Source of the DNA: an uncultured Pelagibacteraceae bacterium
GTDB taxonomy: Bacteria; Pseudomonadota; Alphaproteobacteria; Pelagibacterales; Pelagibacteraceae
Reading direction: 5' to 3'
Assembly (NCBI GenBank): GCA_902543405.1
Contig: CACBYC010000006.1
Coordinates: 1-61,588 of the forward strand
DNA length: 61,588 nt
Position 1 is the first letter of the stretch. Every line of letters begins with the position of its first letter. Positions 1 through 61,588 of the stretch are shown one piece after another. Under the pieces are notes generated by a model. The model made no database searches. It was not told the origin of the DNA and worked only from the letters and a program-made list of their open reading frames with translations. Position numbers and translations under genes: made by a program.

Positions 1-1
1 T

Positions 2-493
2 ATACCTACACCATATTATTTTTTGAGTTTAGTAAGAAATTATTTTATAAAAATAAAAATTAGCAAAATTCTCTTTATAGATCTTGGATGTGGTTATTCA
101 AGAACTCAGTTTTTCTTTTCAAAAAGTTTTGATAGTTATTTTATTGGTTACGATTATAACGACAATATTATAAACTATTTAAAGAATAAAAAAATCAATA
201 GAGCTAAATTTTATTCATCTAACTTAAGAAAAAAAAGTACTGTCAAATCACTAATTACAAATATCAATAAATATAAAAATAGAAATCTTTTAGTATTTTT
301 TTCTGACTCATTTGACTTATATTTATTAAACGAAATATTGATTAATATTTCAAAAAAATGTAATTTTTATTGTATTTTAATTAATATTAAAAAAAATAAT
401 TTACTAAAAATTAAATATAAAACAGTTTTTAATAAGAGTTTCAAAATGAAGAATAGAAATATAAAGATTATAAAAATTGATGTACAAAGATAA
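2..493 (+). CDS. Class I SAM-dependent methyltransferase-like protein, 5' end cut by window edge
   Basis: The reading frame is open back to the first bases of the window, so the gene very probably begins outside it; the first in-window start would be TTG at 23. The visible part carries a Rossmann-type nucleotide-binding loop, LFIDLGCGYSRTQ, typical of SAM-binding methyltransferases, but I see no further motif that fixes a substrate. The rest is lysine-, asparagine- and isoleucine-rich and alternates hydrophobic strands with polar stretches. Its end overlaps the start of the next gene by 14 bases, so it belongs to the polysaccharide gene string that follows. A role in modifying a sugar or lipid is inferred from neighbours only. 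Any enzyme with a Rossmann fold is an alternative. Confidence 0.55.
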   Translation: MPTPYYFLSLVRNYFIKIKISKILFIDLGCGYSRTQFFFSKSFDSYFIGYDYNDNIINYLKNKKINRAKFYSSNLRKKSTVKSLITNINKYKNRNLLVFFSDSFDLYLLNEILINISKKCNFYCILINIKKNNLLKIKYKTVFNKSFKMKNRNIKIIKIDVQR

Positions 494-1157
494 TATCGAA
501 ATATTAATTCCGACTTTTAATGAAGCTGATAATATAGAACAAGTTATTAAAGAACTTAATGACGAAGGATATTACAAAATTACAATTTTAGATGCTAATT
601 CAAAAGATAATACTGTTGAAATTGCAAAAAAATATGATTGTAAAATAATTTTAGACGATACTACTATCAAAGGTTTCGGTGGATCTGTAATAAATGGCTT
701 AAATAATCTTTCATGTGAATATTTTTGCATTTTTGATGGTGATAATTCTTTCAATCCTAGGCAAATTTCTGAAATGTATGATAAAGTCAATTCTGGTCAT
801 GACTTTGTGTTTGCATCAAGATATTTAAATCATGAAAAAAGTGAAGACGATACCTTATTTACAAAATTTGGAAATTATTTTTTCACAAAGTTAGTAAGAA
901 TTTTTTTCCAAATAAATACATCTGATGTATTATTTTTGTATGTTTTGGGAAAAAAAAGCAATGTAAAAAAGCTAAATTTAGTAGAAAAAGATTATAGTAT
1001 TTGCACTGAGTTTATAATTAAGGCTTACAAAGAATTTGAATGTACTGAAATTTTATCCAAAGAAAGAAAAAGACTTCATGGTGATAGCAAAGTTAACAAG
1101 GTTTTAGCTGGTTTAACATTACTTATTAATATAATTAGATTACGTATAATTTATTAA
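480..1157 (+). CDS. Glycosyltransferase family 2 (GT-A fold)
   Basis: It transfers a sugar from an activated donor, presumably during assembly of a surface polysaccharide or lipid-linked sugar at the inner membrane. The N-terminus has the family 2 pattern ILIPTFNEADNIEQVI, then DANSKDN near residues 38-44 and the metal-binding DGD at 86-88. At about 225 residues it is the size of dolichol-phosphate mannose synthase-like enzymes. The last 20 residues are hydrophobic and could touch the membrane. ATG at 480 was chosen over TTG at 477 because it is the better codon and keeps the domain complete. The stop overlaps the gmd start (TAATG). The donor and acceptor are unknown; GDP-sugars are plausible given the next genes. 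Confidence 0.85.
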   Translation: MYKDNIEILIPTFNEADNIEQVIKELNDEGYYKITILDANSKDNTVEIAKKYDCKIILDDTTIKGFGGSVINGLNNLSCEYFCIFDGDNSFNPRQISEMYDKVNSGHDFVFASRYLNHEKSEDDTLFTKFGNYFFTKLVRIFFQINTSDVLFLYVLGKKSNVKKLNLVEKDYSICTEFIIKAYKEFECTEILSKERKRLHGDSKVNKVLAGLTLLINIIRLRIIY

Positions 1158-2179
1158 TGAAGAAAAAAATTGCTTTTATAACAGGAATAACAGGTCAAGA
1201 TGGATCGTACTTAGCAGAGCTGTTATTAAAAAAAAAATATACAGTTCATGGTTTATTAAGGAGAACAAGTATATTAAATGTAGATAGAATTCAGGATATT
1301 ATTTATAAGTACGAAAAACAAAAAAAACTAGTTTTACACTATATAGACCTTACAGATACATCTAGTATTACCAATTTAATAATTAAACATAAACCTCACG
1401 AATTTTATAATTTAGCAGCAATGTCTCATGTTGGTATTAGTTTTAGCACTGGAGAAACTACAATGAATACAAATGCTATATCATCTTATAGAATATTAGA
1501 GTCCATACTAAAAAATCATAAAAAGTGTAAATTTTATCAAGCTTCTTCAAGTGAAATGTTTGGATCAACACCACCACCACAAAATGAAAAAAGTAGTTTT
1601 AATCCTCAAAGCCCTTATGGAGTGTCAAAAGTTTCTGCTTTTTATACAACTAGATACTTTAGGCAAGCACACGGACTATTCTCTTCAAACGGAATATTAT
1701 TCAATCATGAGTCTCCCAGAAGAGGTCTAAATTTTGTTACCAGAAAAATTACTCATTCATTAGCTAGAATATTGGTTGGAAAAGAAAAAAAAATATACTT
1801 AGGAGATATAACAACCAAAAGAGACTGGGGCCATGCAAAAGATTACGTTTATGGGATTTGGTTAATATTACAGCATAAAAAAGCAGATGATTTTGTTCTA
1901 TCGACAGGAAAAAATTATTCAATCAAAGATTTTTTAAAAAAAGTATTTAAAATATTAGGTTTAGATTGGAGAAAATTTGTTAAAACAAATACAAAAAATT
2001 TTATGAGACCTTCAGAGGTAAGAAATTTAAAAGGTGATAGCAATAAAGCTAAAAAAATTTTAAAATGGAGACCAAAGTATAATTTAGACGATTTGTGTAA
2101 AGACATGCTGATCAGCGACCTTAAACTTTATAATCTATCTTTAAATAAGGCAAAAAAAATTGCTAAAAAATTAAAATAG
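1157..2179 (+). CDS. gmd: GDP-mannose 4,6-dehydratase
   Basis: The enzyme converts GDP-D-mannose to GDP-4-dehydro-6-deoxy-D-mannose, the branch point to GDP-fucose, GDP-rhamnose and GDP-perosamine. The 340 residues begin with the NAD(P)-binding GITGQDG (10-16) followed by the family's HGLLRR. The catalytic Tyr-Lys pair is in YGVSK (Y154, K158), preceded by SSSEMFG, and the diagnostic FNHESPRRG segment follows. The length and motifs match the short-chain dehydrogenase GMD family closely. The start overlaps the preceding stop. A DegT aminotransferase directly downstream suggests that the keto sugar is aminated, which would give GDP-perosamine or a relative. Confidence 0.95.
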   Translation: MKKKIAFITGITGQDGSYLAELLLKKKYTVHGLLRRTSILNVDRIQDIIYKYEKQKKLVLHYIDLTDTSSITNLIIKHKPHEFYNLAAMSHVGISFSTGETTMNTNAISSYRILESILKNHKKCKFYQASSSEMFGSTPPPQNEKSSFNPQSPYGVSKVSAFYTTRYFRQAHGLFSSNGILFNHESPRRGLNFVTRKITHSLARILVGKEKKIYLGDITTKRDWGHAKDYVYGIWLILQHKKADDFVLSTGKNYSIKDFLKKVFKILGLDWRKFVKTNTKNFMRPSEVRNLKGDSNKAKKILKWRPKYNLDDLCKDMLISDLKLYNLSLNKAKKIAKKLK

Positions 2180-2188
2180 GATTGCGTT

Positions 2189-3259
2189 GTGATATATCAA
2201 ATAAGGCCAGTTATCGGAGATAAAGCTAAAAAAAAACTTATTCAATATATTAAAAAAGATAATTGGATAACAGAACATAAAGTTACATATGACTTTGAAA
2301 AGTCATTTGCTAAATTTACGAACTCCAAATATTGTATTGCGTTCCCTAATGGCACTATAACAATGTCATCTATACTTGCATGTTTAAACTTAAAAAAAAA
2401 AGATGAGATTTTGGTTTCGAACTACACAATGGTAGCAACAGCTAATGCTGCAAGATTTTTTAATTTTAAAGTTAAACTTGTTGATATATCCAATAAAGAT
2501 CTTTGTATGTGTCCAAATGATTTAATAAGAAAAATTAATAAAAACACAAGAGTCGTAATCTATACGCAAATGAATGGTAGATTGGGACAAATAAATAAAA
2601 TAAAAAAAATTTGCAAGGAAAACTCCATTCATTTAATTGAAGACTCAGCTCATGCAATTGGTACTTACAATAGTAAAAAACATGTTGGAAATGCAGGAAT
2701 TGCAAGCTCTTATTCTTTTAGTATGCCTAAATTAATTACTATGGGGCAAGGAGGCGCCATAACTACAAATAATTTAAATCTTTCAAAAAAACTTCGATTA
2801 TTTAAAAATTTTGGCAGATCAAAGGAAGGAAATGATATTCATGATTTTCTTGGATACAATTTTAGAATAACAGACATGCAATCTGTAATTGCTTTGGAAC
2901 AATTGAAAACTATAAAGTCTAGAATAAAAATAAAAAAAAAAATATTTAAATTTTATCAAAATAAATTAAAAGAAAACAAATCTATTCAAATATTTGACAT
3001 AAAAAAAAATGAAACCCCATGGTCAGTTGATATATATTCAGATAAAATTGAAACAATAAGAAAAAAACTATTAGCAAATAATATTTATACAAGATATGTA
3101 TACCCACCATTAAACACTCAGAAAATTTATAATAACTTTAAAAATTTACCAGTATCAAATAATTATTGCACAAAAGGATTGTGGTTACCATCTAGTTTAG
3201 ACTTAAAAAAAAAAGAAATTGAAAAGATTTGTAAAATTATAAATAGAGCAACAAATTAA
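2189..3259 (+). CDS. DegT/DnrJ/EryC1/StrS-family sugar aminotransferase (perosamine synthase-like)
   Basis: This PLP enzyme should aminate a nucleotide-linked keto sugar using glutamate. The lysine expected to bind PLP is K181 in SMPKLITMGQGG, preceded by the LIEDSAHAIG segment that stacks on the cofactor; TNSKYCIAFPNGT near the N-terminus is the substrate- and phosphate-binding region. The start is GTG at 2189, nine bases after the gmd stop. Because gmd makes GDP-4-keto-6-deoxymannose right upstream, GDP-perosamine synthase is the simplest guess, but sugar aminotransferases acting at C3 or C4 cannot be told apart by eye. The protein is unusually lysine-rich, as are its neighbours. Confidence 0.85.
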   Translation: MIYQIRPVIGDKAKKKLIQYIKKDNWITEHKVTYDFEKSFAKFTNSKYCIAFPNGTITMSSILACLNLKKKDEILVSNYTMVATANAARFFNFKVKLVDISNKDLCMCPNDLIRKINKNTRVVIYTQMNGRLGQINKIKKICKENSIHLIEDSAHAIGTYNSKKHVGNAGIASSYSFSMPKLITMGQGGAITTNNLNLSKKLRLFKNFGRSKEGNDIHDFLGYNFRITDMQSVIALEQLKTIKSRIKIKKKIFKFYQNKLKENKSIQIFDIKKNETPWSVDIYSDKIETIRKKLLANNIYTRYVYPPLNTQKIYNNFKNLPVSNNYCTKGLWLPSSLDLKKKEIEKICKIINRATN

Positions 3260-4473
3260 TGAAATTACACTTAAGAAATAAATGTATTTGTTGTAATGGA
3301 AAAAAACTTCTAGAAATTATTAATCTTGGCAATCATTCTTTTGCAGATAGATTTGTACCCAAAAATAAAATTAAAGATAAAGATCCTGAATATCCATTAA
3401 TATTAGATTTGTGCAATAAATGTAAATTTATACAATCAAGAATAATAACAGATCCAAAAGATAGATATATCAATTATGATTATTCCTATACTTCGTCTAA
3501 CTCAAAATACTCAAGAAATCATTGGAAAAACTTTGCCTTTTATTTAAGAAAAAAAAGAAAAATAAAAAATTCGAAAATTATCGAGATTGGCTCAAATGAT
3601 GGTTATTTACTTAAACATTTGAAAAAAATGAAAGCAAATGTGCTAGGTATCGATGCATCAAAATTTATGGTTAAAATCAGTAAAGAAAACAAAATTGATA
3701 CACTTCACGCAATATTTAATTTTAACCAAAGTAAAAAAATTAAAAAAAAATTTGGTTATTCAAATATTATAATAGCAAACAATGTTTTTAATCATTCGGA
3801 TAATCCTAAGAATTTTTTAAAAGGGGTTTATCACTTGTTAGAAAAAAATGGAATGTTTGTCTTTGAACAACCATATTTCGCAAGAGGTTTATTTGCTGAA
3901 AAATTTGATCAAATTTATCATGAACATGTTTCTTATTTTACGGCTAAAAATATCCATTCAATTCTTGATGTTTGCAACTTTAAAATTCTTTCTATGGAAG
4001 AAAATGAATATCATGGAGGAAGTATGAGAACAATTGCTGTTAAAAAAAATTCTTTGCTTAGTGAAATTGACATTTCAAAAAAAATTCAATTTGAAAATAG
4101 AAATAATATATACAAAAAGAATTTTTATTCAAAAATGTTTAAAAAAATCAATAAAAGAAAAAATACTTTAAAAAAAAAATTATATTCTCTTAAGAAAAAG
4201 AATTATGTAATTGCTGGTATTGGAGCTGGCGCCAAAGCAAATACTTTTTTAACTTATTTTAATTTAGATTTTAATATTATTAATTTCATTACTGATACAT
4301 CTAAATATAAACAATTCAAATTTACTCCTTTAACAAGAGTAATCATTAAAAGTGACAATGAATTAAAAAAATACAATAAAATAGCTTGTATTATTTTGTC
4401 TTGGAATATAAGCAGTATTTTAATTAAAAAACTAAAAATAATTAATAAAAAAATTTATTTTATAAAAATATGA
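3259..4473 (+). CDS. Sugar C-methyltransferase, three-domain class I type
   Basis: It probably transfers a methyl group from SAM to a carbon of a nucleotide-activated keto sugar. The layout fits the NovU/TylC3-type family: an N-terminal zinc-binding domain with CICC at 9-12 and CNKC at 52-55, a central SAM domain with EIGSNDG at 109-115, and a C-terminal domain containing GIGAGAKANTFL. HEHVSYFT, also present, is a motif of this family. The 404-residue length is typical. It overlaps the preceding gene by one base and the next by four. Branched-chain deoxysugars are the usual products; the exact sugar here is unknown. Confidence 0.85.
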   Translation: MKLHLRNKCICCNGKKLLEIINLGNHSFADRFVPKNKIKDKDPEYPLILDLCNKCKFIQSRIITDPKDRYINYDYSYTSSNSKYSRNHWKNFAFYLRKKRKIKNSKIIEIGSNDGYLLKHLKKMKANVLGIDASKFMVKISKENKIDTLHAIFNFNQSKKIKKKFGYSNIIIANNVFNHSDNPKNFLKGVYHLLEKNGMFVFEQPYFARGLFAEKFDQIYHEHVSYFTAKNIHSILDVCNFKILSMEENEYHGGSMRTIAVKKNSLLSEIDISKKIQFENRNNIYKKNFYSKMFKKINKRKNTLKKKLYSLKKKNYVIAGIGAGAKANTFLTYFNLDFNIINFITDTSKYKQFKFTPLTRVIIKSDNELKKYNKIACIILSWNISSILIKKLKIINKKIYFIKI

Positions 4474-4898
4474 AATTTAAAAAATTAAAAGAAAATTTTA
4501 TTGACAGTAGAGGTTCAATAACTGATATTTTTTATAAAACAAACATACAACATGTTGCAATAATTAAGTCAAAACCTAATGTCAGAAGAGGAGATCATTT
4601 TCACAAAAAAACTACACAGTGGATATTGATAACAAAAGGTTCTTTAGAATATTGGTATAAAAAATTAAATTCTAAAGAAAAACCCATGGTTAAAGTCCTA
4701 AAAGTTGGAGATTTTGTTGAAACTCCTCCGAATGAAATGCATGCTCTTAAAATTGGTAAAAACGGTAACGAATTCGTTGTATTTACGATTGGTAAAAGAG
4801 GGGGCAAGGATTATGAATCAGATACTTATCGTTTTTCTCCATCATTAATTAAATCTAGGAAGAAAAATGAAAATTATAAAATTACAAAACAATTATAA
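4470..4898 (+). CDS. Cupin sugar-modifying protein (RmlC/WxcM/FdtA-like)
   Basis: A 142-residue single cupin of the kind that isomerises or epimerises nucleotide-linked keto-deoxy sugars. The DSRGSITDI start (12-20), the histidine pair in GDHFHKK (H43 and H45) and H91 in PPNEMHAL are the usual cupin ligand or catalytic positions, and GSLEYWYKK is the central strand region. The start overlaps the C-methyltransferase stop by four bases, so the two are translationally coupled. Ketoisomerase (FdtA/QdtA-like) and 3,5-epimerase activities are both possible, and I cannot separate them from sequence alone. A second, degenerate copy follows immediately. Confidence 0.75.
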   Translation: MKFKKLKENFIDSRGSITDIFYKTNIQHVAIIKSKPNVRRGDHFHKKTTQWILITKGSLEYWYKKLNSKEKPMVKVLKVGDFVETPPNEMHALKIGKNGNEFVVFTIGKRGGKDYESDTYRFSPSLIKSRKKNENYKITKQL

Positions 4899-5244
4899 GG
4901 ATTTAAGAGGGTCTATAAGTGATATTTTATATAAAAAAAAAATTAAGCATATTTCTCTAATAGTATCTAACAAAGGCGCTATTAGAGGGAATAATTACTT
5001 TAAAAAAAATGTTCAATATATTTTCAATCTATCAAGTCCTTTTGAGTATTGGTATAAAAAGCTAGGATCAAAAAAAAAACCAAAAAGAATTCTTGTAAAA
5101 AAAAATGACTTGTTATTTACACCTAAGTTAGAAATACATGTTTCTAAATTCATGAAAAAGAACAAGCTTTTAGAATTTTCTACTCTCAGTTATAAAGAAA
5201 AAAAAAAATTTAAGGATTCAACTAGATATATTTTAATTAAGTAA
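4867..5244 (+). CDS. Second, degenerate cupin paralog lacking the metal/catalytic histidines
   Basis: This 125-residue protein aligns with the preceding cupin position by position and without a gap for roughly the first 95 residues: DLRGSISDI against DSRGSITDI, and FEYWYKKLGSKKKP against LEYWYKKLNSKEKP. It therefore arose by tandem duplication. However, GDHFHKK of the first copy is GNNYFKK here, so H43 and H45 are replaced by Asn and Phe; only H91 remains. It begins inside the first copy, overlapping 32 bases in another frame. It could be a structural partner of the first cupin in a heteromer, a binding protein, or a decaying copy. The frame is intact. Confidence 0.65.
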   Translation: MKIIKLQNNYKDLRGSISDILYKKKIKHISLIVSNKGAIRGNNYFKKNVQYIFNLSSPFEYWYKKLGSKKKPKRILVKKNDLLFTPKLEIHVSKFMKKNKLLEFSTLSYKEKKKFKDSTRYILIK

Positions 5245-5379
5245 ATAATAAAACTATTATTTGTTGATATTTTTAATAATTCTAGCCTATATCTTAATTA
5301 ATTAAATACATTTAACTGATAAAATTGTATGATATTAATAAAAAAATCATAATTAATTAATTTTAAAAGTATTTAAAAG

Positions 5380-6102
5380 TTGAACAATTTTTATTTTTTT
5401 TTATCAAAGATTTTAAACCCATTATTAAATCCTTTAAATATTTTATTTTTATTTTTAATAGTATTAGGTTTCTCCTACTTAAAATCAAAAAATAAACTTA
5501 TATTTAAGATATTTATATTAAATATCACGATAATTACATTAATAGCTTTTTTACCTTTGGGAAAATATGGCTTAAATTATCTTGAAAAAGATTTTCAAAA
5601 CCAAAAGCAATACAAAAATATATCAAATATTTTAGTACTACCTGGTGCTGACTCCAGAATAATAGCTTCTGTTAATCTAGCTAACTTCTATAAAAAATCT
5701 AAAATTTATTACATAGGTTTAAACTTTTATAATGATGAGAAGAATTCATCCTACGATGTTCGTGCTAGAAATTTTTATGAGAATATGAATTTTGATATGA
5801 ATAGAGTTAAATTTGTTGGTACCTCGAAAAATACAATTGAAAATTTAACTGAAATTGAAAATTTAAAACTAAAAGACTCTGAAACAATCTTGCTTACCTC
5901 TGCTTATCATATGAAAAGATCTATTATGATCGCTAAGAAAAAAAATTTAAATCTTTTGCCTTATGCAGTTGATATTGCTTCAAAAGATAATAAAAATTTA
6001 TTAAATACCTACAAATCTTTTGATGTAGTAAATAATATGATAAAATTTAATTTATTTTTTAGAGAAATTATTGGAATTTTTGCTTTTAAAATATTCTATT
6101 AA
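5380..6102 (+). CDS. YdcF/ElyC-like DUF218 membrane protein
   Basis: The 240 residues have two N-terminal membrane segments (about 20-33 and 41-60) followed by a DUF218 domain, so the domain probably lies on the periplasmic side. Conserved DUF218 signatures are LVLPGADSR at 86-93, the STSKNTIEN-like segment at 149-155 and TSAYHMKRS at 173-181. Relatives such as ElyC and SanA affect cell-envelope synthesis; the chemistry is unknown. The only start upstream of the first membrane segment is TTG at 5380, because an in-frame TAA lies at 5374. There is no clear ribosome binding site. It closes the envelope-related island. Confidence 0.75.
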   Translation: MNNFYFFLSKILNPLLNPLNILFLFLIVLGFSYLKSKNKLIFKIFILNITIITLIAFLPLGKYGLNYLEKDFQNQKQYKNISNILVLPGADSRIIASVNLANFYKKSKIYYIGLNFYNDEKNSSYDVRARNFYENMNFDMNRVKFVGTSKNTIENLTEIENLKLKDSETILLTSAYHMKRSIMIAKKKNLNLLPYAVDIASKDNKNLLNTYKSFDVVNNMIKFNLFFREIIGIFAFKIFY

Positions 6103-6140
6103 TTATGAAAAACACTATTAATACTTACTTTTTTCATAAT
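6102..6140 (+). terminator. Inverted repeat after the ydcF-like gene, possible weak terminator
   Basis: ATTATGAAAAA at 6102-6112 is perfectly complemented by TTTTTCATAAT at 6130-6140, with a 17-base loop. A T-rich stretch follows at about 6152-6165. The stem has few G:C pairs, so termination would be weak. It overlaps the stop codon of the preceding gene and separates the envelope genes from DAHP synthase. Confidence 0.35.
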
Positions 6141-6198
6141 AATTAAAAAATTTTCTTTTTTTTTTAAAACAAATATATATACAAGTCTAGATTGAATT

Positions 6199-7578
6199 AT
6201 GAAAAAATGGACAGCCAATAGTTGGAGAAACCATCCAGTAAAGCACATACCTGAGTATAAGAATGAAGATGAGCTTAATTTGGTTTTAAATAAATTAAGA
6301 AACTTCCCTCCATTAGTATTTGCAGGAGAAACTAGACACCTTAAAGATCAATTAGCAAACGTTGTTGATGGTAAAGCTTTCTTATTACAAGGTGGAGATT
6401 GTGCTGAGAGCTTTGCAGAATTTAACCCAGATAATATTAGAGATTATTTTAAACTAATGCTTCAAATGTCATTAGTATTGACTTATTCAGCATCTTTGCC
6501 AGTAGTAAAACTAGGAAGGATTGCTGGTCAGTTTTCAAAACCTAGAAGTGCTCCTACAGAAAAGCAAGGAGATCTAGAGCTACCAAGTTATTTAGGAGAC
6601 AATATTAATGGTATGGAATTCACAGAGGCAGCAAGAGTCCCAGATCCAAAAAGATTATTTAGAGCATACTCTCAATCAGCCTCTACATTAAATTTAATAA
6701 GAGCATTTTCTAATGGTGGATTTGCTGATTTAAAAAAAGTCCATCTATGGAATTTAGGTTATATCAAATCTGCTGCACAAGCTAAAAAATTCAAGGAATT
6801 AGAAGATAAAATTGCAGATGCTCTAGCTTTCATGGAAGCTTGTGGAATTACATCAGACTTTAACAGAAGATTATACACTGTTAATTTCTGGACATCGCAT
6901 GAAGCGTTGCATTTGCCATTTGAGGAAACTATGACAAGAATAGATTCTACCACTGGTGAATATCATGATACCTCTGCACATTTTGTATGGATAGGAGACA
7001 GAACAAGACAAATTGATGGTGGTCATGTTGAGTTTTGTAGAGGTATTGAAAATCCAATTGGAATTAAATGTGGTCCAACTTCTAAACCCGAAGAGATAGC
7101 TAAAATTTGTGAGCTGATAAATCCTAAAAATGATAAAGGTAAAATTACATTAATTTCTCGATTTGGCCACGATCAAGTAGAAAAATATTTACCAAAACTT
7201 ATACGAGGAATTAAAAAAGAGGGACTTAACGTAATCTGGTCATGTGACCCAATGCATGGAAATACGATTAAATCAACCACAGGATTTAAAACAAGACCTT
7301 TTAACAACGTTTTAAATGAAGTTAAAAATGTATTTAGCGTACATCAAAGCGAAGGATCATATGCAGGAGGACTTCATATTGAAATGACTGGTCAAAATGT
7401 GACAGAATGTACTGGTGGAGCACAAAAAATATCAGATACAGATTTATCAAGCAGATATCACACTCAATGTGATCCAAGACTTAATGCTAACCAAGCCCTA
7501 GAGTTAGCTTTTTTAATTTCAGATGAGATTAAAAAGAATACCTTGTATGCTAAAAACGGTATTAGAGCGGCATCTTAA
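6199..7578 (+). CDS. Class II 3-deoxy-7-phosphoheptulonate (DAHP) synthase
   Basis: It joins phosphoenolpyruvate and erythrose 4-phosphate, the first step of the shikimate pathway. The sequence belongs to the class II (plant/AroA-II) type: GGDCAESF at 65-72 with the metal cysteine C68, KLGRIAGQFSKPRS, a GIKCGPTSKP segment and a C-terminal SEGSYAGGLHIEMTGQNVTECTGG. The 459 residues equal the usual length. ATG at 6199 gives MKKWTANSWRNHP, the normal class II beginning. There is a 96-base leader upstream. No fused regulatory domain is visible. Confidence 0.95.
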   Translation: MKKWTANSWRNHPVKHIPEYKNEDELNLVLNKLRNFPPLVFAGETRHLKDQLANVVDGKAFLLQGGDCAESFAEFNPDNIRDYFKLMLQMSLVLTYSASLPVVKLGRIAGQFSKPRSAPTEKQGDLELPSYLGDNINGMEFTEAARVPDPKRLFRAYSQSASTLNLIRAFSNGGFADLKKVHLWNLGYIKSAAQAKKFKELEDKIADALAFMEACGITSDFNRRLYTVNFWTSHEALHLPFEETMTRIDSTTGEYHDTSAHFVWIGDRTRQIDGGHVEFCRGIENPIGIKCGPTSKPEEIAKICELINPKNDKGKITLISRFGHDQVEKYLPKLIRGIKKEGLNVIWSCDPMHGNTIKSTTGFKTRPFNNVLNEVKNVFSVHQSEGSYAGGLHIEMTGQNVTECTGGAQKISDTDLSSRYHTQCDPRLNANQALELAFLISDEIKKNTLYAKNGIRAAS

Positions 7579-7615
7579 TCATTTAATTTTTTAAATTAAT
7601 TATTATATTTTAAAT

Positions 7616-8353
7616 ATGAAACCTAGCCAAAAAGTTACATTTATTAAAGACTGGATATTGAATTACGTTCATTCGATGCCAAAAAAAGCCGAGTCTCTGG
7701 TAATTGGGATTTCAGGAGGAATTGATTCTTCTGTTTCGAGCACCTTAAGTGCAATGACAGGACTTAAAACTATAGTCTTATCTATGCCAATAAAACAAAA
7801 AAGTGCACAACATGATTTAAGTTTAAAGCATCAGGAATGGCTAAAACAAAATTTTAAAAATGTTGAAGGAATTACCGTTGAACTGGACAGTCTTTTTTCT
7901 ACATTTGAAAATACTTTAAAAAATTTTAATAGTTTGCATGGTATGGCAAACTCTAGAGCTAGATTAAGAATGACAACCTTGTATCAAGTTGCAGCTGCCA
8001 ATAATGGAATAGTAGTTGGTACTGGAAATAAAGTTGAGGATTTTGGAGTAGGTTTTTATACAAAGTATGGAGATGGTGGAGTTGATATATCTCCAATAGC
8101 TGACTGTAATAAAACAGAAGTTTGGGAATTAGGAAAAGAATTAAAAATTTTACAAGAGATTATAGATGCACCTCCAACAGATGGTTTATGGGATGATGGT
8201 AGGACTGACGAAGGCCAGCTTGGTTTAAGTTATAAAGAACTTGAAGAAGCAATGGAAAACGAAAATTCAAAAAATAGAGAAAAATATATACAAATAAGAA
8301 ACGCAAATTTGCATAAAATGGATCCAATTCCAGTTTGTAAGATTCCAAGCTAA
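7616..8353 (+). CDS. nadE: NAD synthase, ammonia-dependent type
   Basis: It amidates deamido-NAD to NAD with ATP. The P-loop SGGIDSS is at residues 33-39, and GTGNKVEDFGVGFYTKYGDGGVD is the substrate-binding part; PTDGLWDDGRTDE near the C-terminus is also conserved. At 245 residues it is a single-domain enzyme without the glutaminase domain, so it uses free ammonia. It lies 37 bases after DAHP synthase in the same direction. The NAD kinase gene, which acts on its product, lies far off at 35097. Confidence 0.93.
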   Translation: MKPSQKVTFIKDWILNYVHSMPKKAESLVIGISGGIDSSVSSTLSAMTGLKTIVLSMPIKQKSAQHDLSLKHQEWLKQNFKNVEGITVELDSLFSTFENTLKNFNSLHGMANSRARLRMTTLYQVAAANNGIVVGTGNKVEDFGVGFYTKYGDGGVDISPIADCNKTEVWELGKELKILQEIIDAPPTDGLWDDGRTDEGQLGLSYKELEEAMENENSKNREKYIQIRNANLHKMDPIPVCKIPS

Positions 8354-8357
8354 TCAA

Positions 8358-8375
8358 ATAGATTCACAAATCTAT
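8358..8375 (+). promoter_or_regulatory. Short hairpin between nadE and cysS
   Basis: ATAGATT at 8358-8364 pairs with AATCTAT at 8369-8375 around a CACA loop. It is followed by AATTAAA, not a T-tract, so it is not a standard terminator. It could be an mRNA processing or stability element. The only non-coding sequence between the two genes is 45 bases. Confidence 0.3.
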
Positions 8376-8398
8376 AATTAAAGTATATTCCTAGAATA

Positions 8399-9760
8399 AT
8401 GAATAAAGATATTTTTTTAACAAATAGTTATGGTGGAAAAAAAGAAAAGTTTCAGCCAATAGATAAAAATAATGTTAAAATGTATGTTTGTGGTCCTACA
8501 GTTTATGATGATCCACATATAGGTAATGCGAGGCCATTAGTTGTATTTGATATTCTTTTCAAAGTTTTAAAATGTAAATATGGTAAAGACAACGTTACGT
8601 ATGTCAGGAATATTACAGATATTGATGATAAAATAATTCAATCTGCAAAAGATAAAAAAATTACAATCTCTGAATTAACCCATAAGATAAATATAAATTT
8701 TCAACAAGATTGCAATTATCTAAATTGTGAGAAACCTAACTTTCAACCTAAAGCAACAGAAAATATAAATGAAATGATCAATATGATCAGTAGTTTAATC
8801 GAGAAAGGTTTTGCTTATGAGAGCAAGAAACATATTTATTTTGAGGTTAAAAAATTTAAGGATTATGGAAAATTATCAAATAAAAAAATAGAAGATTTAA
8901 TTTCTGGGTCCAGAGTAGAAGTGTCAAGTAATAAGAAAAATGCTGAAGACTTTGTATTGTGGAAACCCTCAAGTGAAGATGAGCCTAGCTGGCTATCACC
9001 GTGGGGCAAGGGAAGACCAGGCTGGCATTTAGAATGTTCAGTAATGTCCAAAAAATATCTTGGCGATAAGTTTGATATTCACGGGGGAGGCAGAGATTTA
9101 ATATTTCCACATCATGAAAATGAAATTGCACAATCACGTTGTGCTAATGATGTTGATGTTTTTTCAAATTATTGGGTACACAATGGATTTATAACCTTAT
9201 CAAATGAAAAAATGGCAAAATCACAGGGTAATATTTTAAAGATAAGTGATTTTAAAAATAATGTGAATGGTCAAGCTCTAAGACTGGCTCTAATTAGTGC
9301 ACAGTACAGACAGCCTTTAGATTGGAATGACAAACTTTTAGAGGAAAGTCAAAAAACAATCGATAAATGGTATAAAAGCTATGTGGAGCTAGATAAGCCC
9401 AAACTTATCTCTGATGATGATCTTTATCCTTTGTATGACGATTTAAATACACCAAAATATATAGCTAACCTTCATAAGCTATATGAAAAATCTCAATCAG
9501 GTAATTTGGAAGATAAACAAGAATTTGTATCTGCATGTAATTTTGTAGGATTGTTAACAGAGACTAAAGATGAATGGGATAAATTTAAAAAAAATAAATC
9601 TGATTTAAGTGATGAGCTAATTGAAATAAAAATTAAAGAACGAAATCAGGCTAGAGATGATAAAAATTACGAATTAGCTGATAAAATTCGAGAAGAGCTT
9701 TTGGAAAAAGGAGTTCAAATAGAGGATAAAGATGGTAAAACCTCGTGGAAATTTAAATAA
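8399..9760 (+). CDS. cysS: Cysteinyl-tRNA synthetase
   Basis: It charges tRNA-Cys. The class I signature HIGN is at 40-43 and the KMSKS-type loop is KMAKS at 271-275. Zinc-binding residues include C31 in YVCGPTVYDDPHIGN and the WHLECSVM and HHENEIAQ segments. The 453 residues match the family. ATG at 8399 gives the usual short N-terminus, and the stop overlaps the citramalate synthase start (TAATG), so the two are likely coupled. Nothing in the sequence suggests a paralog or truncation. Confidence 0.96.
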   Translation: MNKDIFLTNSYGGKKEKFQPIDKNNVKMYVCGPTVYDDPHIGNARPLVVFDILFKVLKCKYGKDNVTYVRNITDIDDKIIQSAKDKKITISELTHKININFQQDCNYLNCEKPNFQPKATENINEMINMISSLIEKGFAYESKKHIYFEVKKFKDYGKLSNKKIEDLISGSRVEVSSNKKNAEDFVLWKPSSEDEPSWLSPWGKGRPGWHLECSVMSKKYLGDKFDIHGGGRDLIFPHHENEIAQSRCANDVDVFSNYWVHNGFITLSNEKMAKSQGNILKISDFKNNVNGQALRLALISAQYRQPLDWNDKLLEESQKTIDKWYKSYVELDKPKLISDDDLYPLYDDLNTPKYIANLHKLYEKSQSGNLEDKQEFVSACNFVGLLTETKDEWDKFKKNKSDLSDELIEIKIKERNQARDDKNYELADKIREELLEKGVQIEDKDGKTSWKFK

Positions 9761-11358
9761 TGTCGGACAAAATATACATATTTGATACAACTTTACGTGA
9801 TGGTGCACAAACACAGGGAGTAGATTTTTCTTTAGATGACAAAGAAAAAATCTCTGTAGCATTGGATAATCTTGGTGTCGATTACATAGAAGGAGGATGG
9901 CCTGGAGCTAATCCCACGGATACAGAGTTTTTTAACAAGCAACATTCTTTTAATCATTCAATATTAACAGCTTTTGGTATGACAAAAAAATCTGATCATA
10001 GCGCCGAGAATGATCCAATGATTTCATCTTTAATAAATTCTAAGGCAAATTCAATTTGTTTATTTGGAAAGTCTTGGGATTTTCAAGTGGATATTGCTTT
10101 AGGCATATCCAAAGATCAAAATTTAAAAAATATTAGCGAAAGTGCAAAACATATAATCAATTCTGGAAAAGAATTCATGTTTGATGCTGAGCACTTTTTT
10201 GATGGTTATAAATCAAATAAAGAATACGCTTTAAGTTGCATCAAATCTGCATATGACCAAGGTGCTAGATGGGTTATATTGTGTGATACCAACGGCGGTA
10301 CCTTACCCCACGAAATATCAAAAATAGTTACAGATGTATCAAAACATATTCCAGGTAAAAATTTAGGAATTCATGCACACAATGATACAGAAAATGCAGT
10401 TGCAAATTCTTTAATTGCAATCCAAGCAGGCGTAAGACAGGTGCAGGGAACGATTAATGGTTTAGGTGAAAGATGTGGTAATGCTAACTTAATGTCTCTT
10501 ATACCATCATTATATTTAAAACCCGAGTTTTCTAAAAATTATGAAATAAATATAAAAGACAAGAATATTAAAAATCTAACACAATGCTCAAGATTATTAG
10601 ATGAAATTTTAAACAGAAAACCTAACAAACATTTGCCTTATGTAGGAGCTGCAGCTTTTTCACACAAAGGTGGAATGCATGTTTCAGCGGTTCAAAAAGA
10701 CCCAAAAACTTATGAACACATTGATCCAAAAGAAGTTGGTAATGTAAGAAATATAGTTGTCTCAGATCAAGCTGGACAATCAAATATATTATCAAGATTA
10801 GGAACCATTGGAATTGATATCAAAAAAAATGACCCTAAAATTAAAGAACTTTTGGATGAAGTAAAAGGAAGAGAATTTATTGGTTATAGTTATGATGGTG
10901 CAGACGCATCGTTTGAATTATTAGCAAGAAGAATAGTTGGAGAAATACCTAGATACTTAATTATTAAGGCATACGATGTTTCTGTTAAAAAAAAAACCTC
11001 AGGAGAAATTATTTCTTCCGCTAAAGCAGAGTTAGAAGTAGATGGAGAAAAGATTATTTGTGAAGGTGAGGGTAATGGACCAGTAAATGCCCTGGATAAT
11101 GCAATAAGAAATAATATTAAAAAAATTTCAAAATATTCAGATTATCTTAAAGATCTAAGATTAGTTGATTATAAAGTAAGAATATTAAACACAGGAACAG
11201 AGGCTGTAACTAGAGTTTCTATTGAAAGTACAGACTCTAAAGGAAAAAACTGGTTTACAATAGGAGTTTCTCCAAATATTATAGATGCATCTTTTAAAGC
11301 ATTAATAGATAGTCTTGATTATAAATTATTCAAAGACAATGCACCAGCAAGTGCTTAA
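9760..11358 (+). CDS. cimA: (R)-citramalate synthase
   Basis: It condenses pyruvate and acetyl-CoA to citramalate, giving a threonine-independent entry to isoleucine synthesis. The DRE-TIM catalytic segment DTTLRDGAQ is at 9-17 and the metal-binding HAHND follows at about 205. The early VDYIEGGWPGANPTDTEFF segment distinguishes this citramalate group from ordinary 2-isopropylmalate synthase. A C-terminal LeuA-type regulatory domain fills the last 130 or so residues, so isoleucine feedback is plausible. The 532-residue length fits. The stop overlaps the next start. Confidence 0.9.
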   Translation: MSDKIYIFDTTLRDGAQTQGVDFSLDDKEKISVALDNLGVDYIEGGWPGANPTDTEFFNKQHSFNHSILTAFGMTKKSDHSAENDPMISSLINSKANSICLFGKSWDFQVDIALGISKDQNLKNISESAKHIINSGKEFMFDAEHFFDGYKSNKEYALSCIKSAYDQGARWVILCDTNGGTLPHEISKIVTDVSKHIPGKNLGIHAHNDTENAVANSLIAIQAGVRQVQGTINGLGERCGNANLMSLIPSLYLKPEFSKNYEINIKDKNIKNLTQCSRLLDEILNRKPNKHLPYVGAAAFSHKGGMHVSAVQKDPKTYEHIDPKEVGNVRNIVVSDQAGQSNILSRLGTIGIDIKKNDPKIKELLDEVKGREFIGYSYDGADASFELLARRIVGEIPRYLIIKAYDVSVKKKTSGEIISSAKAELEVDGEKIICEGEGNGPVNALDNAIRNNIKKISKYSDYLKDLRLVDYKVRILNTGTEAVTRVSIESTDSKGKNWFTIGVSPNIIDASFKALIDSLDYKLFKDNAPASA

Positions 11359-12071
11359 TGAATTTTAATAACATATCATTTATTTTACATAAACCTCAGT
11401 TATCTGAAAATATAGGATTATGCGCAAGAGGAATGAAGAACTTTGGTTTTAAAAATTTATTATTAATAGAACCAAAACCAATGTTCCCAAATGACAAAAT
11501 CAAAGCAACTTCAGTTGGAGCTAGTGATATAATAGAAAAAGCAAATATTTATCCAAATTTAGAAAAATCTTTAGACAAAACTGACATTCTTATTGCAACA
11601 TCGGCAAGATTTAGAAATAAAAATATTAAACATATCTCATTAGAAGAATTAAAAAAAATTGATTTTTCAAAAAAGGTAAGTTTTTTGTTTGGATCTGAAG
11701 CTTCTGGTTTAACAAATAATGAAGTGAGTTATGCTGACTATACTTTACAGATCCCAAGTAATGCTAAATTCAGATCTTTAAACCTTTCACACAGTCTAGT
11801 AATCGTAGCTCAAACTATTTCAAACTTAATTTCAAAAGAAAAATTTGATTTTCAAAAATCAAAAAAAATACAAAAAGCAACTAAGAAAGAAATATCTGCA
11901 ATGTTAAACTTTTGTTTGTCAAACCTAGAAAATAAAAATTTTTTTAAACAAAAAGCGAAAAAACCTATAATGCTTGAAAATTTAAGAAGTATTTTTTATA
12001 AAATGGAACTCTCCCAAAAAGAAACACGCATTTTATCAAGCGTATTTGCAGCTTTAAGTAAAAAACCGTGA
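11358..12071 (+). CDS. trmJ: TrmJ-type RNA 2'-O-methyltransferase (SPOUT)
   Basis: It methylates a ribose 2'-OH in RNA, in TrmJ at position 32 of tRNA. Knotted SPOUT motifs are present: QLSENIGLCARGMKNFG near residue 15, FLFGSEASGLTNNE in the middle, and IPSNAKFRSLNLSHSLVI, the SAM-binding knot. The extra C-terminal helical part (about residues 170-237) is what TrmJ has and short TrmL lacks. It overlaps cimA by one base. Another TrmH-family enzyme could be meant, since substrate choice is not readable. Confidence 0.8.
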   Translation: MNFNNISFILHKPQLSENIGLCARGMKNFGFKNLLLIEPKPMFPNDKIKATSVGASDIIEKANIYPNLEKSLDKTDILIATSARFRNKNIKHISLEELKKIDFSKKVSFLFGSEASGLTNNEVSYADYTLQIPSNAKFRSLNLSHSLVIVAQTISNLISKEKFDFQKSKKIQKATKKEISAMLNFCLSNLENKNFFKQKAKKPIMLENLRSIFYKMELSQKETRILSSVFAALSKKP

Positions 12072-12099
12072 TTGACAAAAATATTTTGATGTCTATAAA
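12072..12099 (+). promoter_or_regulatory. Promoter of rpsD
   Basis: A perfect -35 TTGACA at 12072-12077 and a -10 TATAAA at 12094-12099 are separated by 16 bases. It begins directly after the stop codon of the preceding gene. The expected transcription start near 12106 leaves only about nine bases before the rpsD ATG, too few for a normal leader. Confidence 0.75.
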
Positions 12100-12114
12100 C
12101 CCCATAACTACAAT

Positions 12115-12732
12115 ATGACAAAACGATTAAACTCAAAACATAAAGTCGACAGAAGACTTAAAGTGAATTTATGGGGCAGACCTAAAAGTCCATTTAATAC
12201 TAGAGCATACCCCCCAGGACAACACGGTCAGTCAAAATCATCTAAACCATCTGATTATGGAATTCAGCTCCAAGCTAAGCAAAAATTAAAGTGTTACTAT
12301 GGTAACATGAACGAAAGACAGTTTAGGAACATGTATAAAAGAGCAATAATGAAAAAAGGTGATACTGCTGAAAATTTAATTGGATTATTAGAAAGAAGAC
12401 TTGATGCAGTAATTTATAGATCAAAATTATCAAATACTATTTTTTCATCAAGACAATTGATTAATCACGGGCATGTAAGAGTAAATGGAAAAAAAGTTAA
12501 TATATCAAGCTACCAAGTAAAAGAAGAAGACAGTATTGAAATACGTGATAAATCAAAACAATTAGCTTTAATTGATATAGCACTTGCAAATAAAGAAAGA
12601 GAGGTTCCAGAATATTTACAATTAGATGAAAAAAACAAAAAAGTAAAATTTGTAAGAATTCCTAAGTTTGAGGAAGTTCCTTATCCAGTCGTTATGGAGC
12701 CTAATTTAGTAATTGAATATTATTCAAGATAA
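12115..12732 (+). CDS. rpsD: 30S ribosomal protein S4
   Basis: A primary 16S rRNA-binding protein that nucleates 30S assembly. All 205 residues are present: the N-terminal HKVDRRLKVNLWGRPKSP, the RPYPPGQHG-like segment here ARAYPPGQHG in part, and the S4 RNA-binding domain LERRLDAVIYRSKL followed by INHGHVRVNGKKVN. The first cysteine knuckle of zinc-type S4 is absent, as in many alphaproteobacteria. In contrast to the other ribosomal genes of the window it stands alone, away from the S10/spc cluster, and is read from its own promoter. Confidence 0.97.
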   Translation: MTKRLNSKHKVDRRLKVNLWGRPKSPFNTRAYPPGQHGQSKSSKPSDYGIQLQAKQKLKCYYGNMNERQFRNMYKRAIMKKGDTAENLIGLLERRLDAVIYRSKLSNTIFSSRQLINHGHVRVNGKKVNISSYQVKEEDSIEIRDKSKQLALIDIALANKEREVPEYLQLDEKNKKVKFVRIPKFEEVPYPVVMEPNLVIEYYSR

Positions 12733-12737
12733 TTTTT

Positions 12738-13349
12738 CTGATCAAAAGAACATCAAAAACCCACATAGAAAAAACTCTTTCAGAAAATCCAGATTGGAAA
12801 ATTTTGGATATTGGTTGTGGATATGGTGCAAACAAACATGCAACAACAGTTAGTGATATACTAGATTTATCAAATCACTACAAAGACAAGTCATTTGTAA
12901 AGATCACTGAAAAAAAATTGCCTTTTAAAGATAAGGAATTTGATTTTGTTATTGCCTCCCATGTAGCTGAACATGTTGAAGATGTCTCTTATTTTTTAAA
13001 TGAAATATCTAGAGTAGGAAAAAAAGGATATATTGAAGTACCTACAAGACTTGAAGACAATTTGGTTTTTGAAAATAAAAAAGCTCATATTTGGCACTTA
13101 GTATTTGATGATGTTAATAATCAAATTAATATTTCGAAAAAACATCAATATTTTGAACCAGTTTTAACTGTAGGAACAATAAAAAAATTAAATGAATATT
13201 TTCGTGAAAGTTTAGTAATTGAATTAAGTTGGGAAGATAGTATTAAATTTAATATAGTTGAAGATAATTTAAAAACTCCAGTTAAAATATCAATTTTAAA
13301 ATTGCTAAAAAAATATTTTTCAAAAAAAATTAGGTTGTTAATTAAATAA
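12738..13349 (+). CDS. Class I SAM-dependent methyltransferase, start uncertain
   Basis: The SAM-binding motif ILDIGCGYGANKHA lies right at the N-terminus, followed by the acidic loop VSDILDLSNHY and the motif IV region FDFVIASHVAEHVED; this is a Methyltransf_11-like domain. The first ATG/GTG/TTG codon in frame is TTG at 12804, which would cut through the first beta strand (WKILDIG). The frame is open back to a TGA at 12714, and the stretch LIKRTSKTHIEKTLSENPDWK encoded upstream looks like a true N-terminus. CTG at 12738 is used here; ATT at 12732 is an alternative. The gene follows rpsD with no gap and its substrate is unknown. Confidence 0.6.
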   Translation: MIKRTSKTHIEKTLSENPDWKILDIGCGYGANKHATTVSDILDLSNHYKDKSFVKITEKKLPFKDKEFDFVIASHVAEHVEDVSYFLNEISRVGKKGYIEVPTRLEDNLVFENKKAHIWHLVFDDVNNQINISKKHQYFEPVLTVGTIKKLNEYFRESLVIELSWEDSIKFNIVEDNLKTPVKISILKLLKKYFSKKIRLLIK

Positions 13350-13350
13350 G

Positions 13351-13689
13351 TTAGTTTTTCTTTTTAAATTCAATTCCATTATCTTCAAAAAGTTTGGCTA
13401 GTTCACCACTTTCGTACATTTCCTTAACTATATCACAACCACCTATGAACTCATTCTTAACATATAATTGAGGAATTGTTGGCCAATCACTGAAAACTTT
13501 AATACCTTCTCTTAGATTTTGATCTGCTAAAACGTTTACACCTTTGAAATTAACTTCAAGCATTTTTAAAATGTTAGTCACAGCCATAGAAAACCCACAC
13601 TGAGGAGAATCAGGTGTTCCCTTCATAAACAAACATACTTCGTTACTTTTAATTTCATTATTTATTAATTCATTTGTTTGACTATCCAT
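13351..13689 (-). CDS. grxD: Monothiol glutaredoxin (Grx4/GrxD family)
   Basis: It carries and transfers [2Fe-2S] clusters, usually together with a BolA protein. The single active-site cysteine C31 is in PQCGFS, the CGFS class signature, and IPQLYVKNEFIGGCDIV contains the cis-proline and glutathione-binding GGCD. The length of 112 residues is normal. It is the last gene of a nine-gene minus-strand unit and starts one base past the BolA stop. Its stop is one base from the stop of the convergent methyltransferase gene. Confidence 0.93.
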   Translation of the reverse strand: MDSQTNELINNEIKSNEVCLFMKGTPDSPQCGFSMAVTNILKMLEVNFKGVNVLADQNLREGIKVFSDWPTIPQLYVKNEFIGGCDIVKEMYESGELAKLFEDNGIEFKKKN

Positions 13690-13920
13690 TTACTCCTCCT
13701 TTGTTTTAACTGCTAATGCGTGTAATTCATTTCCCATCTTGCCTTTAAGAGAACTATATACCATTTTGTGCTGTTGAATTTTACTTTTTCCTGCAAATTG
13801 CGACGAAATTACTGTAGCTGAGTAATGATTACCGTCACCTGCAAGATCTTGAATTTCTACTTTCGCATCAGGAAGCGCTTCTTTTATTAAGCTTTCTATT
13901 TCTTTTAAATCCATTGCCAT
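13690..13920 (-). CDS. BolA/IbaG-family protein
   Basis: A 76-residue BolA-fold protein, expected to form a cluster-bridged heterodimer with the adjacent monothiol glutaredoxin. Conserved features are DGNHYSATVISSQFAGKSKIQQHKMVY, with the C-terminal histidine in GNELHALAVKT that ligates the cluster. The start is the first of two Met codons (MAMDL). It abuts purL upstream (shared base) and grxD downstream, so the pair is co-expressed with purine synthesis; PurF, another purine enzyme, can be an iron-sulfur protein, but it is not in this window. Confidence 0.9.
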   Translation of the reverse strand: MAMDLKEIESLIKEALPDAKVEIQDLAGDGNHYSATVISSQFAGKSKIQQHKMVYSSLKGKMGNELHALAVKTKEE

Positions 13921-16115
13921 TAATTAACCATATATTCCTTAAGCCAATTTTTATAGCCTTCTTTAATATCGTCAATTGATATTTTTAGATCACTTCCATA
14001 AGTAATCTGATTGCTTTCTATTATACCTAATTTATCAAAATGGATTGAATCTTTTTTAAGTATTTTTTCAACATTTTCTAAATTCTCAGGTTTTATTTCT
14101 ATTATATACCTTCCCTGGTCCTCTCCAAAAAAATACTCAAATTTATTTACTAAACCTTCAATTGTAAATAATTTTACTCCTTTACTCCCTTTTATGCTCA
14201 TTTTTGAAATAGCTGTTAAAATTCCTCCCAAGGAAACATCATGACAAGTCTCAATTAAATTTTTATTTTTTAAATTTAAAATACTCATCCCATTTTGTTT
14301 TTCATTGAATAAATTAATTTCTGGAGGAGGTCCATTATGATTAAACAAAATATTTTTTGCAAATATTGATTGATCTAAATGACCTTCTGTTTTACCAATT
14401 ACTAATAGATAATTACCATCATTTTTTAATTCCATTGTAACCATCTGTTTATAATCTGATAATAGTCCAATACCTCCAATAGATGGAGTGGGCTTAATTC
14501 CCTTATCTTTTGTTTCATTATAGAAAGAGACATTTCCTGAAACCACAGGGTAATTTAAATATTTTGAAGCTTCTGTAATTCCTTGCACACATTCAACAAA
14601 CTCTCCCATATTTTTTTCTTTTTCTGGATTTCCAAAATTAAGACAATTTGTAATTGCTATTGGTTTTGCCCCTACAGAAATCATATTTCTCCAACTTTCA
14701 CAAACTACTTGTTTTCCTCCTGTTAATGGATGTGCATGACAGTAAGTAGCTGATGAATCTACTGATGCAGCCACCGCTTTATTAGTTCCATGTACTCTTA
14801 CCACGCCTGCATTACCGCCTGGTTTTTGTATAGTATCACCCATAACAGTATGATCATATTGGCTCCATATCCATTCTTTATCTGCAATGTTTGGGTCAGT
14901 TAAGATTTTATTTAAACAATCACTTAATTTCAAAGACTTAAAATCATCTTTTGAAAAATTGTTTTCTTTAGGTAATTTAGCTTTTATCCATTTACGATCG
15001 TACATTGGAGCATTTTCAGCTAAAAAATCAATCGGAATTTCAGCAACTTTTTTATTTTCAAAATATAGTTCTATATTTTTACTATTGGTTGTCTTTCCAA
15101 TAACTGCAAAATCTAAGTTCCACTTATCAAATATTTTTTTTGCTTCATCTTCTTTTCCAGCCTCTAATACAATTAACATTCTCTCTTGGCTTTCTGAAAG
15201 CATTATTTCATAAGGTGTCATGTTTTCTTCCCTACAAGGTACTTTTGTTAAGTCTATTTCAATACCTAAATCACCTTTTGAGGCCATTTCAATACTTGAT
15301 GAAGTCAGTCCAGCAGCACCCATATCTTGAATTGATATTATTGATTTACCTGCCATTAATTCTAAGCAAGCCTCTAAAAGTAGTTTTTCAGTGAATGGAT
15401 CGCCAACTTGAACTGTTGGTTTCTTCTCCTCTATTTTATCATCGAAAATAGCTGATGCCATACTTGCACCATGAATTCCGTCTCTTCCTGTTTTTGACCC
15501 TACATATATAACAGGCTTATCAACTCCTGCAGCTTTAGAGTAAAATATTTTATTTTTATTTACTAAGCCTAATGTCATTGCATTGACTAAAATATTTCCA
15601 TTATAAGATTTGTCAAAGCAAGTTTGGCCAGCAATAGTTGGAACGCCAATACAATTACCATATCCACCAATACCTTTAACAACCCCTCTTAATAGATTTC
15701 TAGTTTTTTCATGATCAATTGAGCCAAAGTGAATTGAATTTAAATTAGCAATAGGTCTTGCGCCCATAGTAAATACATCCCTCATAATTCCACCAACTCC
15801 TGTTGCTGCACCTTGATAGGGCTCAATAAATGAAGGATGGTTATGACTTTCTATCTTAAATACAATTGCATCATCATCTTCAATATCTACAACACCAGCA
15901 TTTTCTCCTGGACCCTGAATAACTTGATTGCCTTTAGTATGTAATTTTTTTAGATGTCTTCTAGATGATTTATAAGAACAATGTTCATTCCACATTGCTG
16001 AAAAAACACCTAATTCTGTTATATTTGGAGTTCTCTTTAGTAAATCACAAATTTTTTTATATTCATCTTTTTTCAGTCCATGATCAATTGCTATTTGTTC
16101 ATTCACTTCACTCAT
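13920..16115 (-). CDS. purL: Phosphoribosylformylglycinamidine synthase, large subunit PurL
   Basis: It makes formylglycinamidine ribonucleotide from FGAR, glutamine-derived ammonia and ATP. The 731 residues are the short (PurSQL-type) form, needing separate PurS and PurQ, both encoded immediately upstream. Visible family features are [15 protein letters not shown] near the N-terminus, [18 protein letters not shown] for nucleotide binding, [16 protein letters not shown] and a second half-repeat with [11 protein letters not shown]. The catalytic histidine is expected in the N-terminal HCSYK segment. It shares single bases with purQ and bolA. Confidence 0.97.
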
Positions 16116-16795
16116 TACATACTACCTATTAAATTTTCAAAAAATAGTGATCCGTCTTCACCCGAAAGGAAAGGATCAATCATCCTTTCTGGATGAGGCA
16201 TCATTCCCAAAATATTTTTATCTTTATTGAATATCCCAGCTATATTTTGAATAGCCCCATTAGGATTATTATTTTCATTATCATTTCCTTTATCGTCACA
16301 ATAGGTAACCGCTATTTGTCCATTATCTTCTATTGATTTTAATTCATCATTTGAACAAAAGTAATTTCCTTCGTTATGAGCAATATGAAGTTCTAAAACT
16401 TCTTTTTTAATGTTTTTAAAATATTTATTTTCTTTATTTTTAATTTTTACAAAAACATTTTTACAAATAAAGTTTAGGTATTTATTTTGTTGAAGTATTC
16501 CAGGTAGTAGGCCTGTTTCAGTTAGTATTTGAAAGCCATTACAGATACCAAGCACTAATCCCCCAGAATTTGCAAAATCAATCACAGATTTAATAATTCT
16601 CGATTTACCAGCAATGCTTCCACATCTAAGATAATCTCCGTAAGAAAAACCTCCTGGCAAAACAATTAAATCACTCTTTGGAATGTTAGTATCATTGTGC
16701 CAAACCATTTGATTTTCAAAACCAAATTTCTTTAGAGCCACATCCATATCTCTATCACAATTTGAGCCAGGGAATATAATTACGGATGATTTCAT
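16115..16795 (-). CDS. purQ: Phosphoribosylformylglycinamidine synthase, glutaminase subunit PurQ
   Basis: A class I glutamine amidotransferase that supplies ammonia to PurL. The nucleophile C85 is in GICNGFQ and the remaining triad residues are H201 and E203 in PHPER. The N-terminus [14 protein letters not shown] and [12 protein letters not shown] are diagnostic for PurQ. The length of 226 is normal. It lies seven bases after purS and shares a base with purL. Confidence 0.96.
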
Positions 16796-16802
16796 TCAAA
16801 AG

Positions 16803-17036
16803 TTACAAGATTTTATAATCCTCAATAACTAGGTTTGCTAAAAGCTTCTTACACATTTCCTCTACTTGCGATTTAGCTTTACTTTCATCACTCTCATTTA
16901 CTTCAATATCGAAATATTTACCTTGTCTTACTTCTGAAACATTATCAAAAGTCATTCCATTTAGAGTTTGTTGTATCGCCTTACCTTGAGGATCAAGCAC
17001 TCCATTTTTTAAAGTAACTATTACTTTCACTTTCAT
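16803..17036 (-). CDS. purS: Phosphoribosylformylglycinamidine synthase, small subunit PurS
   Basis: The 77-residue dimeric subunit that bridges PurL and PurQ. MKVKVIVTLKNGVLDPQGKA and the VRQGKYFDIEV segment are the standard PurS pattern. It overlaps the purC end by four bases and leads into purQ, the typical order in bacteria with split FGAM synthase. Confidence 0.94.
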   Translation of the reverse strand: MKVKVIVTLKNGVLDPQGKAIQQTLNGMTFDNVSEVRQGKYFDIEVNESDESKAKSQVEEMCKKLLANLVIEDYKIL

Positions 17037-17818
17037 TTTTTTTTAATTTTTACTGCTTTAGGTTTAGGATAAGTTAGTGGTCTTATATTTGATTGTTCGT
17101 GCAATATATTAAGCCTAATGGCCACTTCTTGATAAGCTTCTACCAAGTTTCCAAGGTTATTTCTAAATCTATCTTTATCTAGTTTTTTATCTGTTCTCAT
17201 ATCCCAAAGCCTGCATGTATCTGGACTAATTTCATCAGCTAGCATAATTTCTCTTTTACCATCAGCTTCAAACCTTCCAAATTCAACTTTAAAATCTACT
17301 AATTTAATTCCAACACCCCTGAACATGCCTTGAAGAAAATCATTTATTCTTCTTACTTCTTCGTAAATAAAATCTAATTCGAAAACATCCATCCATTTAA
17401 ACGCTAAAATATGCTCTCTGCTTACAAGAGGATCACCTAGATCATCATTTTTTAAGCAATATTCAACTAGTGGGTAATCAAGCACTGTTCCATCTTCTAT
17501 TCCTAATCTTTTCGTTAAAGAACCTGTTGCAATATTTCTAACAACAAATTCAATTGGAATAATTTCCACTAACTTAACAAGTTGTTCTCTCATATTAAGT
17601 CTTTTTACTAAATGGTTTTTTATTCCAACATTGCTTAATTGAGTAAGAATATGTTCTGAAATTCTATTATTTAAAATTCCTTTACCTTCAATGACATCTT
17701 TTTTTTGATTATTAAAAGCGGTTGCATCATCTTTGAAATGTTGAATTACTAAATTTTTATCATTGCTAGAATAGATTATTTTAGCTTTACCCTCATATAA
17801 CTTTTTACCTTTTTTCAT
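17033..17818 (-). CDS. purC: SAICAR synthetase
   Basis: It joins aspartate to CAIR with ATP. The 261 residues contain LYEGKAKIIY at the N-terminus (nucleotide loop), FVVRNIATGSLTKRLG, LVDFKVEFGRF and the DEISPDTCRLWD signature. The start is ATG at 17818, one base overlapping purB. Gene order purB-purC-purS-purQ-purL follows the pathway's modules rather than strict reaction order. Confidence 0.96.
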   Translation of the reverse strand: MKKGKKLYEGKAKIIYSSNDKNLVIQHFKDDATAFNNQKKDVIEGKGILNNRISEHILTQLSNVGIKNHLVKRLNMREQLVKLVEIIPIEFVVRNIATGSLTKRLGIEDGTVLDYPLVEYCLKNDDLGDPLVSREHILAFKWMDVFELDFIYEEVRRINDFLQGMFRGVGIKLVDFKVEFGRFEADGKREIMLADEISPDTCRLWDMRTDKKLDKDRFRNNLGNLVEAYQEVAIRLNILHEQSNIRPLTYPKPKAVKIKKK

Positions 17819-19110
17819 TATTTAAATACCCTATTAAAAATTAAATTAACATTCTTAAAGTGTGAAGAATAATTAAATATTTTTTTCATTTTCTTACTTG
17901 ATATTCTAGATGTAATGTTTTTGTCACTCATCACAACATCTAAAAGATTAAGATTATCTGCTATGCATTTTTTGGCATGTGCTTGAACTAATCTATAAGA
18001 AATTTCTCTACTTAAACCTGATTTTGTTAGTTCTAACATCAATTCTTGAGAGAAAATTGTACCCTTGGTGATATTAAGATTGTTGAGCATTTTCCTTGGA
18101 TAGACAATCATTTTATCTAATACGCTCGCTAATCTTACTAATGCAAAATCTAAAGTTATATTTGCATCTGGACCAATATTTCTCTCGACACTTGAATGTG
18201 AAATATCCCTTTCATGCCAAAGTGCAATATTTTCTAGTGCTGGAATAGTATAACTTCTAACCATTCTAGCGAGCCCAGTTAAGTTTTCACTTAATATTGG
18301 GTTTTTTTTATGTGGCATTGCACTTGAACCTTTTTGTTTTTTTGAAAAAAATTCCTGCAATTCATAAACTTCAGTTCTTTGTAAGTGTCTAATTTCAGTT
18401 GAAACTCTTTCAATTGATCCAGCAATAATACCTAAAACTGAAAAATAATGTGCATGTCTATCTCTTGGAATAACTTGAGTAGATATAGGCTCAACTTTTA
18501 ACCCTAGTTTTTTAGCAACGTGTTTTTCTACATTAGGATTAATATTTGCAAAAGTACCAACAGCACCAGATATTGCGCACGTTGATATTTCATCTATTGC
18601 ATTAATTAGTCTTTTTTTATTTCTTTTGAATTCCTCATAATATGAAGCTAATTTAAGACCAAATGTAATTGGCTCTGCGTGAATACCATGGCTTCTACCC
18701 ATACATGGTGTAAATTTATATTTTTTGGCTTTAGATTTTAAAACTTTTAAAATTTGATCTATATCTTTTAACAAAATTTTACCAGATTGCACTAATTGAA
18801 CATTAAAACTTGTGTCTACAACATCTGATGAGGTCATTCCTTGGTGTAAATATCTTGCCTTAATTCCCACTTTTTCAGTGACAGAAGTTAAGAATGCAAT
18901 GACGTCATGTTTTACTTTGGTTTCAATATTGTGAATTCTTTTAACATTAATTCTAGCTTTTTTTCTAACAGCACTTGCTACACCTTTTGGAATAGTTCCT
19001 AATCTTTCCATTCCTTCAGCTGCAGCAATTTCCACATCTAACCAAATTTGATATTTATTATGTTCGGACCAAATATCCGTAAGTTCTTTTCTAGAGTATC
19101 TTGTTATCAT
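17818..19110 (-). CDS. purB: Adenylosuccinate lyase
   Basis: It cleaves SAICAR and adenylosuccinate, releasing fumarate, so acts in two steps of purine synthesis. The superfamily signature GSSAMPHKKNP is at 261-271, the catalytic histidine H141 is in GRSHGIHAEP and TSSDVVDT at 93-100 is the first conserved region. At 430 residues it matches the B. subtilis-type enzyme. It abuts map upstream and purC downstream. Confidence 0.96.
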   Translation of the reverse strand: MITRYSRKELTDIWSEHNKYQIWLDVEIAAAEGMERLGTIPKGVASAVRKKARINVKRIHNIETKVKHDVIAFLTSVTEKVGIKARYLHQGMTSSDVVDTSFNVQLVQSGKILLKDIDQILKVLKSKAKKYKFTPCMGRSHGIHAEPITFGLKLASYYEEFKRNKKRLINAIDEISTCAISGAVGTFANINPNVEKHVAKKLGLKVEPISTQVIPRDRHAHYFSVLGIIAGSIERVSTEIRHLQRTEVYELQEFFSKKQKGSSAMPHKKNPILSENLTGLARMVRSYTIPALENIALWHERDISHSSVERNIGPDANITLDFALVRLASVLDKMIVYPRKMLNNLNITKGTIFSQELMLELTKSGLSREISYRLVQAHAKKCIADNLNLLDVVMSDKNITSRISSKKMKKIFNYSSHFKNVNLIFNRVFK

Positions 19111-19880
19111 TAATTATATGGAGGCCTTTTATAACCTTTAACAGATTCTGTAAAAATTTCATAAGAGTCTTCTGTAATTCCTATTGTATGCTCAAATTGT
19201 GCAGATAAAGACTTATCCTTTGTAACTGCTGTCCATCCATCATTAAGGACTTTCACATCTAATTTACCAACATTTATCATAGGTTCTATTGTAAAGGTCA
19301 TACCAGGTGTTAGTTCTTGACCAGTATTTTTTTTACCATAGTGAAGAATATTAGGTTGTTCATGAAAAGTATTGCTAATACCATGTCCACAAAAATCTCT
19401 AACTACTGAAAAACCCTTTTCTTCAACAAAGGATTGAATTTCAAATCCAATATCTCCTAATTTTACACCTGGTTTTAAAATTGATATTCCTTTCATCATC
19501 GACTCGTAAGTTGTGTCAATTAAGTTTTTAGCTTTTACTGGAATATCTCCAATGGTAAACATTCTACTGGTGTCACCGTAGTAATCATTAACTATAGCTG
19601 TTACATCAATATTAACTGCATCTCCTTCATTTAATATTCTATCAGAGGGTACGCCATGACAAACAACATGGTTTAATGATGTGCAAAGTGATTTTTTAAA
19701 ACCTCTGTAGTATAATGGGGCAGAGTGGCCACCATTGTCTCTTATAAATTCATAACCCAATTGATCAATTTTATCTGTCGACACGCCCTCTTTGACTTCA
19801 CTCGTAAGCATATCTAAAGTTTGAGATGCAAGTTTTCCAGCAATCCTCATTTTCTCAAATTTTTCTGAATAATTACTCAT
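19110..19880 (-). CDS. map: Methionine aminopeptidase, type I
   Basis: It removes the N-terminal methionine from new proteins. The expected metal ligands are visible: D92 in NIDVTAIVNDYYGD, D103, the histidine of FCGHGISNTFHEQP and the late glutamates in TIEPMI and SAQFEHT; H75 in HVVCHG is also conserved. The 256 residues lack a zinc-finger extension, as usual for bacterial type I enzymes. It overlaps sfsA by eight bases and shares one base with purB. Confidence 0.95.
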   Translation of the reverse strand: MSNYSEKFEKMRIAGKLASQTLDMLTSEVKEGVSTDKIDQLGYEFIRDNGGHSAPLYYRGFKKSLCTSLNHVVCHGVPSDRILNEGDAVNIDVTAIVNDYYGDTSRMFTIGDIPVKAKNLIDTTYESMMKGISILKPGVKLGDIGFEIQSFVEEKGFSVVRDFCGHGISNTFHEQPNILHYGKKNTGQELTPGMTFTIEPMINVGKLDVKVLNDGWTAVTKDKSLSAQFEHTIGITEDSYEIFTESVKGYKRPPYN

Positions 19881-20559
19881 CTAAAATTTTTATTTTCTTT
19901 TCAATTTTTATTTCTTTAGAATTTAAGCTGCATCTGTAAGCAAGAAAGCTTACACCAGACTTTTTAGCATCTAAATATTCTTCATAATAATTAGAGTCTA
20001 TATCTTTTGCTATTCTAAAATTATTTATACCCTGAATTTGAGTTAAAAATAAGACATAAGGTTTATATCCTTTTTTAATTGATTCTTTTAACTTTTTAAG
20101 GTGTTTTGTGCCCCTAGAAGTAACAGCATCCGGAAATTCTGCTACATCATCCTCCCTCATTAATGTTGTATTTTTTACTTCTAATATTTTTTTATCACAC
20201 AAAAAATCAAATCTAGTATCATCAGAATACTTAAATTCTGCTCTAATATTTTTTATAGAACTAAATTCTTTTATTAATTTATTCTCTAAAGCATGTTCGA
20301 CAATCCTATTTGCTCTATGTGTATTTACCCCAATTATTCTTTTTTTTACTTTTATCATCTCTAGGGTAAATTTTAATTTACGTTTAGGATCATTATGCTC
20401 GCTCACCCAAGCCTCATTTCCTTGATCCAATAAACCCATCATAGAACCTGTATTTGGACAATGTGCTACAAGAGTTTTATTATTTACTTCTATATCTGTG
20501 AAAAATCTCTTATATCTCCGTTGTAATTTGCCTTTTAATAAAGTGTTGGTAAATTTCAT
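19873..20559 (-). CDS. sfsA: SfsA family protein (sugar fermentation stimulation)
   Basis: A conserved protein of uncertain job; E. coli SfsA binds DNA non-specifically and the fold has a nuclease-like core. The N-terminus FTNTLLKGKLQRRYKRFFTDI is the typical OB-like beginning, CPNTGSMMG and the FDFLCDKKILEVKNTTLM (acidic, nuclease-like) segment follow, and FPDAVTSRGTKHLKKL is the family's best signature. The length is 228. It is the first gene of the minus-strand unit; only 22 bases separate its start from the divergent CinA-like gene. Confidence 0.93.
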   Translation of the reverse strand: MKFTNTLLKGKLQRRYKRFFTDIEVNNKTLVAHCPNTGSMMGLLDQGNEAWVSEHNDPKRKLKFTLEMIKVKKRIIGVNTHRANRIVEHALENKLIKEFSSIKNIRAEFKYSDDTRFDFLCDKKILEVKNTTLMREDDVAEFPDAVTSRGTKHLKKLKESIKKGYKPYVLFLTQIQGINNFRIAKDIDSNYYEEYLDAKKSGVSFLAYRCSLNSKEIKIEKKIKILDE

Positions 20560-20581
20560 AGAATTTTATTTATATTTGGAA

Positions 20582-21334
20582 ATGACTAATAAAAAAGAAA
20601 TATCTGCAGCAATTATCATTATAGGTAATGAGGTGTTGTCCGGTAGAACAAAAGATTTGAATACAAGTACATTAGCTACTTGGCTTAATTCTCTTGGGAT
20701 TTCTGTTAGAGAGGTAAGAGTAATTCCTGATGTGGAAAAAACCATAGTAGATACTGTTCATGAGTTAAGAGATAAATACAACTATGTGTTTACTACAGGT
20801 GGTATTGGTCCAACTCATGATGACATAACAGCAGAATCAATTGCAAAAGCTTTTAATATTGAATATGGATTTCATAAAGAGGCATTTGCAATTTTAGAAA
20901 AATATTATGAACCAGGTAATTTTAATGATGGTAGACAAAAAATGGCAAAGATGCCAGTAACAGCTAATTTAATTTTAAATCCAACTAGTGGCGCTCCAGG
21001 CTTTTATGTAGAAAATGTTTTTTCTCTTCCAGGCGTTCCGTCTATATTAAAAGCAATGATTGGTGGACTTGGCAATGTATTAGTAGGTGGCGACCCAATT
21101 CTTAGTAAAACAATAAATTTGATGACTTATGAAAGTGAAATAGCAAGCTCATTAACTAATGTTCAAGATAATAACAAAGATGTAGAAATTGGTAGCTATC
21201 CTTTTTTTAGACAAGGTAAATTAGGAGTATCAATAGTATTAAGATCAAAAAATCAAGATAAAATAAACCTGTGCAACTCACTAATCCTTGAATTTGTAAA
21301 AGAAAAAAATATTAAAATAGTTGAACTAGAGTAA
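20582..21334 (+). CDS. CinA-like / MoaB-type molybdopterin-binding domain protein
   Basis: A stand-alone N-terminal CinA (COG1058) domain of 250 residues. The binding signature GNEVLSGRTKD is at 15-25 and TTGGIGPTHDD at 71-81. The usual C-terminal nicotinamide-nucleotide amidase domain of CinA is missing, so a pyrophosphatase role on a nucleotide such as ADP-ribose or a damaged NAD(P) is possible, but not shown. ATG at 20582 is used; longer frames to 20498 would run into the divergent sfsA gene. It shares one base with the next gene. Confidence 0.85.
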   Translation: MTNKKEISAAIIIIGNEVLSGRTKDLNTSTLATWLNSLGISVREVRVIPDVEKTIVDTVHELRDKYNYVFTTGGIGPTHDDITAESIAKAFNIEYGFHKEAFAILEKYYEPGNFNDGRQKMAKMPVTANLILNPTSGAPGFYVENVFSLPGVPSILKAMIGGLGNVLVGGDPILSKTINLMTYESEIASSLTNVQDNNKDVEIGSYPFFRQGKLGVSIVLRSKNQDKINLCNSLILEFVKEKNIKIVELE

Positions 21335-21741
21335 TGTTGTATTTTGCTTACGGAAGTAATCTTAATCTTTTTCAAATGAAGCGGAGATGCAAAGACTCTG
21401 TTTTCTTAAAAAAATATGAACTTAAGGGTTACAGATTAAACTTTAGAAGTAAATATAGAGCTGCTGATATAGAAAAGAGTGTAAATTCTTTTGTTCCTGG
21501 TGCTTTATTTGAAATATCAAAAAGCGATGAAAAAAAACTAGATGTTTATGAAGATTATCCAATCCTTTATAAAAAACTTTATTTTGCCTATTACAATAAG
21601 ACAGTGATGACTTACATCATGGTTAATAAAACTGAATTTAGATATCCAACTGAAAGATATTTAAATGTAGTAAAGCGAGGATACAAAGATTGTAAACTCA
21701 ATATGAAATATTTAAAAATTGCCCTACAGCCAGTTAAGTAA
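21334..21741 (+). CDS. Gamma-glutamylcyclotransferase-like (AIG2/GGCT fold) protein
   Basis: The fold's substrate loop YGSN is at 6-9 in LYFAYGSNL and the likely general acid/base glutamate is E73 in LDVYEDYP; PGALFEI precedes it. These enzymes release 5-oxoproline from gamma-glutamyl compounds, such as glutathione or gamma-glutamyl amines. The 135-residue protein is a single domain. It overlaps the CinA-like gene and azlC by one base each, so all four plus-strand genes to azlD are probably one transcript. Confidence 0.8.
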   Translation: MLYFAYGSNLNLFQMKRRCKDSVFLKKYELKGYRLNFRSKYRAADIEKSVNSFVPGALFEISKSDEKKLDVYEDYPILYKKLYFAYYNKTVMTYIMVNKTEFRYPTERYLNVVKRGYKDCKLNMKYLKIALQPVK

Positions 21742-22427
21742 TGTTTACAAAAAAACAATTATTAACGAAGGGTTTATTGTCTGTAGCGCCTCATATGTTT
21801 TCAGTAATTCCTTTTGGAATTGTTTGTGGTGCAATTGGCATTGAGCTCGGTTTTAGCCCTGTATTAGTTTACGCAATGTCTATCATTATTTTTGGTGGTG
21901 CGTCTCAAATAGTATTCTTACAATTGCTTTCTGGAGGAGCATCTGCGTTAATAGCGGTTACATCAGTAGGTGTAATTAATTCTAGACACTTATTATATGG
22001 GGCAGTTTTATCTGAATATTTAGAAAAACTCTCTTTTATCAAGAAGCTATTGATATCTTATTTAGTAGTAGACCAGGGGTTTGCCGAGTCGAACAGGTTC
22101 TTTCAAAAAAATAAAAATGAACCATATCTTCATTATCATTTACTAGGTTCAGGAGGCACACTTTGGATTTGTTGGCAGTTAGCAACATTGTCTGGAATAA
22201 TTCTTGGCTCATTTGTGCCAGAGGAACTTGGATTGAAATTTGCAGTTCCTCTAACTTTTATTGCAATTGTTGTTCAGGATTTAAAAAAATTAGACCACGT
22301 AATTGTAATGATTAGCTGTGGTTTAAGTTCTTTACTATTTTTTGATGCACCTTTTAAATCATATATAATTATTTCACCAATTATTGCATTATTTGTTGCA
22401 GCATTAGTTTTGAGGTTAAAAAAATGA
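21741..22427 (+). CDS. azlC: AzlC family amino acid exporter subunit
   Basis: A multi-spanning inner-membrane protein that with AzlD exports branched-chain amino acids or their analogues. SVAPHMFSVIPFGIVCGAIGIELG and the NSRHLLYGA segment with its charged residues are family marks; five to six membrane spans are visible. The 228 residues are typical. The stop overlaps the azlD start by four bases (ATGA). Confidence 0.9.
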   Translation: MFTKKQLLTKGLLSVAPHMFSVIPFGIVCGAIGIELGFSPVLVYAMSIIIFGGASQIVFLQLLSGGASALIAVTSVGVINSRHLLYGAVLSEYLEKLSFIKKLLISYLVVDQGFAESNRFFQKNKNEPYLHYHLLGSGGTLWICWQLATLSGIILGSFVPEELGLKFAVPLTFIAIVVQDLKKLDHVIVMISCGLSSLLFFDAPFKSYIIISPIIALFVAALVLRLKK

Positions 22428-22735
22428 CCTGGTTGTCAATTATAATAGCGGGGATAATTACTTACTTTACAAGAATGACTATGGTTGCATTAGTAGATAG
22501 AGATTTATTAGGTGAGAAAGTAAAAGCAGTATTAGCATATGTTCCATCTGCAGTGTTTCCAGCAATAATATTTCCTGGAATATTTATTAATGAGCATGGA
22601 ACATATATAGAAATATATGATCCAAAAATATTTGGAGCAATTATTGCCATATTGGTTGGTTATTTTTCAAGAAATGTAATTGCCACAATATTATCCGGAC
22701 TATTTTCATATTGGATTATCATATTTTTATTATAA
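22424..22735 (+). CDS. azlD: AzlD family amino acid exporter subunit
   Basis: The small partner of AzlC, 103 residues with three to four membrane spans. The N-terminus WLSIIIAGIITYFTRMT and YVPSAVFPAIIFPG are the AzlD pattern. The ATGA overlap with azlC ensures coupled translation. The substrate of this pair is not determinable; branched-chain amino acid export is a family-level guess. Confidence 0.9.
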   Translation: MTWLSIIIAGIITYFTRMTMVALVDRDLLGEKVKAVLAYVPSAVFPAIIFPGIFINEHGTYIEIYDPKIFGAIIAILVGYFSRNVIATILSGLFSYWIIIFLL

Positions 22736-22744
22736 AATTTACTT

Positions 22745-23641
22745 ATGAGTATCACTACATTTGAAAATAACTTTTATAAAAAGAATGGCTACTTAGTTAA
22801 AGATCAACTTATTTCTAGAAAAGAGATCGATAAATTAAATGTTCTTATTAAAAAGATTGTTACAAAAGAAAAGAAGAGCAGAAAGAAAGTTAAAGACCAA
22901 GGAGGCACACAAAGTTATGATAATTACCACTTTGTATTCAATAGCAACTCTACAAAAAATAAAGAAATATTAAGATTAAATAACCCTCAAAATAACAATA
23001 AGCTATTTTATAATTTATCAAGGAATAAAAAAATAATTGATATTGTTAAAAAACTTATTGGTGGAACAGTAAGATTTCACCTAGGAAAATTAAATTTTAA
23101 ATTACCAAATAAGAAAAAGGGGAGTTTAGTCGAGTGGCATCAGGACTTTGCTTTTTATCCACACACAAATGACGATTTAATTACAGTCGGTATTTATCTT
23201 GAAGATTGTTATGAAAAAAATGGTCCATTAAAGGTTATAAAAGGTTCTCATAAAAAAGAATTATTTAGTCATCATAGCAATGATAATTACTTTGTAGGTA
23301 AAATTAATACTAAAAAAAATAAGATTAATTTTAAAAAGTCAGTTTCGTTAACTGGTAAAGCAGGCTCTGTTGCATTCTTTCATTGTCGAACAATTCATGG
23401 TTCAGGTTTAAACCATACTGATGGCTCAAGACCTCTAATACTATTTGGTTATAGAGCGTGTGATGCATGGCCTATTATTAATGATGGTAATCCTCATCCA
23501 GAAACAAATTTTGTAAATTATGATAAAAATATTATTTATGGGAAAAAATCAATTGCTCCAAGGTGTACTAAAGTTCCTATTATTATACCGTTGCCTAAAA
23601 AGAAACATTATGTATCAATTTATCAATTACAAAAAAGCTAG
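22745..23641 (+). CDS. Phytanoyl-CoA dioxygenase (PhyH) family Fe(II)/2-oxoglutarate oxygenase
   Basis: A non-haem iron oxygenase that would hydroxylate a small substrate with 2-oxoglutarate and oxygen. The iron ligands are H132 and D134 (EWHQDFAFYPH) and H218 (CRTIHGSGLNHT), with R229 for 2-oxoglutarate. The 298 residues match the family. Substrates range from phytanoyl-CoA and mycosporine-like compounds to phosphonates and taurine-type molecules, so the function remains open. A short gap of nine bases follows azlD; the C-terminus overlaps the next gene's signal peptide by 32 bases. Confidence 0.85.
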   Translation: MSITTFENNFYKKNGYLVKDQLISRKEIDKLNVLIKKIVTKEKKSRKKVKDQGGTQSYDNYHFVFNSNSTKNKEILRLNNPQNNNKLFYNLSRNKKIIDIVKKLIGGTVRFHLGKLNFKLPNKKKGSLVEWHQDFAFYPHTNDDLITVGIYLEDCYEKNGPLKVIKGSHKKELFSHHSNDNYFVGKINTKKNKINFKKSVSLTGKAGSVAFFHCRTIHGSGLNHTDGSRPLILFGYRACDAWPIINDGNPHPETNFVNYDKNIIYGKKSIAPRCTKVPIIIPLPKKKHYVSIYQLQKS

Positions 23642-25661
23642 TAAGCTTTTTTTTATTTCTTTTATTTTTTTAAGTATTTGTAATTTAAGTTATTCCAATA
23701 TTGTCGAAGAACTCACAGCATTAAATAATCTTTACAAACAGGGTGCTATCACAAAAGAAGAATATTCTAAAGCAAAATCAATTATTTTAAAATCAGAGAG
23801 TAAAGTAACCAGCAAAGATACTAAAAAAGTAGAACCAGATAAAAAAATTAAAAAAGAAAATTTTTCAAAAGAGGAAGTCAATGAAGAAGCTAAAGATTTT
23901 GATTTAACAAAAACATATGTTTCACTTGAGGAATTTAATCAACTTGGAACTTATGTAAAAATAGATAAATATCCTCATGGATTGTTTAAAGCTTTAGGAT
24001 CACCTAAAAATACCGCTAAAGATGCAATGATGAGAATGTATTCGACTTTTGTCCAAAAACCGAAATTACTTGAAAAATATCCAGAGAACATGATGAAAGC
24101 AATGGCTTATTTTGAGGTCTTTTATAATTATGAACTTAAAGATAAAGAAAAGTCGATAGAAAAATTTAAAAATAATTATCCAAATATCAATTGGAAAACA
24201 AAAAAAGACATTAAAACGCTGTATTCATTAAATAATGCAAAAAAATCAATGAGGGAGGCCATGTCTTTAAACAAGGATAATACACTCGATGAGGCTTTAG
24301 ACAGATATATGTTTATGCATAATTTTTTAAAGCCCGCAAAAAAAATTACACACACACTTTCTAAAGAGGAAAAAAAATTAAAAAATGAAAACTCTAAATT
24401 CAAAAAAAATTACGGAAATTTAAAAAAAACTTTTTCAGAAAAAATTGAAAAAAGAATTGATGATAAGGATTTTAAAAAGCAATTAAATAAAAACGTAAAA
24501 TATATAAAAAAATCTTTTAAAAATATTTCAAAATCAAATCATAAATCAAAGGATTTATATTCCTCTCTCAACGATATATTTCTTAAATCAATGGATTATT
24601 ATGATGCATGTAAACCTAATTGCTCATCAAAAGAATTGAATGTAGTTATTAATGCAATTGATGTCAATTTATCAATTTTAAAAGAATTCGAACCAAAAGT
24701 AATAAAAAAAAAATATTCACAAAATATGGATGATTTAAATTTAGATGAATTGAAAGAGGAAGATCAAGCAACATTAGCTTTAATAACATCTAAATTAAAA
24801 ATTAAAAAAAAAATTGATTCTGAAAATACTCAGAAAGCTATATTAAATTTAGAAACAAATGGATTTGATTTAGATACTAGCTTAAATAAATTAGAAAACG
24901 ATGGTTTTGAAGTTAAATCGATATTTATGTCTTTTGATACTTTGGACAACATGAAAAGATGGGCCATGAAAGATTGGGCTAATTCTTGGCGAGGTGAATT
25001 ACCAAGCGAAATTAAAGACAGTGCAGGAAATATTATTGAATTTACAGATGAAAACGTAAAAGATATCAAAGCACAACTTGCTTATAATTCATTTAAATCT
25101 CTAATTGATAATTCTGATTTAAAAAATGCAATAAGTGATAATATAAATCAAAATATTCAGGATATTGCTCAAGAAATTAAAGAGAGTGGTTCATTTAATA
25201 TAGATTCATGGTTATCACAAGATTTTAGCATTTCTTTAAATAATTATAGTCAGTTAGTAGGAAATTCGCTTGGTATAGAATTAAATAATTTTGATGATCT
25301 TACTCAAACAGTTAATGAATTGTATGGAACTAATATGTCTGCAGAGGAGTATGCAGCATCTTGGGAATCATCACAATATTTGGAAGGGTCATCAACCTGG
25401 GGAGATGTAACTAGAGGTGTAGATTTGATAAATCAACTTGGATCATTTGATGCTGCATCTATAGCTAAGGAATTAGGAACAGATTTAAGCACCGTTGCAG
25501 ATAGTATTGTTGCAGCGGCAAATGTTGGTGTTTCAACAGATTTAGAAGCTGCAGCACAAGGACTTGGATACTCAAGTTTTGCCGATGCTGTTAAAGCTTA
25601 CAATGAACAATATGGAACCAATTATACTGTAGACTCTGCTAAAGAAGCATTAGGACAATAA
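23610..25661 (+). CDS. Large secreted protein with SHOCT-like N-terminus and C-terminal repeats
   Basis: I recognise no enzyme here. The ATG at 23610 gives a signal peptide (about residues 1-29, ending SLSYS-like NLSYS) and was preferred over an in-frame ATG at 23520 inside the preceding gene. Residues about 31-58, with LNNLYKQGAITKEEYSKAK, match the SHOCT oligomerisation motif, normally found at C-termini. A lysine-rich helical middle (about 60-450) follows, with a CKPNC pair. The last 200 residues change character: acidic, Ala- and Ser-rich, with two copies of a FDD/FAD...NExYGTN unit. It is probably periplasmic or outer-surface; 683 residues. Confidence 0.7.
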   Translation: MYQFINYKKASKLFFISFIFLSICNLSYSNIVEELTALNNLYKQGAITKEEYSKAKSIILKSESKVTSKDTKKVEPDKKIKKENFSKEEVNEEAKDFDLTKTYVSLEEFNQLGTYVKIDKYPHGLFKALGSPKNTAKDAMMRMYSTFVQKPKLLEKYPENMMKAMAYFEVFYNYELKDKEKSIEKFKNNYPNINWKTKKDIKTLYSLNNAKKSMREAMSLNKDNTLDEALDRYMFMHNFLKPAKKITHTLSKEEKKLKNENSKFKKNYGNLKKTFSEKIEKRIDDKDFKKQLNKNVKYIKKSFKNISKSNHKSKDLYSSLNDIFLKSMDYYDACKPNCSSKELNVVINAIDVNLSILKEFEPKVIKKKYSQNMDDLNLDELKEEDQATLALITSKLKIKKKIDSENTQKAILNLETNGFDLDTSLNKLENDGFEVKSIFMSFDTLDNMKRWAMKDWANSWRGELPSEIKDSAGNIIEFTDENVKDIKAQLAYNSFKSLIDNSDLKNAISDNINQNIQDIAQEIKESGSFNIDSWLSQDFSISLNNYSQLVGNSLGIELNNFDDLTQTVNELYGTNMSAEEYAASWESSQYLEGSSTWGDVTRGVDLINQLGSFDAASIAKELGTDLSTVADSIVAAANVGVSTDLEAAAQGLGYSSFADAVKAYNEQYGTNYTVDSAKEALGQ

Positions 25662-26058
25662 AATTAACTAAAAAATAATTCCTAAAAGACTTAGTATTAA
25701 CAATGCTTCCATTCCAACAAACACAATTAGTTTTTACGATTTATATAAGTTAGGTCTTGATTATGTTTTTCAATTGCCCACCCATCATTTGCACGAGCAT
25801 GAGGATGGACAATTAAGAGGATCACGAAAGCTACTAAATGAAGAAAAAAGAATAATGATAATCTCACGATTCTATTTCTAAAATATTGATTTGTTTTAAT
25901 TAGGTTCTAATTTCGTTACGATTATGAAAAAATATCACATTTTAAACACATATTATTTTGGGTATAAGACTAATATATGAAATATATTTTATTAGGTGCT
26001 GCAATTGCTTTTGCAATGTATCTTGGTGATAAATACATCCTTTAAAAAGTTGAAATAA
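25662..26058 (+). other. 397-base stretch without a confident gene
   Basis: The longest gap in the window. Bases 25672-25881 are an open frame of about 70 codons (KIIPKRLSINN... to ...ISRFYF) with no ATG, GTG or TTG near its start, containing THHLHEHED; it could be a gene remnant. Two small ATG frames follow: 25924-25980 (18 codons) and 25977-26045 (22 codons), which overlap by ATGA. No hairpin terminator, tRNA or obvious riboswitch was seen. Confidence 0.45.
25977..26045 (+). CDS. Possible 22-residue membrane microprotein
   Basis: The frame encodes MKYILLGAAIAFAMYLGDKY plus two residues, a single hydrophobic segment with a positive start. It ends 13 bases before the next gene and is preceded by an 18-codon frame overlapping it by four bases. 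No strong ribosome binding site is visible. Membrane microproteins often look like this, but a chance frame of this size in AT-rich DNA cannot be excluded. Confidence 0.3.
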   Translation: MKYILLGAAIAFAMYLGDKYIL

Positions 26059-26502
26059 ATGAGTGCTGAAGCAATAAATTTTAATTGGAAATGTAAACAT
26101 ACCTGGAGAAGAAGTGCCAAGAACACAGCCTGGTGCTTGTTAGGTTGTGCTATTGGTGATTTTGGAACTATATTATTTTTTCAAATAACCAAAATCCCTT
26201 TCCCAGTATTAAGTATTATGATTTTAGCAATAATTAATGGTTTAATTACAAGTGTAATCTTAGAGACATTTATTTTAATGAAACAAAGTTTTACCTTTCA
26301 AAAAGCATTAAAGACTGCGTTAGGCATGAGCTTTATTTCTATGATTAGTATGGAAGTTGCAATGAATATTACAGATTATGTATTAACAGGAGGAGCAATG
26401 CTTACCTGGTGGGTAGTTCCCATAATGCTAGCAGTTGGATTTGTTACTCCTTGGCCTTACAATTATTGGAGGCTTAAAAAACATAATCAGGCTTGTCATT
26501 AA
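26059..26502 (+). CDS. DUF4396-like integral membrane protein
   Basis: A 147-residue protein with about four membrane spans and an N-terminal soluble tail. The N-terminal pattern CKHTWRRSAKNTAWCLLGCAIGDFGTI, with three cysteines and a histidine, resembles DUF4396 proteins, for which no function is established; a metal link is often suspected from the Cys/His pattern. It starts 13 bases after a possible microprotein and precedes a small hypothetical gene and a DUF4149 protein, all in one direction. Confidence 0.7.
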   Translation: MSAEAINFNWKCKHTWRRSAKNTAWCLLGCAIGDFGTILFFQITKIPFPVLSIMILAIINGLITSVILETFILMKQSFTFQKALKTALGMSFISMISMEVAMNITDYVLTGGAMLTWWVVPIMLAVGFVTPWPYNYWRLKKHNQACH

Positions 26503-26529
26503 ATTAAATTAATTAACTAAAGGACCAAA

Positions 26530-26715
26530 ATGAGAATATTAAAAGAATTAGAAGATGCAAAATTAGTAATTGTTGATTTAGAAGTAAAGTTAGGAGAAGA
26601 GGTAAGAAGTGCACCAACTTTATGTGCTAAATATAAAGGTAAAATTATACCTCTTAATACTGCACATGATGGAAGACCAATATTAATGAATGAAGAAAAC
26701 TCAATAGAAAACTAA
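26530..26715 (+). CDS. Small hypothetical protein, 61 residues
   Basis: No family recognised. The sequence MRILKELEDAKLVIVDLEVK suggests a short soluble alpha/beta peptide with one cysteine (residue 32). A good ribosome binding site, AAAGGACC, lies just upstream, and the gap to the following gene is three bases, both of which support a real gene. It sits between two membrane-protein genes. There is no signal peptide or membrane segment. Confidence 0.55.
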   Translation: MRILKELEDAKLVIVDLEVKLGEEVRSAPTLCAKYKGKIIPLNTAHDGRPILMNEENSIEN

Positions 26716-26718
26716 ATT

Positions 26719-27108
26719 ATGATTGAACAGATTAGTATTTATTTTACAGCAATGATTTTGGGTATTATGTTATTCTTTTCATTTGTTATTGCTCCAGTAG
26801 TATTTACTACTTTAGATGAAGATAATGCTCGAAAGTTCATAAGAAGAATATTTCCTTTTTACTATAATGTTAACTTAGGATTAAGTTTAATTGTTTTATT
26901 AACTTTTTTATTCTTAAGCAAACTAGGTTTAGATTTTTACTTAATTTTAGTAATCACACTTTTATTTGCTACCTCAAATTACTTATTAATGCCTTTGATT
27001 AACAAATATAGAGATGAAAAGAAGGATAAAAAATTTAAATATTCACACTTTATATCTGTTGTGATTAATTTTGTTCAGATGTTATTCTTAGTAGTTATGT
27101 TAATTTAA
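26719..27108 (+). CDS. DUF4149 (TMEM205-like) membrane protein
   Basis: The 129 residues form about four membrane spans. The pattern ILGIMLFFSFVIAPVVFTTLDEDNARKFIRRIFPFYYNV near the N-terminus is typical of DUF4149, including the F...AP..F and the arginine-rich loop. Function is unknown in bacteria. The stop overlaps the next start by one base (TAATG), so it is cotranslated with the hydratase. Confidence 0.75.
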   Translation: MIEQISIYFTAMILGIMLFFSFVIAPVVFTTLDEDNARKFIRRIFPFYYNVNLGLSLIVLLTFLFLSKLGLDFYLILVITLLFATSNYLLMPLINKYRDEKKDKKFKYSHFISVVINFVQMLFLVVMLI

Positions 27109-27890
27109 TGAACAAATTATCTTCAAAAGAATTAGATTTATATTCAAATCAAATTCTTGAAGATTATGATGCAAAAAAACCCAGCCAAATATTTAAAAAT
27201 AAAGTAAAGGTAAGTAACGAAGATGCTTTACTTATTCAAAATAAAGTAACAGAATTAAGAGTATCAAGAGGTGAGGAGGTAATAGGTTACAAAATAGGCT
27301 GTATTTCAAAAGACACTCAAAAAAAAATGGACCTTTCTCATCCAGCAAAAGGTACACTTTGGAAGCGTGAATTACATCAAAGCGGTACTGAACTAAATAA
27401 AAAGGATTATTTCAATCCTGCTATGGAAGCAGAATTTGGAGTTATACTTAATCGAGATATTAATCCAGACCTAGTATCATTTGATTATATACTAGAGTCT
27501 GTTCAATCAATTTATCCCTTAATAGAAATACATAATTTAGTTTTTAATGGAGATGCTCCAAATGGTGCAGAACTTTTAGCCAATAATGCAATTCATGCTG
27601 GAGTTATTTTAGGACCAGAGAACAAAGTTCCAAACAGCAATGAAATCACTGATTTAAAACTAGTCTATGACAATGAAGTAGTTGATAAATGGATAGATAA
27701 AAAATGGCCTTTTGATATGCTTGGAGAAATAGAGTGGTTAGTGAAAGATAAAGCAAAAACAAATAATATCTTAAAAAAAAATGATTTAATTTTGACCGGA
27801 GCCTATGGTTTTCCTGTTCCAATTAATGAGAAGAAGTTGATCGAAGTTACTTCATCAGCTTTTGGAGATGTAGCCTCAACATTTGTTTAA
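27108..27890 (+). CDS. 2-keto-4-pentenoate hydratase/FAH-like (MhpD family) protein
   Basis: It belongs to the fumarylacetoacetate hydrolase fold, which binds a divalent metal and acts on 2-keto acids (hydratase, decarboxylase or hydrolase). GYKIGCISKDTQKKM and the metal site PAMEAEFGVIL, with its paired glutamates, plus LLANNAIHAGVILG are the visible family marks. The length of 260 is normal for MhpD-like enzymes. No aromatic degradation genes are nearby, so an assigned pathway would be a guess. Its stop shares a TTAA with the convergent neighbour. Confidence 0.8.
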   Translation: MNKLSSKELDLYSNQILEDYDAKKPSQIFKNKVKVSNEDALLIQNKVTELRVSRGEEVIGYKIGCISKDTQKKMDLSHPAKGTLWKRELHQSGTELNKKDYFNPAMEAEFGVILNRDINPDLVSFDYILESVQSIYPLIEIHNLVFNGDAPNGAELLANNAIHAGVILGPENKVPNSNEITDLKLVYDNEVVDKWIDKKWPFDMLGEIEWLVKDKAKTNNILKKNDLILTGAYGFPVPINEKKLIEVTSSAFGDVASTFV

Positions 27891-29107
27891 ATGTAGCGCA
27901 TATTGTCTTCATTTACTGCTTTCTCCAATCTTATCAAAAAATCAGGTATAGCACTTTTAACTCTACTCCATGTTGGAATAAAAGGTGTGTCCATTGGATT
28001 TTGATAGAAAGCATCACCAGCTTTTATTATATTGGCTGCGAATAGCTCAACTGCTTTTTCCTCAGTATGAGAATCGAATTTCAATCCATTCATTTGAGCA
28101 TCGTTTCTATATGCATCTATCAAATCTAATGCAGCTCTATAATAAGTTGCTTTTAAAGATCTAAACTGTTCTTTGCTGAATGAGTGGCCTTGAGTGGCTA
28201 ATTTTTTTATAAATGTTTTAATTATATCAATGGACATTCTTGATAGTCCTTGTTTTTCATTATTGATTGATAAATTTTGATGTTTGTGATCGTATGTGTC
28301 AGCTAAATCTACCTGACAAATATTTTGTGGAGAAAAATTTCTTTGCATTTCAGATAAAATTCCAATCTCAATTCCCCAATCTGAAGAAATTCTTAATTCT
28401 GGAAGAATATTTCTCCTAAATGAAAATTCTCCTGCTAGAGGATATTTAAAAGATTTCATAAAGTTAAGATAATCACTGTTACCGATAGTTTTCTCTAATG
28501 CATTCAATAATGGAAATACAAGTAATCTAGCAACTCTTCCATTCATTTTGTTATCTGCAACTCTTGGATAAAAACCTTTGCAAAATTCAAAATTAAATAG
28601 TGGATTTACAACAGGATAGAACAATTTAGCCAACATTCTTCTATCATATGTTTTTATATCACAATCATGCAAAGCAACAGATCTTGCACTATCTCTTGCA
28701 ATAGACATTCCAATACAATACCAAACATTTCTACCCTTCCCGTATTCGTTTGGAGCAAGTTTTAATTTTTTTAATTCTTTATCTAATTTTTTAAGACTGG
28801 GTCCATCATTCCAAAGAATTGTAAAAGGTGTTTCTAATTTTTCAAAGAAAGTCCAAGCTTTTCTTGCTTCAGCCTCAGTTGCTTTATCTAAGCCTATTAT
28901 TATGTGATTTAGATAATTTGTTTTACTTATTTCACTTACAATTTTAGGTAGCGCATCACCTTTTAACTCAGAATAAAGACAAGGCAAAATTAGTTCCATC
29001 TTTCTTTCTTTGGAAAAATTTAATAAATCTTTCTCTAGATCTTTGGTTGACTTGGTGCCAAAGTCATGAAGTGTTGATATAGTGCCATCTTGATAGAAAT
29101 CACTCAT
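27887..29107 (-). CDS. Glucosyl-3-phosphoglycerate synthase-like GT-A glycosyltransferase (GT81-type)
   Basis: It probably transfers glucose from a nucleotide sugar to 3-phosphoglycerate; with the phosphatase gene just upstream the product would be glucosylglycerate, a compatible solute. The metal-binding DCD is at 148-150 in ALHDCDIKTYDRRML, preceded by GKGRNVWYCIGMSIARDS, and AGEFSFRRN and SDWGIEIGIL follow, as in GpgS and mannosylglycerate-related enzymes. The 406-residue size fits. The acceptor specificity is inferred from family. ATG at 29107 is 14 bases after the phosphatase gene. Confidence 0.75.
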   Translation of the reverse strand: MSDFYQDGTISTLHDFGTKSTKDLEKDLLNFSKERKMELILPCLYSELKGDALPKIVSEISKTNYLNHIIIGLDKATEAEARKAWTFFEKLETPFTILWNDGPSLKKLDKELKKLKLAPNEYGKGRNVWYCIGMSIARDSARSVALHDCDIKTYDRRMLAKLFYPVVNPLFNFEFCKGFYPRVADNKMNGRVARLLVFPLLNALEKTIGNSDYLNFMKSFKYPLAGEFSFRRNILPELRISSDWGIEIGILSEMQRNFSPQNICQVDLADTYDHKHQNLSINNEKQGLSRMSIDIIKTFIKKLATQGHSFSKEQFRSLKATYYRAALDLIDAYRNDAQMNGLKFDSHTEEKAVELFAANIIKAGDAFYQNPMDTPFIPTWSRVKSAIPDFLIRLEKAVNEDNMRYI

Positions 29108-29121
29108 GGCGGCAACCTATC

Positions 29122-29922
29122 CTAAGATTCAATTTTTTGTATAGCCGTTTTGATCACATCAGCCCATCCTAAAGGGGATGGCTCAGAAGATTTGATTAAA
29201 TTATCAATATTTATCAACGAACTATCAAAGTTATCATTTTTAACCAAACATGGATAATCAGTCTGTTTTATCATTTCTATATCATTTTCATTATCACCAA
29301 CACCAATTGTTATGATTTCATCATCCAATTGTTTTCTTATTAATTGAAGAGTTTTGGACATGGCTATTGATTTATTAACATTATCACAAACATTCATTAT
29401 TCTCCCACCAGTCTGAATAGTTAATCCAGAGTTTTTTAAAATTTTTGTAAATTCATTTTTTTCAATTTCAGTTCCATTAAATTTAATTGGTAATGAATGG
29501 TCTCTCTTAATTGCTAGCTTAATTTTATCTAATGGAAGCCCCAAGATTTTTTGCTGCACTTCTATTTCTAATTCTAAAATGTGAGTAGTTTTATTTTTAA
29601 AATCTAGGCTGATATTTTCTTCATATGCATTTCGTATTTCATTTATTGTTCTGCTTATTATTATTTTGTCAGGTAAATTATGGTGAATTTTATTTAATCC
29701 ATGAATAGATGATCCATTCTCTGTAATAAAACTTAAATCTAAATTATTCTGTTCATTAAAATCTAATAATTCAGCTTCTGTTTTACTGGAGTTTGGAATT
29801 ATTATTATACCGTTTCTAACCAGTTCTTTAAAATAATCTTTAATAACATCAAATTTAAAAGTTTCTTTATCTAATAGAGAACCATCTAAATCTGTAAAAA
29901 TTAAAATTTTTTTTTTGGGCAC
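29122..29922 (-). CDS. HAD-family phosphatase, mannosyl/glucosyl-3-phosphoglycerate phosphatase-like
   Basis: It should remove the phosphate from the glycosylated phosphoglycerate made by the next gene. The nucleophile motif DLDGSLLD is at 11-18, a lysine and substrate cap domain (HAD-IIB type) follows, and the last HAD motif GVGDNENDIEM is at 208-218. The start is GTG at 29922. The 266-residue length fits the MPGP family. It sits 34 bases from a ComA-like gene, so a sulfo or phospho analogue of glycerate should also be considered as substrate. Confidence 0.78.
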   Translation of the reverse strand: MPKKKILIFTDLDGSLLDKETFKFDVIKDYFKELVRNGIIIIPNSSKTEAELLDFNEQNNLDLSFITENGSSIHGLNKIHHNLPDKIIISRTINEIRNAYEENISLDFKNKTTHILELEIEVQQKILGLPLDKIKLAIKRDHSLPIKFNGTEIEKNEFTKILKNSGLTIQTGGRIMNVCDNVNKSIAMSKTLQLIRKQLDDEIITIGVGDNENDIEMIKQTDYPCLVKNDNFDSSLINIDNLIKSSEPSPLGWADVIKTAIQKIES

Positions 29923-29956
29923 AATAAAATAGTAAATTTAATTATCTAAAGTTAAC

Positions 29957-30820
29957 TTATTTATCTTTCACAGAAATTAACTCTGGATACTTATCAAATA
30001 AAATTTCAGCAGGTCTCTCTCCAGACCTTAATGGATCAATCAGCATTACTTGGCTAGGCATAATATTAGTTAAATTGCAATCTGTACCAAAAAGTTCAAA
30101 ATAATTAAGTATATCTGAATACCATCTCACTTCAGCTTCCTTTGGCGAAGTAACTTCAAATGCAACCTTATTTTTACCAAAATGTTCTAGCACTCCAGTT
30201 AGTACATCTGACTTACTATCATGAAGTTCAATTTCTTCATGATCAATAAGCATTGAAAATGCTCCATATTCAAAAAAAGGTTCAGCACTTTCAACAATTT
30301 GTTTTAATGTTGCAGGAGTATTTTTTTTTGTTTTATCCCATCCACTTTCTGGATGATGTTCATAAATTATATTCATTCCATTTTTAATCGCATGATTGCA
30401 CCAAGCTTTAATTTGATTTTCAGGGATGTCTCCAAATGTATTCATGAATTCCATTGCAGAAAATCCTAAATCTGCCGCAACATCAATTGCTTCATTTACT
30501 TTTCCCTTTTTAAAAGCTTTTATAAAATAACCATGATCCAAGTAAGGCTCTATCGAGTGTTTTTTGTAAAGATCATTTTTACGTTCTAACCAATCCTTTG
30601 GATGTCCTAGAACTTGCATTGTTGCAATTTTAACATAGTCAATCCTGTTACCTGCAACCTCTAGAAAGTCTTCTAATTCACGAAGTCCCATTCTTTCGTG
30701 GTACCAAGGGCCTTCATCAAAACCCACATCTTTCAACCATAGTTGTGATTTAGTTCTGGGCTTGGGTTCTATAGCATTTAAATCAAATACTTTTGATATC
30801 GAATTTTTTGTTTTAGACAT
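29957..30820 (-). CDS. Phosphosulfolactate synthase (ComA) family protein, divergent member 1
   Basis: A TIM-barrel protein that by pattern belongs to the ComA family, which joins phosphoenolpyruvate and sulfite to (2R)-phospho-3-sulfolactate. Matching blocks are LEDFLEVAGNRIDYVK, the central LGFSAMEFMNTFGD and the C-terminal FGTDCNLTNIMPSQVMLIDPLRSG, equivalent to ComA's FGxxVNLxNIxxxxVIxLExLRxG. Yet the usual KFGWGTS after the first strand is KIATMQV here and the EVGKK segment is EHHPESG, so the catalytic chemistry may differ. ATG at 30820 is used; TTG at 30844 is possible. It begins the unit with the phosphatase and glycosyltransferase. Confidence 0.72.
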   Translation of the reverse strand: MSKTKNSISKVFDLNAIEPKPRTKSQLWLKDVGFDEGPWYHERMGLRELEDFLEVAGNRIDYVKIATMQVLGHPKDWLERKNDLYKKHSIEPYLDHGYFIKAFKKGKVNEAIDVAADLGFSAMEFMNTFGDIPENQIKAWCNHAIKNGMNIIYEHHPESGWDKTKKNTPATLKQIVESAEPFFEYGAFSMLIDHEEIELHDSKSDVLTGVLEHFGKNKVAFEVTSPKEAEVRWYSDILNYFELFGTDCNLTNIMPSQVMLIDPLRSGERPAEILFDKYPELISVKDK

Positions 30821-30910
30821 GTTTTTTGCTTTTATATTAGTCAAATAGATATATTTCTAACTAAATACGTCATTTTCATATTTCTTGGGGAAGTAAAAAA
30901 ATATAATTAG

Positions 30911-30940
30911 TTGAAAGACCCATAATGAACACGTTATACT
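30911..30940 (+). promoter_or_regulatory. Promoter of the tctC-tctAB-comA2 unit
   Basis: TTGAAA at 30911-30916 and TATACT at 30935-30940 are spaced by 18 bases in the divergent region between the ComA-like gene 1 and tctC. An unusually strong ribosome binding site (AAGGGGGG, 30959-30966) then lies six bases before the tctC ATG, which suggests high expression of the binding protein. Confidence 0.6.
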
Positions 30941-30971
30941 ATCTCTAACAATATTCTCAAGGGGGGAAATT

Positions 30972-32045
30972 ATGCGTAAAATTATAATATTAATATTAAT
31001 GTCGTTATTCTCGTTTGTATCCATTGGAAATGCAGATGTGAATTTCGCAGGCAAAACAGTTACATGGGTTGTGCCATTTAAAGAAGGTGGTGGTACGAGT
31101 AGGTTTGCAAGATTTATTCAACCTTTCTTAAAAAAATATTTACCTGGAAATCCTGATGTCCAAATCATGCACATACCAGGAGGTGGAGCTATTAAAGGTT
31201 CAAATTATTTTGAAAAAAATGCAAAAGCAGATGGAACTTTTATTTTTGGATGTTCAACTTCAGTTATAGTTAATGTTGCGACTGGAAATCCACTTGTTAA
31301 ATATAATCTTAGTGAATATCGACCAGTAGTTTTGTTACCACAAAATACTCATTGGTTCACACGTTCAGATTTAGCTGAGCCTCACGATCTATCAAAAATT
31401 AAAGAAAGAAAATTGGTTCTCTACGCATTGAAAACTCCAGCATCTGCAGATTTATTTCACATATGGATTTATGAGAAACTTGGTATCAAAGGAGCTAAAC
31501 CTATACCTGGTCTTTCATCTTCAGGAGGTTATCAAGCATTCCTAAGAGGTGAAATTCATCTAAGTTCACATGGTGCAGCAAATTACGTAAAAAAAGTTAA
31601 GCCTGAAATTGAAAAAGGAAAAGTTGTAGATTTAATGACATTAGGAATTATTGGAGCTGACGGTTCAGTTTCTAGAAATCCTTTGGCACCAAATGCACCT
31701 ACATTTCCTGAAATGTATGAGAAAGTAAATGGTAAAAAACTTGAGGGTGATGACCTAGAAGCATACTATGCAATAGGTGCTGCATGGTCTCAAGCATCTA
31801 AAGCAATGATGCTTCCAGCAGATGCATCCGATGAAATAGTAAAAGCATACAGAGATGCAGCTATTAAAATGACAAATGACCCAGAGTTTAAGGCTAAAGC
31901 TGTAAAAGCTCTTGGACCATTTCCATTAATCATAGGAGAAGAAGCTGGTGAAATTATTAAAAAGGCTGCGGTATTCTCTGATACTACTAAAAAGCAATTA
32001 AATGCAGCTCTAAAGAAACATAAATTCACATATAGAGTTCAATAA
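30972..32045 (+). CDS. tctC: Tripartite tricarboxylate transporter substrate-binding protein (TctC family)
   Basis: The periplasmic receptor of a TTT transporter. The signal peptide spans residues 1-21, with cleavage likely after IGNA. The mature protein starts TVTWVVPFKEGGGTSRFARF, the typical TctC beginning, and IMHIPGGGAIKGSNYF forms part of the ligand site. The length of 357 is slightly above the family average. A very strong ribosome binding site precedes it. The ligand is unknown; di- and tricarboxylates, aromatic acids and sulfonates are all known for TTT systems. Confidence 0.88.
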   Translation: MRKIIILILMSLFSFVSIGNADVNFAGKTVTWVVPFKEGGGTSRFARFIQPFLKKYLPGNPDVQIMHIPGGGAIKGSNYFEKNAKADGTFIFGCSTSVIVNVATGNPLVKYNLSEYRPVVLLPQNTHWFTRSDLAEPHDLSKIKERKLVLYALKTPASADLFHIWIYEKLGIKGAKPIPGLSSSGGYQAFLRGEIHLSSHGAANYVKKVKPEIEKGKVVDLMTLGIIGADGSVSRNPLAPNAPTFPEMYEKVNGKKLEGDDLEAYYAIGAAWSQASKAMMLPADASDEIVKAYRDAAIKMTNDPEFKAKAVKALGPFPLIIGEEAGEIIKKAAVFSDTTKKQLNAALKKHKFTYRVQ

Positions 32046-32061
32046 AACAAATAAAAAAAGT

Positions 32062-32091
32062 GCTGCTAGCTAATAGCTAGCAGCTTTTTTT
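32062..32091 (+). terminator. Hairpin with T-tract between tctC and tctAB (attenuator)
   Basis: GCTGCTAGCT (32062-32071), a three-base AAT loop and AGCTAGCAGC (32075-32084) make a perfect ten-pair stem followed by seven T. This is the best intrinsic-terminator shape in the window. The tctAB ATG starts at 32092, directly after the last T, so some readthrough must supply the permease; the element would make the receptor more abundant than the channel. Confidence 0.85.
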
Positions 32092-34077
32092 ATGGAACAA
32101 TTATTAGCTGCACTTTTACAACTTTTTGAGCCTACTCATTTAGCATTTCTATTTGCAGGTACTTTACTTGGTTTAATTGTTGGTATTCTTCCAGGTATGG
32201 GTGGAACATCAGGTTTAGCCCTTGTTTTACCTTTCGTTTTTACAATGGAGCCTTCACATGCTCTTGCAATGATGATTGGAGTTTTAGCTCCTACGACAAC
32301 TTCTGATACTTTTCCTGCTGTGCTTATGGGAGTACCTGGTACTGCAGGATCTCAAGCAACAGTAATGGATGGTTTTCCACTTTCCAAAAAAGGCATGGCT
32401 GCAAGAGCGTTAAGTGCTGCCTTTAGTGCTTCGTTGCTTGGAGGTATCTTTGGAGCTTTTATATTATCTATATCTATTTATTACGCCATTCCAATAATAA
32501 TGGCTTTTGGATTTGGAGAACAGTTCCTTTTAGTAGTTCTTGCTTTATTAATGGTTGGAGCTCTTACAGGTGACAATTTATTTAAAGGTATTGCTTCTTG
32601 TTTTTTAGGTTTAATTATTGGATCAATAGGAACAGCCCCAATTACAGGAGATCCAAGATACACATTTAATACATTATATCTTTTAGAAGGTGTTCCTCTT
32701 GTTGTTGTTGGACTTGGATTATTCGCAATTCCTGAAATTGTCGGACTTCTTGATGCTAAAGGTTCAATTGCAAAATCACTTAATACCAAAAAAGGATGGT
32801 TCACAGGTTTAAAAGATGTTGTAAAAAATTGGTTTTTAGTTTTACGATGTTCTACTCTTGGTTGTCTTGTTGGAGCTTTACCAGGTTTAGGAGGAACAGT
32901 CGTTGATTGGATTGCATATAGTCACTTAAAACAAACAACAAAAGATACTTCTCAATTTGGTAAAGGTGATATCCGAGGCGTTATAGCACCTGAGTCTGCT
33001 AATAATGCTAAAGAGGGTGGAGCATTAATTCCAACATTAATTTTTGGAATACCTGGTTCTGGTAATAAGGTTTTATTACTTGGAGGTTTTGTTCTAATTG
33101 GAATTGAACCTGGTTTAGATATGGTAACTACAAACCTAGATCTTACCTATCTAATGATTTGGTCATTAGCTATTGCAAATATTTTAGGTGCTGGAATTTG
33201 TATGGGTTTTTCATCCCAAATTTCAAAATTCACTTTAGTTCCATATTACATACTTGCACCTGTGATGGTTTGTTTAATATTTTTTGCAACATTTAACATT
33301 AATAGGGACTGGTATGATTTTATTGGACTATTATCATTTGGTATAATTGGTATTACCTTTAAAAATTTTGGTTGGTCTAGACCTGCACTTTTGATAGGGT
33401 TCTTTTTGTCAAGCAAGGTTGAACTGCTAAGCTATCAAACTCAAGCAGTATATGGTTTAAGTTTTTTATCCCGTCCAGTTTCAATAATTCTTATAATTTT
33501 GTGTCTTGCTACTATCGTTCTTTTGACAAAACAAAAGTTTGACAGCAATTATAGATCTGATCTTATTAAAGGTAAGCTTACTCAAATTTATTATATAGTC
33601 ATATTACTCTGTCTACCTTTATCTATGATTTGGTTTACTAGTAGTTTAGATTATCGTGCTAACTTGTTTCCAATAAGTCTAAGTGTAATAGCTTTATCAC
33701 TCTTAGTTTTTATACTTATTGTAAAAATTGCAGACTTAAAAAATTTATCATTTTTAAATAATACATTTATGAAATTTGCTCGATCAAATATTTTTGAAAT
33801 AAGTGGGAACTTTAATAATCAACTTTTTTATTATTTTAGTTTTATTGGTTTCTTATTAATGAATTTTATATTTGGTTTCCCAATTGCAGCAGCAATTTTT
33901 ATAAATATATTTATATTATTTCACGATAGAAAAGCTTATGTATCATCAATTTGTATTTCTGCTGTATTGATGGTAATACTCTGGTCGTTATCCTCCTTGC
34001 TAACTTTACAGTTTCCAAATGGTTTGATAGGATTATTAATTGACTTACCTTGGTGGCTAGGTGGGCAATTGAATTAA
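32092..34077 (+). CDS. TctA-TctB fusion, permease of a tripartite tricarboxylate transporter
   Basis: One polypeptide of 661 residues, larger than a normal TctA of about 500. Residues 1 to about 480 are TctA, with LIVGILPGMGGTSGLALVLP, MGVPGTAGSQATVMDG and the second copy LVGALPGLGGTVVDW, and roughly eleven membrane segments. After a lysine-rich linker near 481-495 (TKQKFDSNYRSDLIKGK), about 165 residues with four further spans follow, including YRANLFPISLSVIALSL, the FP pattern of TctB, and a final LPxG-like LTLQFPNGLIG. No separate tctB is found nearby. The ribosome binding site would be inside the hairpin just upstream. Confidence 0.85.
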   Translation: MEQLLAALLQLFEPTHLAFLFAGTLLGLIVGILPGMGGTSGLALVLPFVFTMEPSHALAMMIGVLAPTTTSDTFPAVLMGVPGTAGSQATVMDGFPLSKKGMAARALSAAFSASLLGGIFGAFILSISIYYAIPIIMAFGFGEQFLLVVLALLMVGALTGDNLFKGIASCFLGLIIGSIGTAPITGDPRYTFNTLYLLEGVPLVVVGLGLFAIPEIVGLLDAKGSIAKSLNTKKGWFTGLKDVVKNWFLVLRCSTLGCLVGALPGLGGTVVDWIAYSHLKQTTKDTSQFGKGDIRGVIAPESANNAKEGGALIPTLIFGIPGSGNKVLLLGGFVLIGIEPGLDMVTTNLDLTYLMIWSLAIANILGAGICMGFSSQISKFTLVPYYILAPVMVCLIFFATFNINRDWYDFIGLLSFGIIGITFKNFGWSRPALLIGFFLSSKVELLSYQTQAVYGLSFLSRPVSIILIILCLATIVLLTKQKFDSNYRSDLIKGKLTQIYYIVILLCLPLSMIWFTSSLDYRANLFPISLSVIALSLLVFILIVKIADLKNLSFLNNTFMKFARSNIFEISGNFNNQLFYYFSFIGFLLMNFIFGFPIAAAIFINIFILFHDRKAYVSSICISAVLMVILWSLSSLLTLQFPNGLIGLLIDLPWWLGGQLN

Positions 34078-34093
34078 ATAAATAGAATTTATA

Positions 34094-34888
34094 ATGACTG
34101 ATGTAACATTTCCTAATTTACCTTTCATAAAAAGAAAGGAAAAACCTCGTGAGACAGGCATAAATTATGTTAGGGCACCTGTTATGGTGGGAAATTGTAT
34201 AGATGATTACCTAGAAGCATATGCAAACCTTGTTGATATCTTTAAGATTTCAGGAAAACAAGGCGCAATGATGAGCAAAAAATCACTTTTGAGATTTATC
34301 AAAACCTGCAAAAAGCATAGTGTTCAAGTTGCATTAGGAAATCCAATTATGGACGTTGCAATGTCCGGTGGTAAAGAAGTGGTAGATGATTATCTAGATA
34401 CTGTTGTTAATCTTGGTATTGATATAATTGAAATTTCAAGAATAGCTCGTTCTTTAGATGATGATGATATGTGTAGACTTATCGAAAATGCAACAGGCAA
34501 AAGGATAAAAGTTATTAATGAGGTTGGAGTTGCTTTTGCACATTCCAAGGTTATCGAGGAAGAAATTTTTGTAGAGAGAATTAAAATGCAATCTAAAAGA
34601 TTTATTGAGGCAGGTTCTTGGAAAATATTGCTAGAATCAGAGGGTTTGACAGAAAACCTTGATAAGAAAGATTATAGATGGAATGTAATCGATAAAATCA
34701 TTAGTCCACTAGAATTGAATCAGTTTATGGTTGAGGCCGATGATCAGGACGTATTATCAAAATACATAGAGATCTATGGTCCAGGTATAAATATGATGGT
34801 TGATCATAGTAGAGTTCTCAAAATGGAAGATGCTCGAATAGGGTATGGACCATCTCAATCCCTATGGGGTAAAGTAGTAAAATATTAG
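34094..34888 (+). CDS. Phosphosulfolactate synthase (ComA) family protein, divergent member 2
   Basis: A 264-residue TIM-barrel protein. It follows the ComA pattern nearly throughout: DYLEAYANLVDIFKISGKQG matches the DYLKxxGDYIDFVKFGWGTS block, LGIDIIEISRIARSLDDDDM the LGFEAVEISDGS region, VINEVG the LTEVG strand, AGSWKILLESEG the IIEGRESG strand and GPGINMMVDHSRVLKMEDARIGYG the C-terminal NLANI block, even ending WGKV. But the glycine-rich first active-site loop and the DKG beginning are lost, so it may be a lyase or synthase for another 2-keto or phospho acid. It lies 16 bases after the transporter gene. Confidence 0.72.
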   Translation: MTDVTFPNLPFIKRKEKPRETGINYVRAPVMVGNCIDDYLEAYANLVDIFKISGKQGAMMSKKSLLRFIKTCKKHSVQVALGNPIMDVAMSGGKEVVDDYLDTVVNLGIDIIEISRIARSLDDDDMCRLIENATGKRIKVINEVGVAFAHSKVIEEEIFVERIKMQSKRFIEAGSWKILLESEGLTENLDKKDYRWNVIDKIISPLELNQFMVEADDQDVLSKYIEIYGPGINMMVDHSRVLKMEDARIGYGPSQSLWGKVVKY

Positions 34889-34891
34889 ATT

Positions 34892-34909
34892 AAATTACTA
34901 TAATTTTTT
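34892..34909 (+). terminator. Weak AT hairpin with T-run after the ComA-like gene 2
   Basis: AAATTA (34892-34897), a CTA loop and TAATTT (34901-34906) are complementary and continue into further T residues. The stem has no G:C pair, so it may be only a weak terminator of the transporter unit. Confidence 0.3.
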
Positions 34910-34914
34910 AATAA

Positions 34915-34936
34915 AGTTAGTCACCAGTTAGTCACC
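34915..34936 (+). repeat. Tandem 11-base repeat
   Basis: AGTTAGTCACC occurs twice in perfect head-to-tail copy at 34915-34925 and 34926-34936, in the 118-base gap before tRNA-Leu. It may be a small operator-like element or a replication slip. No protein-coding reading of it is convincing. Confidence 0.7.
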
Positions 34937-34962
34937 GATAATTCTTGAACACGCAAAAGAAG

Positions 34963-34990
34963 TTGTGTTAAAACAAAAGACAGATATAAC
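34963..34990 (+). promoter_or_regulatory. Likely promoter of tRNA-Leu and nadK
   Basis: TTGTGT at 34963-34968 and TATAAC at 34985-34990 are 16 bases apart. The expected start is near 34997, ten bases before the tRNA. Both hexamers are imperfect, so this is moderate support only. Confidence 0.45.
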
Positions 34991-35006
34991 AATGCGAAAT
35001 CTAGGA

Positions 35007-35092
35007 GCCCTCGTGGTGAAATTGGTAGACACAAAGGACTTAAAATCCTTGCCATTTATGGAGTGCCAGTTCGAGTCTGGCCGAGGGCACCA
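35007..35092 (+). tRNA. tRNA-Leu (TAA anticodon)
   Basis: The acceptor GCCCTCG pairs with CGAGGGC, the discriminator is A and CCA is encoded (35090-35092). The anticodon arm is AAGGACTTAAAATCCTT with TAA, reading UUA codons. The long variable arm (TTGCCATTTATGGAGT-like region) is typical of leucine tRNA, and the T-loop is GTTCGAGTC. The nadK start codon follows only four bases after the CCA. Confidence 0.96.
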
Positions 35093-35096
35093 CTAA

Positions 35097-35867
35097 ATGT
35101 TAAAACCACATATTCTTTTTGATAATACAAAAACATCAAAAAAAATTAAAAATTTCCTAGATCATAAAATTAAAAATATATCATTAAATAAATGTAATTT
35201 AATAATTGTAATAGGCGGAGATGGCTTCATGCTTTCTGCACTTAAAAAATACAATAAATATCAAAAACCTTTCTACGGAATTAATGCAGGAAGTTATGGT
35301 TTTTTGATGAATAAATTCTCTTCAAAAAATACTGTAAAAAATCTGTCTAAAGCAAAGTCTGTCACAATTTCACCTTTAGAAATGGTTGTTAAAAATAAAT
35401 TTAATAAAAATAAAAAATCTATTGCTATAAATGAAGTATCAATATTAAGACAAAGTAGGCAAACTGCATCATTGGAAATCTCAAATGGATCTCAGAAAAT
35501 AATAAAAAAATTAGTTTCAGATGGAATATTAGTTTCAACACCTGCTGGAAGTACTGCTTATAATATGTCAGTTTATGGACCAATTTTAAATTTAGACTCT
35601 AAAAAATTATCCATCAGACCTATCAGTGCTTTTAGACCAAGAAGATGGAAAGGAAGAGTGGTTAGTGATAAATCAAAAATTGTAATCAAAAATCTAAATA
35701 TACAAAAAAGACCCATCAGTGCAGTAGCTGACAATTATGAAGTTAGAAATGCAAAAATTATTTCTATAAATATTAATAAAAAAATTAAGTTTAATCTCCT
35801 TTATGACTCAAATAAAAGTCTTCAAAAAAAAATCAAAATAGAGCAAATTAGAAAAGAAACTAATTAA
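35097..35867 (+). CDS. nadK: NAD kinase
   Basis: It phosphorylates NAD to NADP. The GGDG motif is at 40-43 in VIGGDGFMLSAL, the NE...LR pair is NEVSILRQSRQ, and SDGILVSTPAGSTAYNMS is the second conserved site. The 256 residues fit a short bacterial enzyme. Its ATG lies four bases after the tRNA-Leu CCA, so processing of the tRNA end would give a nearly leaderless mRNA. The stop overlaps the next gene. Confidence 0.93.
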   Translation: MLKPHILFDNTKTSKKIKNFLDHKIKNISLNKCNLIIVIGGDGFMLSALKKYNKYQKPFYGINAGSYGFLMNKFSSKNTVKNLSKAKSVTISPLEMVVKNKFNKNKKSIAINEVSILRQSRQTASLEISNGSQKIIKKLVSDGILVSTPAGSTAYNMSVYGPILNLDSKKLSIRPISAFRPRRWKGRVVSDKSKIVIKNLNIQKRPISAVADNYEVRNAKIISININKKIKFNLLYDSNKSLQKKIKIEQIRKETN

Positions 35868-37012
35868 TGGTTAATAAAAACTTCGGGTTTGGAACTCAAA
35901 TTAGGAAATCTCCATATTTTGATTCTACTGTTAAATGGGGCGCTACTGGTTTTTCAGTTTATAATCATATGTATATTCCTCGTGATTTTGGAGATCCTGA
36001 GCAAAACTTTTGGAATTTAATTGAAGCTGCAATACTCTGTGATGTAGCTGTTGAAAGACAAGTTGAAATTACAGGGCCAGATGCATTTAAATTTATTCAA
36101 CTATTAACCCCAAGAGATTTATCAAAATTATCAGTCGGACAGTGTAAATATGTTCTTATTACAAATGTAGAGGGTGGGGTATTGAATGATCCAGTTCTAT
36201 TAAGATTAGGAGAAAATCATTTTTGGTTATCTTTAGGTGACAGTGATATTTTATTATGGGCTCAAGGTGTAGCTGTTAACTCAGGATTAAATGTGAAAAT
36301 AACAGAACCAGATGTTTCTCCATTGCAATTACAAGGACCAAAGTCTGCCGATATAATGACAAAATTATTTGGAGAAGGCATAAAAGATTTAAAATATTAT
36401 TGGTTTAGAGAGTTAGATTTAGACGGAATACCATTAATTGTTTCAAGAACTGGCTGGTCAAGTGAATTTGGTTATGAATTGTTTTTAAGAGATGGTTCAA
36501 AAGGAAATGAACTATATGAAAAAATTATGTTAGCAGGAAAGGAATTTGGACTTAAACCAGGTCATACTTCTTCTATAAGAAGAATAGAAGGTGGGATGCT
36601 CTCTTATCATGCTGATGCTGACATTCATACAAATCCATTTGAATTAGGTTTAGATCGTTTAATTAATTTAGATGGAGATATTAATTTTATAGGCAAAGAT
36701 GCACTTAAAAAAATTAAAGCAGAGGGGGTTAAAAGATTGCAAGTTGGTTTAGAAATTAAATGTGAAAGGTTAAGTAGTCCAAATACAACCTTCTGGACTT
36801 TAACATCAAACAATAAGAATATTGGAAAGGTGACTTCAGCTGTTTATTCTCCACGATTAAAAAAGAATATTGCTTTAGCTATGGTTGACATTGAATATTC
36901 CAAAATTGGTTTAGAAATTGAAGTTTCAATTCAGGAAAAGAATTTTAAATGTGTAGTTATTGAAAAACCTTTTTTTGACCCAAAAAAACAAATCACTTCA
37001 AAATCTTTATGA
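35867..37012 (+). CDS. DmdA/GcvT-like tetrahydrofolate-dependent methyltransferase
   Basis: It has the aminomethyltransferase fold (T-protein) and is closer in pattern to the DMSP demethylase DmdA than to glycine-cleavage GcvT: FSVYNHMYIPRDF, CDVAVERQVEITGPDA, GGVLNDPVLLRLGENHFWLSLGDSDI with NDP where GcvT has a D-D pair, and SRTGWSSEFGYELF. Thus it may take methyl groups from a sulfonium, amine or betaine-type substrate to THF. The length of 381 is near DmdA's 369. Whether DMSP itself is the substrate cannot be judged; paralogs with other substrates are known in marine bacteria. Next neighbours are nadK and a broken gene. Confidence 0.72.
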   Translation: MVNKNFGFGTQIRKSPYFDSTVKWGATGFSVYNHMYIPRDFGDPEQNFWNLIEAAILCDVAVERQVEITGPDAFKFIQLLTPRDLSKLSVGQCKYVLITNVEGGVLNDPVLLRLGENHFWLSLGDSDILLWAQGVAVNSGLNVKITEPDVSPLQLQGPKSADIMTKLFGEGIKDLKYYWFRELDLDGIPLIVSRTGWSSEFGYELFLRDGSKGNELYEKIMLAGKEFGLKPGHTSSIRRIEGGMLSYHADADIHTNPFELGLDRLINLDGDINFIGKDALKKIKAEGVKRLQVGLEIKCERLSSPNTTFWTLTSNNKNIGKVTSAVYSPRLKKNIALAMVDIEYSKIGLEIEVSIQEKNFKCVVIEKPFFDPKKQITSKSL

Positions 37013-37329
37013 AGAAAATTTTAAAGATTGTAGTTCTCTCTATTATAGTTTGTAATGTGAGCTACAGTAAAATAAATCAATCTTAATATAAAGAGCTATA
37101 TGATTTTTGTATGGTTGGTACTGCAAGGTACGATCATTTGTTTGAAAACAAAACTGATCTTTACAGAAAAACCTCAAAATATTGTAAATGTGTTTCAGAC
37201 TTTTTTGATCAAAATTATGATGACAATTCAATAAATAAATTTTTTGGTAAAAATAGTGAGTCTACTTATCATAGTATGTTTCGAGCTGTTTCTATAAGAT
37301 GCCAAAAAGAATCTGGTATACTTAACTAA
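37009..37329 (+). pseudogene. Small secreted protein gene with an in-frame TAA after the signal peptide
   Basis: ATG at 37009 overlaps the preceding stop and starts a clear signal peptide (MKKILKIVVLSIIVCNVSYS, 1-20) followed by KINQS and then TAA at 37084-37086. In exactly the same frame the sequence continues for 80 residues (YKELYDFCMVGTARYDH... to ...RCQKESGILN) to TAA at 37327, with four cysteines and no frameshift. So the two parts were one gene, a secreted cysteine-containing protein of about 106 residues with one nonsense mutation. A start at ATG 37111 would leave out the signal peptide. Function is unknown. Confidence 0.7.
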
Positions 37330-37342
37330 AAATAAAGTGAAG

Positions 37343-37418
37343 TGGTGCCCCCGCACGGATTCGAACCGCGGACCTATTGATTACAAATCAATTGCTCTAC
37401 CAGCTGAGCTACAAGGGC
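37343..37418 (-). tRNA. tRNA-Thr (TGT anticodon)
   Basis: On the minus strand the acceptor GCCCTTG pairs with CGGGGGC (two G:T wobbles), discriminator A, then encoded CCA. The anticodon arm TTGATTTGTAATCAA carries TGT, reading ACA and related codons; the D-arm TAGCTCAGCTGGTAGAGCA and T-loop GGTTCGAAT are standard. It is transcribed away from rlmB but lies between it and the broken secreted gene, without a visible terminator. Confidence 0.96.
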
Positions 37419-37459
37419 ATGATCCGTTTTTTAATATCATTTAATATATTATCAAGAAA

Positions 37460-38197
37460 TTATTTCTGTTGATTTATATGATGAAAAACTATTGCAGCAC
37501 TATTTGATATATTTAAACTCTCAATATTTTTGTTAATATTAATTTTTACTGAAAAATCTATATATTTTTTTGTATGATGATTAAGACCATGTCCCTCAGA
37601 GCCAAATAGTAGTATGTTATTTCCTTGCCATTTCACATCAGTAAAGTTTTTATCACTATTTGATGTAAAACCATAAACCCAAAAATTTTTATCCCTTAGG
37701 TACTTTAGAGTGGTGTTTATATTTGATACTTGAAAAATATTTAAGTGTTCAACACATCCACTTGCAGATTTGTATAATAATTTACTTTCACTTGGGAAAT
37801 GTCTTTCTTTAACGATGAGGCCATCTATATTAAATGAGGCAGCGCTTCTAATTAAAGAACCTATATTTCTTGGATCTGTAACTTCATCTAAACAAACAAA
37901 TGTTAAATTTTCTTTATCTTTTATAAACTCTTTTAAATCAGGATTTTCTAAATGTTCTATTTCTGCAACGTAACCTTGATGTAAAATATCCTCACTTCTA
38001 CAGTATTTATCTAGTTCTTTTTTAGTTTTAAAAAAAACCTTAAGATCTTTTAATAAATTTATATGTGGATTTTGTTTATGAATATTTTTTTTACTTTCCT
38101 CAGTTAGGAAAATTTTTAAAACTCTCCTTTTCTGGTTTCTTAAAGCCCCAATCACTGCATGGCGTCCAGCAATAAAAAATGATGATTTTTGTGTCAT
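37460..38197 (-). CDS. rlmB: TrmH-family 23S rRNA guanosine-2'-O-methyltransferase (RlmB-like)
   Basis: A SPOUT methyltransferase, in E. coli methylating G2251 of 23S rRNA. The N-terminus FFIAGRHAVIGALRN is the RlmB substrate-binding domain start; NIGSLIRSAASFN, NILLFGSEGHGLN and ESLNISNSAAIVFHH are SPOUT motifs 1-3 forming the knot. ATG at 38197 gives the standard start; the upstream ATG at 38254 would lie over the tRNA-Tyr promoter region. The length is 245. It faces away from the tRNA-Tyr/tuf block, which starts divergently. Confidence 0.88.
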   Translation of the reverse strand: MTQKSSFFIAGRHAVIGALRNQKRRVLKIFLTEESKKNIHKQNPHINLLKDLKVFFKTKKELDKYCRSEDILHQGYVAEIEHLENPDLKEFIKDKENLTFVCLDEVTDPRNIGSLIRSAASFNIDGLIVKERHFPSESKLLYKSASGCVEHLNIFQVSNINTTLKYLRDKNFWVYGFTSNSDKNFTDVKWQGNNILLFGSEGHGLNHHTKKYIDFSVKININKNIESLNISNSAAIVFHHINQQK

Positions 38198-38248
38198 AGT
38201 TTGTGATTTTATAAGGGTTTTTATACTATTTTTCCTTAAATTCACGTG

Positions 38249-38276
38249 TTGCATTTGTACAATAAAAATATATAAA
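38249..38276 (+). promoter_or_regulatory. Promoter of the tRNA-Tyr, tRNA-Gly, tuf unit
   Basis: TTGCAT at 38249-38254 and TATAAA at 38271-38276, 16 bases apart. Start is expected near 38283, 47 bases before tRNA-Tyr. It is the only good promoter before tuf and could serve the downstream secE to rpoC genes too. Confidence 0.5.
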
Positions 38277-38305
38277 ACGCATGTTGTTTAAAGCTTTATT
38301 GAACA

Positions 38306-38321
38306 AGGGGACGCTTCCCCT
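38306..38321 (+). promoter_or_regulatory. GC-rich hairpin in the tRNA-Tyr leader
   Basis: AGGGGA (38306-38311), loop CGCT and TCCCCT (38316-38321) form a six-pair stem between the promoter and the tRNA. It is followed by GCTATT, not a T-tract. It may be a processing or pausing element; the GC content stands out in such AT-rich DNA. Confidence 0.4.
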
Positions 38322-38329
38322 GCTATTAG

Positions 38330-38415
<86 letters not shown>

Positions 38416-38457
38416 TTCAATAAATATTTAAATAATTTAGGAGTATACTTGGGTGAT

Positions 38458-38531
38458 GCGGGTGTAGTTCAATGGTAGAACGCTAGCCTTCCAAGCTGGA
38501 TGTAAGGGTTCGATTCCCTTTACCCGCTCCA
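38458..38531 (+). tRNA. tRNA-Gly (TCC anticodon)
   Basis: The acceptor GCGGGTG pairs with TACCCGC (one wobble), discriminator T, CCA encoded (38529-38531). The anticodon arm CTAGCCTTCCAAGCTGG holds TCC. It follows tRNA-Tyr by 42 bases and precedes tuf by 41, a gene order shared with many proteobacteria. Confidence 0.97.
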
Positions 38532-38572
38532 AATATTAAAAAAGAAAAAAAGAAAAAAGAGGTAAAAAAGTA

Positions 38573-39763
38573 ATGTCAAAAGAAAAGTTTGTAAGAAATA
38601 AGCCGCACTGTAATATTGGAACTATAGGTCATGTGGACCACGGAAAAACAACATTAACAGCTGCGATAACAAAAGTTTTAGCAGAGTCTGGTGGTGCACA
38701 ATTTACTGCTTATGACCAAATTGATAAGGCCCCAGAGGAAAAAGAAAGAGGCATAACAATTTCAACAGCTCACGTTGAATATGAAACTGAAAATAGACAT
38801 TACGCTCACGTTGATTGTCCTGGTCACGCAGACTATGTAAAAAATATGATTACAGGTGCTGCACAAATGGATGGTGCAATTTTAGTTGTGAATGCTGCAG
38901 ATGGTCCGATGCCGCAAACAAGAGAACATATTTTGCTTGCACGTCAAGTTGGAGTGCCTGCAATTGTTGTTTACTTAAATAAAGTAGACCAAGTTGACGA
39001 TAAAGAAATGATAGACTTAGTTGAAGAAGAAATTAAAGATTTATTAACATCTTATAAATTCCCAGGAGACAAAACTCCAATTGTTAAAGGATCAGCTTTA
39101 GCCGCAGTAGAGGGAAAAGATGATGAAATAGGTAAAAATTCTATTATGGAATTAATGAAAGCTGTTGATGAGTTTATTCCACAACCTGATAGACCAAAGG
39201 ATAAAGATTTCCTAATGCCAGTTGAAGATGTATTTTCAATTTCTGGTAGAGGAACTGTTGTAACAGGTAGAGTGGAGTCTGGCGTAATTAAAACTGGAGA
39301 AGAGATAGAAATAGTTGGTATTAGAGAAACTAAAAAATCAGTTTGTACCGGAGTTGAAATGTTTAGAAAACTCCTAGATTCAGGCGAAGCAGGTGATAAC
39401 ATTGGCGCACTTCTTAGAGGTGTTGAGAGAACTGATGTAGAAAGAGGACAAGTTCTATGTAAGCCGGGATCTATAAAACCACATACTAAATTTGAGGCTC
39501 AAGCATATGTACTTAAAAAAGAGGAAGGTGGAAGACATACGCCATTCTTTACTAAATATAGACCTCAATTTTACTTTAGAACAACAGACGTAACTGGAGA
39601 AGTAGAATTACCAGCAGGAACAGAAATGGTAATGCCTGGTGATGATGCTAAATTTACGGTAAAACTTATCACACCTATTGCAATGGACGAAAAACTTAAC
39701 TTTGCAATTAGAGAAGGTGGTAGAACAGTAGGAGCTGGAGTAGTAACTAAAATTATAGAGTAA
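38573..39763 (+). CDS. tuf: Elongation factor Tu
   Basis: It brings aminoacyl-tRNA to the ribosome. The G1 motif GHVDHGKT is at 19-26, with the DCPGHAD and NKVD nucleotide motifs following, and switch I contains EEKERGITI. The length of 396 is standard. AGAGG lies upstream in an A-rich leader. It sits here, before tRNA-Trp and secE, and there is no tuf between fusA and rpsJ; only one copy is in the window. Confidence 0.98.
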
Positions 39764-39770
39764 ACTCAAT

Positions 39771-39846
39771 AGGAGTGTAGCTCAATTGGTAGAGCGCCGG
39801 TCTCCAAAACCGGAGGTTGGGGGTTCGATTCCCTTCGCTCCTGCCA
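39771..39846 (+). tRNA. tRNA-Trp (CCA anticodon)
   Basis: The acceptor AGGAGTG pairs with CGCTCCT, discriminator G, CCA encoded (39844-39846). The anticodon arm CCGGTCTCCAAAACCGG holds CCA, reading UGG. It begins seven bases after the tuf stop and ends 19 bases before secE, so it is cut out of a tuf-secE transcript. Confidence 0.97.
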
Positions 39847-39865
39847 GTTTAATTATACATTATAT

Positions 39866-40057
39866 ATGAAGAACCCTTTAAAATTTATTCAGGACGTTAA
39901 ACAGGAAGCTTTTAAAGTTACTTGGCCAACTGCAAAAGAAACAGTGCAGGGAGCACTAATGGTCCTCGCAATGGCGGTTTTGGCATCTCTATTTTTTTTA
40001 CTGTTAGATCAAGTTTTAAAGTTTTTTTTAGAAATAATTCTTAATTTAAGTATTTAA
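39866..40057 (+). CDS. secE: Preprotein translocase subunit SecE
   Basis: A 63-residue inner-membrane protein that clamps SecY. It has the conserved amphipathic part FIQDVKQEAFKVTWPTAKET and a single C-terminal span (about 29-52), the short form of most bacteria. Its stop overlaps the nusG start (TAATG). Confidence 0.95.
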   Translation: MKNPLKFIQDVKQEAFKVTWPTAKETVQGALMVLAMAVLASLFFLLLDQVLKFFLEIILNLSI

Positions 40058-40587
40058 TGAAAAATTGGTACATAGTTCAATCTCACTCAAGCTTTGAAAA
40101 TAAAGTTGCACAATTAATTAAAGATGAAGCCGAAAAAGCAAATATTTCAGAGAAAATTGAAGAAATTATTGTACCAACACATGACATTACCGAGGTTAAA
40201 CGAGGAAAAAGAATTCAACGAAAAAAAAAATATTTTCCTGGTTATGTGTTAATAAAAAGTGAAATGGATAATAATATTTATCATATGATTAAGAGTCTAA
40301 AAAAGGTAAGCGGATTTCTTGGATCAAAGGGTACACCTATTCCAGTATCTGATAAAGAGATAGAAAAAATATTAGGCCAAATTAAAGATGGTGTGGCCCA
40401 ACCAAAATCTGGTGTAGAATACAATGTAGGTGAAAAGGTTCAAGTTATAGATGGTCCATTTGCATCTTTCAGTGGTCTAGTTGAGGATATAGATGAAGAT
40501 AAATTAAGATTAAAAGTTTCTGTTTCAATTTTTGGAAGACCAACACCAGTTGATTTAGAATATAACCAAGTAGAAAAGGCAAGTTAA
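40057..40587 (+). CDS. nusG: Transcription antitermination protein NusG
   Basis: It binds RNA polymerase and couples it with Rho or ribosomes. The NGN domain spans roughly 1-110 ([32 protein letters not shown]), followed by the KOW domain [26 protein letters not shown]. The length of 176 is normal. It is joined to rplK by a one-base overlap. Confidence 0.96.
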
Positions 40588-41015
40588 TGGCAAAAAAAGA
40601 AATAAGCGGGTATGTAAAATTACAAATTAAAGGAGGCCAGGCTAATCCAGCACCCCCTGTTGGTCCAGCTTTAGGTCAGAGAGGAATAAATATAATGGAA
40701 TTTTGCAAAGCATTTAATGATAAAACTAAATCATTTGCGGGAAAACCTGTTCCAGTGATTATAACTGTATATAAAGATAAAAAATTTGATTTTATAATAA
40801 AATCTCCTCCTGCATCACACTTTATTAAAGAAGCTATGAAATTAAAGAGTGGATCTAAAGAACCAGGTAGAAATATTGTTGGCACAATTTCAAAACAACA
40901 ATTAAAAGAAATAGCTGAAAAAAAAATGGAAGATCTAAACGCACACGATTTAGATGAAGCTTCAAAAATAATAGCTGGATCAGCAAGATCGATGGGTATA
41001 GAGGTGAAAGAATAA
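40587..41015 (+). CDS. rplK: 50S ribosomal protein L11
   Basis: It forms the GTPase-associated centre with 23S rRNA and the L10-L7/L12 stalk. The N-terminal domain includes the proline-rich [18 protein letters not shown] and the C-terminal RNA-binding domain [18 protein letters not shown] with the GSARSMGI end. The length of 142 is standard. Confidence 0.97.
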
Positions 41016-41704
41016 TGAAATCAAAACGTTATAAAAAGTTACCTGAAAAAACAAATGAATTGGCATCTGAAGCTATAACTAATGTTTTAAGTTTAATAAA
41101 ATCAAATTGTACAACAAAATTTGACGAGTCAATAGATTTAAGTTTTAGAATAAACAATAAACAAAAAAAAAATGAAGTTAATATAAGAACTGTAGTTAAT
41201 CTACCCGGAGGAACAGGAAAAAAAATTAAGGTGGCTGTTGTTTGTGAGGATACTAAGGCGCATGAGGCTAAAGAGACTAATGCTGATTTAACTGGTGGAG
41301 ATGAACTTATAGAGAAAATAAAAAATGGAGAGTTAAATTTTGAAAAACTTATATGCACACCTTCCATGATGGTTAAACTCTCAAAATTAGGGAAAATTCT
41401 TGGACCAAAAGGTTTAATGCCAAATCCAAAATTAGGAACTGTTACAAATGATATAAAAAAAGCTGTTAGCGAGGCTAAAGCTGGACAAGTTGAAATAAGA
41501 AATGATAAAGATGGAAATATTGGTCTTAGTATAGGAAAAAAATCTTTTGAAGATCAAAAAATTATAAAAAACTATAATGCTGTTGTAGATGCTTTGGAAA
41601 AAGAAAAATCAAATTTAGTTATTAAAGGAGATTTAATTAAACAGGTTTTTATAACATCTAGTATGGGGGTATCTTACAAGATTAAAATGGATAAAAATTT
41701 TTAG
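41015..41704 (+). CDS. rplA: 50S ribosomal protein L1
   Basis: The mobile-stalk protein that also represses its own operon in many bacteria. The signature KLGKILGPKGLMPNPKLGTV is intact. The length of 229 is typical. It shares a base with rplK; two bases separate it from rplJ. I found no obvious L1 operator between the genes. Confidence 0.97.
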   Translation: MKSKRYKKLPEKTNELASEAITNVLSLIKSNCTTKFDESIDLSFRINNKQKKNEVNIRTVVNLPGGTGKKIKVAVVCEDTKAHEAKETNADLTGGDELIEKIKNGELNFEKLICTPSMMVKLSKLGKILGPKGLMPNPKLGTVTNDIKKAVSEAKAGQVEIRNDKDGNIGLSIGKKSFEDQKIIKNYNAVVDALEKEKSNLVIKGDLIKQVFITSSMGVSYKIKMDKNF

Positions 41705-41706
41705 TT

Positions 41707-42216
41707 ATGATGAATAAAGAACAAAAAAAGGATTATATAGATCAAATGACTACTCAATTTGACAAATCAGAAGCTGTTATAGTTACTCATTATCAAGGTT
41801 TAACAGTAAATCAATTAGATGATCTTAGAAAAAAAATGAGAGAACATGGAATAAAATTTAAAATAACAAATAATAGAATTACTAAACTTGCACTAGAGAA
41901 AACAAGATGCAAAGAGTTATCAAGTTTATTTAATGGTCCAACAGCGGTTGCATTATCTGAGGATGCTATTATATCAGCAAAAATTCTGACTAAATTTTCT
42001 AAAGAAAATGAAAATTTGAAAATTTTAGGTGGAATCATGGGTGCTGACATTTTAGATGTTGCAGGAGTGAAAAATGTAGCAACACTTCCATCATTGGATG
42101 AGGCTAGAGCCAAAATAGTAGGTATTTTAAGGTCTCCAGCACAAAAAATAGCTAGTATTTTACTTGCGCCGGCCTCAAAAATCGCTATTTTAGCGCTCGA
42201 AAAATCAAAAAAATAA
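41707..42216 (+). CDS. rplJ: 50S ribosomal protein L10
   Basis: It anchors L7/L12 dimers on the stalk. The N-terminal rRNA-binding domain has VTHYQGLTVNQLDDLRKKM and the NNRITKLAL segment; the C-terminal helix KIASILLAPASKIAILALEK binds L7/L12. The length is 169. The start is one of two adjacent ATG codons (41707 or 41710). Confidence 0.96.
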   Translation: MMNKEQKKDYIDQMTTQFDKSEAVIVTHYQGLTVNQLDDLRKKMREHGIKFKITNNRITKLALEKTRCKELSSLFNGPTAVALSEDAIISAKILTKFSKENENLKILGGIMGADILDVAGVKNVATLPSLDEARAKIVGILRSPAQKIASILLAPASKIAILALEKSKK

Positions 42217-42237
42217 CTAGGAACAAAAATTATTATT

Positions 42238-42609
42238 ATGGCTGACTTAAATAAAATTATAGAAGATTTATCAAGCTTAACAGTTGTGGAAGCAGCTGAG
42301 CTTTCAAAACAATTAGAAGAAAAGTGGGGAGTAACAGCTGCAGCTGCAGTTGCTGCTGCACCAGTTGCTGGAGGTGGCGATGCAGTAGCTGAGGAAAAAG
42401 ATGACTTTACAATCATGTTAACTGCTGCTGGAGATAAAAAAATAAATGTTATTAAAGAAGTTAGAGCAATTACAGAATTAGGATTAAAAGAGGCAAAAGA
42501 TTTAGTTGAAGGAGCACCAAAAGAAGTCAAAACAGGTGTAAATAAAAAAGAAGCAGAAGAAATAAAAGCTAAATTAGAAGCGGCCGGCGCGAAAGTAGAA
42601 CTTAAGTAA
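42238..42609 (+). CDS. rplL: 50S ribosomal protein L7/L12
   Basis: The acidic, multi-copy factor-recruiting stalk protein. The N-terminal dimer domain (1-30), an alanine- and glycine-rich hinge and the globular C-domain [20 protein letters not shown] are visible in 123 residues. A 21-base gap separates it from rplJ; a 56-base gap with a hairpin follows before rpoB. Confidence 0.97.
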
Positions 42610-42631
42610 ATATTAACTGGAAAAATATTTA

Positions 42632-42656
42632 ATTACTGAAAATAGTATTCAGTAAT
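42632..42656 (+). promoter_or_regulatory. Hairpin in the rplL-rpoB gap
   Basis: ATTACTGAA (42632-42640), a seven-base AATAGTA loop and TTCAGTAAT (42648-42656) form a perfect nine-pair stem ending nine bases before the rpoB ATG. No T-tract follows, so it is not a simple terminator; an RNase III processing site or attenuator, as known in E. coli between these genes, is likely. Confidence 0.55.
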
Positions 42657-42665
42657 AAAACTTAT

Positions 42666-45600
42666 ATGCAATTATCTTTTACTGAAAAAAAAAATATTAG
42701 AAAAAGTTTTGGTAAGCTTAAAGAGAGTTTATCAATACCAAATCTAATTGAGGTACAAAAAAACTCTTACAAAGAATTAACAGAATTTAAAAATGATGTT
42801 GATCAACATCTTATTAAAGGCTTTCATAGAGTGTTTAAGAGCATATTTCCAATCGAGGATCTAAATGATAAAGCAACATTAGAATATGTATCATACAAAC
42901 TCGATAAGCCAAAATTTGATGTTGAAGAATGTATAACAAGAGGTCTAACATATTCAGCAGCCTTGAAATGCACCCTTAGACTTGTTGTTTATGAAATAGA
43001 TCAAGAAAATAATACTAAAGATATATTATCCGCAAAAGAACAAGAAGTATATATGGGTGAAGTTCCTATGATGACAAATAGTGGAACTTTTATAACAAAC
43101 GGTGTTCAAAGAGTTGTAGTTAATCAGATGCATAGAAGTCCTGGTGTATTTTTTGATCATGATAAAGGAAAATCTCATGCAAGTGGCAAACTTCTATTTA
43201 ACTGCAGAGTAATACCCAATAGAGGTTCATGGCTTGATTTTGAATTTGATGTTAAAGATTTTTTGTACTTTAGAATTGATAGAAAAAAAAAGATATTTGT
43301 TTCTACGCTTTTACAGGCTTTAGGATACTCTAAATCAGATATCGTAAATGAATTCTATGAAAAAGAAACATTTACATTTGATAAAAATCTTAACAAATGG
43401 AAAACTAAGTTTGATCCTGAAAATTATAAAGCTAAAAATTTTTCTGAAGAAGTTATAGATGCTAAAAATAATAAAGTTTTAGTTAAAGTAGGAGAGCAGA
43501 TTAATTTTTTAAATGCAAAAAAATTACAGAGTGACGGATTAAAAGAAATCTTAGTATCTAATGACTCGTTATATGGAAAATTTTTACACGAAGATGTAAT
43601 TGTAGGAGATGATACTTATAAAATAGGAACTGAATTAAATGAAACAATCATCCAAAACTTATTAAATGAAAATATAAATATCATTAATGTTTCAAAAACA
43701 AACTCTATATCAAAAGGACCTTATTTACTTCAAACTATCTTAAACGATAAAAATGATAACAAAAATGATGCTATTACTGAGATTTATAAAGTATTAAGAC
43801 CAGGAGAGCCACCAACAATTGAAATAGCTACACAAATATTTAATAATTTGTTTTTTAGTTCTGATAGATATGATCTTTCTGATGTTGGTAGAGTTAAAAT
43901 GAACTCAAGATTAGAATTAAACTGTTCTGACAAGATAACAATTCTAAGAAATGACGACATACTAGCAATAATTAAAAAAATGCTAGATCTAAGAGATGGT
44001 AAAGATGAGGTTGATGATATAGATCACTTGGGAAACAGAAGAGTTAGATCGGTAGGTGAATTGGTGGAAAATCAAGCCAGAATTGGTGTTTATAGAATGG
44101 AAAGAGCAATAAAAGAGAAAATGACTACTTTAGACGTAGAGTCAGCAATGCCTCAAGACTTAATTAATGCTAAACCTTTAACTATTTCTCTAAAAGATTT
44201 TTTTGCAACATCTCAACTTTCTCAATTTATGGATCAAACCAATCCATTATCAGAAATAACTCACAAAAGAAGAGTTTCAGCTTTAGGTCCTGGTGGATTA
44301 ACTAGAGAAAGAGCAGGTTTTGAAGTCAGGGATGTTCATCCCACTCACTATGGAAGAATATGTCCGATAGAAACGCCTGAAGGTCCAAATATAGGCTTGA
44401 TTAATAGTCTCTCAACTTATTCAAAAATAAATAAATATGGTTTCATAGAAAGTCCTTACAAAAAAGTTGAAAATGGAATTGTGCAAGACAAAATAGAATA
44501 TCTTTCAGCAATGGAAGAAACGAAGTTTACTATTGCTCAGGCAAATTCAGTTTTAGACAAAAATGGTAAATTTATTGAGGAATTAGTGTCTAGTAGAGCA
44601 AATTTAGATTTTATTTTATCAAAACCTGAAAATATTGATTATATTGATGTTTCACCAAAACAACTTGTTTCAGTTGCAGCTTCATTAATCCCTTTTTTAG
44701 AAAATGATGATGCTAACAGAGCTTTGATGGGATCAAACATGATGAGGCAAGCAGTGCCACTATTAAAACCTGAGGCACCATTAGTTGGAACAGGAATAGA
44801 AAGTGATGTTGCATTGGACTCTGGAGTAACAATTGTAGCTAAAAGAGATGGGATAGTTGATAAAATTGATGGTAAGAGGATTGTAATCAAAGCATCGAAT
44901 GAAAAAGATTACTCACAATCAGGAGTTGACATATATAACTTACAAAAGTTTAAAAGATCAAATCAAAATACATGTATAAATCAAAAACCATTAGTTAGAG
45001 TTGGGGACAAGGTTAAACCTGGCGATATAATTGCAGATGGACCATCAACAAAAACTGGTGAGTTGGCTCTTGGCAAAAATGTTACAGTAGCTTTCATGCC
45101 TTGGCAGGGATATAATTTTGAAGACTCAATTCTTATATCTGAGAGATGTGTTACAGACGATGTTTTTACATCCATTCACATAGAAGAATATGAAGTAATG
45201 GCACGTGATACAAAATTAGGAGAAGAAGATATTACTAGAGACATACCAAATATAAATGAGGAGTCACTTAAAAATTTAGATGAGTCTGGAATAGTTTATA
45301 TTGGTGCCGAGGTAAAACCTGGTGATATATTAGTGGGCAAAGTAACACCAAAAGGTGATTCAGCATCAGGTCCTGAAGAAAAGTTACTTAGATCAATATT
45401 TGGAGAAAAAGCAATCGACGTGACTGATACATCACTTAAAATGCCAAGTGGTAGCGGGGGTATTGTTGTTGATGTGAGAGTGTTTAACAGACATGGAATT
45501 GAAAAAGATGAAAGATCTATAACAATAGAAAGAGCAGAAATTGAAAGCGTACAACAAGACAAAAATGTAGAGGAAGAAATTCTTGAAAGAAGTATAAAGC

Positions 45601-46748
45601 AAAGAGCTTCATCTATATTAATTAATACAAAGTTAACAAAAAAAATAAAAAATTACGAAAAAGGAACAAGCATTAGTGAAGAAATAGTTTTTGATTTACC
45701 AGCATCAGATTTATTTAAAATCACAATAGAAGATGATAAAAAAATCGATGCATTGCTTCAGCTAAGGACGCAGTATGATAAAGCAAAAAATGATATTCAA
45801 GAAAGATTTGAAGATAAGGTTTTGAAAATAAGACAAGGAGATGATCTTTTGCCAAGCGTTATGAAAATGGTTAAGGTTTTTGTTGCAATTAAAAGAAGAC
45901 TAAGGCCTGGAGATAAAATGTCAGGCAGACATGGAAATAAAGGTGTTGTAAGTAAAATTGTACCAGTTGAAGATATGCCATACAGAGAAAACGGCAAACC
46001 TGTCGATATAGTCTTAAATCCTTTGGGAGTACCAAGTAGGATGAACGTAGGGCAAATACTGGAAACACATTTAGGTTGGTCGTGCAAAGAACTTGGGGAG
46101 CAATTAACTGACTTAATAAATCAAAATCAAAAAAAAATAGAGAAAGGTGAAAAAATATCAAATTTTTTAAAATCTGTTTATGGAGAAGAAGTATATTCAG
46201 AAAACATTGACACTCTAACAAATACCGAATTTAAAGATCTATGTGAAAATATATCAAGTGGAGTTCCCATAGCAACACCAGTTTTTGATGGAGCTAAAGA
46301 AAAAGATGTTACCAAAATGTTAGATCTAGCAAATTTACCAAACTCAGGTCAAACAGACCTTTGGGATGGAAGAACAGGAGAAAAATTTGATAGACCAGTA
46401 ACAGTTGGAATTATATATATGCTCAAATTACATCATTTAGTTGAAGATAAAATTCATGCTAGATCAACAGGACCATACAGTTTAGTAACTCAACAACCTT
46501 TGGGTGGAAAAGCTCAATTGGGTGGTCAAAGATTTGGTGAAATGGAAGTGTGGGCCTTAGAAGCATACGGTGCATCATACACACTCCAAGAAATACTTAC
46601 AGTAAAATCAGACGATGTTGCTGGTAGAGTTAAAGTATATGAGACAATAGTAAAAGGTGAAGAAAATTTTGAGTCAGGTATACCTGAGTCTTTTAACGTT
46701 TTGGTTAAAGAAATTAAATCCCTAGCATTAAATGTGGAGCTAAATTAA
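42666..46748 (+). CDS. rpoB: RNA polymerase beta subunit
   Basis: The 1360 residues form one large half of the polymerase active cleft. The rifampicin-binding segment [20 protein letters not shown] starts at S516 and matches the sensitive form at the usual positions; [16 protein letters not shown] and the C-terminal [20 protein letters not shown] and [22 protein letters not shown] patterns are intact. No stop or frameshift. It is three bases from rpoC. Confidence 0.98.
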
Positions 46749-46751
46749 AAA

Positions 46752-49700
46752 ATGAGTAAAGAATTATCAGATCTATTTAAATCTTCAGAAATATCTGAAG
46801 CACAAAATTTCAACAGTATAAAAATTACTTTAGCAAGTCCCGAAAAAATTAAATCCTGGACTTTTGGTGAAATTAAAAAACCAGAAACAATTAATTATAG
46901 AACTTTTCGACCTGAGAAAGATGGTCTTTTCTGTGCTCGAATATTTGGCCCTATCAAAGATTATGAATGTCTCTGTGGTAAATATAAAAGAATGAAATTT
47001 AGAGGAATAATATGTGAAAAATGTGGTGTAGAGGTAACAAAATCAAATGTTCGTAGGGAAAGAATGGGACATATTAATTTAGCTACACCTGTAGCACATA
47101 TATGGTTTTTAAAGTCTTTACCAAGTAGAATTTCTTTAGTTGTGGATATGAAACTTAAAGAGGTTGAAAGAGTTTTATACTTTGAAAATTTTATAGTTAT
47201 TGAACCTGGTTTAACTGGATTAAAAAAAAACCAATTATTAGGTGAAGAAGAGCTTATAAAATACCAAGATGATTATGGCGAGGAAGCTTTTACCGCTGGT
47301 ATCGGAGCAGAGGCTATTCTTGAAATACTTAAATCAATAAACTTAGAGGAAGAAAGAGACGCTTTAATTAAGACTATTAAAGAGACTAAATCTAAAGTTG
47401 CTGAAGAAAGATCAATTAAAAGATTAAAATTGATAGAGTCATTTATAGAGACAGGCAATAAACCAGAGTGGATGATTTTAACAACTGTACCTGTCATACC
47501 CCCTGAATTGAGACCGCTTGTACCATTAGATGGTGGTAGATTTGCTACATCTGATTTAAACGATCTTTATAGAAGAGTAATAAACAGAAATAATAGATTA
47601 AAAAGACTTATTGACTTAAAAGCTCCTGATATCATTGTAAGAAATGAAAAAAGAATGCTGCAAGAGTCTGTTGATGCACTATTTGATAATGGAAGAAGAG
47701 GAAGAGTAATAACAGGAACTGGAAAAAGACCTCTAAAATCTCTTGCAGAAATGTTAAAAGGTAAACAAGGAAGATTTAGACAAAATTTACTTGGAAAACG
47801 TGTAGATTATTCTGGAAGATCAGTAATAGTCGTTGGTCCTGATCTAAAGTTACATGAATGCGGTCTGCCAAAAAAAATGGCTTTAGAGTTATTTAAACCA
47901 TTTCTTTATGCTCGTTTAAATAAGCTAGGTTTAGCGTCAACTATCAAACAGGCAAAAAAATTAGTTGAACGTGAGAGAACTGAAGTTTGGGATGCATTAG
48001 AATTAATTGTGAGAGAGCATCCTGTAATATTGAACAGAGCTCCAACACTTCACAGATTAGGTGTTCAAGCTTTTGAACCAAAACTGATAGAAGGTAATGC
48101 AATAGAACTTCATCCATTGACTTGTGCTGCATTTAATGCTGATTTTGATGGTGATCAGATGGCAGTTCACGTGCCATTGAGTCTAGAGGCACAATTAGAG
48201 GCTAGAGTATTGATGATGTCGACAAATAATATTTTAAGTCCATCTAATGGTAAACCTATTATCGTACCAAGTCAGGATATGATTTTAGGGATCTATTATT
48301 TATCGCAACCACCAGTTCAAACTGAGAGAGTAGATGGATATTTTGTAAATAATTCTGAAATAGAACATGCATTAGAAATTGGTCAAATAAAAGTACATTC
48401 AAGAATAGTTTCGAGATTTGAGACTGTAGACGAAAAAGGAAACGCTAAGTTTGAAAAACATATAAGTACAGCTGGAAGATTTTTATTATCGAATATTATT
48501 CCAAAGAATACTAATAACAAATTTGCATTAATTGATAGATTGCTTCCAAAAAAAGTAGTTTCAGAAGTTATAGATCACGTATTTAGATTTTCAGGTCAAA
48601 AAAACACTGTAATTTTTTGCGATAAATTAAAAGATATTGGATTTAAGCATGCGTTTAAAGCTGGAATTTCATTTGGAAAAGATGATCTTTTAATACCAGA
48701 TAATAAAGAACAATTAATTGATGAAACTAAAAAACTTATTGCTGACTATGAAGGCCAATATGCAGAGGGACTTATAACTAGAGGTGAAAAGTACAACAAA
48801 GTTATAGATGCCTGGTCTAAATGTACAGATAGAGTTGCATCAGAAATGATGAAAAGAATATCTGCAACAGAGGTCACAGATGATGGATTAAAAATTAATT
48901 CAGTTTTTATGATGGCAGATAGTGGTGCTAGAGGATCAGCAGCACAAATGAAACAATTAGCAGGAATGAGAGGTTTAATAGCCAAACCATCGGGAGAAAT
49001 TATTGAAACTCCAATCACTTCCAATTTTAAAGAAGGTCTTACAGCTTTAGAATATTTTAATTCAACTCATGGCGCAAGGAAGGGGTTAGCAGATACTGCA
49101 CTTAAAACAGCAAGCTCAGGATATTTGACTAGAAGATTATGTGATGTCGCCCAGGATTTAACAATTACTAAACCTAAATGTGATATGAAGTGTGGTTCAA
49201 TAAAACTTACAGAAGTTCTAGAGGGTGGTAATATTATGGTAAGTCTATCTGAAAGAGCTTTAGGAAGAGTTGCTGCAAAAGAAATAAAAAATCCATTAAC
49301 AGGTCATGTTTTAATAAAAAAAGATGAAATGATTGATGAAGCTGGATGTGAGAAAATTGATGCAGCTGGAGTTAAAAGCATAAATGTATATTCAGTAATG
49401 ACATGTGGCGCAAAAGAAGGTGTGTGTGCAACTTCATATGGAAGAGATTTATCTAGAGGAAAAATGGTACATGTAGGAGAAGCTATAGGAATGATATCAG
49501 CCCAGTCTATTGGAGAACCAGGAACCCAATTGACTATGAGAACTTTTCACGTTGGCGGAACAGCATCAGTGAAACAAGAATCTCAAATTGTTTCAAATTC
49601 TGAAGGTACTCTTAAAATTGTAAACACTAACTTAATTAAAGATTCTAAAAATAATCAAATCGTAATGGGTAGAAATACTGAGATATCAATAGAGGATGAT

Positions 49701-50918
49701 AATGGACTTCAAGTTGCTTCATACAAAGTTCCTTATGGATCAAAACTATTTTTTGAGAATGAACAAAAAGTGAAAAAAGGCTCAAAAATTTGTGAATGGG
49801 ATCCTTATACAACGCCAGTTATTGCAGAAAAAGACGGTATTGCGAATTATGTTGATTTAATCGATGGTGTGTCAATTGCAGAAACTATTGATGATGCAAC
49901 AGGTATCTCTACAAAAGCAGTTGTTGATTGGAAAACACAATCTAAAAATACTGACCTTAAACCAAGAATTACTCTTAGAGATTCAAAAGGAAATGTAATT
50001 AAAAAAGCAGATGACAATGAAGCAAGATACTATCTAGTACCAGACTCAATTTTATCGGTCAAAGATGGCGCTAAAATTTCTGCTGGTGATGTAATTGCTA
50101 GATTACCTAAAGAAACAACTAAAACAAAAGATATTACTGGTGGGCTACCTAGAGTTGCAGAATTGTTTGAAGCAAGAAAAGCTAAAGATAGTGCAATTAT
50201 TGCTGAAAATGATGGAAGTGTTATTTTTGGTAAAGAGGTTAGAGGAAAACAAAGAGTAACCATAGAGGCAGAAAACGGTGACACTTCTAGTTACTTAATT
50301 CCAAAAGGCAAACACATTAATTTTAACCAAGGTGAAAAAATTAAAAAAGGTGAATACTTATTGGATGGGCAACCTTTACCTCATGATATCTTAAGAATAT
50401 TAGGAATAGAAGAATTAACTGAATATTTTGTTAATCAGGTTCAAGATGTTTATAGACTTCAAGGAGTAATAATTAATGACAAACATATTGAAACAATTTT
50501 AAGACAAATGCTGAAAAAAATAGAGGTTAAAGAGACAGGTGATAGTAAATTGTTACCTGGAGAAATAATTGATAGAATAAAATTTGAAACGATGAATGAA
50601 GAATTGGTGGCAGAGGGTAAAAAACCCGCAGTAGGAGAAAGAGTGTTAATGGGAATAACAAAAGCATCATTACAAACAGAGTCGTTTATATCTGCTGCAT
50701 CATTTCAGGAGACTACAAGAGTATTAACTGATGCAGCGATAAAAGGTAAAATTGATAAGCTTTCAGGTTTAAAAGAGAATGTAATAGTCGGAAGACTTGT
50801 TCCCGCAGGCACAGGTGCTATTAAAAACTCTTGGAATAAAAAAGCAATCAATGATGACAAAAAATTTTTATCCGAACAAGAGAGTGTAGAGCCTTCAGAA
50901 GCTCAAATAAATCAATAA
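46752..50918 (+). CDS. rpoC: RNA polymerase beta' subunit
   Basis: The 1388 residues contain the catalytic magnesium motif NADFDGD at 462-468. The N-terminal zinc ribbon [20 protein letters not shown], the clamp [18 protein letters not shown], the bridge-helix region [13 protein letters not shown] and a trigger-loop [12 protein letters not shown] are present. The second zinc site includes [13 protein letters not shown]. The start is ATG at 46752. It ends the rif-type unit before a 160-base gap. Confidence 0.98.
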
Positions 50919-50947
50919 TTATAATCGATTTTAAAGCTTTATTTAGT

Positions 50948-50975
50948 TTGACAAATACAATTTCTAATGTATTTT
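50948..50975 (+). promoter_or_regulatory. Promoter ahead of rpsL
   Basis: A perfect -35 TTGACA at 50948-50953 and TATTTT at 50970-50975, 16 bases apart, with a TG just before the -10 that fits the extended type. It lies 30 bases after the rpoC stop and about 104 before rpsL, giving the str/S10/spc block a start of its own. Confidence 0.65.
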
Positions 50976-50997
50976 GGCCATGTTTTTGGTTGGAATG

Positions 50998-51014
50998 TAG
51001 TGACAAGATCACTA
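50998..51014 (+). promoter_or_regulatory. Hairpin in the rpsL leader
   Basis: TAGTGA (50998-51003), loop CAAGA, TCACTA (51009-51014) make a perfect six-pair stem in the leader. Without a T-tract it is not a terminator; feedback control by a ribosomal protein such as S7 is a possibility, but no known operator is recognisable. Confidence 0.35.
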
Positions 51015-51078
51015 AACGCTGCCATAAATAACATGCCAGTTATTTTCATCAAAAATACAAATTTTATATAAAAAAATT

Positions 51079-51450
51079 ATGCCAACTATTAACCAATTAG
51101 TTAGAAAAAGCAGAGATAAACAAATTACAAGGAATAAGGTTCCAGCTTTACAAAAACAACCCTTGAAGAGAGGTGTGTGCGTTAAAGTCTACACAACAAC
51201 TCCAAAAAAACCAAATTCAGCATTAAGAAAAGTCGCACGTGTAAGGTTATCAAATGGTTTTGAGGTTACAGCTTATATACCTGGCGAAGGTCATAATCTA
51301 CAAGAACACTCAGTAGTTTTAATAAGAGGTGGAAGGGTTAAAGATTTACCAGGCGTTAGATATCATATTCTAAGGGGAAATTTAGATACACAAGGTGTAG
51401 CAAATAGAAAAAAAAGACGATCATTATATGGAACCAAAAAAGGTAAGTAA
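51079..51450 (+). CDS. rpsL: 30S ribosomal protein S12
   Basis: A decoding-centre protein. [15 protein letters not shown] contains the lysine (S12 K43 region) and [12 protein letters not shown] the second streptomycin-linked site, both in wild-type form. The length is 123. The gap to rpsG is two bases. Confidence 0.97.
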
Positions 51451-51452
51451 AA

Positions 51453-51923
51453 ATGTCTAGAAAAAGAAAAGCTCCAAAGAAATTAGCTGTTATTGACCCT
51501 AAATATAAATCTACAATAATTCCTAAGTTAATTAACTCTATAATGTATGATGGAAAAAAAACTATTGCAGAAAAAATAATTTACGATGCGATAGACAAAA
51601 TTAAAAGCAAATCAAAAGAAGAGCCTTTAAATGTTTTTAACGATGCAATTAACAACATTAAGCCGACAGTAGAAGTGAGATCAAGAAGAGTCGGCGGTGC
51701 AACCTATCAAGTTCCAGTAGAAGTAAAATCAAAGAGATCTCAAGCATTAGCACTAAGATGGTTGGTTGATGCATCTCGTAAACGTAAAGATAAAAAAATG
51801 TCAGATAAAATATTTAACGAAATATATGATGCATACCAAAATCGTGGTTCAGCTATAAAAAAAAAGGAAGATACACACAAAATGGCAGAATCAAATAAAG
51901 CTTTTGCACATTTTAGATGGTAA
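51453..51923 (+). CDS. rpsG: 30S ribosomal protein S7
   Basis: A primary binder of the 16S 3' major domain. The sequence VRSRRVGGATYQVPVEV is the family signature and AESNKAFAHFRW the end. The length is 156. The fusA start is seven bases downstream. Confidence 0.97.
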   Translation: MSRKRKAPKKLAVIDPKYKSTIIPKLINSIMYDGKKTIAEKIIYDAIDKIKSKSKEEPLNVFNDAINNIKPTVEVRSRRVGGATYQVPVEVKSKRSQALALRWLVDASRKRKDKKMSDKIFNEIYDAYQNRGSAIKKKEDTHKMAESNKAFAHFRW

Positions 51924-51929
51924 TAAATT

Positions 51930-54005
51930 ATGGCGAGAACTCACACTTTAGAAAAATATAGAAATATCGGTATCATGGCACATATAGATGCTGGAAAAAC
52001 AACGACTACTGAAAGAATTCTTTATTATACTGGAAAAAGTCACAAAATAGGCGAGGTGCACGATGGTGCAGCTACTATGGATTGGATGGAGCAAGAGCAA
52101 GAGAGAGGGATAACTATTACTTCTGCTGCAACAACATGTTTTTGGAATGATCATAGAATTAATATAATTGATACTCCAGGCCATGTTGATTTTACAATTG
52201 AAGTAGAGAGATCGCTTAAAGTGTTAGATGGAGCAGTTGCAGTTTTTGATGGTGTTGCAGGTGTTGAGCCTCAATCTGAAACTGTTTGGAGACAAGCTGA
52301 CAAATATAAAGTACCAAGAATTTGTTTTGTAAATAAATTAGATAGGACTGGTGCAGACTTTTTTCGATGTGTAGGTATGATTAAAGATAGATTAGGAGCA
52401 AAGCCATTGGTAATGCAAGTGCCAATTGGAATCGAAGCTTCACTAAAAGGTGTTGTTGATCTTGTAAAAATGAAAGCAGTCGTTTGGAAAAATGAAGATC
52501 TTGGTGCTGCTTGGGAACTAAAAGAAATACCTGATGATCTTAAAGAAATTTCTTTAAAATATAGACAAGAATTAGTCGAAACAGCTGTAGAGCAAGACGA
52601 AAAACTTATGGAAGATTATCTTGGAGGAAAGGATATTTCTGAGGAAGATTTAAATAAATGTATTAGAAAAGGATGTTTGGGGTTCGACTTTGTGCCAGTT
52701 CTAACAGGATCGGCTTTTAAGAACAAAGGTGTTCAGCCCTTATTAGATGCAGTTGTGAATTATTTACCCAGTCCAAATGATATTGGTTCAATTAAAGGTA
52801 CAAAGCCAGGATCTGAGGAAGAGGTTGAAATGAAATTTGAAGATAACGCCCCTTTTTCTGCTTTAGCTTTTAAAGTAGCTAATGATCCATTTGTAGGAAG
52901 CCTAACTTTTATAAGAATTTATTCTGGCACTGTTAAATCAGGTACAGGAATTTACAATACCTCAAAAGACAAAGAAGAAAGAGTTGGAAGAATGCTTTTA
53001 ATGCATGCGAACTCAAGAGAGGATATTAAAGAAGCAAATGCTGGTGATATAGTTGCACTTGCAGGCTTAAAAAATACAATTACAGGACACACCCTAGCGG
53101 ATAAAGAAAATCCTGTGTTACTTGAACCGATGGAATTTCCTGACCCGGTGATAGAAATTGCAGTAGAGCCTAAAACTAAAGCTGACCAAGAAAAAATGGG
53201 CGAAGCACTTGGTAGATTAGCTAAAGAAGACCCTTCTTTTAGAGTAACATCAGACGAAGAGTCAGGACAAACGATTATAAAGGGAATGGGTGAATTACAT
53301 TTAGATATAATCGTAGATAGAATGAAAAGAGAATTTAAAGTTGAGGCAAATGTTGGTGCCCCACAGGTTGCTTATAGAGAAACAATACTTTCTCTTGCAG
53401 AAAATGATTACACTCATAAAAAACAAAGTGGAGGTGCAGGACAATTTGCAAGAGTTAAACTCATTGTTGAACCACTTGAGCCTGGCAAGGGTAGGGAAAT
53501 AGAAAGTAAAATAAAAGGTGGAGCAATACCAAAAGAATTTATTCCCGGGGTCGAAAAGGGTGTTGAAACAGTTGCAGATGGAGGTATATTAGCTGGATTC
53601 CCACTTATTGATTATAAGGTTACTATTGTTGATGGATTACACCATGATGTTGATTCAAGTGTATTAGCATTTGAATTAGCTTCAAGACAATGCTTTAAGG
53701 AAGCCTGCACAAAAGCAACACTAAAATTACTAGAGCCGATAATGAGAGTAGAGGTTGTTACACCTGAGGATTATATGGGAGATGTTATAGGAGATTTGAA
53801 TAGTAGAAGAGGTCAAATAAACACTCAAGAACAAAGGGGAAATGCAACGGTTATAACAGCAATGGTACCCTTGGCGAACATGTTTGGATATATAAATAAT
53901 TTAAGATCTATGTCTCAAGGAAGAGCACAATATTCAATGTTTTTTGATCATTACGATAAGGTTCCACAAAATGTTCAAGATGAAGTAACTAAAAAAACAG
54001 GTTAA
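51930..54005 (+). CDS. fusA: Elongation factor G
   Basis: The translocase of 691 residues. The P-loop AHIDAGKTT is at 17-25, switch [10 protein letters not shown] and [10 protein letters not shown] follow, and domain IV ends [13 protein letters not shown]. Length and motifs are typical of the canonical EF-G rather than a tetracycline-resistance or mitochondrial paralog. It is directly followed by rpsJ with no tuf between. Confidence 0.98.
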
Positions 54006-54006
54006 G

Positions 54007-54318
54007 ATGATGGATAAACAAAATATTAGAATAAAATTAAGAGCTTACGATAACAAGGTTTTAGATCAATCTACAGAAGAGATAGTTAATACTGTAAAAA
54101 GAACTGGAGCAAATATTAAAGGTCCTATACCACTACCAACTAAAATAGAGAGGTATACTGTATTAAGATCACCACATATTGACAAAAAGAGTAGAGAGCA
54201 ATTTGAGACAAGAACTCACAAAAGATTAATAGATATAATAGAGCCTACCCCAGCAACGGTAGAAGCACTAATGAAACTAGATTTAGCATCTGGTGTTGAT
54301 GTGGAGATAAAAATCTAA
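54007..54318 (+). CDS. rpsJ: 30S ribosomal protein S10
   Basis: A 3' domain protein that can also act as Nus[17 protein letters not shown] and [29 protein letters not shown] are its signatures. Two adjacent ATG codons (54007, 54010) could start it. It follows fusA by one base and overlaps rplC by one. Confidence 0.97.
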
Positions 54319-55025
54319 TGAGTGAAATAGGTTTAATAGGAATAAAAATTGGAATGACAAGAGAATTTTTTAAAACAGGACTATCTGTTCCTGTCACAGT
54401 ATTGAAAGTTGAAAAAGGTAGAGTGGTTCAACTTATAGATAACAGAACTAGGGGTTATGATGCAGTGCAGGTTGGTTTTGGCAAGATAAAAAATTCAAAA
54501 TTATCTAAACCAATGAAAGGTTACTTTACAAAAAAAAATACTGAAGCAAAAAGAATTTTAAAAGAATTTAGAGTATCAAATTTAGAATTATATAAAGAAG
54601 GTAATGAATTCGGAATTGAGATTTTTAAGGATATAAAATTTCTAGATATTAAGTCCAAAACTATTGGTAAAGGTTTTGCTGGTGCTATGAAAAGACATAA
54701 CTTTGGTGGTTTAAGAGCTTCACATGGTGTATCTATTTCACACAGAGCTCATGGATCAACCGGACAAAATCAAGATCCAGGAAAGGTCTTTAAGGGGAAA
54801 AAAATGGCTGGTCACATGGGAGACAAGATGAGGTCTACACAAAATTTAGAAGTCATAAAAACTGATATAGAAAATGAATTAATTTATTTAAAAGGATCGA
54901 TACCAGGTGCAAAAAATTCAGAGGTATTAATTAAAAAAGCTGTAAAAAATACAAACAAACTAACTATAAGTGAAAAAATAAAAATTTTAGAAAAATCAAA
55001 AAAGGCGAAAGATAAAAAAAAATAG
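54318..55025 (+). CDS. rplC: 50S ribosomal protein L3
   Basis: An early 50S assembly protein near the peptidyl transferase. GKGFAGAMKRHNFGGLRASHG, with the conserved glutamine-methylated region QNQDPGKVFKGKKMAGH, is intact. The length of 235 includes a lysine-rich tail. Three bases follow before rplD. Confidence 0.97.
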   Translation: MSEIGLIGIKIGMTREFFKTGLSVPVTVLKVEKGRVVQLIDNRTRGYDAVQVGFGKIKNSKLSKPMKGYFTKKNTEAKRILKEFRVSNLELYKEGNEFGIEIFKDIKFLDIKSKTIGKGFAGAMKRHNFGGLRASHGVSISHRAHGSTGQNQDPGKVFKGKKMAGHMGDKMRSTQNLEVIKTDIENELIYLKGSIPGAKNSEVLIKKAVKNTNKLTISEKIKILEKSKKAKDKKK

Positions 55026-55028
55026 AAT

Positions 55029-55649
55029 ATGAAAATTAATAAAATTAACATTGAAGGTAAAATAAACTCTATTGAGGTATCAGATAAAATAGTAGGTGCT
55101 AAGATTAATAATAAACTAGTAAGCAATGTTTTATATAAAACAAATGCAAATTATAAGGGTAGAAAAGCAAAAACAAAGCAAAAAAATGAGATATCTGGAT
55201 CTACATCAAAAATTTATGCTCAAAAGGGAACAGGAAATGCAAGGCATGCAAGTAAAAAGGCTCCAATATTTGTTGGTGGAGGTGTTGCGCATGGTCCAAA
55301 AGGTGAGTCTAATTATAAAAAAAGAAAATTAAATAAAAGTGAAAAAAAATTAAGTGTGGCATCACTAATTACAAAAAAAAATAGGTTAAAAGATTTAATA
55401 ATTTTTGACGATTTTCAAAAAGAAATTATTAAGACAAAAGAAATGAATAATATTTTGATCAAATTTGAAGCAAAGAATTCAATAATAATAGCTGACATAA
55501 AATCAAAAAATAATATCTATAAATCTGTAAGAAACATACCAAATGTGAAAATCACAGATATCAATCATTTTAGCTCTTATGATTTAGCAAAATTTAAAAA
55601 AATTATATTCACTGAAACGTCAATTAAGGAATTGGAAAAAAGATACTAA
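55029..55649 (+). CDS. rplD: 50S ribosomal protein L4
   Basis: It lines the exit tunnel; in E. coli it represses the S10 operon. The tunnel loop RKAKTKQKNEISGSTSKIYAQKGTGNARH and FVGGGVAHGPK are the recognisable parts. The length of 206 is normal; lysine is very frequent. Confidence 0.96.
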   Translation: MKINKINIEGKINSIEVSDKIVGAKINNKLVSNVLYKTNANYKGRKAKTKQKNEISGSTSKIYAQKGTGNARHASKKAPIFVGGGVAHGPKGESNYKKRKLNKSEKKLSVASLITKKNRLKDLIIFDDFQKEIIKTKEMNNILIKFEAKNSIIIADIKSKNNIYKSVRNIPNVKITDINHFSSYDLAKFKKIIFTETSIKELEKRY

Positions 55650-55651
55650 TC

Positions 55652-55945
55652 ATGGAAAAATTACATCTCTACGATAAAATACTCTCACCATTAGTTACTG
55701 AAAAGTCGACTAATCTTTCAGAACAAAACAAAATCATTTTTAAAGTACACAACAAGGCAAATAAAAAAAATTTAAAAAGTAATATAGAAAAAATTTTTAA
55801 AGTTAATGTGATTAAAGTAAATATTATTAATAAAAAAACGAGAATTAAAACCACAAGAGGTAAAAAAGTAAGAGTTAAAGGTTTTAAAAAAGCTATAATA
55901 ACATTGAAAAAAGGTCAAAATATAGACTTAACTACAGGAATATAA
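55652..55945 (+). CDS. rplW: 50S ribosomal protein L23
   Basis: It forms the docking site for SRP and trigger factor at the tunnel exit. KILSPLVTEKSTNLSEQNKIIFKVHNKANKKN is its characteristic beginning; the 97 residues are of normal length. Two bases separate it from rplD and four from rplB. Confidence 0.95.
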   Translation: MEKLHLYDKILSPLVTEKSTNLSEQNKIIFKVHNKANKKNLKSNIEKIFKVNVIKVNIINKKTRIKTTRGKKVRVKGFKKAIITLKKGQNIDLTTGI

Positions 55946-55949
55946 CAGC

Positions 55950-56783
55950 ATGACTCTTAAAACCTTTAAACCCTATACAAAATCAACAAGAGGCACCATT
56001 CTAATAAGTAGAGAAAATTTATGGAAAGGCAAACCATATAAAAATTTAACATCACCTAATAATTCGTCAAAAGGTAGAAATAACTATGGAAGAATAACAT
56101 CTAGAAATCATGGTGGGGGTCATAAGCAAAAATATAGAAAAATCGATTTTTATAGAAAAAAATTAGATATTTTTGCTGAAGTAGAAAGAATTGAATATGA
56201 TCCAAATAGATCATGCCATATTATGCTTGTTAAATTTGATGATGGCGAAAGATTTTATTACCTGGCACCAAAAGATATAAAAGTTGGAGACAAAATTAAA
56301 AATGGATCTAATTCAGAAATAAAGGTAGGCAACTGTCTTCCGCTTAAAGATATCCCCGTGGGTATTGACATACATAATGTTGAAATAAACCCAGGAGGTG
56401 GGGGTAAAATTGCAAGATCGGCAGGCGCCTCTGTTTCTATATCAGGGATTGATGGCAATTACTCAATTGTAAAAATGACTTCAGGCGAAGTTAGAAAAAT
56501 TAATTCAAATTCTTTAGCAACAATTGGTGTGCTATCAAACCCTGATCAAAAAAATATTAAAATAGGTAAAGCAGGAAGATCCAGATGGTTAGGTATAAGA
56601 CCTCATACTAGGGGAGTTGTAAAAAATCCAGTAGATCACCCGCATGGCGGCGGAGAAGGTAAATCTGCGGGAGGCAGACACCCAGTTTCACCCACAGGCC
56701 AGTCTGCAAAAGGATTAAAAACAAGAGATAATAAAAGAACAGATAAATTTATAATTAGAAGAAGAAAGAAAAAGAGAGCTTAA
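55950..56783 (+). CDS. rplB: 50S ribosomal protein L2
   Basis: The large core protein near the peptidyl transferase. GGHKQKYRKIDF and the SAGASVSISGIDGNY region and VDHPHGGGEGKS, with the key histidine, are present. The length is 277. Six bases from rpsS. Confidence 0.97.
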   Translation: MTLKTFKPYTKSTRGTILISRENLWKGKPYKNLTSPNNSSKGRNNYGRITSRNHGGGHKQKYRKIDFYRKKLDIFAEVERIEYDPNRSCHIMLVKFDDGERFYYLAPKDIKVGDKIKNGSNSEIKVGNCLPLKDIPVGIDIHNVEINPGGGGKIARSAGASVSISGIDGNYSIVKMTSGEVRKINSNSLATIGVLSNPDQKNIKIGKAGRSRWLGIRPHTRGVVKNPVDHPHGGGEGKSAGGRHPVSPTGQSAKGLKTRDNKRTDKFIIRRRKKKRA

Positions 56784-56786
56784 ATT

Positions 56787-57086
56787 ATGGCTAGATCAGT
56801 TTGGAAAGGTCCATTTGTAGAAGAAAGTTTAATTAGAAAAGTGGATAAGTTAAAAAATGATACTGTGAAAAAACCTATTAAAACATGGTCAAGAAAATCA
56901 ACAATTATTCCTGATTTTGTTGGATTAAGTTTTTTAATATACAATGGTAAGAAATTTATACCTATAACTGTATCTGAAGATATGGTTGGTCATAAATTTG
57001 GAGAATTTGCTCCAACACGACAGTTTTTTGGACATACACCAGCAGATAAGAAAGCAAAAGTAGAGGGAGGAGCGGCTAAAAAATAA
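56787..57086 (+). CDS. rpsS: 30S ribosomal protein S19
   Basis: A head protein forming a complex with S13. [16 protein letters not shown] and [15 protein letters not shown] are signatures. The 99 residues are slightly longer than the usual 92 because of the C-terminal [10 protein letters not shown] extension. It overlaps rplV by one base. Confidence 0.96.
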
Positions 57087-57481
57087 TGTCTAAATTAAAA
57101 AAAAAAATAGATACTAAAATAGTTAAATCTGTAAATAAAAATGTCAGATCTAGTACTAGAAAATTGAAACCTCTACTTAAATCTATTGTTGGAAAGAAAG
57201 TTGATATAGCAATAAGAAATTTAACATTTTCAGATAAAAGAATTTCAAAAGATATTAAAAAAACAATTTCTTCAGCCATCGCAAATGCAGAAAACAATTA
57301 TCAATATGATATTGATAAATTAATTGTAAAAGAGGCATATTGTGGAAAGCAAGTAGTTATGAAAAGGTTTAGAGCACGTGCTAAAGGAAGAGCGGCTGAG
57401 ATAATGAAACCATACTCAAATTTAACCATAATTTTAACAGAACAAAAAAAACAAACGGAGAGACATGGGACAAAAGGTTAA
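57086..57481 (+). CDS. rplV: 50S ribosomal protein L22
   Basis: A tunnel-constriction protein. The beta-hairpin and the C-terminal [30 protein letters not shown] are the clearest marks. The 131 residues are a little longer than in E. coli. Its end overlaps rpsC by 17 bases, the longest overlap in the block. Confidence 0.95.
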
Positions 57482-58124
57482 TCCTGTAGGCTTAAGACTT
57501 GGCATAAATAGAGGTTGGGACTCTGTTTGGTATGCTAAGAAGAAAGATTTTGGAAACAATTTAATCGAAGATTTTAGAATAAGAAAATACATTAAGAAAA
57601 ATGTTGTAAATTCTGGTGTTTCAAAAGTTATGATTGAAAGAACCTCAAAAAAATGTTTTGTGACTATATATACTTCAAGACCTGGGTTTGTAATAGGTAA
57701 AAAGGGAACTGATATAGAGAAAATAAAAGGCAATTTGTCAAAATTAACCTCAAATGAAGTTGTTTTAAATATTAAAGAAGTTAAAAAACCTGAAACAAAC
57801 AGCTATCTAGTAGCTGAAAACATAGCTCAACAACTAGTAAAAAGAGTTTCATACAGAAGAGCAATGAAAAGAGCAATGCAATCAGCATTAAGATTAGGAG
57901 CAAAAGGTATAAAAGTTTCAATAAGTGGAAGATTGGGTGGTAATGAAATTGCTAGAACCGAATGGCTTAGGGAGGGAAGTATACCATCACATACCTTAAG
58001 AGCAGATATAGATTATTCTGAAGCAGAAGCTTTAACAACCTATGGAATAATAGGTATTAAAATATGGATATATAAGGGTGAAATATTTACAAGAGAATTT
58101 AGTCAAGAAAGGAACAAAGTTTAA
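57465..58124 (+). CDS. rpsC: 30S ribosomal protein S3
   Basis: A head protein at the mRNA entry. [20 protein letters not shown] is the normal start, the KH loop is [15 protein letters not shown] and the C-domain has [19 protein letters not shown]. The length is 219. It starts inside rplV. Confidence 0.97.
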
Positions 58125-58126
58125 AA

Positions 58127-58534
58127 ATGTTACAACCAACTAGAACTAAATTTAGAAAAGCACACAAAGGGAGAATTCATGGTAGTGCATCAAGATGTAA
58201 TGTTATGAATTATGGTTCATTTGGTTTGAAAGCTATTCAGCCAGAGAGAATCATTTCAAGGCAAATAGAAGCGGCTAGGGTCGCGTTAACTAGACATATG
58301 AAGAGACAAGGAAGAGTTTGGACTAGAATGTTCCCAAATATACCAGTATCAAAGAAGCCAACAGAAGTTAGAATGGGTAAAGGTAAAGGATCGCCTGAAT
58401 TTTGGGCCTGCAGAGTAAAACCTGGAAGAATATTGTTTGAAGTAGACGGTGTATCAGAAGTCATCGCTAAAGAAGCACTCTATAAAGCTTCAGCGAAGTT
58501 ACCAATAAAATGTAAATTTATTAAAAGAGTTTAA
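58127..58534 (+). CDS. rplP: 50S ribosomal protein L16
   Basis: A protein near the A-site t[38 protein letters not shown] and the [19 protein letters not shown] region are all present. The length is 135, without insert. Confidence 0.97.
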
Positions 58535-58535
58535 A

Positions 58536-58724
58536 ATGAAAAAAAAAGAAATTAAAAAATTATCAAAAAAACAAATGATTGAAAACTTAGAAAAATTAAA
58601 AAAAGATCTTTTTAATTTCAGATTTCAAAAAGTAAATGGACAAATCAAAAGTCCATCAAAAATAACTGAAACCAAAAAAAATATTGCTATTATAAAGACA
58701 TTATTAGGAGCAAAAAATGCCTAA
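58536..58724 (+). CDS. rpmC: 50S ribosomal protein L29
   Basis: A 62-residue helical hairpin protein. [26 protein letters not shown] matches the L29 core. It overlaps rpsQ by eight bases. The lysine content is extreme, in keeping with its neighbours. Confidence 0.94.
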
Positions 58725-58953
58725 AAAAATACTAAATGGTATTGTAGTAAGTGATAAACCAAATAAAACAATCACAGTCTTAGTAGAAAGAAAATATCAA
58801 CACCCAGTTTTAAAAAAGGTTATGAAGGCAAGAAAGAAATATAATGCTCATGATGAAAATAATCAATTTAAGTTAGGTGATAAAGTATCAATTAAAGAAA
58901 GTAGACCTTATTCTAAAAATAAAAAATTTGAAGTTATGGATGGTGATAAATGA
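58717..58953 (+). CDS. rpsQ: 30S ribosomal protein S17
   Basis: An OB-fold rRNA binder of 78 residues. [20 protein letters not shown] is the typical start and [15 protein letters not shown] the end of the fold. It starts within rpmC and overlaps rplN by four bases (ATGA). Confidence 0.95.
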
Positions 58954-59318
58954 TACAAGTACAAACAGAATTAATGGTAGCTGATAATACAGGTGCAAAA
59001 AAAATAGAGTGTATTAAAGTTCTTGGTGGATCCAAGAGGAGATATGCAAGTATTGGAGACACAATAGTTGTGGCTATAAAAGAGGCTATACCAAAAGGTA
59101 AAGTAAAAAAGGGTGCGGTACACAAAGCAGTTGTCGTTAGAGTTAAAAAGGGAATACATAGAAATGATGGATCAAAAGTTAGATTTGATAATAATGCAGC
59201 TGTTTTAACTGATGACAAAGGTGAGCCAATAGGAACTAGAATTTTTGGACCAGTCACAAGAGAGCTACGTAATAGAGGGCAAATGAAAATTATATCATTA
59301 GCACCAGAGGTACTTTAA
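58950..59318 (+). CDS. rplN: 50S ribosomal protein L14
   Basis: A subunit-interface protein of 122 residues. [19 protein letters not shown] and [13 protein letters not shown] are its signatures. It overlaps the next start by one base. Confidence 0.97.
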
Positions 59319-59557
59319 TGATTAAAAAAGGTTTAAAAGTAAAGATTTTATGTGGAAAAGATAAAAACAAAGAAGGAGAGGTTATAGAAATCGACAGAAA
59401 AAATTACAGAGCTAAAGTTAAAGGTATTAATATTGTTAAAAAACACGTGAAAACGACAAAAGAAAAAAAGGGTGGAATAATATCTAAAGAAAACTTTGTT
59501 AATCTTTCTAATTTAAAATTATTTAAAGAAAATAAAAAAAAAGAAGCTAAAAAATAA
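59318..59557 (+). CDS. rplX: 50S ribosomal protein L24
   Basis: It starts large-subunit assembly. The KOW domain [23 protein letters not shown] and [14 protein letters not shown] are visible. At 79 residues it is shorter than the usual 100 or so; the C-terminal part after the KOW and loop is reduced. No frameshift was seen. Confidence 0.93.
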
Positions 59558-60111
59558 TGGAACCAAGATTAAAAGACATAATATTAAAAGAAATTAATCC
59601 AAGCTTAAAAGAAATGTTTGGTTATAAAAACTTATATATGGGGCCAAAAATAGTAAAAATAGTATTGAATATGGGATTAGGACTTGACGGAAATGACGCC
59701 AAAATCATTAGCTCATGTCAAGAGGATCTTGCTAGTATTACTGGACAAAAACCAGTCATAACTAAATTCAGAAAATCAATAGCAAACTTTAAAACAAGAA
59801 AAAATACAAACTCTGGTTTAAAGGTGACTTTAAGAAAAAATAAAATGTATGAATTTATAGATAGGTTAATTAATATTGCACTTCCCAGGATAAAAGATTT
59901 TAGAGGATTGAGTTTAAAAGGCTTTGATAAATTTGGAAATTATACATTTGGGATTAAAGAACAGATAGTTTTTCCTGAAGTAAACTTTGATAAAGTTGAT
60001 AAAATAAGAGGTTTAGACATCACGGTAGTAATAAAAACTACAGATAAAAAACATAGTCTAGAGCTTCTTAAAAGATTAAATTTTCCATTTAAAGAGAATA
60101 GGAGTAGTTAA
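59557..60111 (+). CDS. rplE: 50S ribosomal protein L5
   Basis: A 5S rRNA binder. [36 protein letters not shown] and [20 protein letters not shown] are conserved. The length of 184 is standard. Confidence 0.97.
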
Positions 60112-60416
60112 TGGCTAAATTGAGTTCAATAAATAAAAATAATAAACGAATTAAACTCTCAGATAAGTTTTATAAAAAAAGAGCAAAATTAAAAAAAATA
60201 ATTATGGATAAAAAAATACCATTCGAAGAAAGATTTAAGGCTCAACAAAAACTTTCAAATTTGCCTAGAAATTCAGCTAAAATTAGAGTTCGAAATAGGT
60301 GTCAAATAACAGGTAGACCACATGGAGTCTATCGAAAATTAAAAATATCAAGAATTGCATTAAGACAGTTAGGTCTTGAAGGTAAAATTCCAGGTATGGT
60401 AAAATCAAGTTGGTAG
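60111..60416 (+). CDS. rpsN: 30S ribosomal protein S14, zinc-free type
   Basis: The 101 residues correspond to the long form without the CxxC zinc ribbon. [28 protein letters not shown] is its core signature. It follows rplE by a one-base overlap and is 10 bases from rpsH. Confidence 0.96.
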
Positions 60417-60426
60417 AAAGGATATT

Positions 60427-60822
60427 ATGAGTTTAAGTGACCCGATAGGAGATATGTTAGCAAGATTAAAAAATTCTCAAATGAGAAATCATAAAAAGAT
60501 TGAACTACCATCATCTAAATTCAAAGCTAAGATTGCCGAAATTTTAAAATCAGAAGGTTACATCATTGATTATGAGGTAAAATCAAAACAAAATAAGTCA
60601 AATTTATATATAAGTTTAAAATATAATTCGGGTAGTCCTGTTATAAGTTCGATAGAAAGGATATCAAAACCAGGAAGAAGAATTTTTTCAAGCGCTGAAA
60701 GCCTTCCAAAGGTAAACAATGGATTGGGAATAGCTATAATATCTACACCAAAAGGTGTTATGACTGACATTGATGCAAGAAAGCAAAAGGTTGGTGGTGA
60801 AATAATCTGCAAGGTATTTTAA
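60427..60822 (+). CDS. rpsH: 30S ribosomal protein S8
   Basis: A central-domain rRNA binder and, in E. coli, the spc repressor. MSLSDPIGDMLARLKNSQ and NGLGIAIISTPKGVMTDIDARKQKVGGEIICKVF are typical. The length is 131. Confidence 0.97.
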   Translation: MSLSDPIGDMLARLKNSQMRNHKKIELPSSKFKAKIAEILKSEGYIIDYEVKSKQNKSNLYISLKYNSGSPVISSIERISKPGRRIFSSAESLPKVNNGLGIAIISTPKGVMTDIDARKQKVGGEIICKVF

Positions 60823-61361
60823 TGTCTAAAATAGGTAAAATTAGCATAGCGATTCCTGATAAAGTCAAAGTAGGGTTAACTGGAAGTATGATAAACATAG
60901 AAGGTCCGCTTGGCAAAAAATCCTTAAATATAGATCTAGAAATTTTTGATTTAAATATCTCTGAAGGAAAAGAAGTATCAATTAAACCTAAAGAAAATAA
61001 TCAAAATAATAAAAGATTGTGGGGAATGAGTAGAAGTCTCATAAATAATGCAATGATTGGTGCTAGTAAAGGATATGAAAAAATTCTAGAGCTAACAGGA
61101 GTTGGATATAGAGCTGCCTTAAAAGGAAATATATTAAATCTTCAACTAGGTTTTAGTCATGATATAAATTTTCAAATACCAGAAGGAGTGAAAATTATGG
61201 TAGATAAGCAAAACATATTAAAGATTACTGGCACAGATAAACAACAAGTAGGAATGGTAGCTGCAGAAATTAAATCATTAAGACCACCAGAACCTTACAA
61301 AGGAAAAGGAATTAAAGAGCAAGGACAATATATCTTAAGAAAAGAAGGTAAGAAAAAATAA
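60822..61361 (+). CDS. rplF: 50S ribosomal protein L6
   Basis: A 50S protein of 179 residues at the base of the stalk. [33 protein letters not shown] and [18 protein letters not shown] are its signatures. It ends by TAATG overlap with rplR. Confidence 0.97.
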
Positions 61362-61588
61362 TGAAAAAATCAACATTAGAAAGAAAAAAATACAGAGTAA
61401 GAAACAAAATTAAAAAAGTTTCCTCATCCTCAAGATATAGATTAAGTGTAAACAGATCTGCCAAAAATATAAGTGCACAAATTATTGATGATATTAAAAA
61501 TATAACCTTAGTTTCTGCATCATCAAATACGAAAGATATAAAATCACAAAAAAAAAATAAAAAAGATTTATCAACTATAGTAGCAGAA
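61361..61588 (+). CDS. rplR: 50S ribosomal protein L18, 3' end cut by window edge
   Basis: The start overlaps the rplF stop. The visible 76 residues, [36 protein letters not shown] and ITLVSASS, match L18, which binds 5S rRNA beside L5. The frame is still open at the last base, so the end is outside the window. Confidence 0.93.

Follow-up and report, generated by a model that had tools for sequence, protein, structure and literature searches.

What kind of protein does the gene at positions 23610-25661 of the window encode, and what might it do for its cell? The window is the whole stretch of DNA analysed, 61,588 nucleotides from an uncultured bacterium of the Pelagibacteraceae (SAR11). The forward-strand frame is open for 683 residues and a stop codon. 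Its product is a real, constrained protein under purifying selection, since dN/dS is 0.124, 0.157 and 0.133 in three pairs of relatives. The original prediction described an unrecognised secreted protein with a signal peptide and a SHOCT-like start, whose lysine-rich centre is followed by an acidic tail of Ala/Ser character bearing two YGTN copies, and judged both its two-part composition and its size to be remarkable. The size is not, as the protein ranks fourth among the 70 non-overlapping open frames of the window, behind frames of 1389, 1371 and 733 residues. The two-part composition is real and arises because two modules that most relatives make as separate, exported-looking proteins, here named A and B, are fused in this one. 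This A-B make-up is far more secure than any function. Our preferred reading, in which A and B would form an envelope-attached complex with the tail of B as its variable working end, is tentative and as a whole has slightly less than an even chance of being right.

Modular architecture of the window protein

The window protein begins with a signal-peptide-like start (residues 1-29, positions 23610-23696) and a SHOCT-like helical hairpin (residues 33-60, 23706-23789). The charged Lys/Glu linker that follows (residues 62-97, 23793-23900) has the lowest conservation of the protein, with 31% mean pairwise identity. The A domain (residues 98-262, 23901-24395) is helical and is a separate protein in most relatives. 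It is joined by a Lys-rich coil (residues 263-315, 24396-24554) to the B domain (residues 316-470, 24555-25019), whose counterpart in relatives is the N-terminal portion of a partner protein, B. The B domain contains a close cysteine pair, CKPNC (residues 334-338, 24609-24623), which may form a disulphide, and its end overlaps a W...DWANSW...G...KAQLA module (residues 446-491, 24945-25082). The acidic Ala/Ser-rich tail (residues 536-683, 25215-25658) was found in the fused lineage only. All these features are on the forward strand. The charge asymmetry is as predicted: the Lys-rich middle has 34% Lys and a net charge of +13, and the tail has 2% Lys, 25% Ala and Ser, and a net charge of -17. 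Among long stretches, conservation is highest in the last 78 residues, with 66% mean pairwise identity, compared with 46% for A and 37% for B, in a conservation table of 15 rows from which L023, L024, L082, L031 and L151 were dropped. Repeats of similar W...DWANSW...G...KAQLA modules were seen by eye in another SAR11 B-like protein.

A and B are adjoining proteins in other SAR11 genomes

Searches with parts of the protein found the A and B domains as separate proteins, side by side, in other SAR11 genomes. In the window protein, the A profile matches with E 1.0e-64 and the B profile matches the same frame with E 9.1e-58, in both cases with the window row being part of the profile. With broader profiles, A was found in 25 of 247 Pelagibacteraceae genomes and B in 24. 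A adjoins or is fused to B in all 24 genomes with B, and in the twenty-fifth A genome (G298) the A gene lies 56 bases from a contig end. The 25 A genomes comprise 18 with separate pairs, four with YGTN-tail fusions, two with fusions to another tail (916 and 919 aa long in G216 and G300), and G298, which is cut by the contig end. B starts -20 to +5 nt from the A stop codon in 22 of the 22 separate pairs measured, which suggests translational coupling. This count excludes a distant pairing within L086 as well as the first fragment of an interrupted A in L150, and takes TTG as the first candidate start for L085 and L138. The stand-alone A in L086 (247 aa) is an exception, with a B-like frame located upstream, not downstream.

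The fused B domain and the B domain of proteins with coiled-coil tails match in a profile-profile comparison (E 1.7e-16, probability 98.7), as do the coiled-coil and Met-rich groups (E 8.7e-9). The direct match between fused and Met-rich B is weak (E 0.015, probability 3), and the putative link between these two groups runs only through the coiled-coil group.

Several loci show further arrangements. The genome G054 (L072 and L086) carries three A genes, two of which have a B gene directly behind; the B-like frame upstream of the third holds repeated WANSW-type modules. An A protein at L149 4074-5678 has an N-terminal extension of ~330 residues before the A domain. Behind the Met-rich A-B pairs there is a close same-strand gene in eight of nine loci (L083, L084, L085, L137, L138, L139, L141 and L142), the ninth, L145, being near a contig start. 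The Met-rich pair and the following gene are likely to form a three-gene operon. The copy of the third gene from L085, the one tested, has a weak match to glycosyl hydrolase family 10 (E 4.3e-4).

Family searches and structural models

With the exception of SHOCT, no part of the protein, whether A, B or the tail, matched a described family in the libraries used, in accordance with the earlier judgement that the protein belongs to no recognised family. The whole protein gave only allophycocyanin in NCBIfam, at E 0.12. Among PDB sequences there was nothing for the protein or A, and the best matches had E 0.042 for B and 0.039 for the tail. In Pfam, 16 A domains gave weak matches only, each of them in a single member; four long B proteins gave coiled-coil-type and other weak matches, all under the cut-off; and four further A-B or B proteins gave nothing. 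In the open-access literature searched, titles and the openings of abstracts gave nothing on such an A-B pair, and no paper treated Pelagibacter together with SHOCT or combined SAR11, coiled coils, a hypervariable region and the cell surface. Within these libraries and this literature, A, B and the YGTN tail are undescribed.

Structure prediction, which the original prediction had proposed, gave a mostly helical but poor model. The AlphaFold2 model from nine sequences has a mean pLDDT of 53.8, and that of the tail alone 57.3. Foldseek returned 0 matches at E <= 0.001 for the tail model, whose pLDDT of 57.3 is too poor to show absence. Aligned with VIA-align, the full model was covered mainly at residues 248-372, and its best modelled part is residues ~249-370, the Lys-rich coil and the first part of B. 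This part superposes on the helical ligand-binding bundles of the chemoreceptors McpS (Z 12.9, 2.1 Å, 111 residues) and PilJ (Z 11.5, 3.2 Å, 117 residues), but designed bundles and receptors score nearly the same, and a helical-bundle Z under about 13 may reflect only a common arrangement. There is no chemoreceptor-type protein among the sequence matches. The resemblance of the predicted bundle to these structures says little.

Signal-like start and SHOCT-like hairpin

The signal peptide that had been claimed is borne out as a signal-peptide-like start, judged by eye from the sequence, and cleavage would be placed near ...LSYS/NIVEE. Stand-alone A and B proteins have a signal-like start of the same layout. 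With its start read in this way, the protein that had been called secreted is exported-looking. Cysteines beyond residue 60 occur in 34 of the 66 different frames that matched A, B or the tail (L024 and L082 were left out of this count). A partner within 10 residues is present for 84 of these 97 cysteines, leaving 13 unpaired; 1000 random placements gave a mean of 8.4 and a maximum of 20. Such close pairs would fit disulphides in an exported protein. From the signal-like starts and, indirectly, the cysteine pairing, we infer that both A and B are exported.

The Pfam SHOCT domain (PF09851) matches residues 33-60 with E 4.2e-5 and 23.6 bits, under the 27-bit cut-off. The window copy reached 29.4 bits in a genome-level search, above the cut-off, and in a separate comparison the homologue L078 also passed it, at 27.9 bits. 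In the AlphaFold model, helices at residues 31-43 and 49-60 have moderate local confidence (block means 59-68) and form the pair of short helices with a tight turn between them that typifies SHOCT. The position differs from the predominantly C-terminal one of SHOCT domains, as the hairpin is at residues 33-60 of 683. The N-terminal placement, which the original prediction considered odd, has precedents in excerpts from two papers: the one that named SHOCT located it close to the N-terminus in the protein used as its query and described further N-terminal contexts (PMC3581485), and SHOCT-like domains have been reported at both termini (PMC11237479). The window motif resembles a SHOCT domain as a helical hairpin of ~28 residues. 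It differs in that the match covers just 28 of 683 residues, in that it is probably outside the cytoplasm, because it is placed after a signal-like start, and in that it is missing from many members of the A-B family. The stretch has 74% mean pairwise identity among only those rows that have SHOCT. Since many members are without it, SHOCT cannot be essential to the family.

These observations bear on whether the protein could instead be a cytoplasmic SHOCT-type membrane adaptor, the N-terminal hydrophobic stretch of which would be an anchor and not a cleaved signal. Excerpts from one study propose that SHOCT-like domains tether proteins to the membrane's inner leaflet (PMC11237479). Nevertheless, B has a signal-like start of its own, the close cysteine pairs are as expected of exported proteins, and SHOCT is dispensable in the family, so that we regard a cytoplasmic adaptor as very improbable and favour the exported A-B complex.

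The YGTN tail and other tails of B

The tail of the window protein contains a first YGTN unit at residues 559-582 (25284-25355) and a second at residues 655-678 (25572-25643). The motif NE.YGTN occurs exactly twice in the protein, starting from 569 in the first unit and 665 in the second. Aligned with each other, the two halves of the tail score 51, which none of 2000 shuffles reached (best shuffle 50). The units are conserved among relatives, though not equally: the second copy keeps GTN in 14 of 15, and the first has the exact YGTN in only 3 of 15, although its surrounding frame persists in all except L029. A search for the repeat in other proteins, also suggested earlier, found the tail only in the same fused lineage. 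The tail profile matched four of 247 genomes of the family, five of 247 of the order and one of 190 of the class, the last being the genome of the window itself. In 17 of 17 fused YGTN relatives, the tail end is intact and at the same position. This fixed C-terminal end suggests a putative partner that would recognise the terminus. Two further candidate repeats were rejected. The tail units are not repeats of the WANSW module, the score being reached by 0.29 and 0.20 of shuffles, and a third unit between the two YGTN units was matched by 0.157 of shuffles, its six-residue identity being reached at 0.04.

Stand-alone B proteins extend from 110 to about 1450 residues beyond the B domain. Their tails are a long coiled coil, Ala-rich with C-terminal cysteine pairs, or Met/Gly/Pro-rich (15-17% Met, 21-28% Gly), and the YGTN type belongs to the fused lineage. 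B is therefore a conserved base with lineage-specific tails. Exported proteins of such modular build, in which the ends vary on a constant base, are already known.

A conserved base with variable C-terminal parts and a patchy presence would also fit a polymorphic secreted toxin or bacteriocin, in which a conserved N-terminal trafficking part carries a variable C-terminal effector. The tails are however low-complexity or coiled coil, no toxin family was detected in Pfam or NCBIfam, and there is no consistent small gene downstream as an immunity candidate. The window protein has no match among the PADLOC anti-phage defence profiles at E up to 0.1, and three of four relatives have weak partial matches. 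We consider a toxin highly unlikely.

More weight belongs to a soluble periplasmic scaffold, a helical strut that would hold envelope proteins or set the distance between membranes, with the tails as spacers that are not displayed. The mostly helical predictions, the tails of up to about 1450 residues with coiled-coil-like Pfam matches, and the paired cysteines are consistent with a strut, and Pfam detected no outer-membrane or sorting domain in the proteins searched. A change of tail type from coiled coil to Met/Gly/Pro-rich fits a spacer poorly, and the conservation of the last 78 residues of the YGTN tail is unlike that of a spacer. The scaffold is thus a possible but doubtful explanation.

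Proposed working of the A-B complex

In the preferred reading of an envelope-attached complex, A and B would both be exported through Sec. A may dock at the cell envelope, perhaps through SHOCT, and A and B would bind each other, a direct contact that the fusion predicts. The tail of B, here the YGTN tail, could then serve as the variable working end, facing outwards or spanning the periplasm, in contact, adhesion, shielding or spacing. A surface-exposed and a soluble periplasmic placement of the tail would both be compatible with the findings.

We speculate further that A as an anchor and B as a carrier constitute an envelope machine presenting exchangeable tails that are swapped between lineages, although we think this rather unlikely. 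If it were so, swapping among tails of the YGTN, Met/Gly-rich and very long coiled-coil types would alter what the cell surface contacts or evades, for instance phages, grazers or particles, and the fused gene of the window would be a compact form of the machine. SAR11 cells are dominant in ocean surface waters and have small genomes. A long, exported-looking system that is kept by selection in a minority of such small-genome lineages is therefore likely to have a specific role at the cell boundary. Through the link between A and B, what was an orphan hypothetical protein becomes a two-part complex open to testing, and its odd composition is accounted for.

Distribution and fusion history

Only SAR11 (Pelagibacteraceae) yielded full-length relatives. 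Of nine matches in the genome collection, eight span the protein wholly or for the most part, and the ninth, L031, is confined to residues 101-288; more were found in additional relatives. Beyond the family, the A profile matched only the window's own genome among 190 class and 150 phylum genomes. A phage origin was rejected: there were no relatives among 50,697 phage records, searches of viral contigs with the tail and full profiles confirmed none, and PHROGs gave weak partial matches only (best E 0.013), around the SHOCT stretch.

In a tree of 42 A-domain rows, the YGTN fusions form one group, which also includes two incomplete rows. The fusion type seen in G216 and G300 sits among separate pairs and is parted from the YGTN fusions by well-supported splits. 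The tree thus needs at least two fusion or fission events, the direction of which is indistinguishable with its midpoint root. Long branches lead to L149, L150, two rows of L086, L076, L153 and L029, and the grouping of L149 with L150 may be false. The near copies or duplicates L023, L024 and L082 (the last on the same contig as L026) and a 66-aa piece of L150, which is too short, were left out.

A clean insertion behind a PhyH-family gene

Directly upstream of the gene, on the same strand, is a PhyH-family gene (22745-23641). The first codons of the window gene overlap its 3' end in another frame (23610-23641, forward strand), and the insertion point is at its stop codon. Three relatives (G031, G005 and G004) have an empty site directly behind a PhyH-family gene of 90-92% identity. 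Relative to these, the boundaries of the gene are 23637-25660: the match breaks at 23637 and resumes at 25660, directly after the stop codon of the gene. Between genomes the gene is present or absent as one clean unit. The same site has other alleles in L025 (~71% identity) and L074 and, in L031, a truncated one; the neighbouring genes are mostly more alike than these alleles. The presence/absence pair of loci offers a natural basis for ecological comparison.

Polymorphic gene indels in SAR11 core regions have been described as a class of loci in excerpts from an earlier study (PMC2217521). Like them, the window gene is a single gene cleanly gained or lost where the neighbours are conserved, here with purifying selection; the excerpts treat the class and do not identify this gene.

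Such precise presence and absence, together with the truncation in L031 and the interruption of A in L150, could indicate a selfish or decaying insertion without host function. The dN/dS of 0.12-0.16 in three pairs disfavours this, as do the intact C-terminal ends of all 17 fused YGTN relatives, and no mobility gene was recognised by eye beside the gene in the ORF lists. An insertion without function has a very small chance of being correct.

Relatives are also present at nearby slots, in L078 after a GGACT-family gene and in L080 between CinA-like and GGACT-family genes. The SfsA, CinA-like, GGACT, AzlC, PhyH and GpgS neighbourhood (window 19873-29922) is a hot spot, in which separate (L070, L153) and fused forms (window, L074, L078, L080) occupy different slots. 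At the window's own chromosomal site, L031 has an A-only frame (4866-5687) followed by a caspase-domain frame (5671-7011; Peptidase_C14, E 4.4e-17). This is probably a recombined or truncated copy, and an assembly join is possible. The locus of another relative, L158, has at 2-874 a frame with a long His/Asp-rich repeat, which perhaps binds metal.
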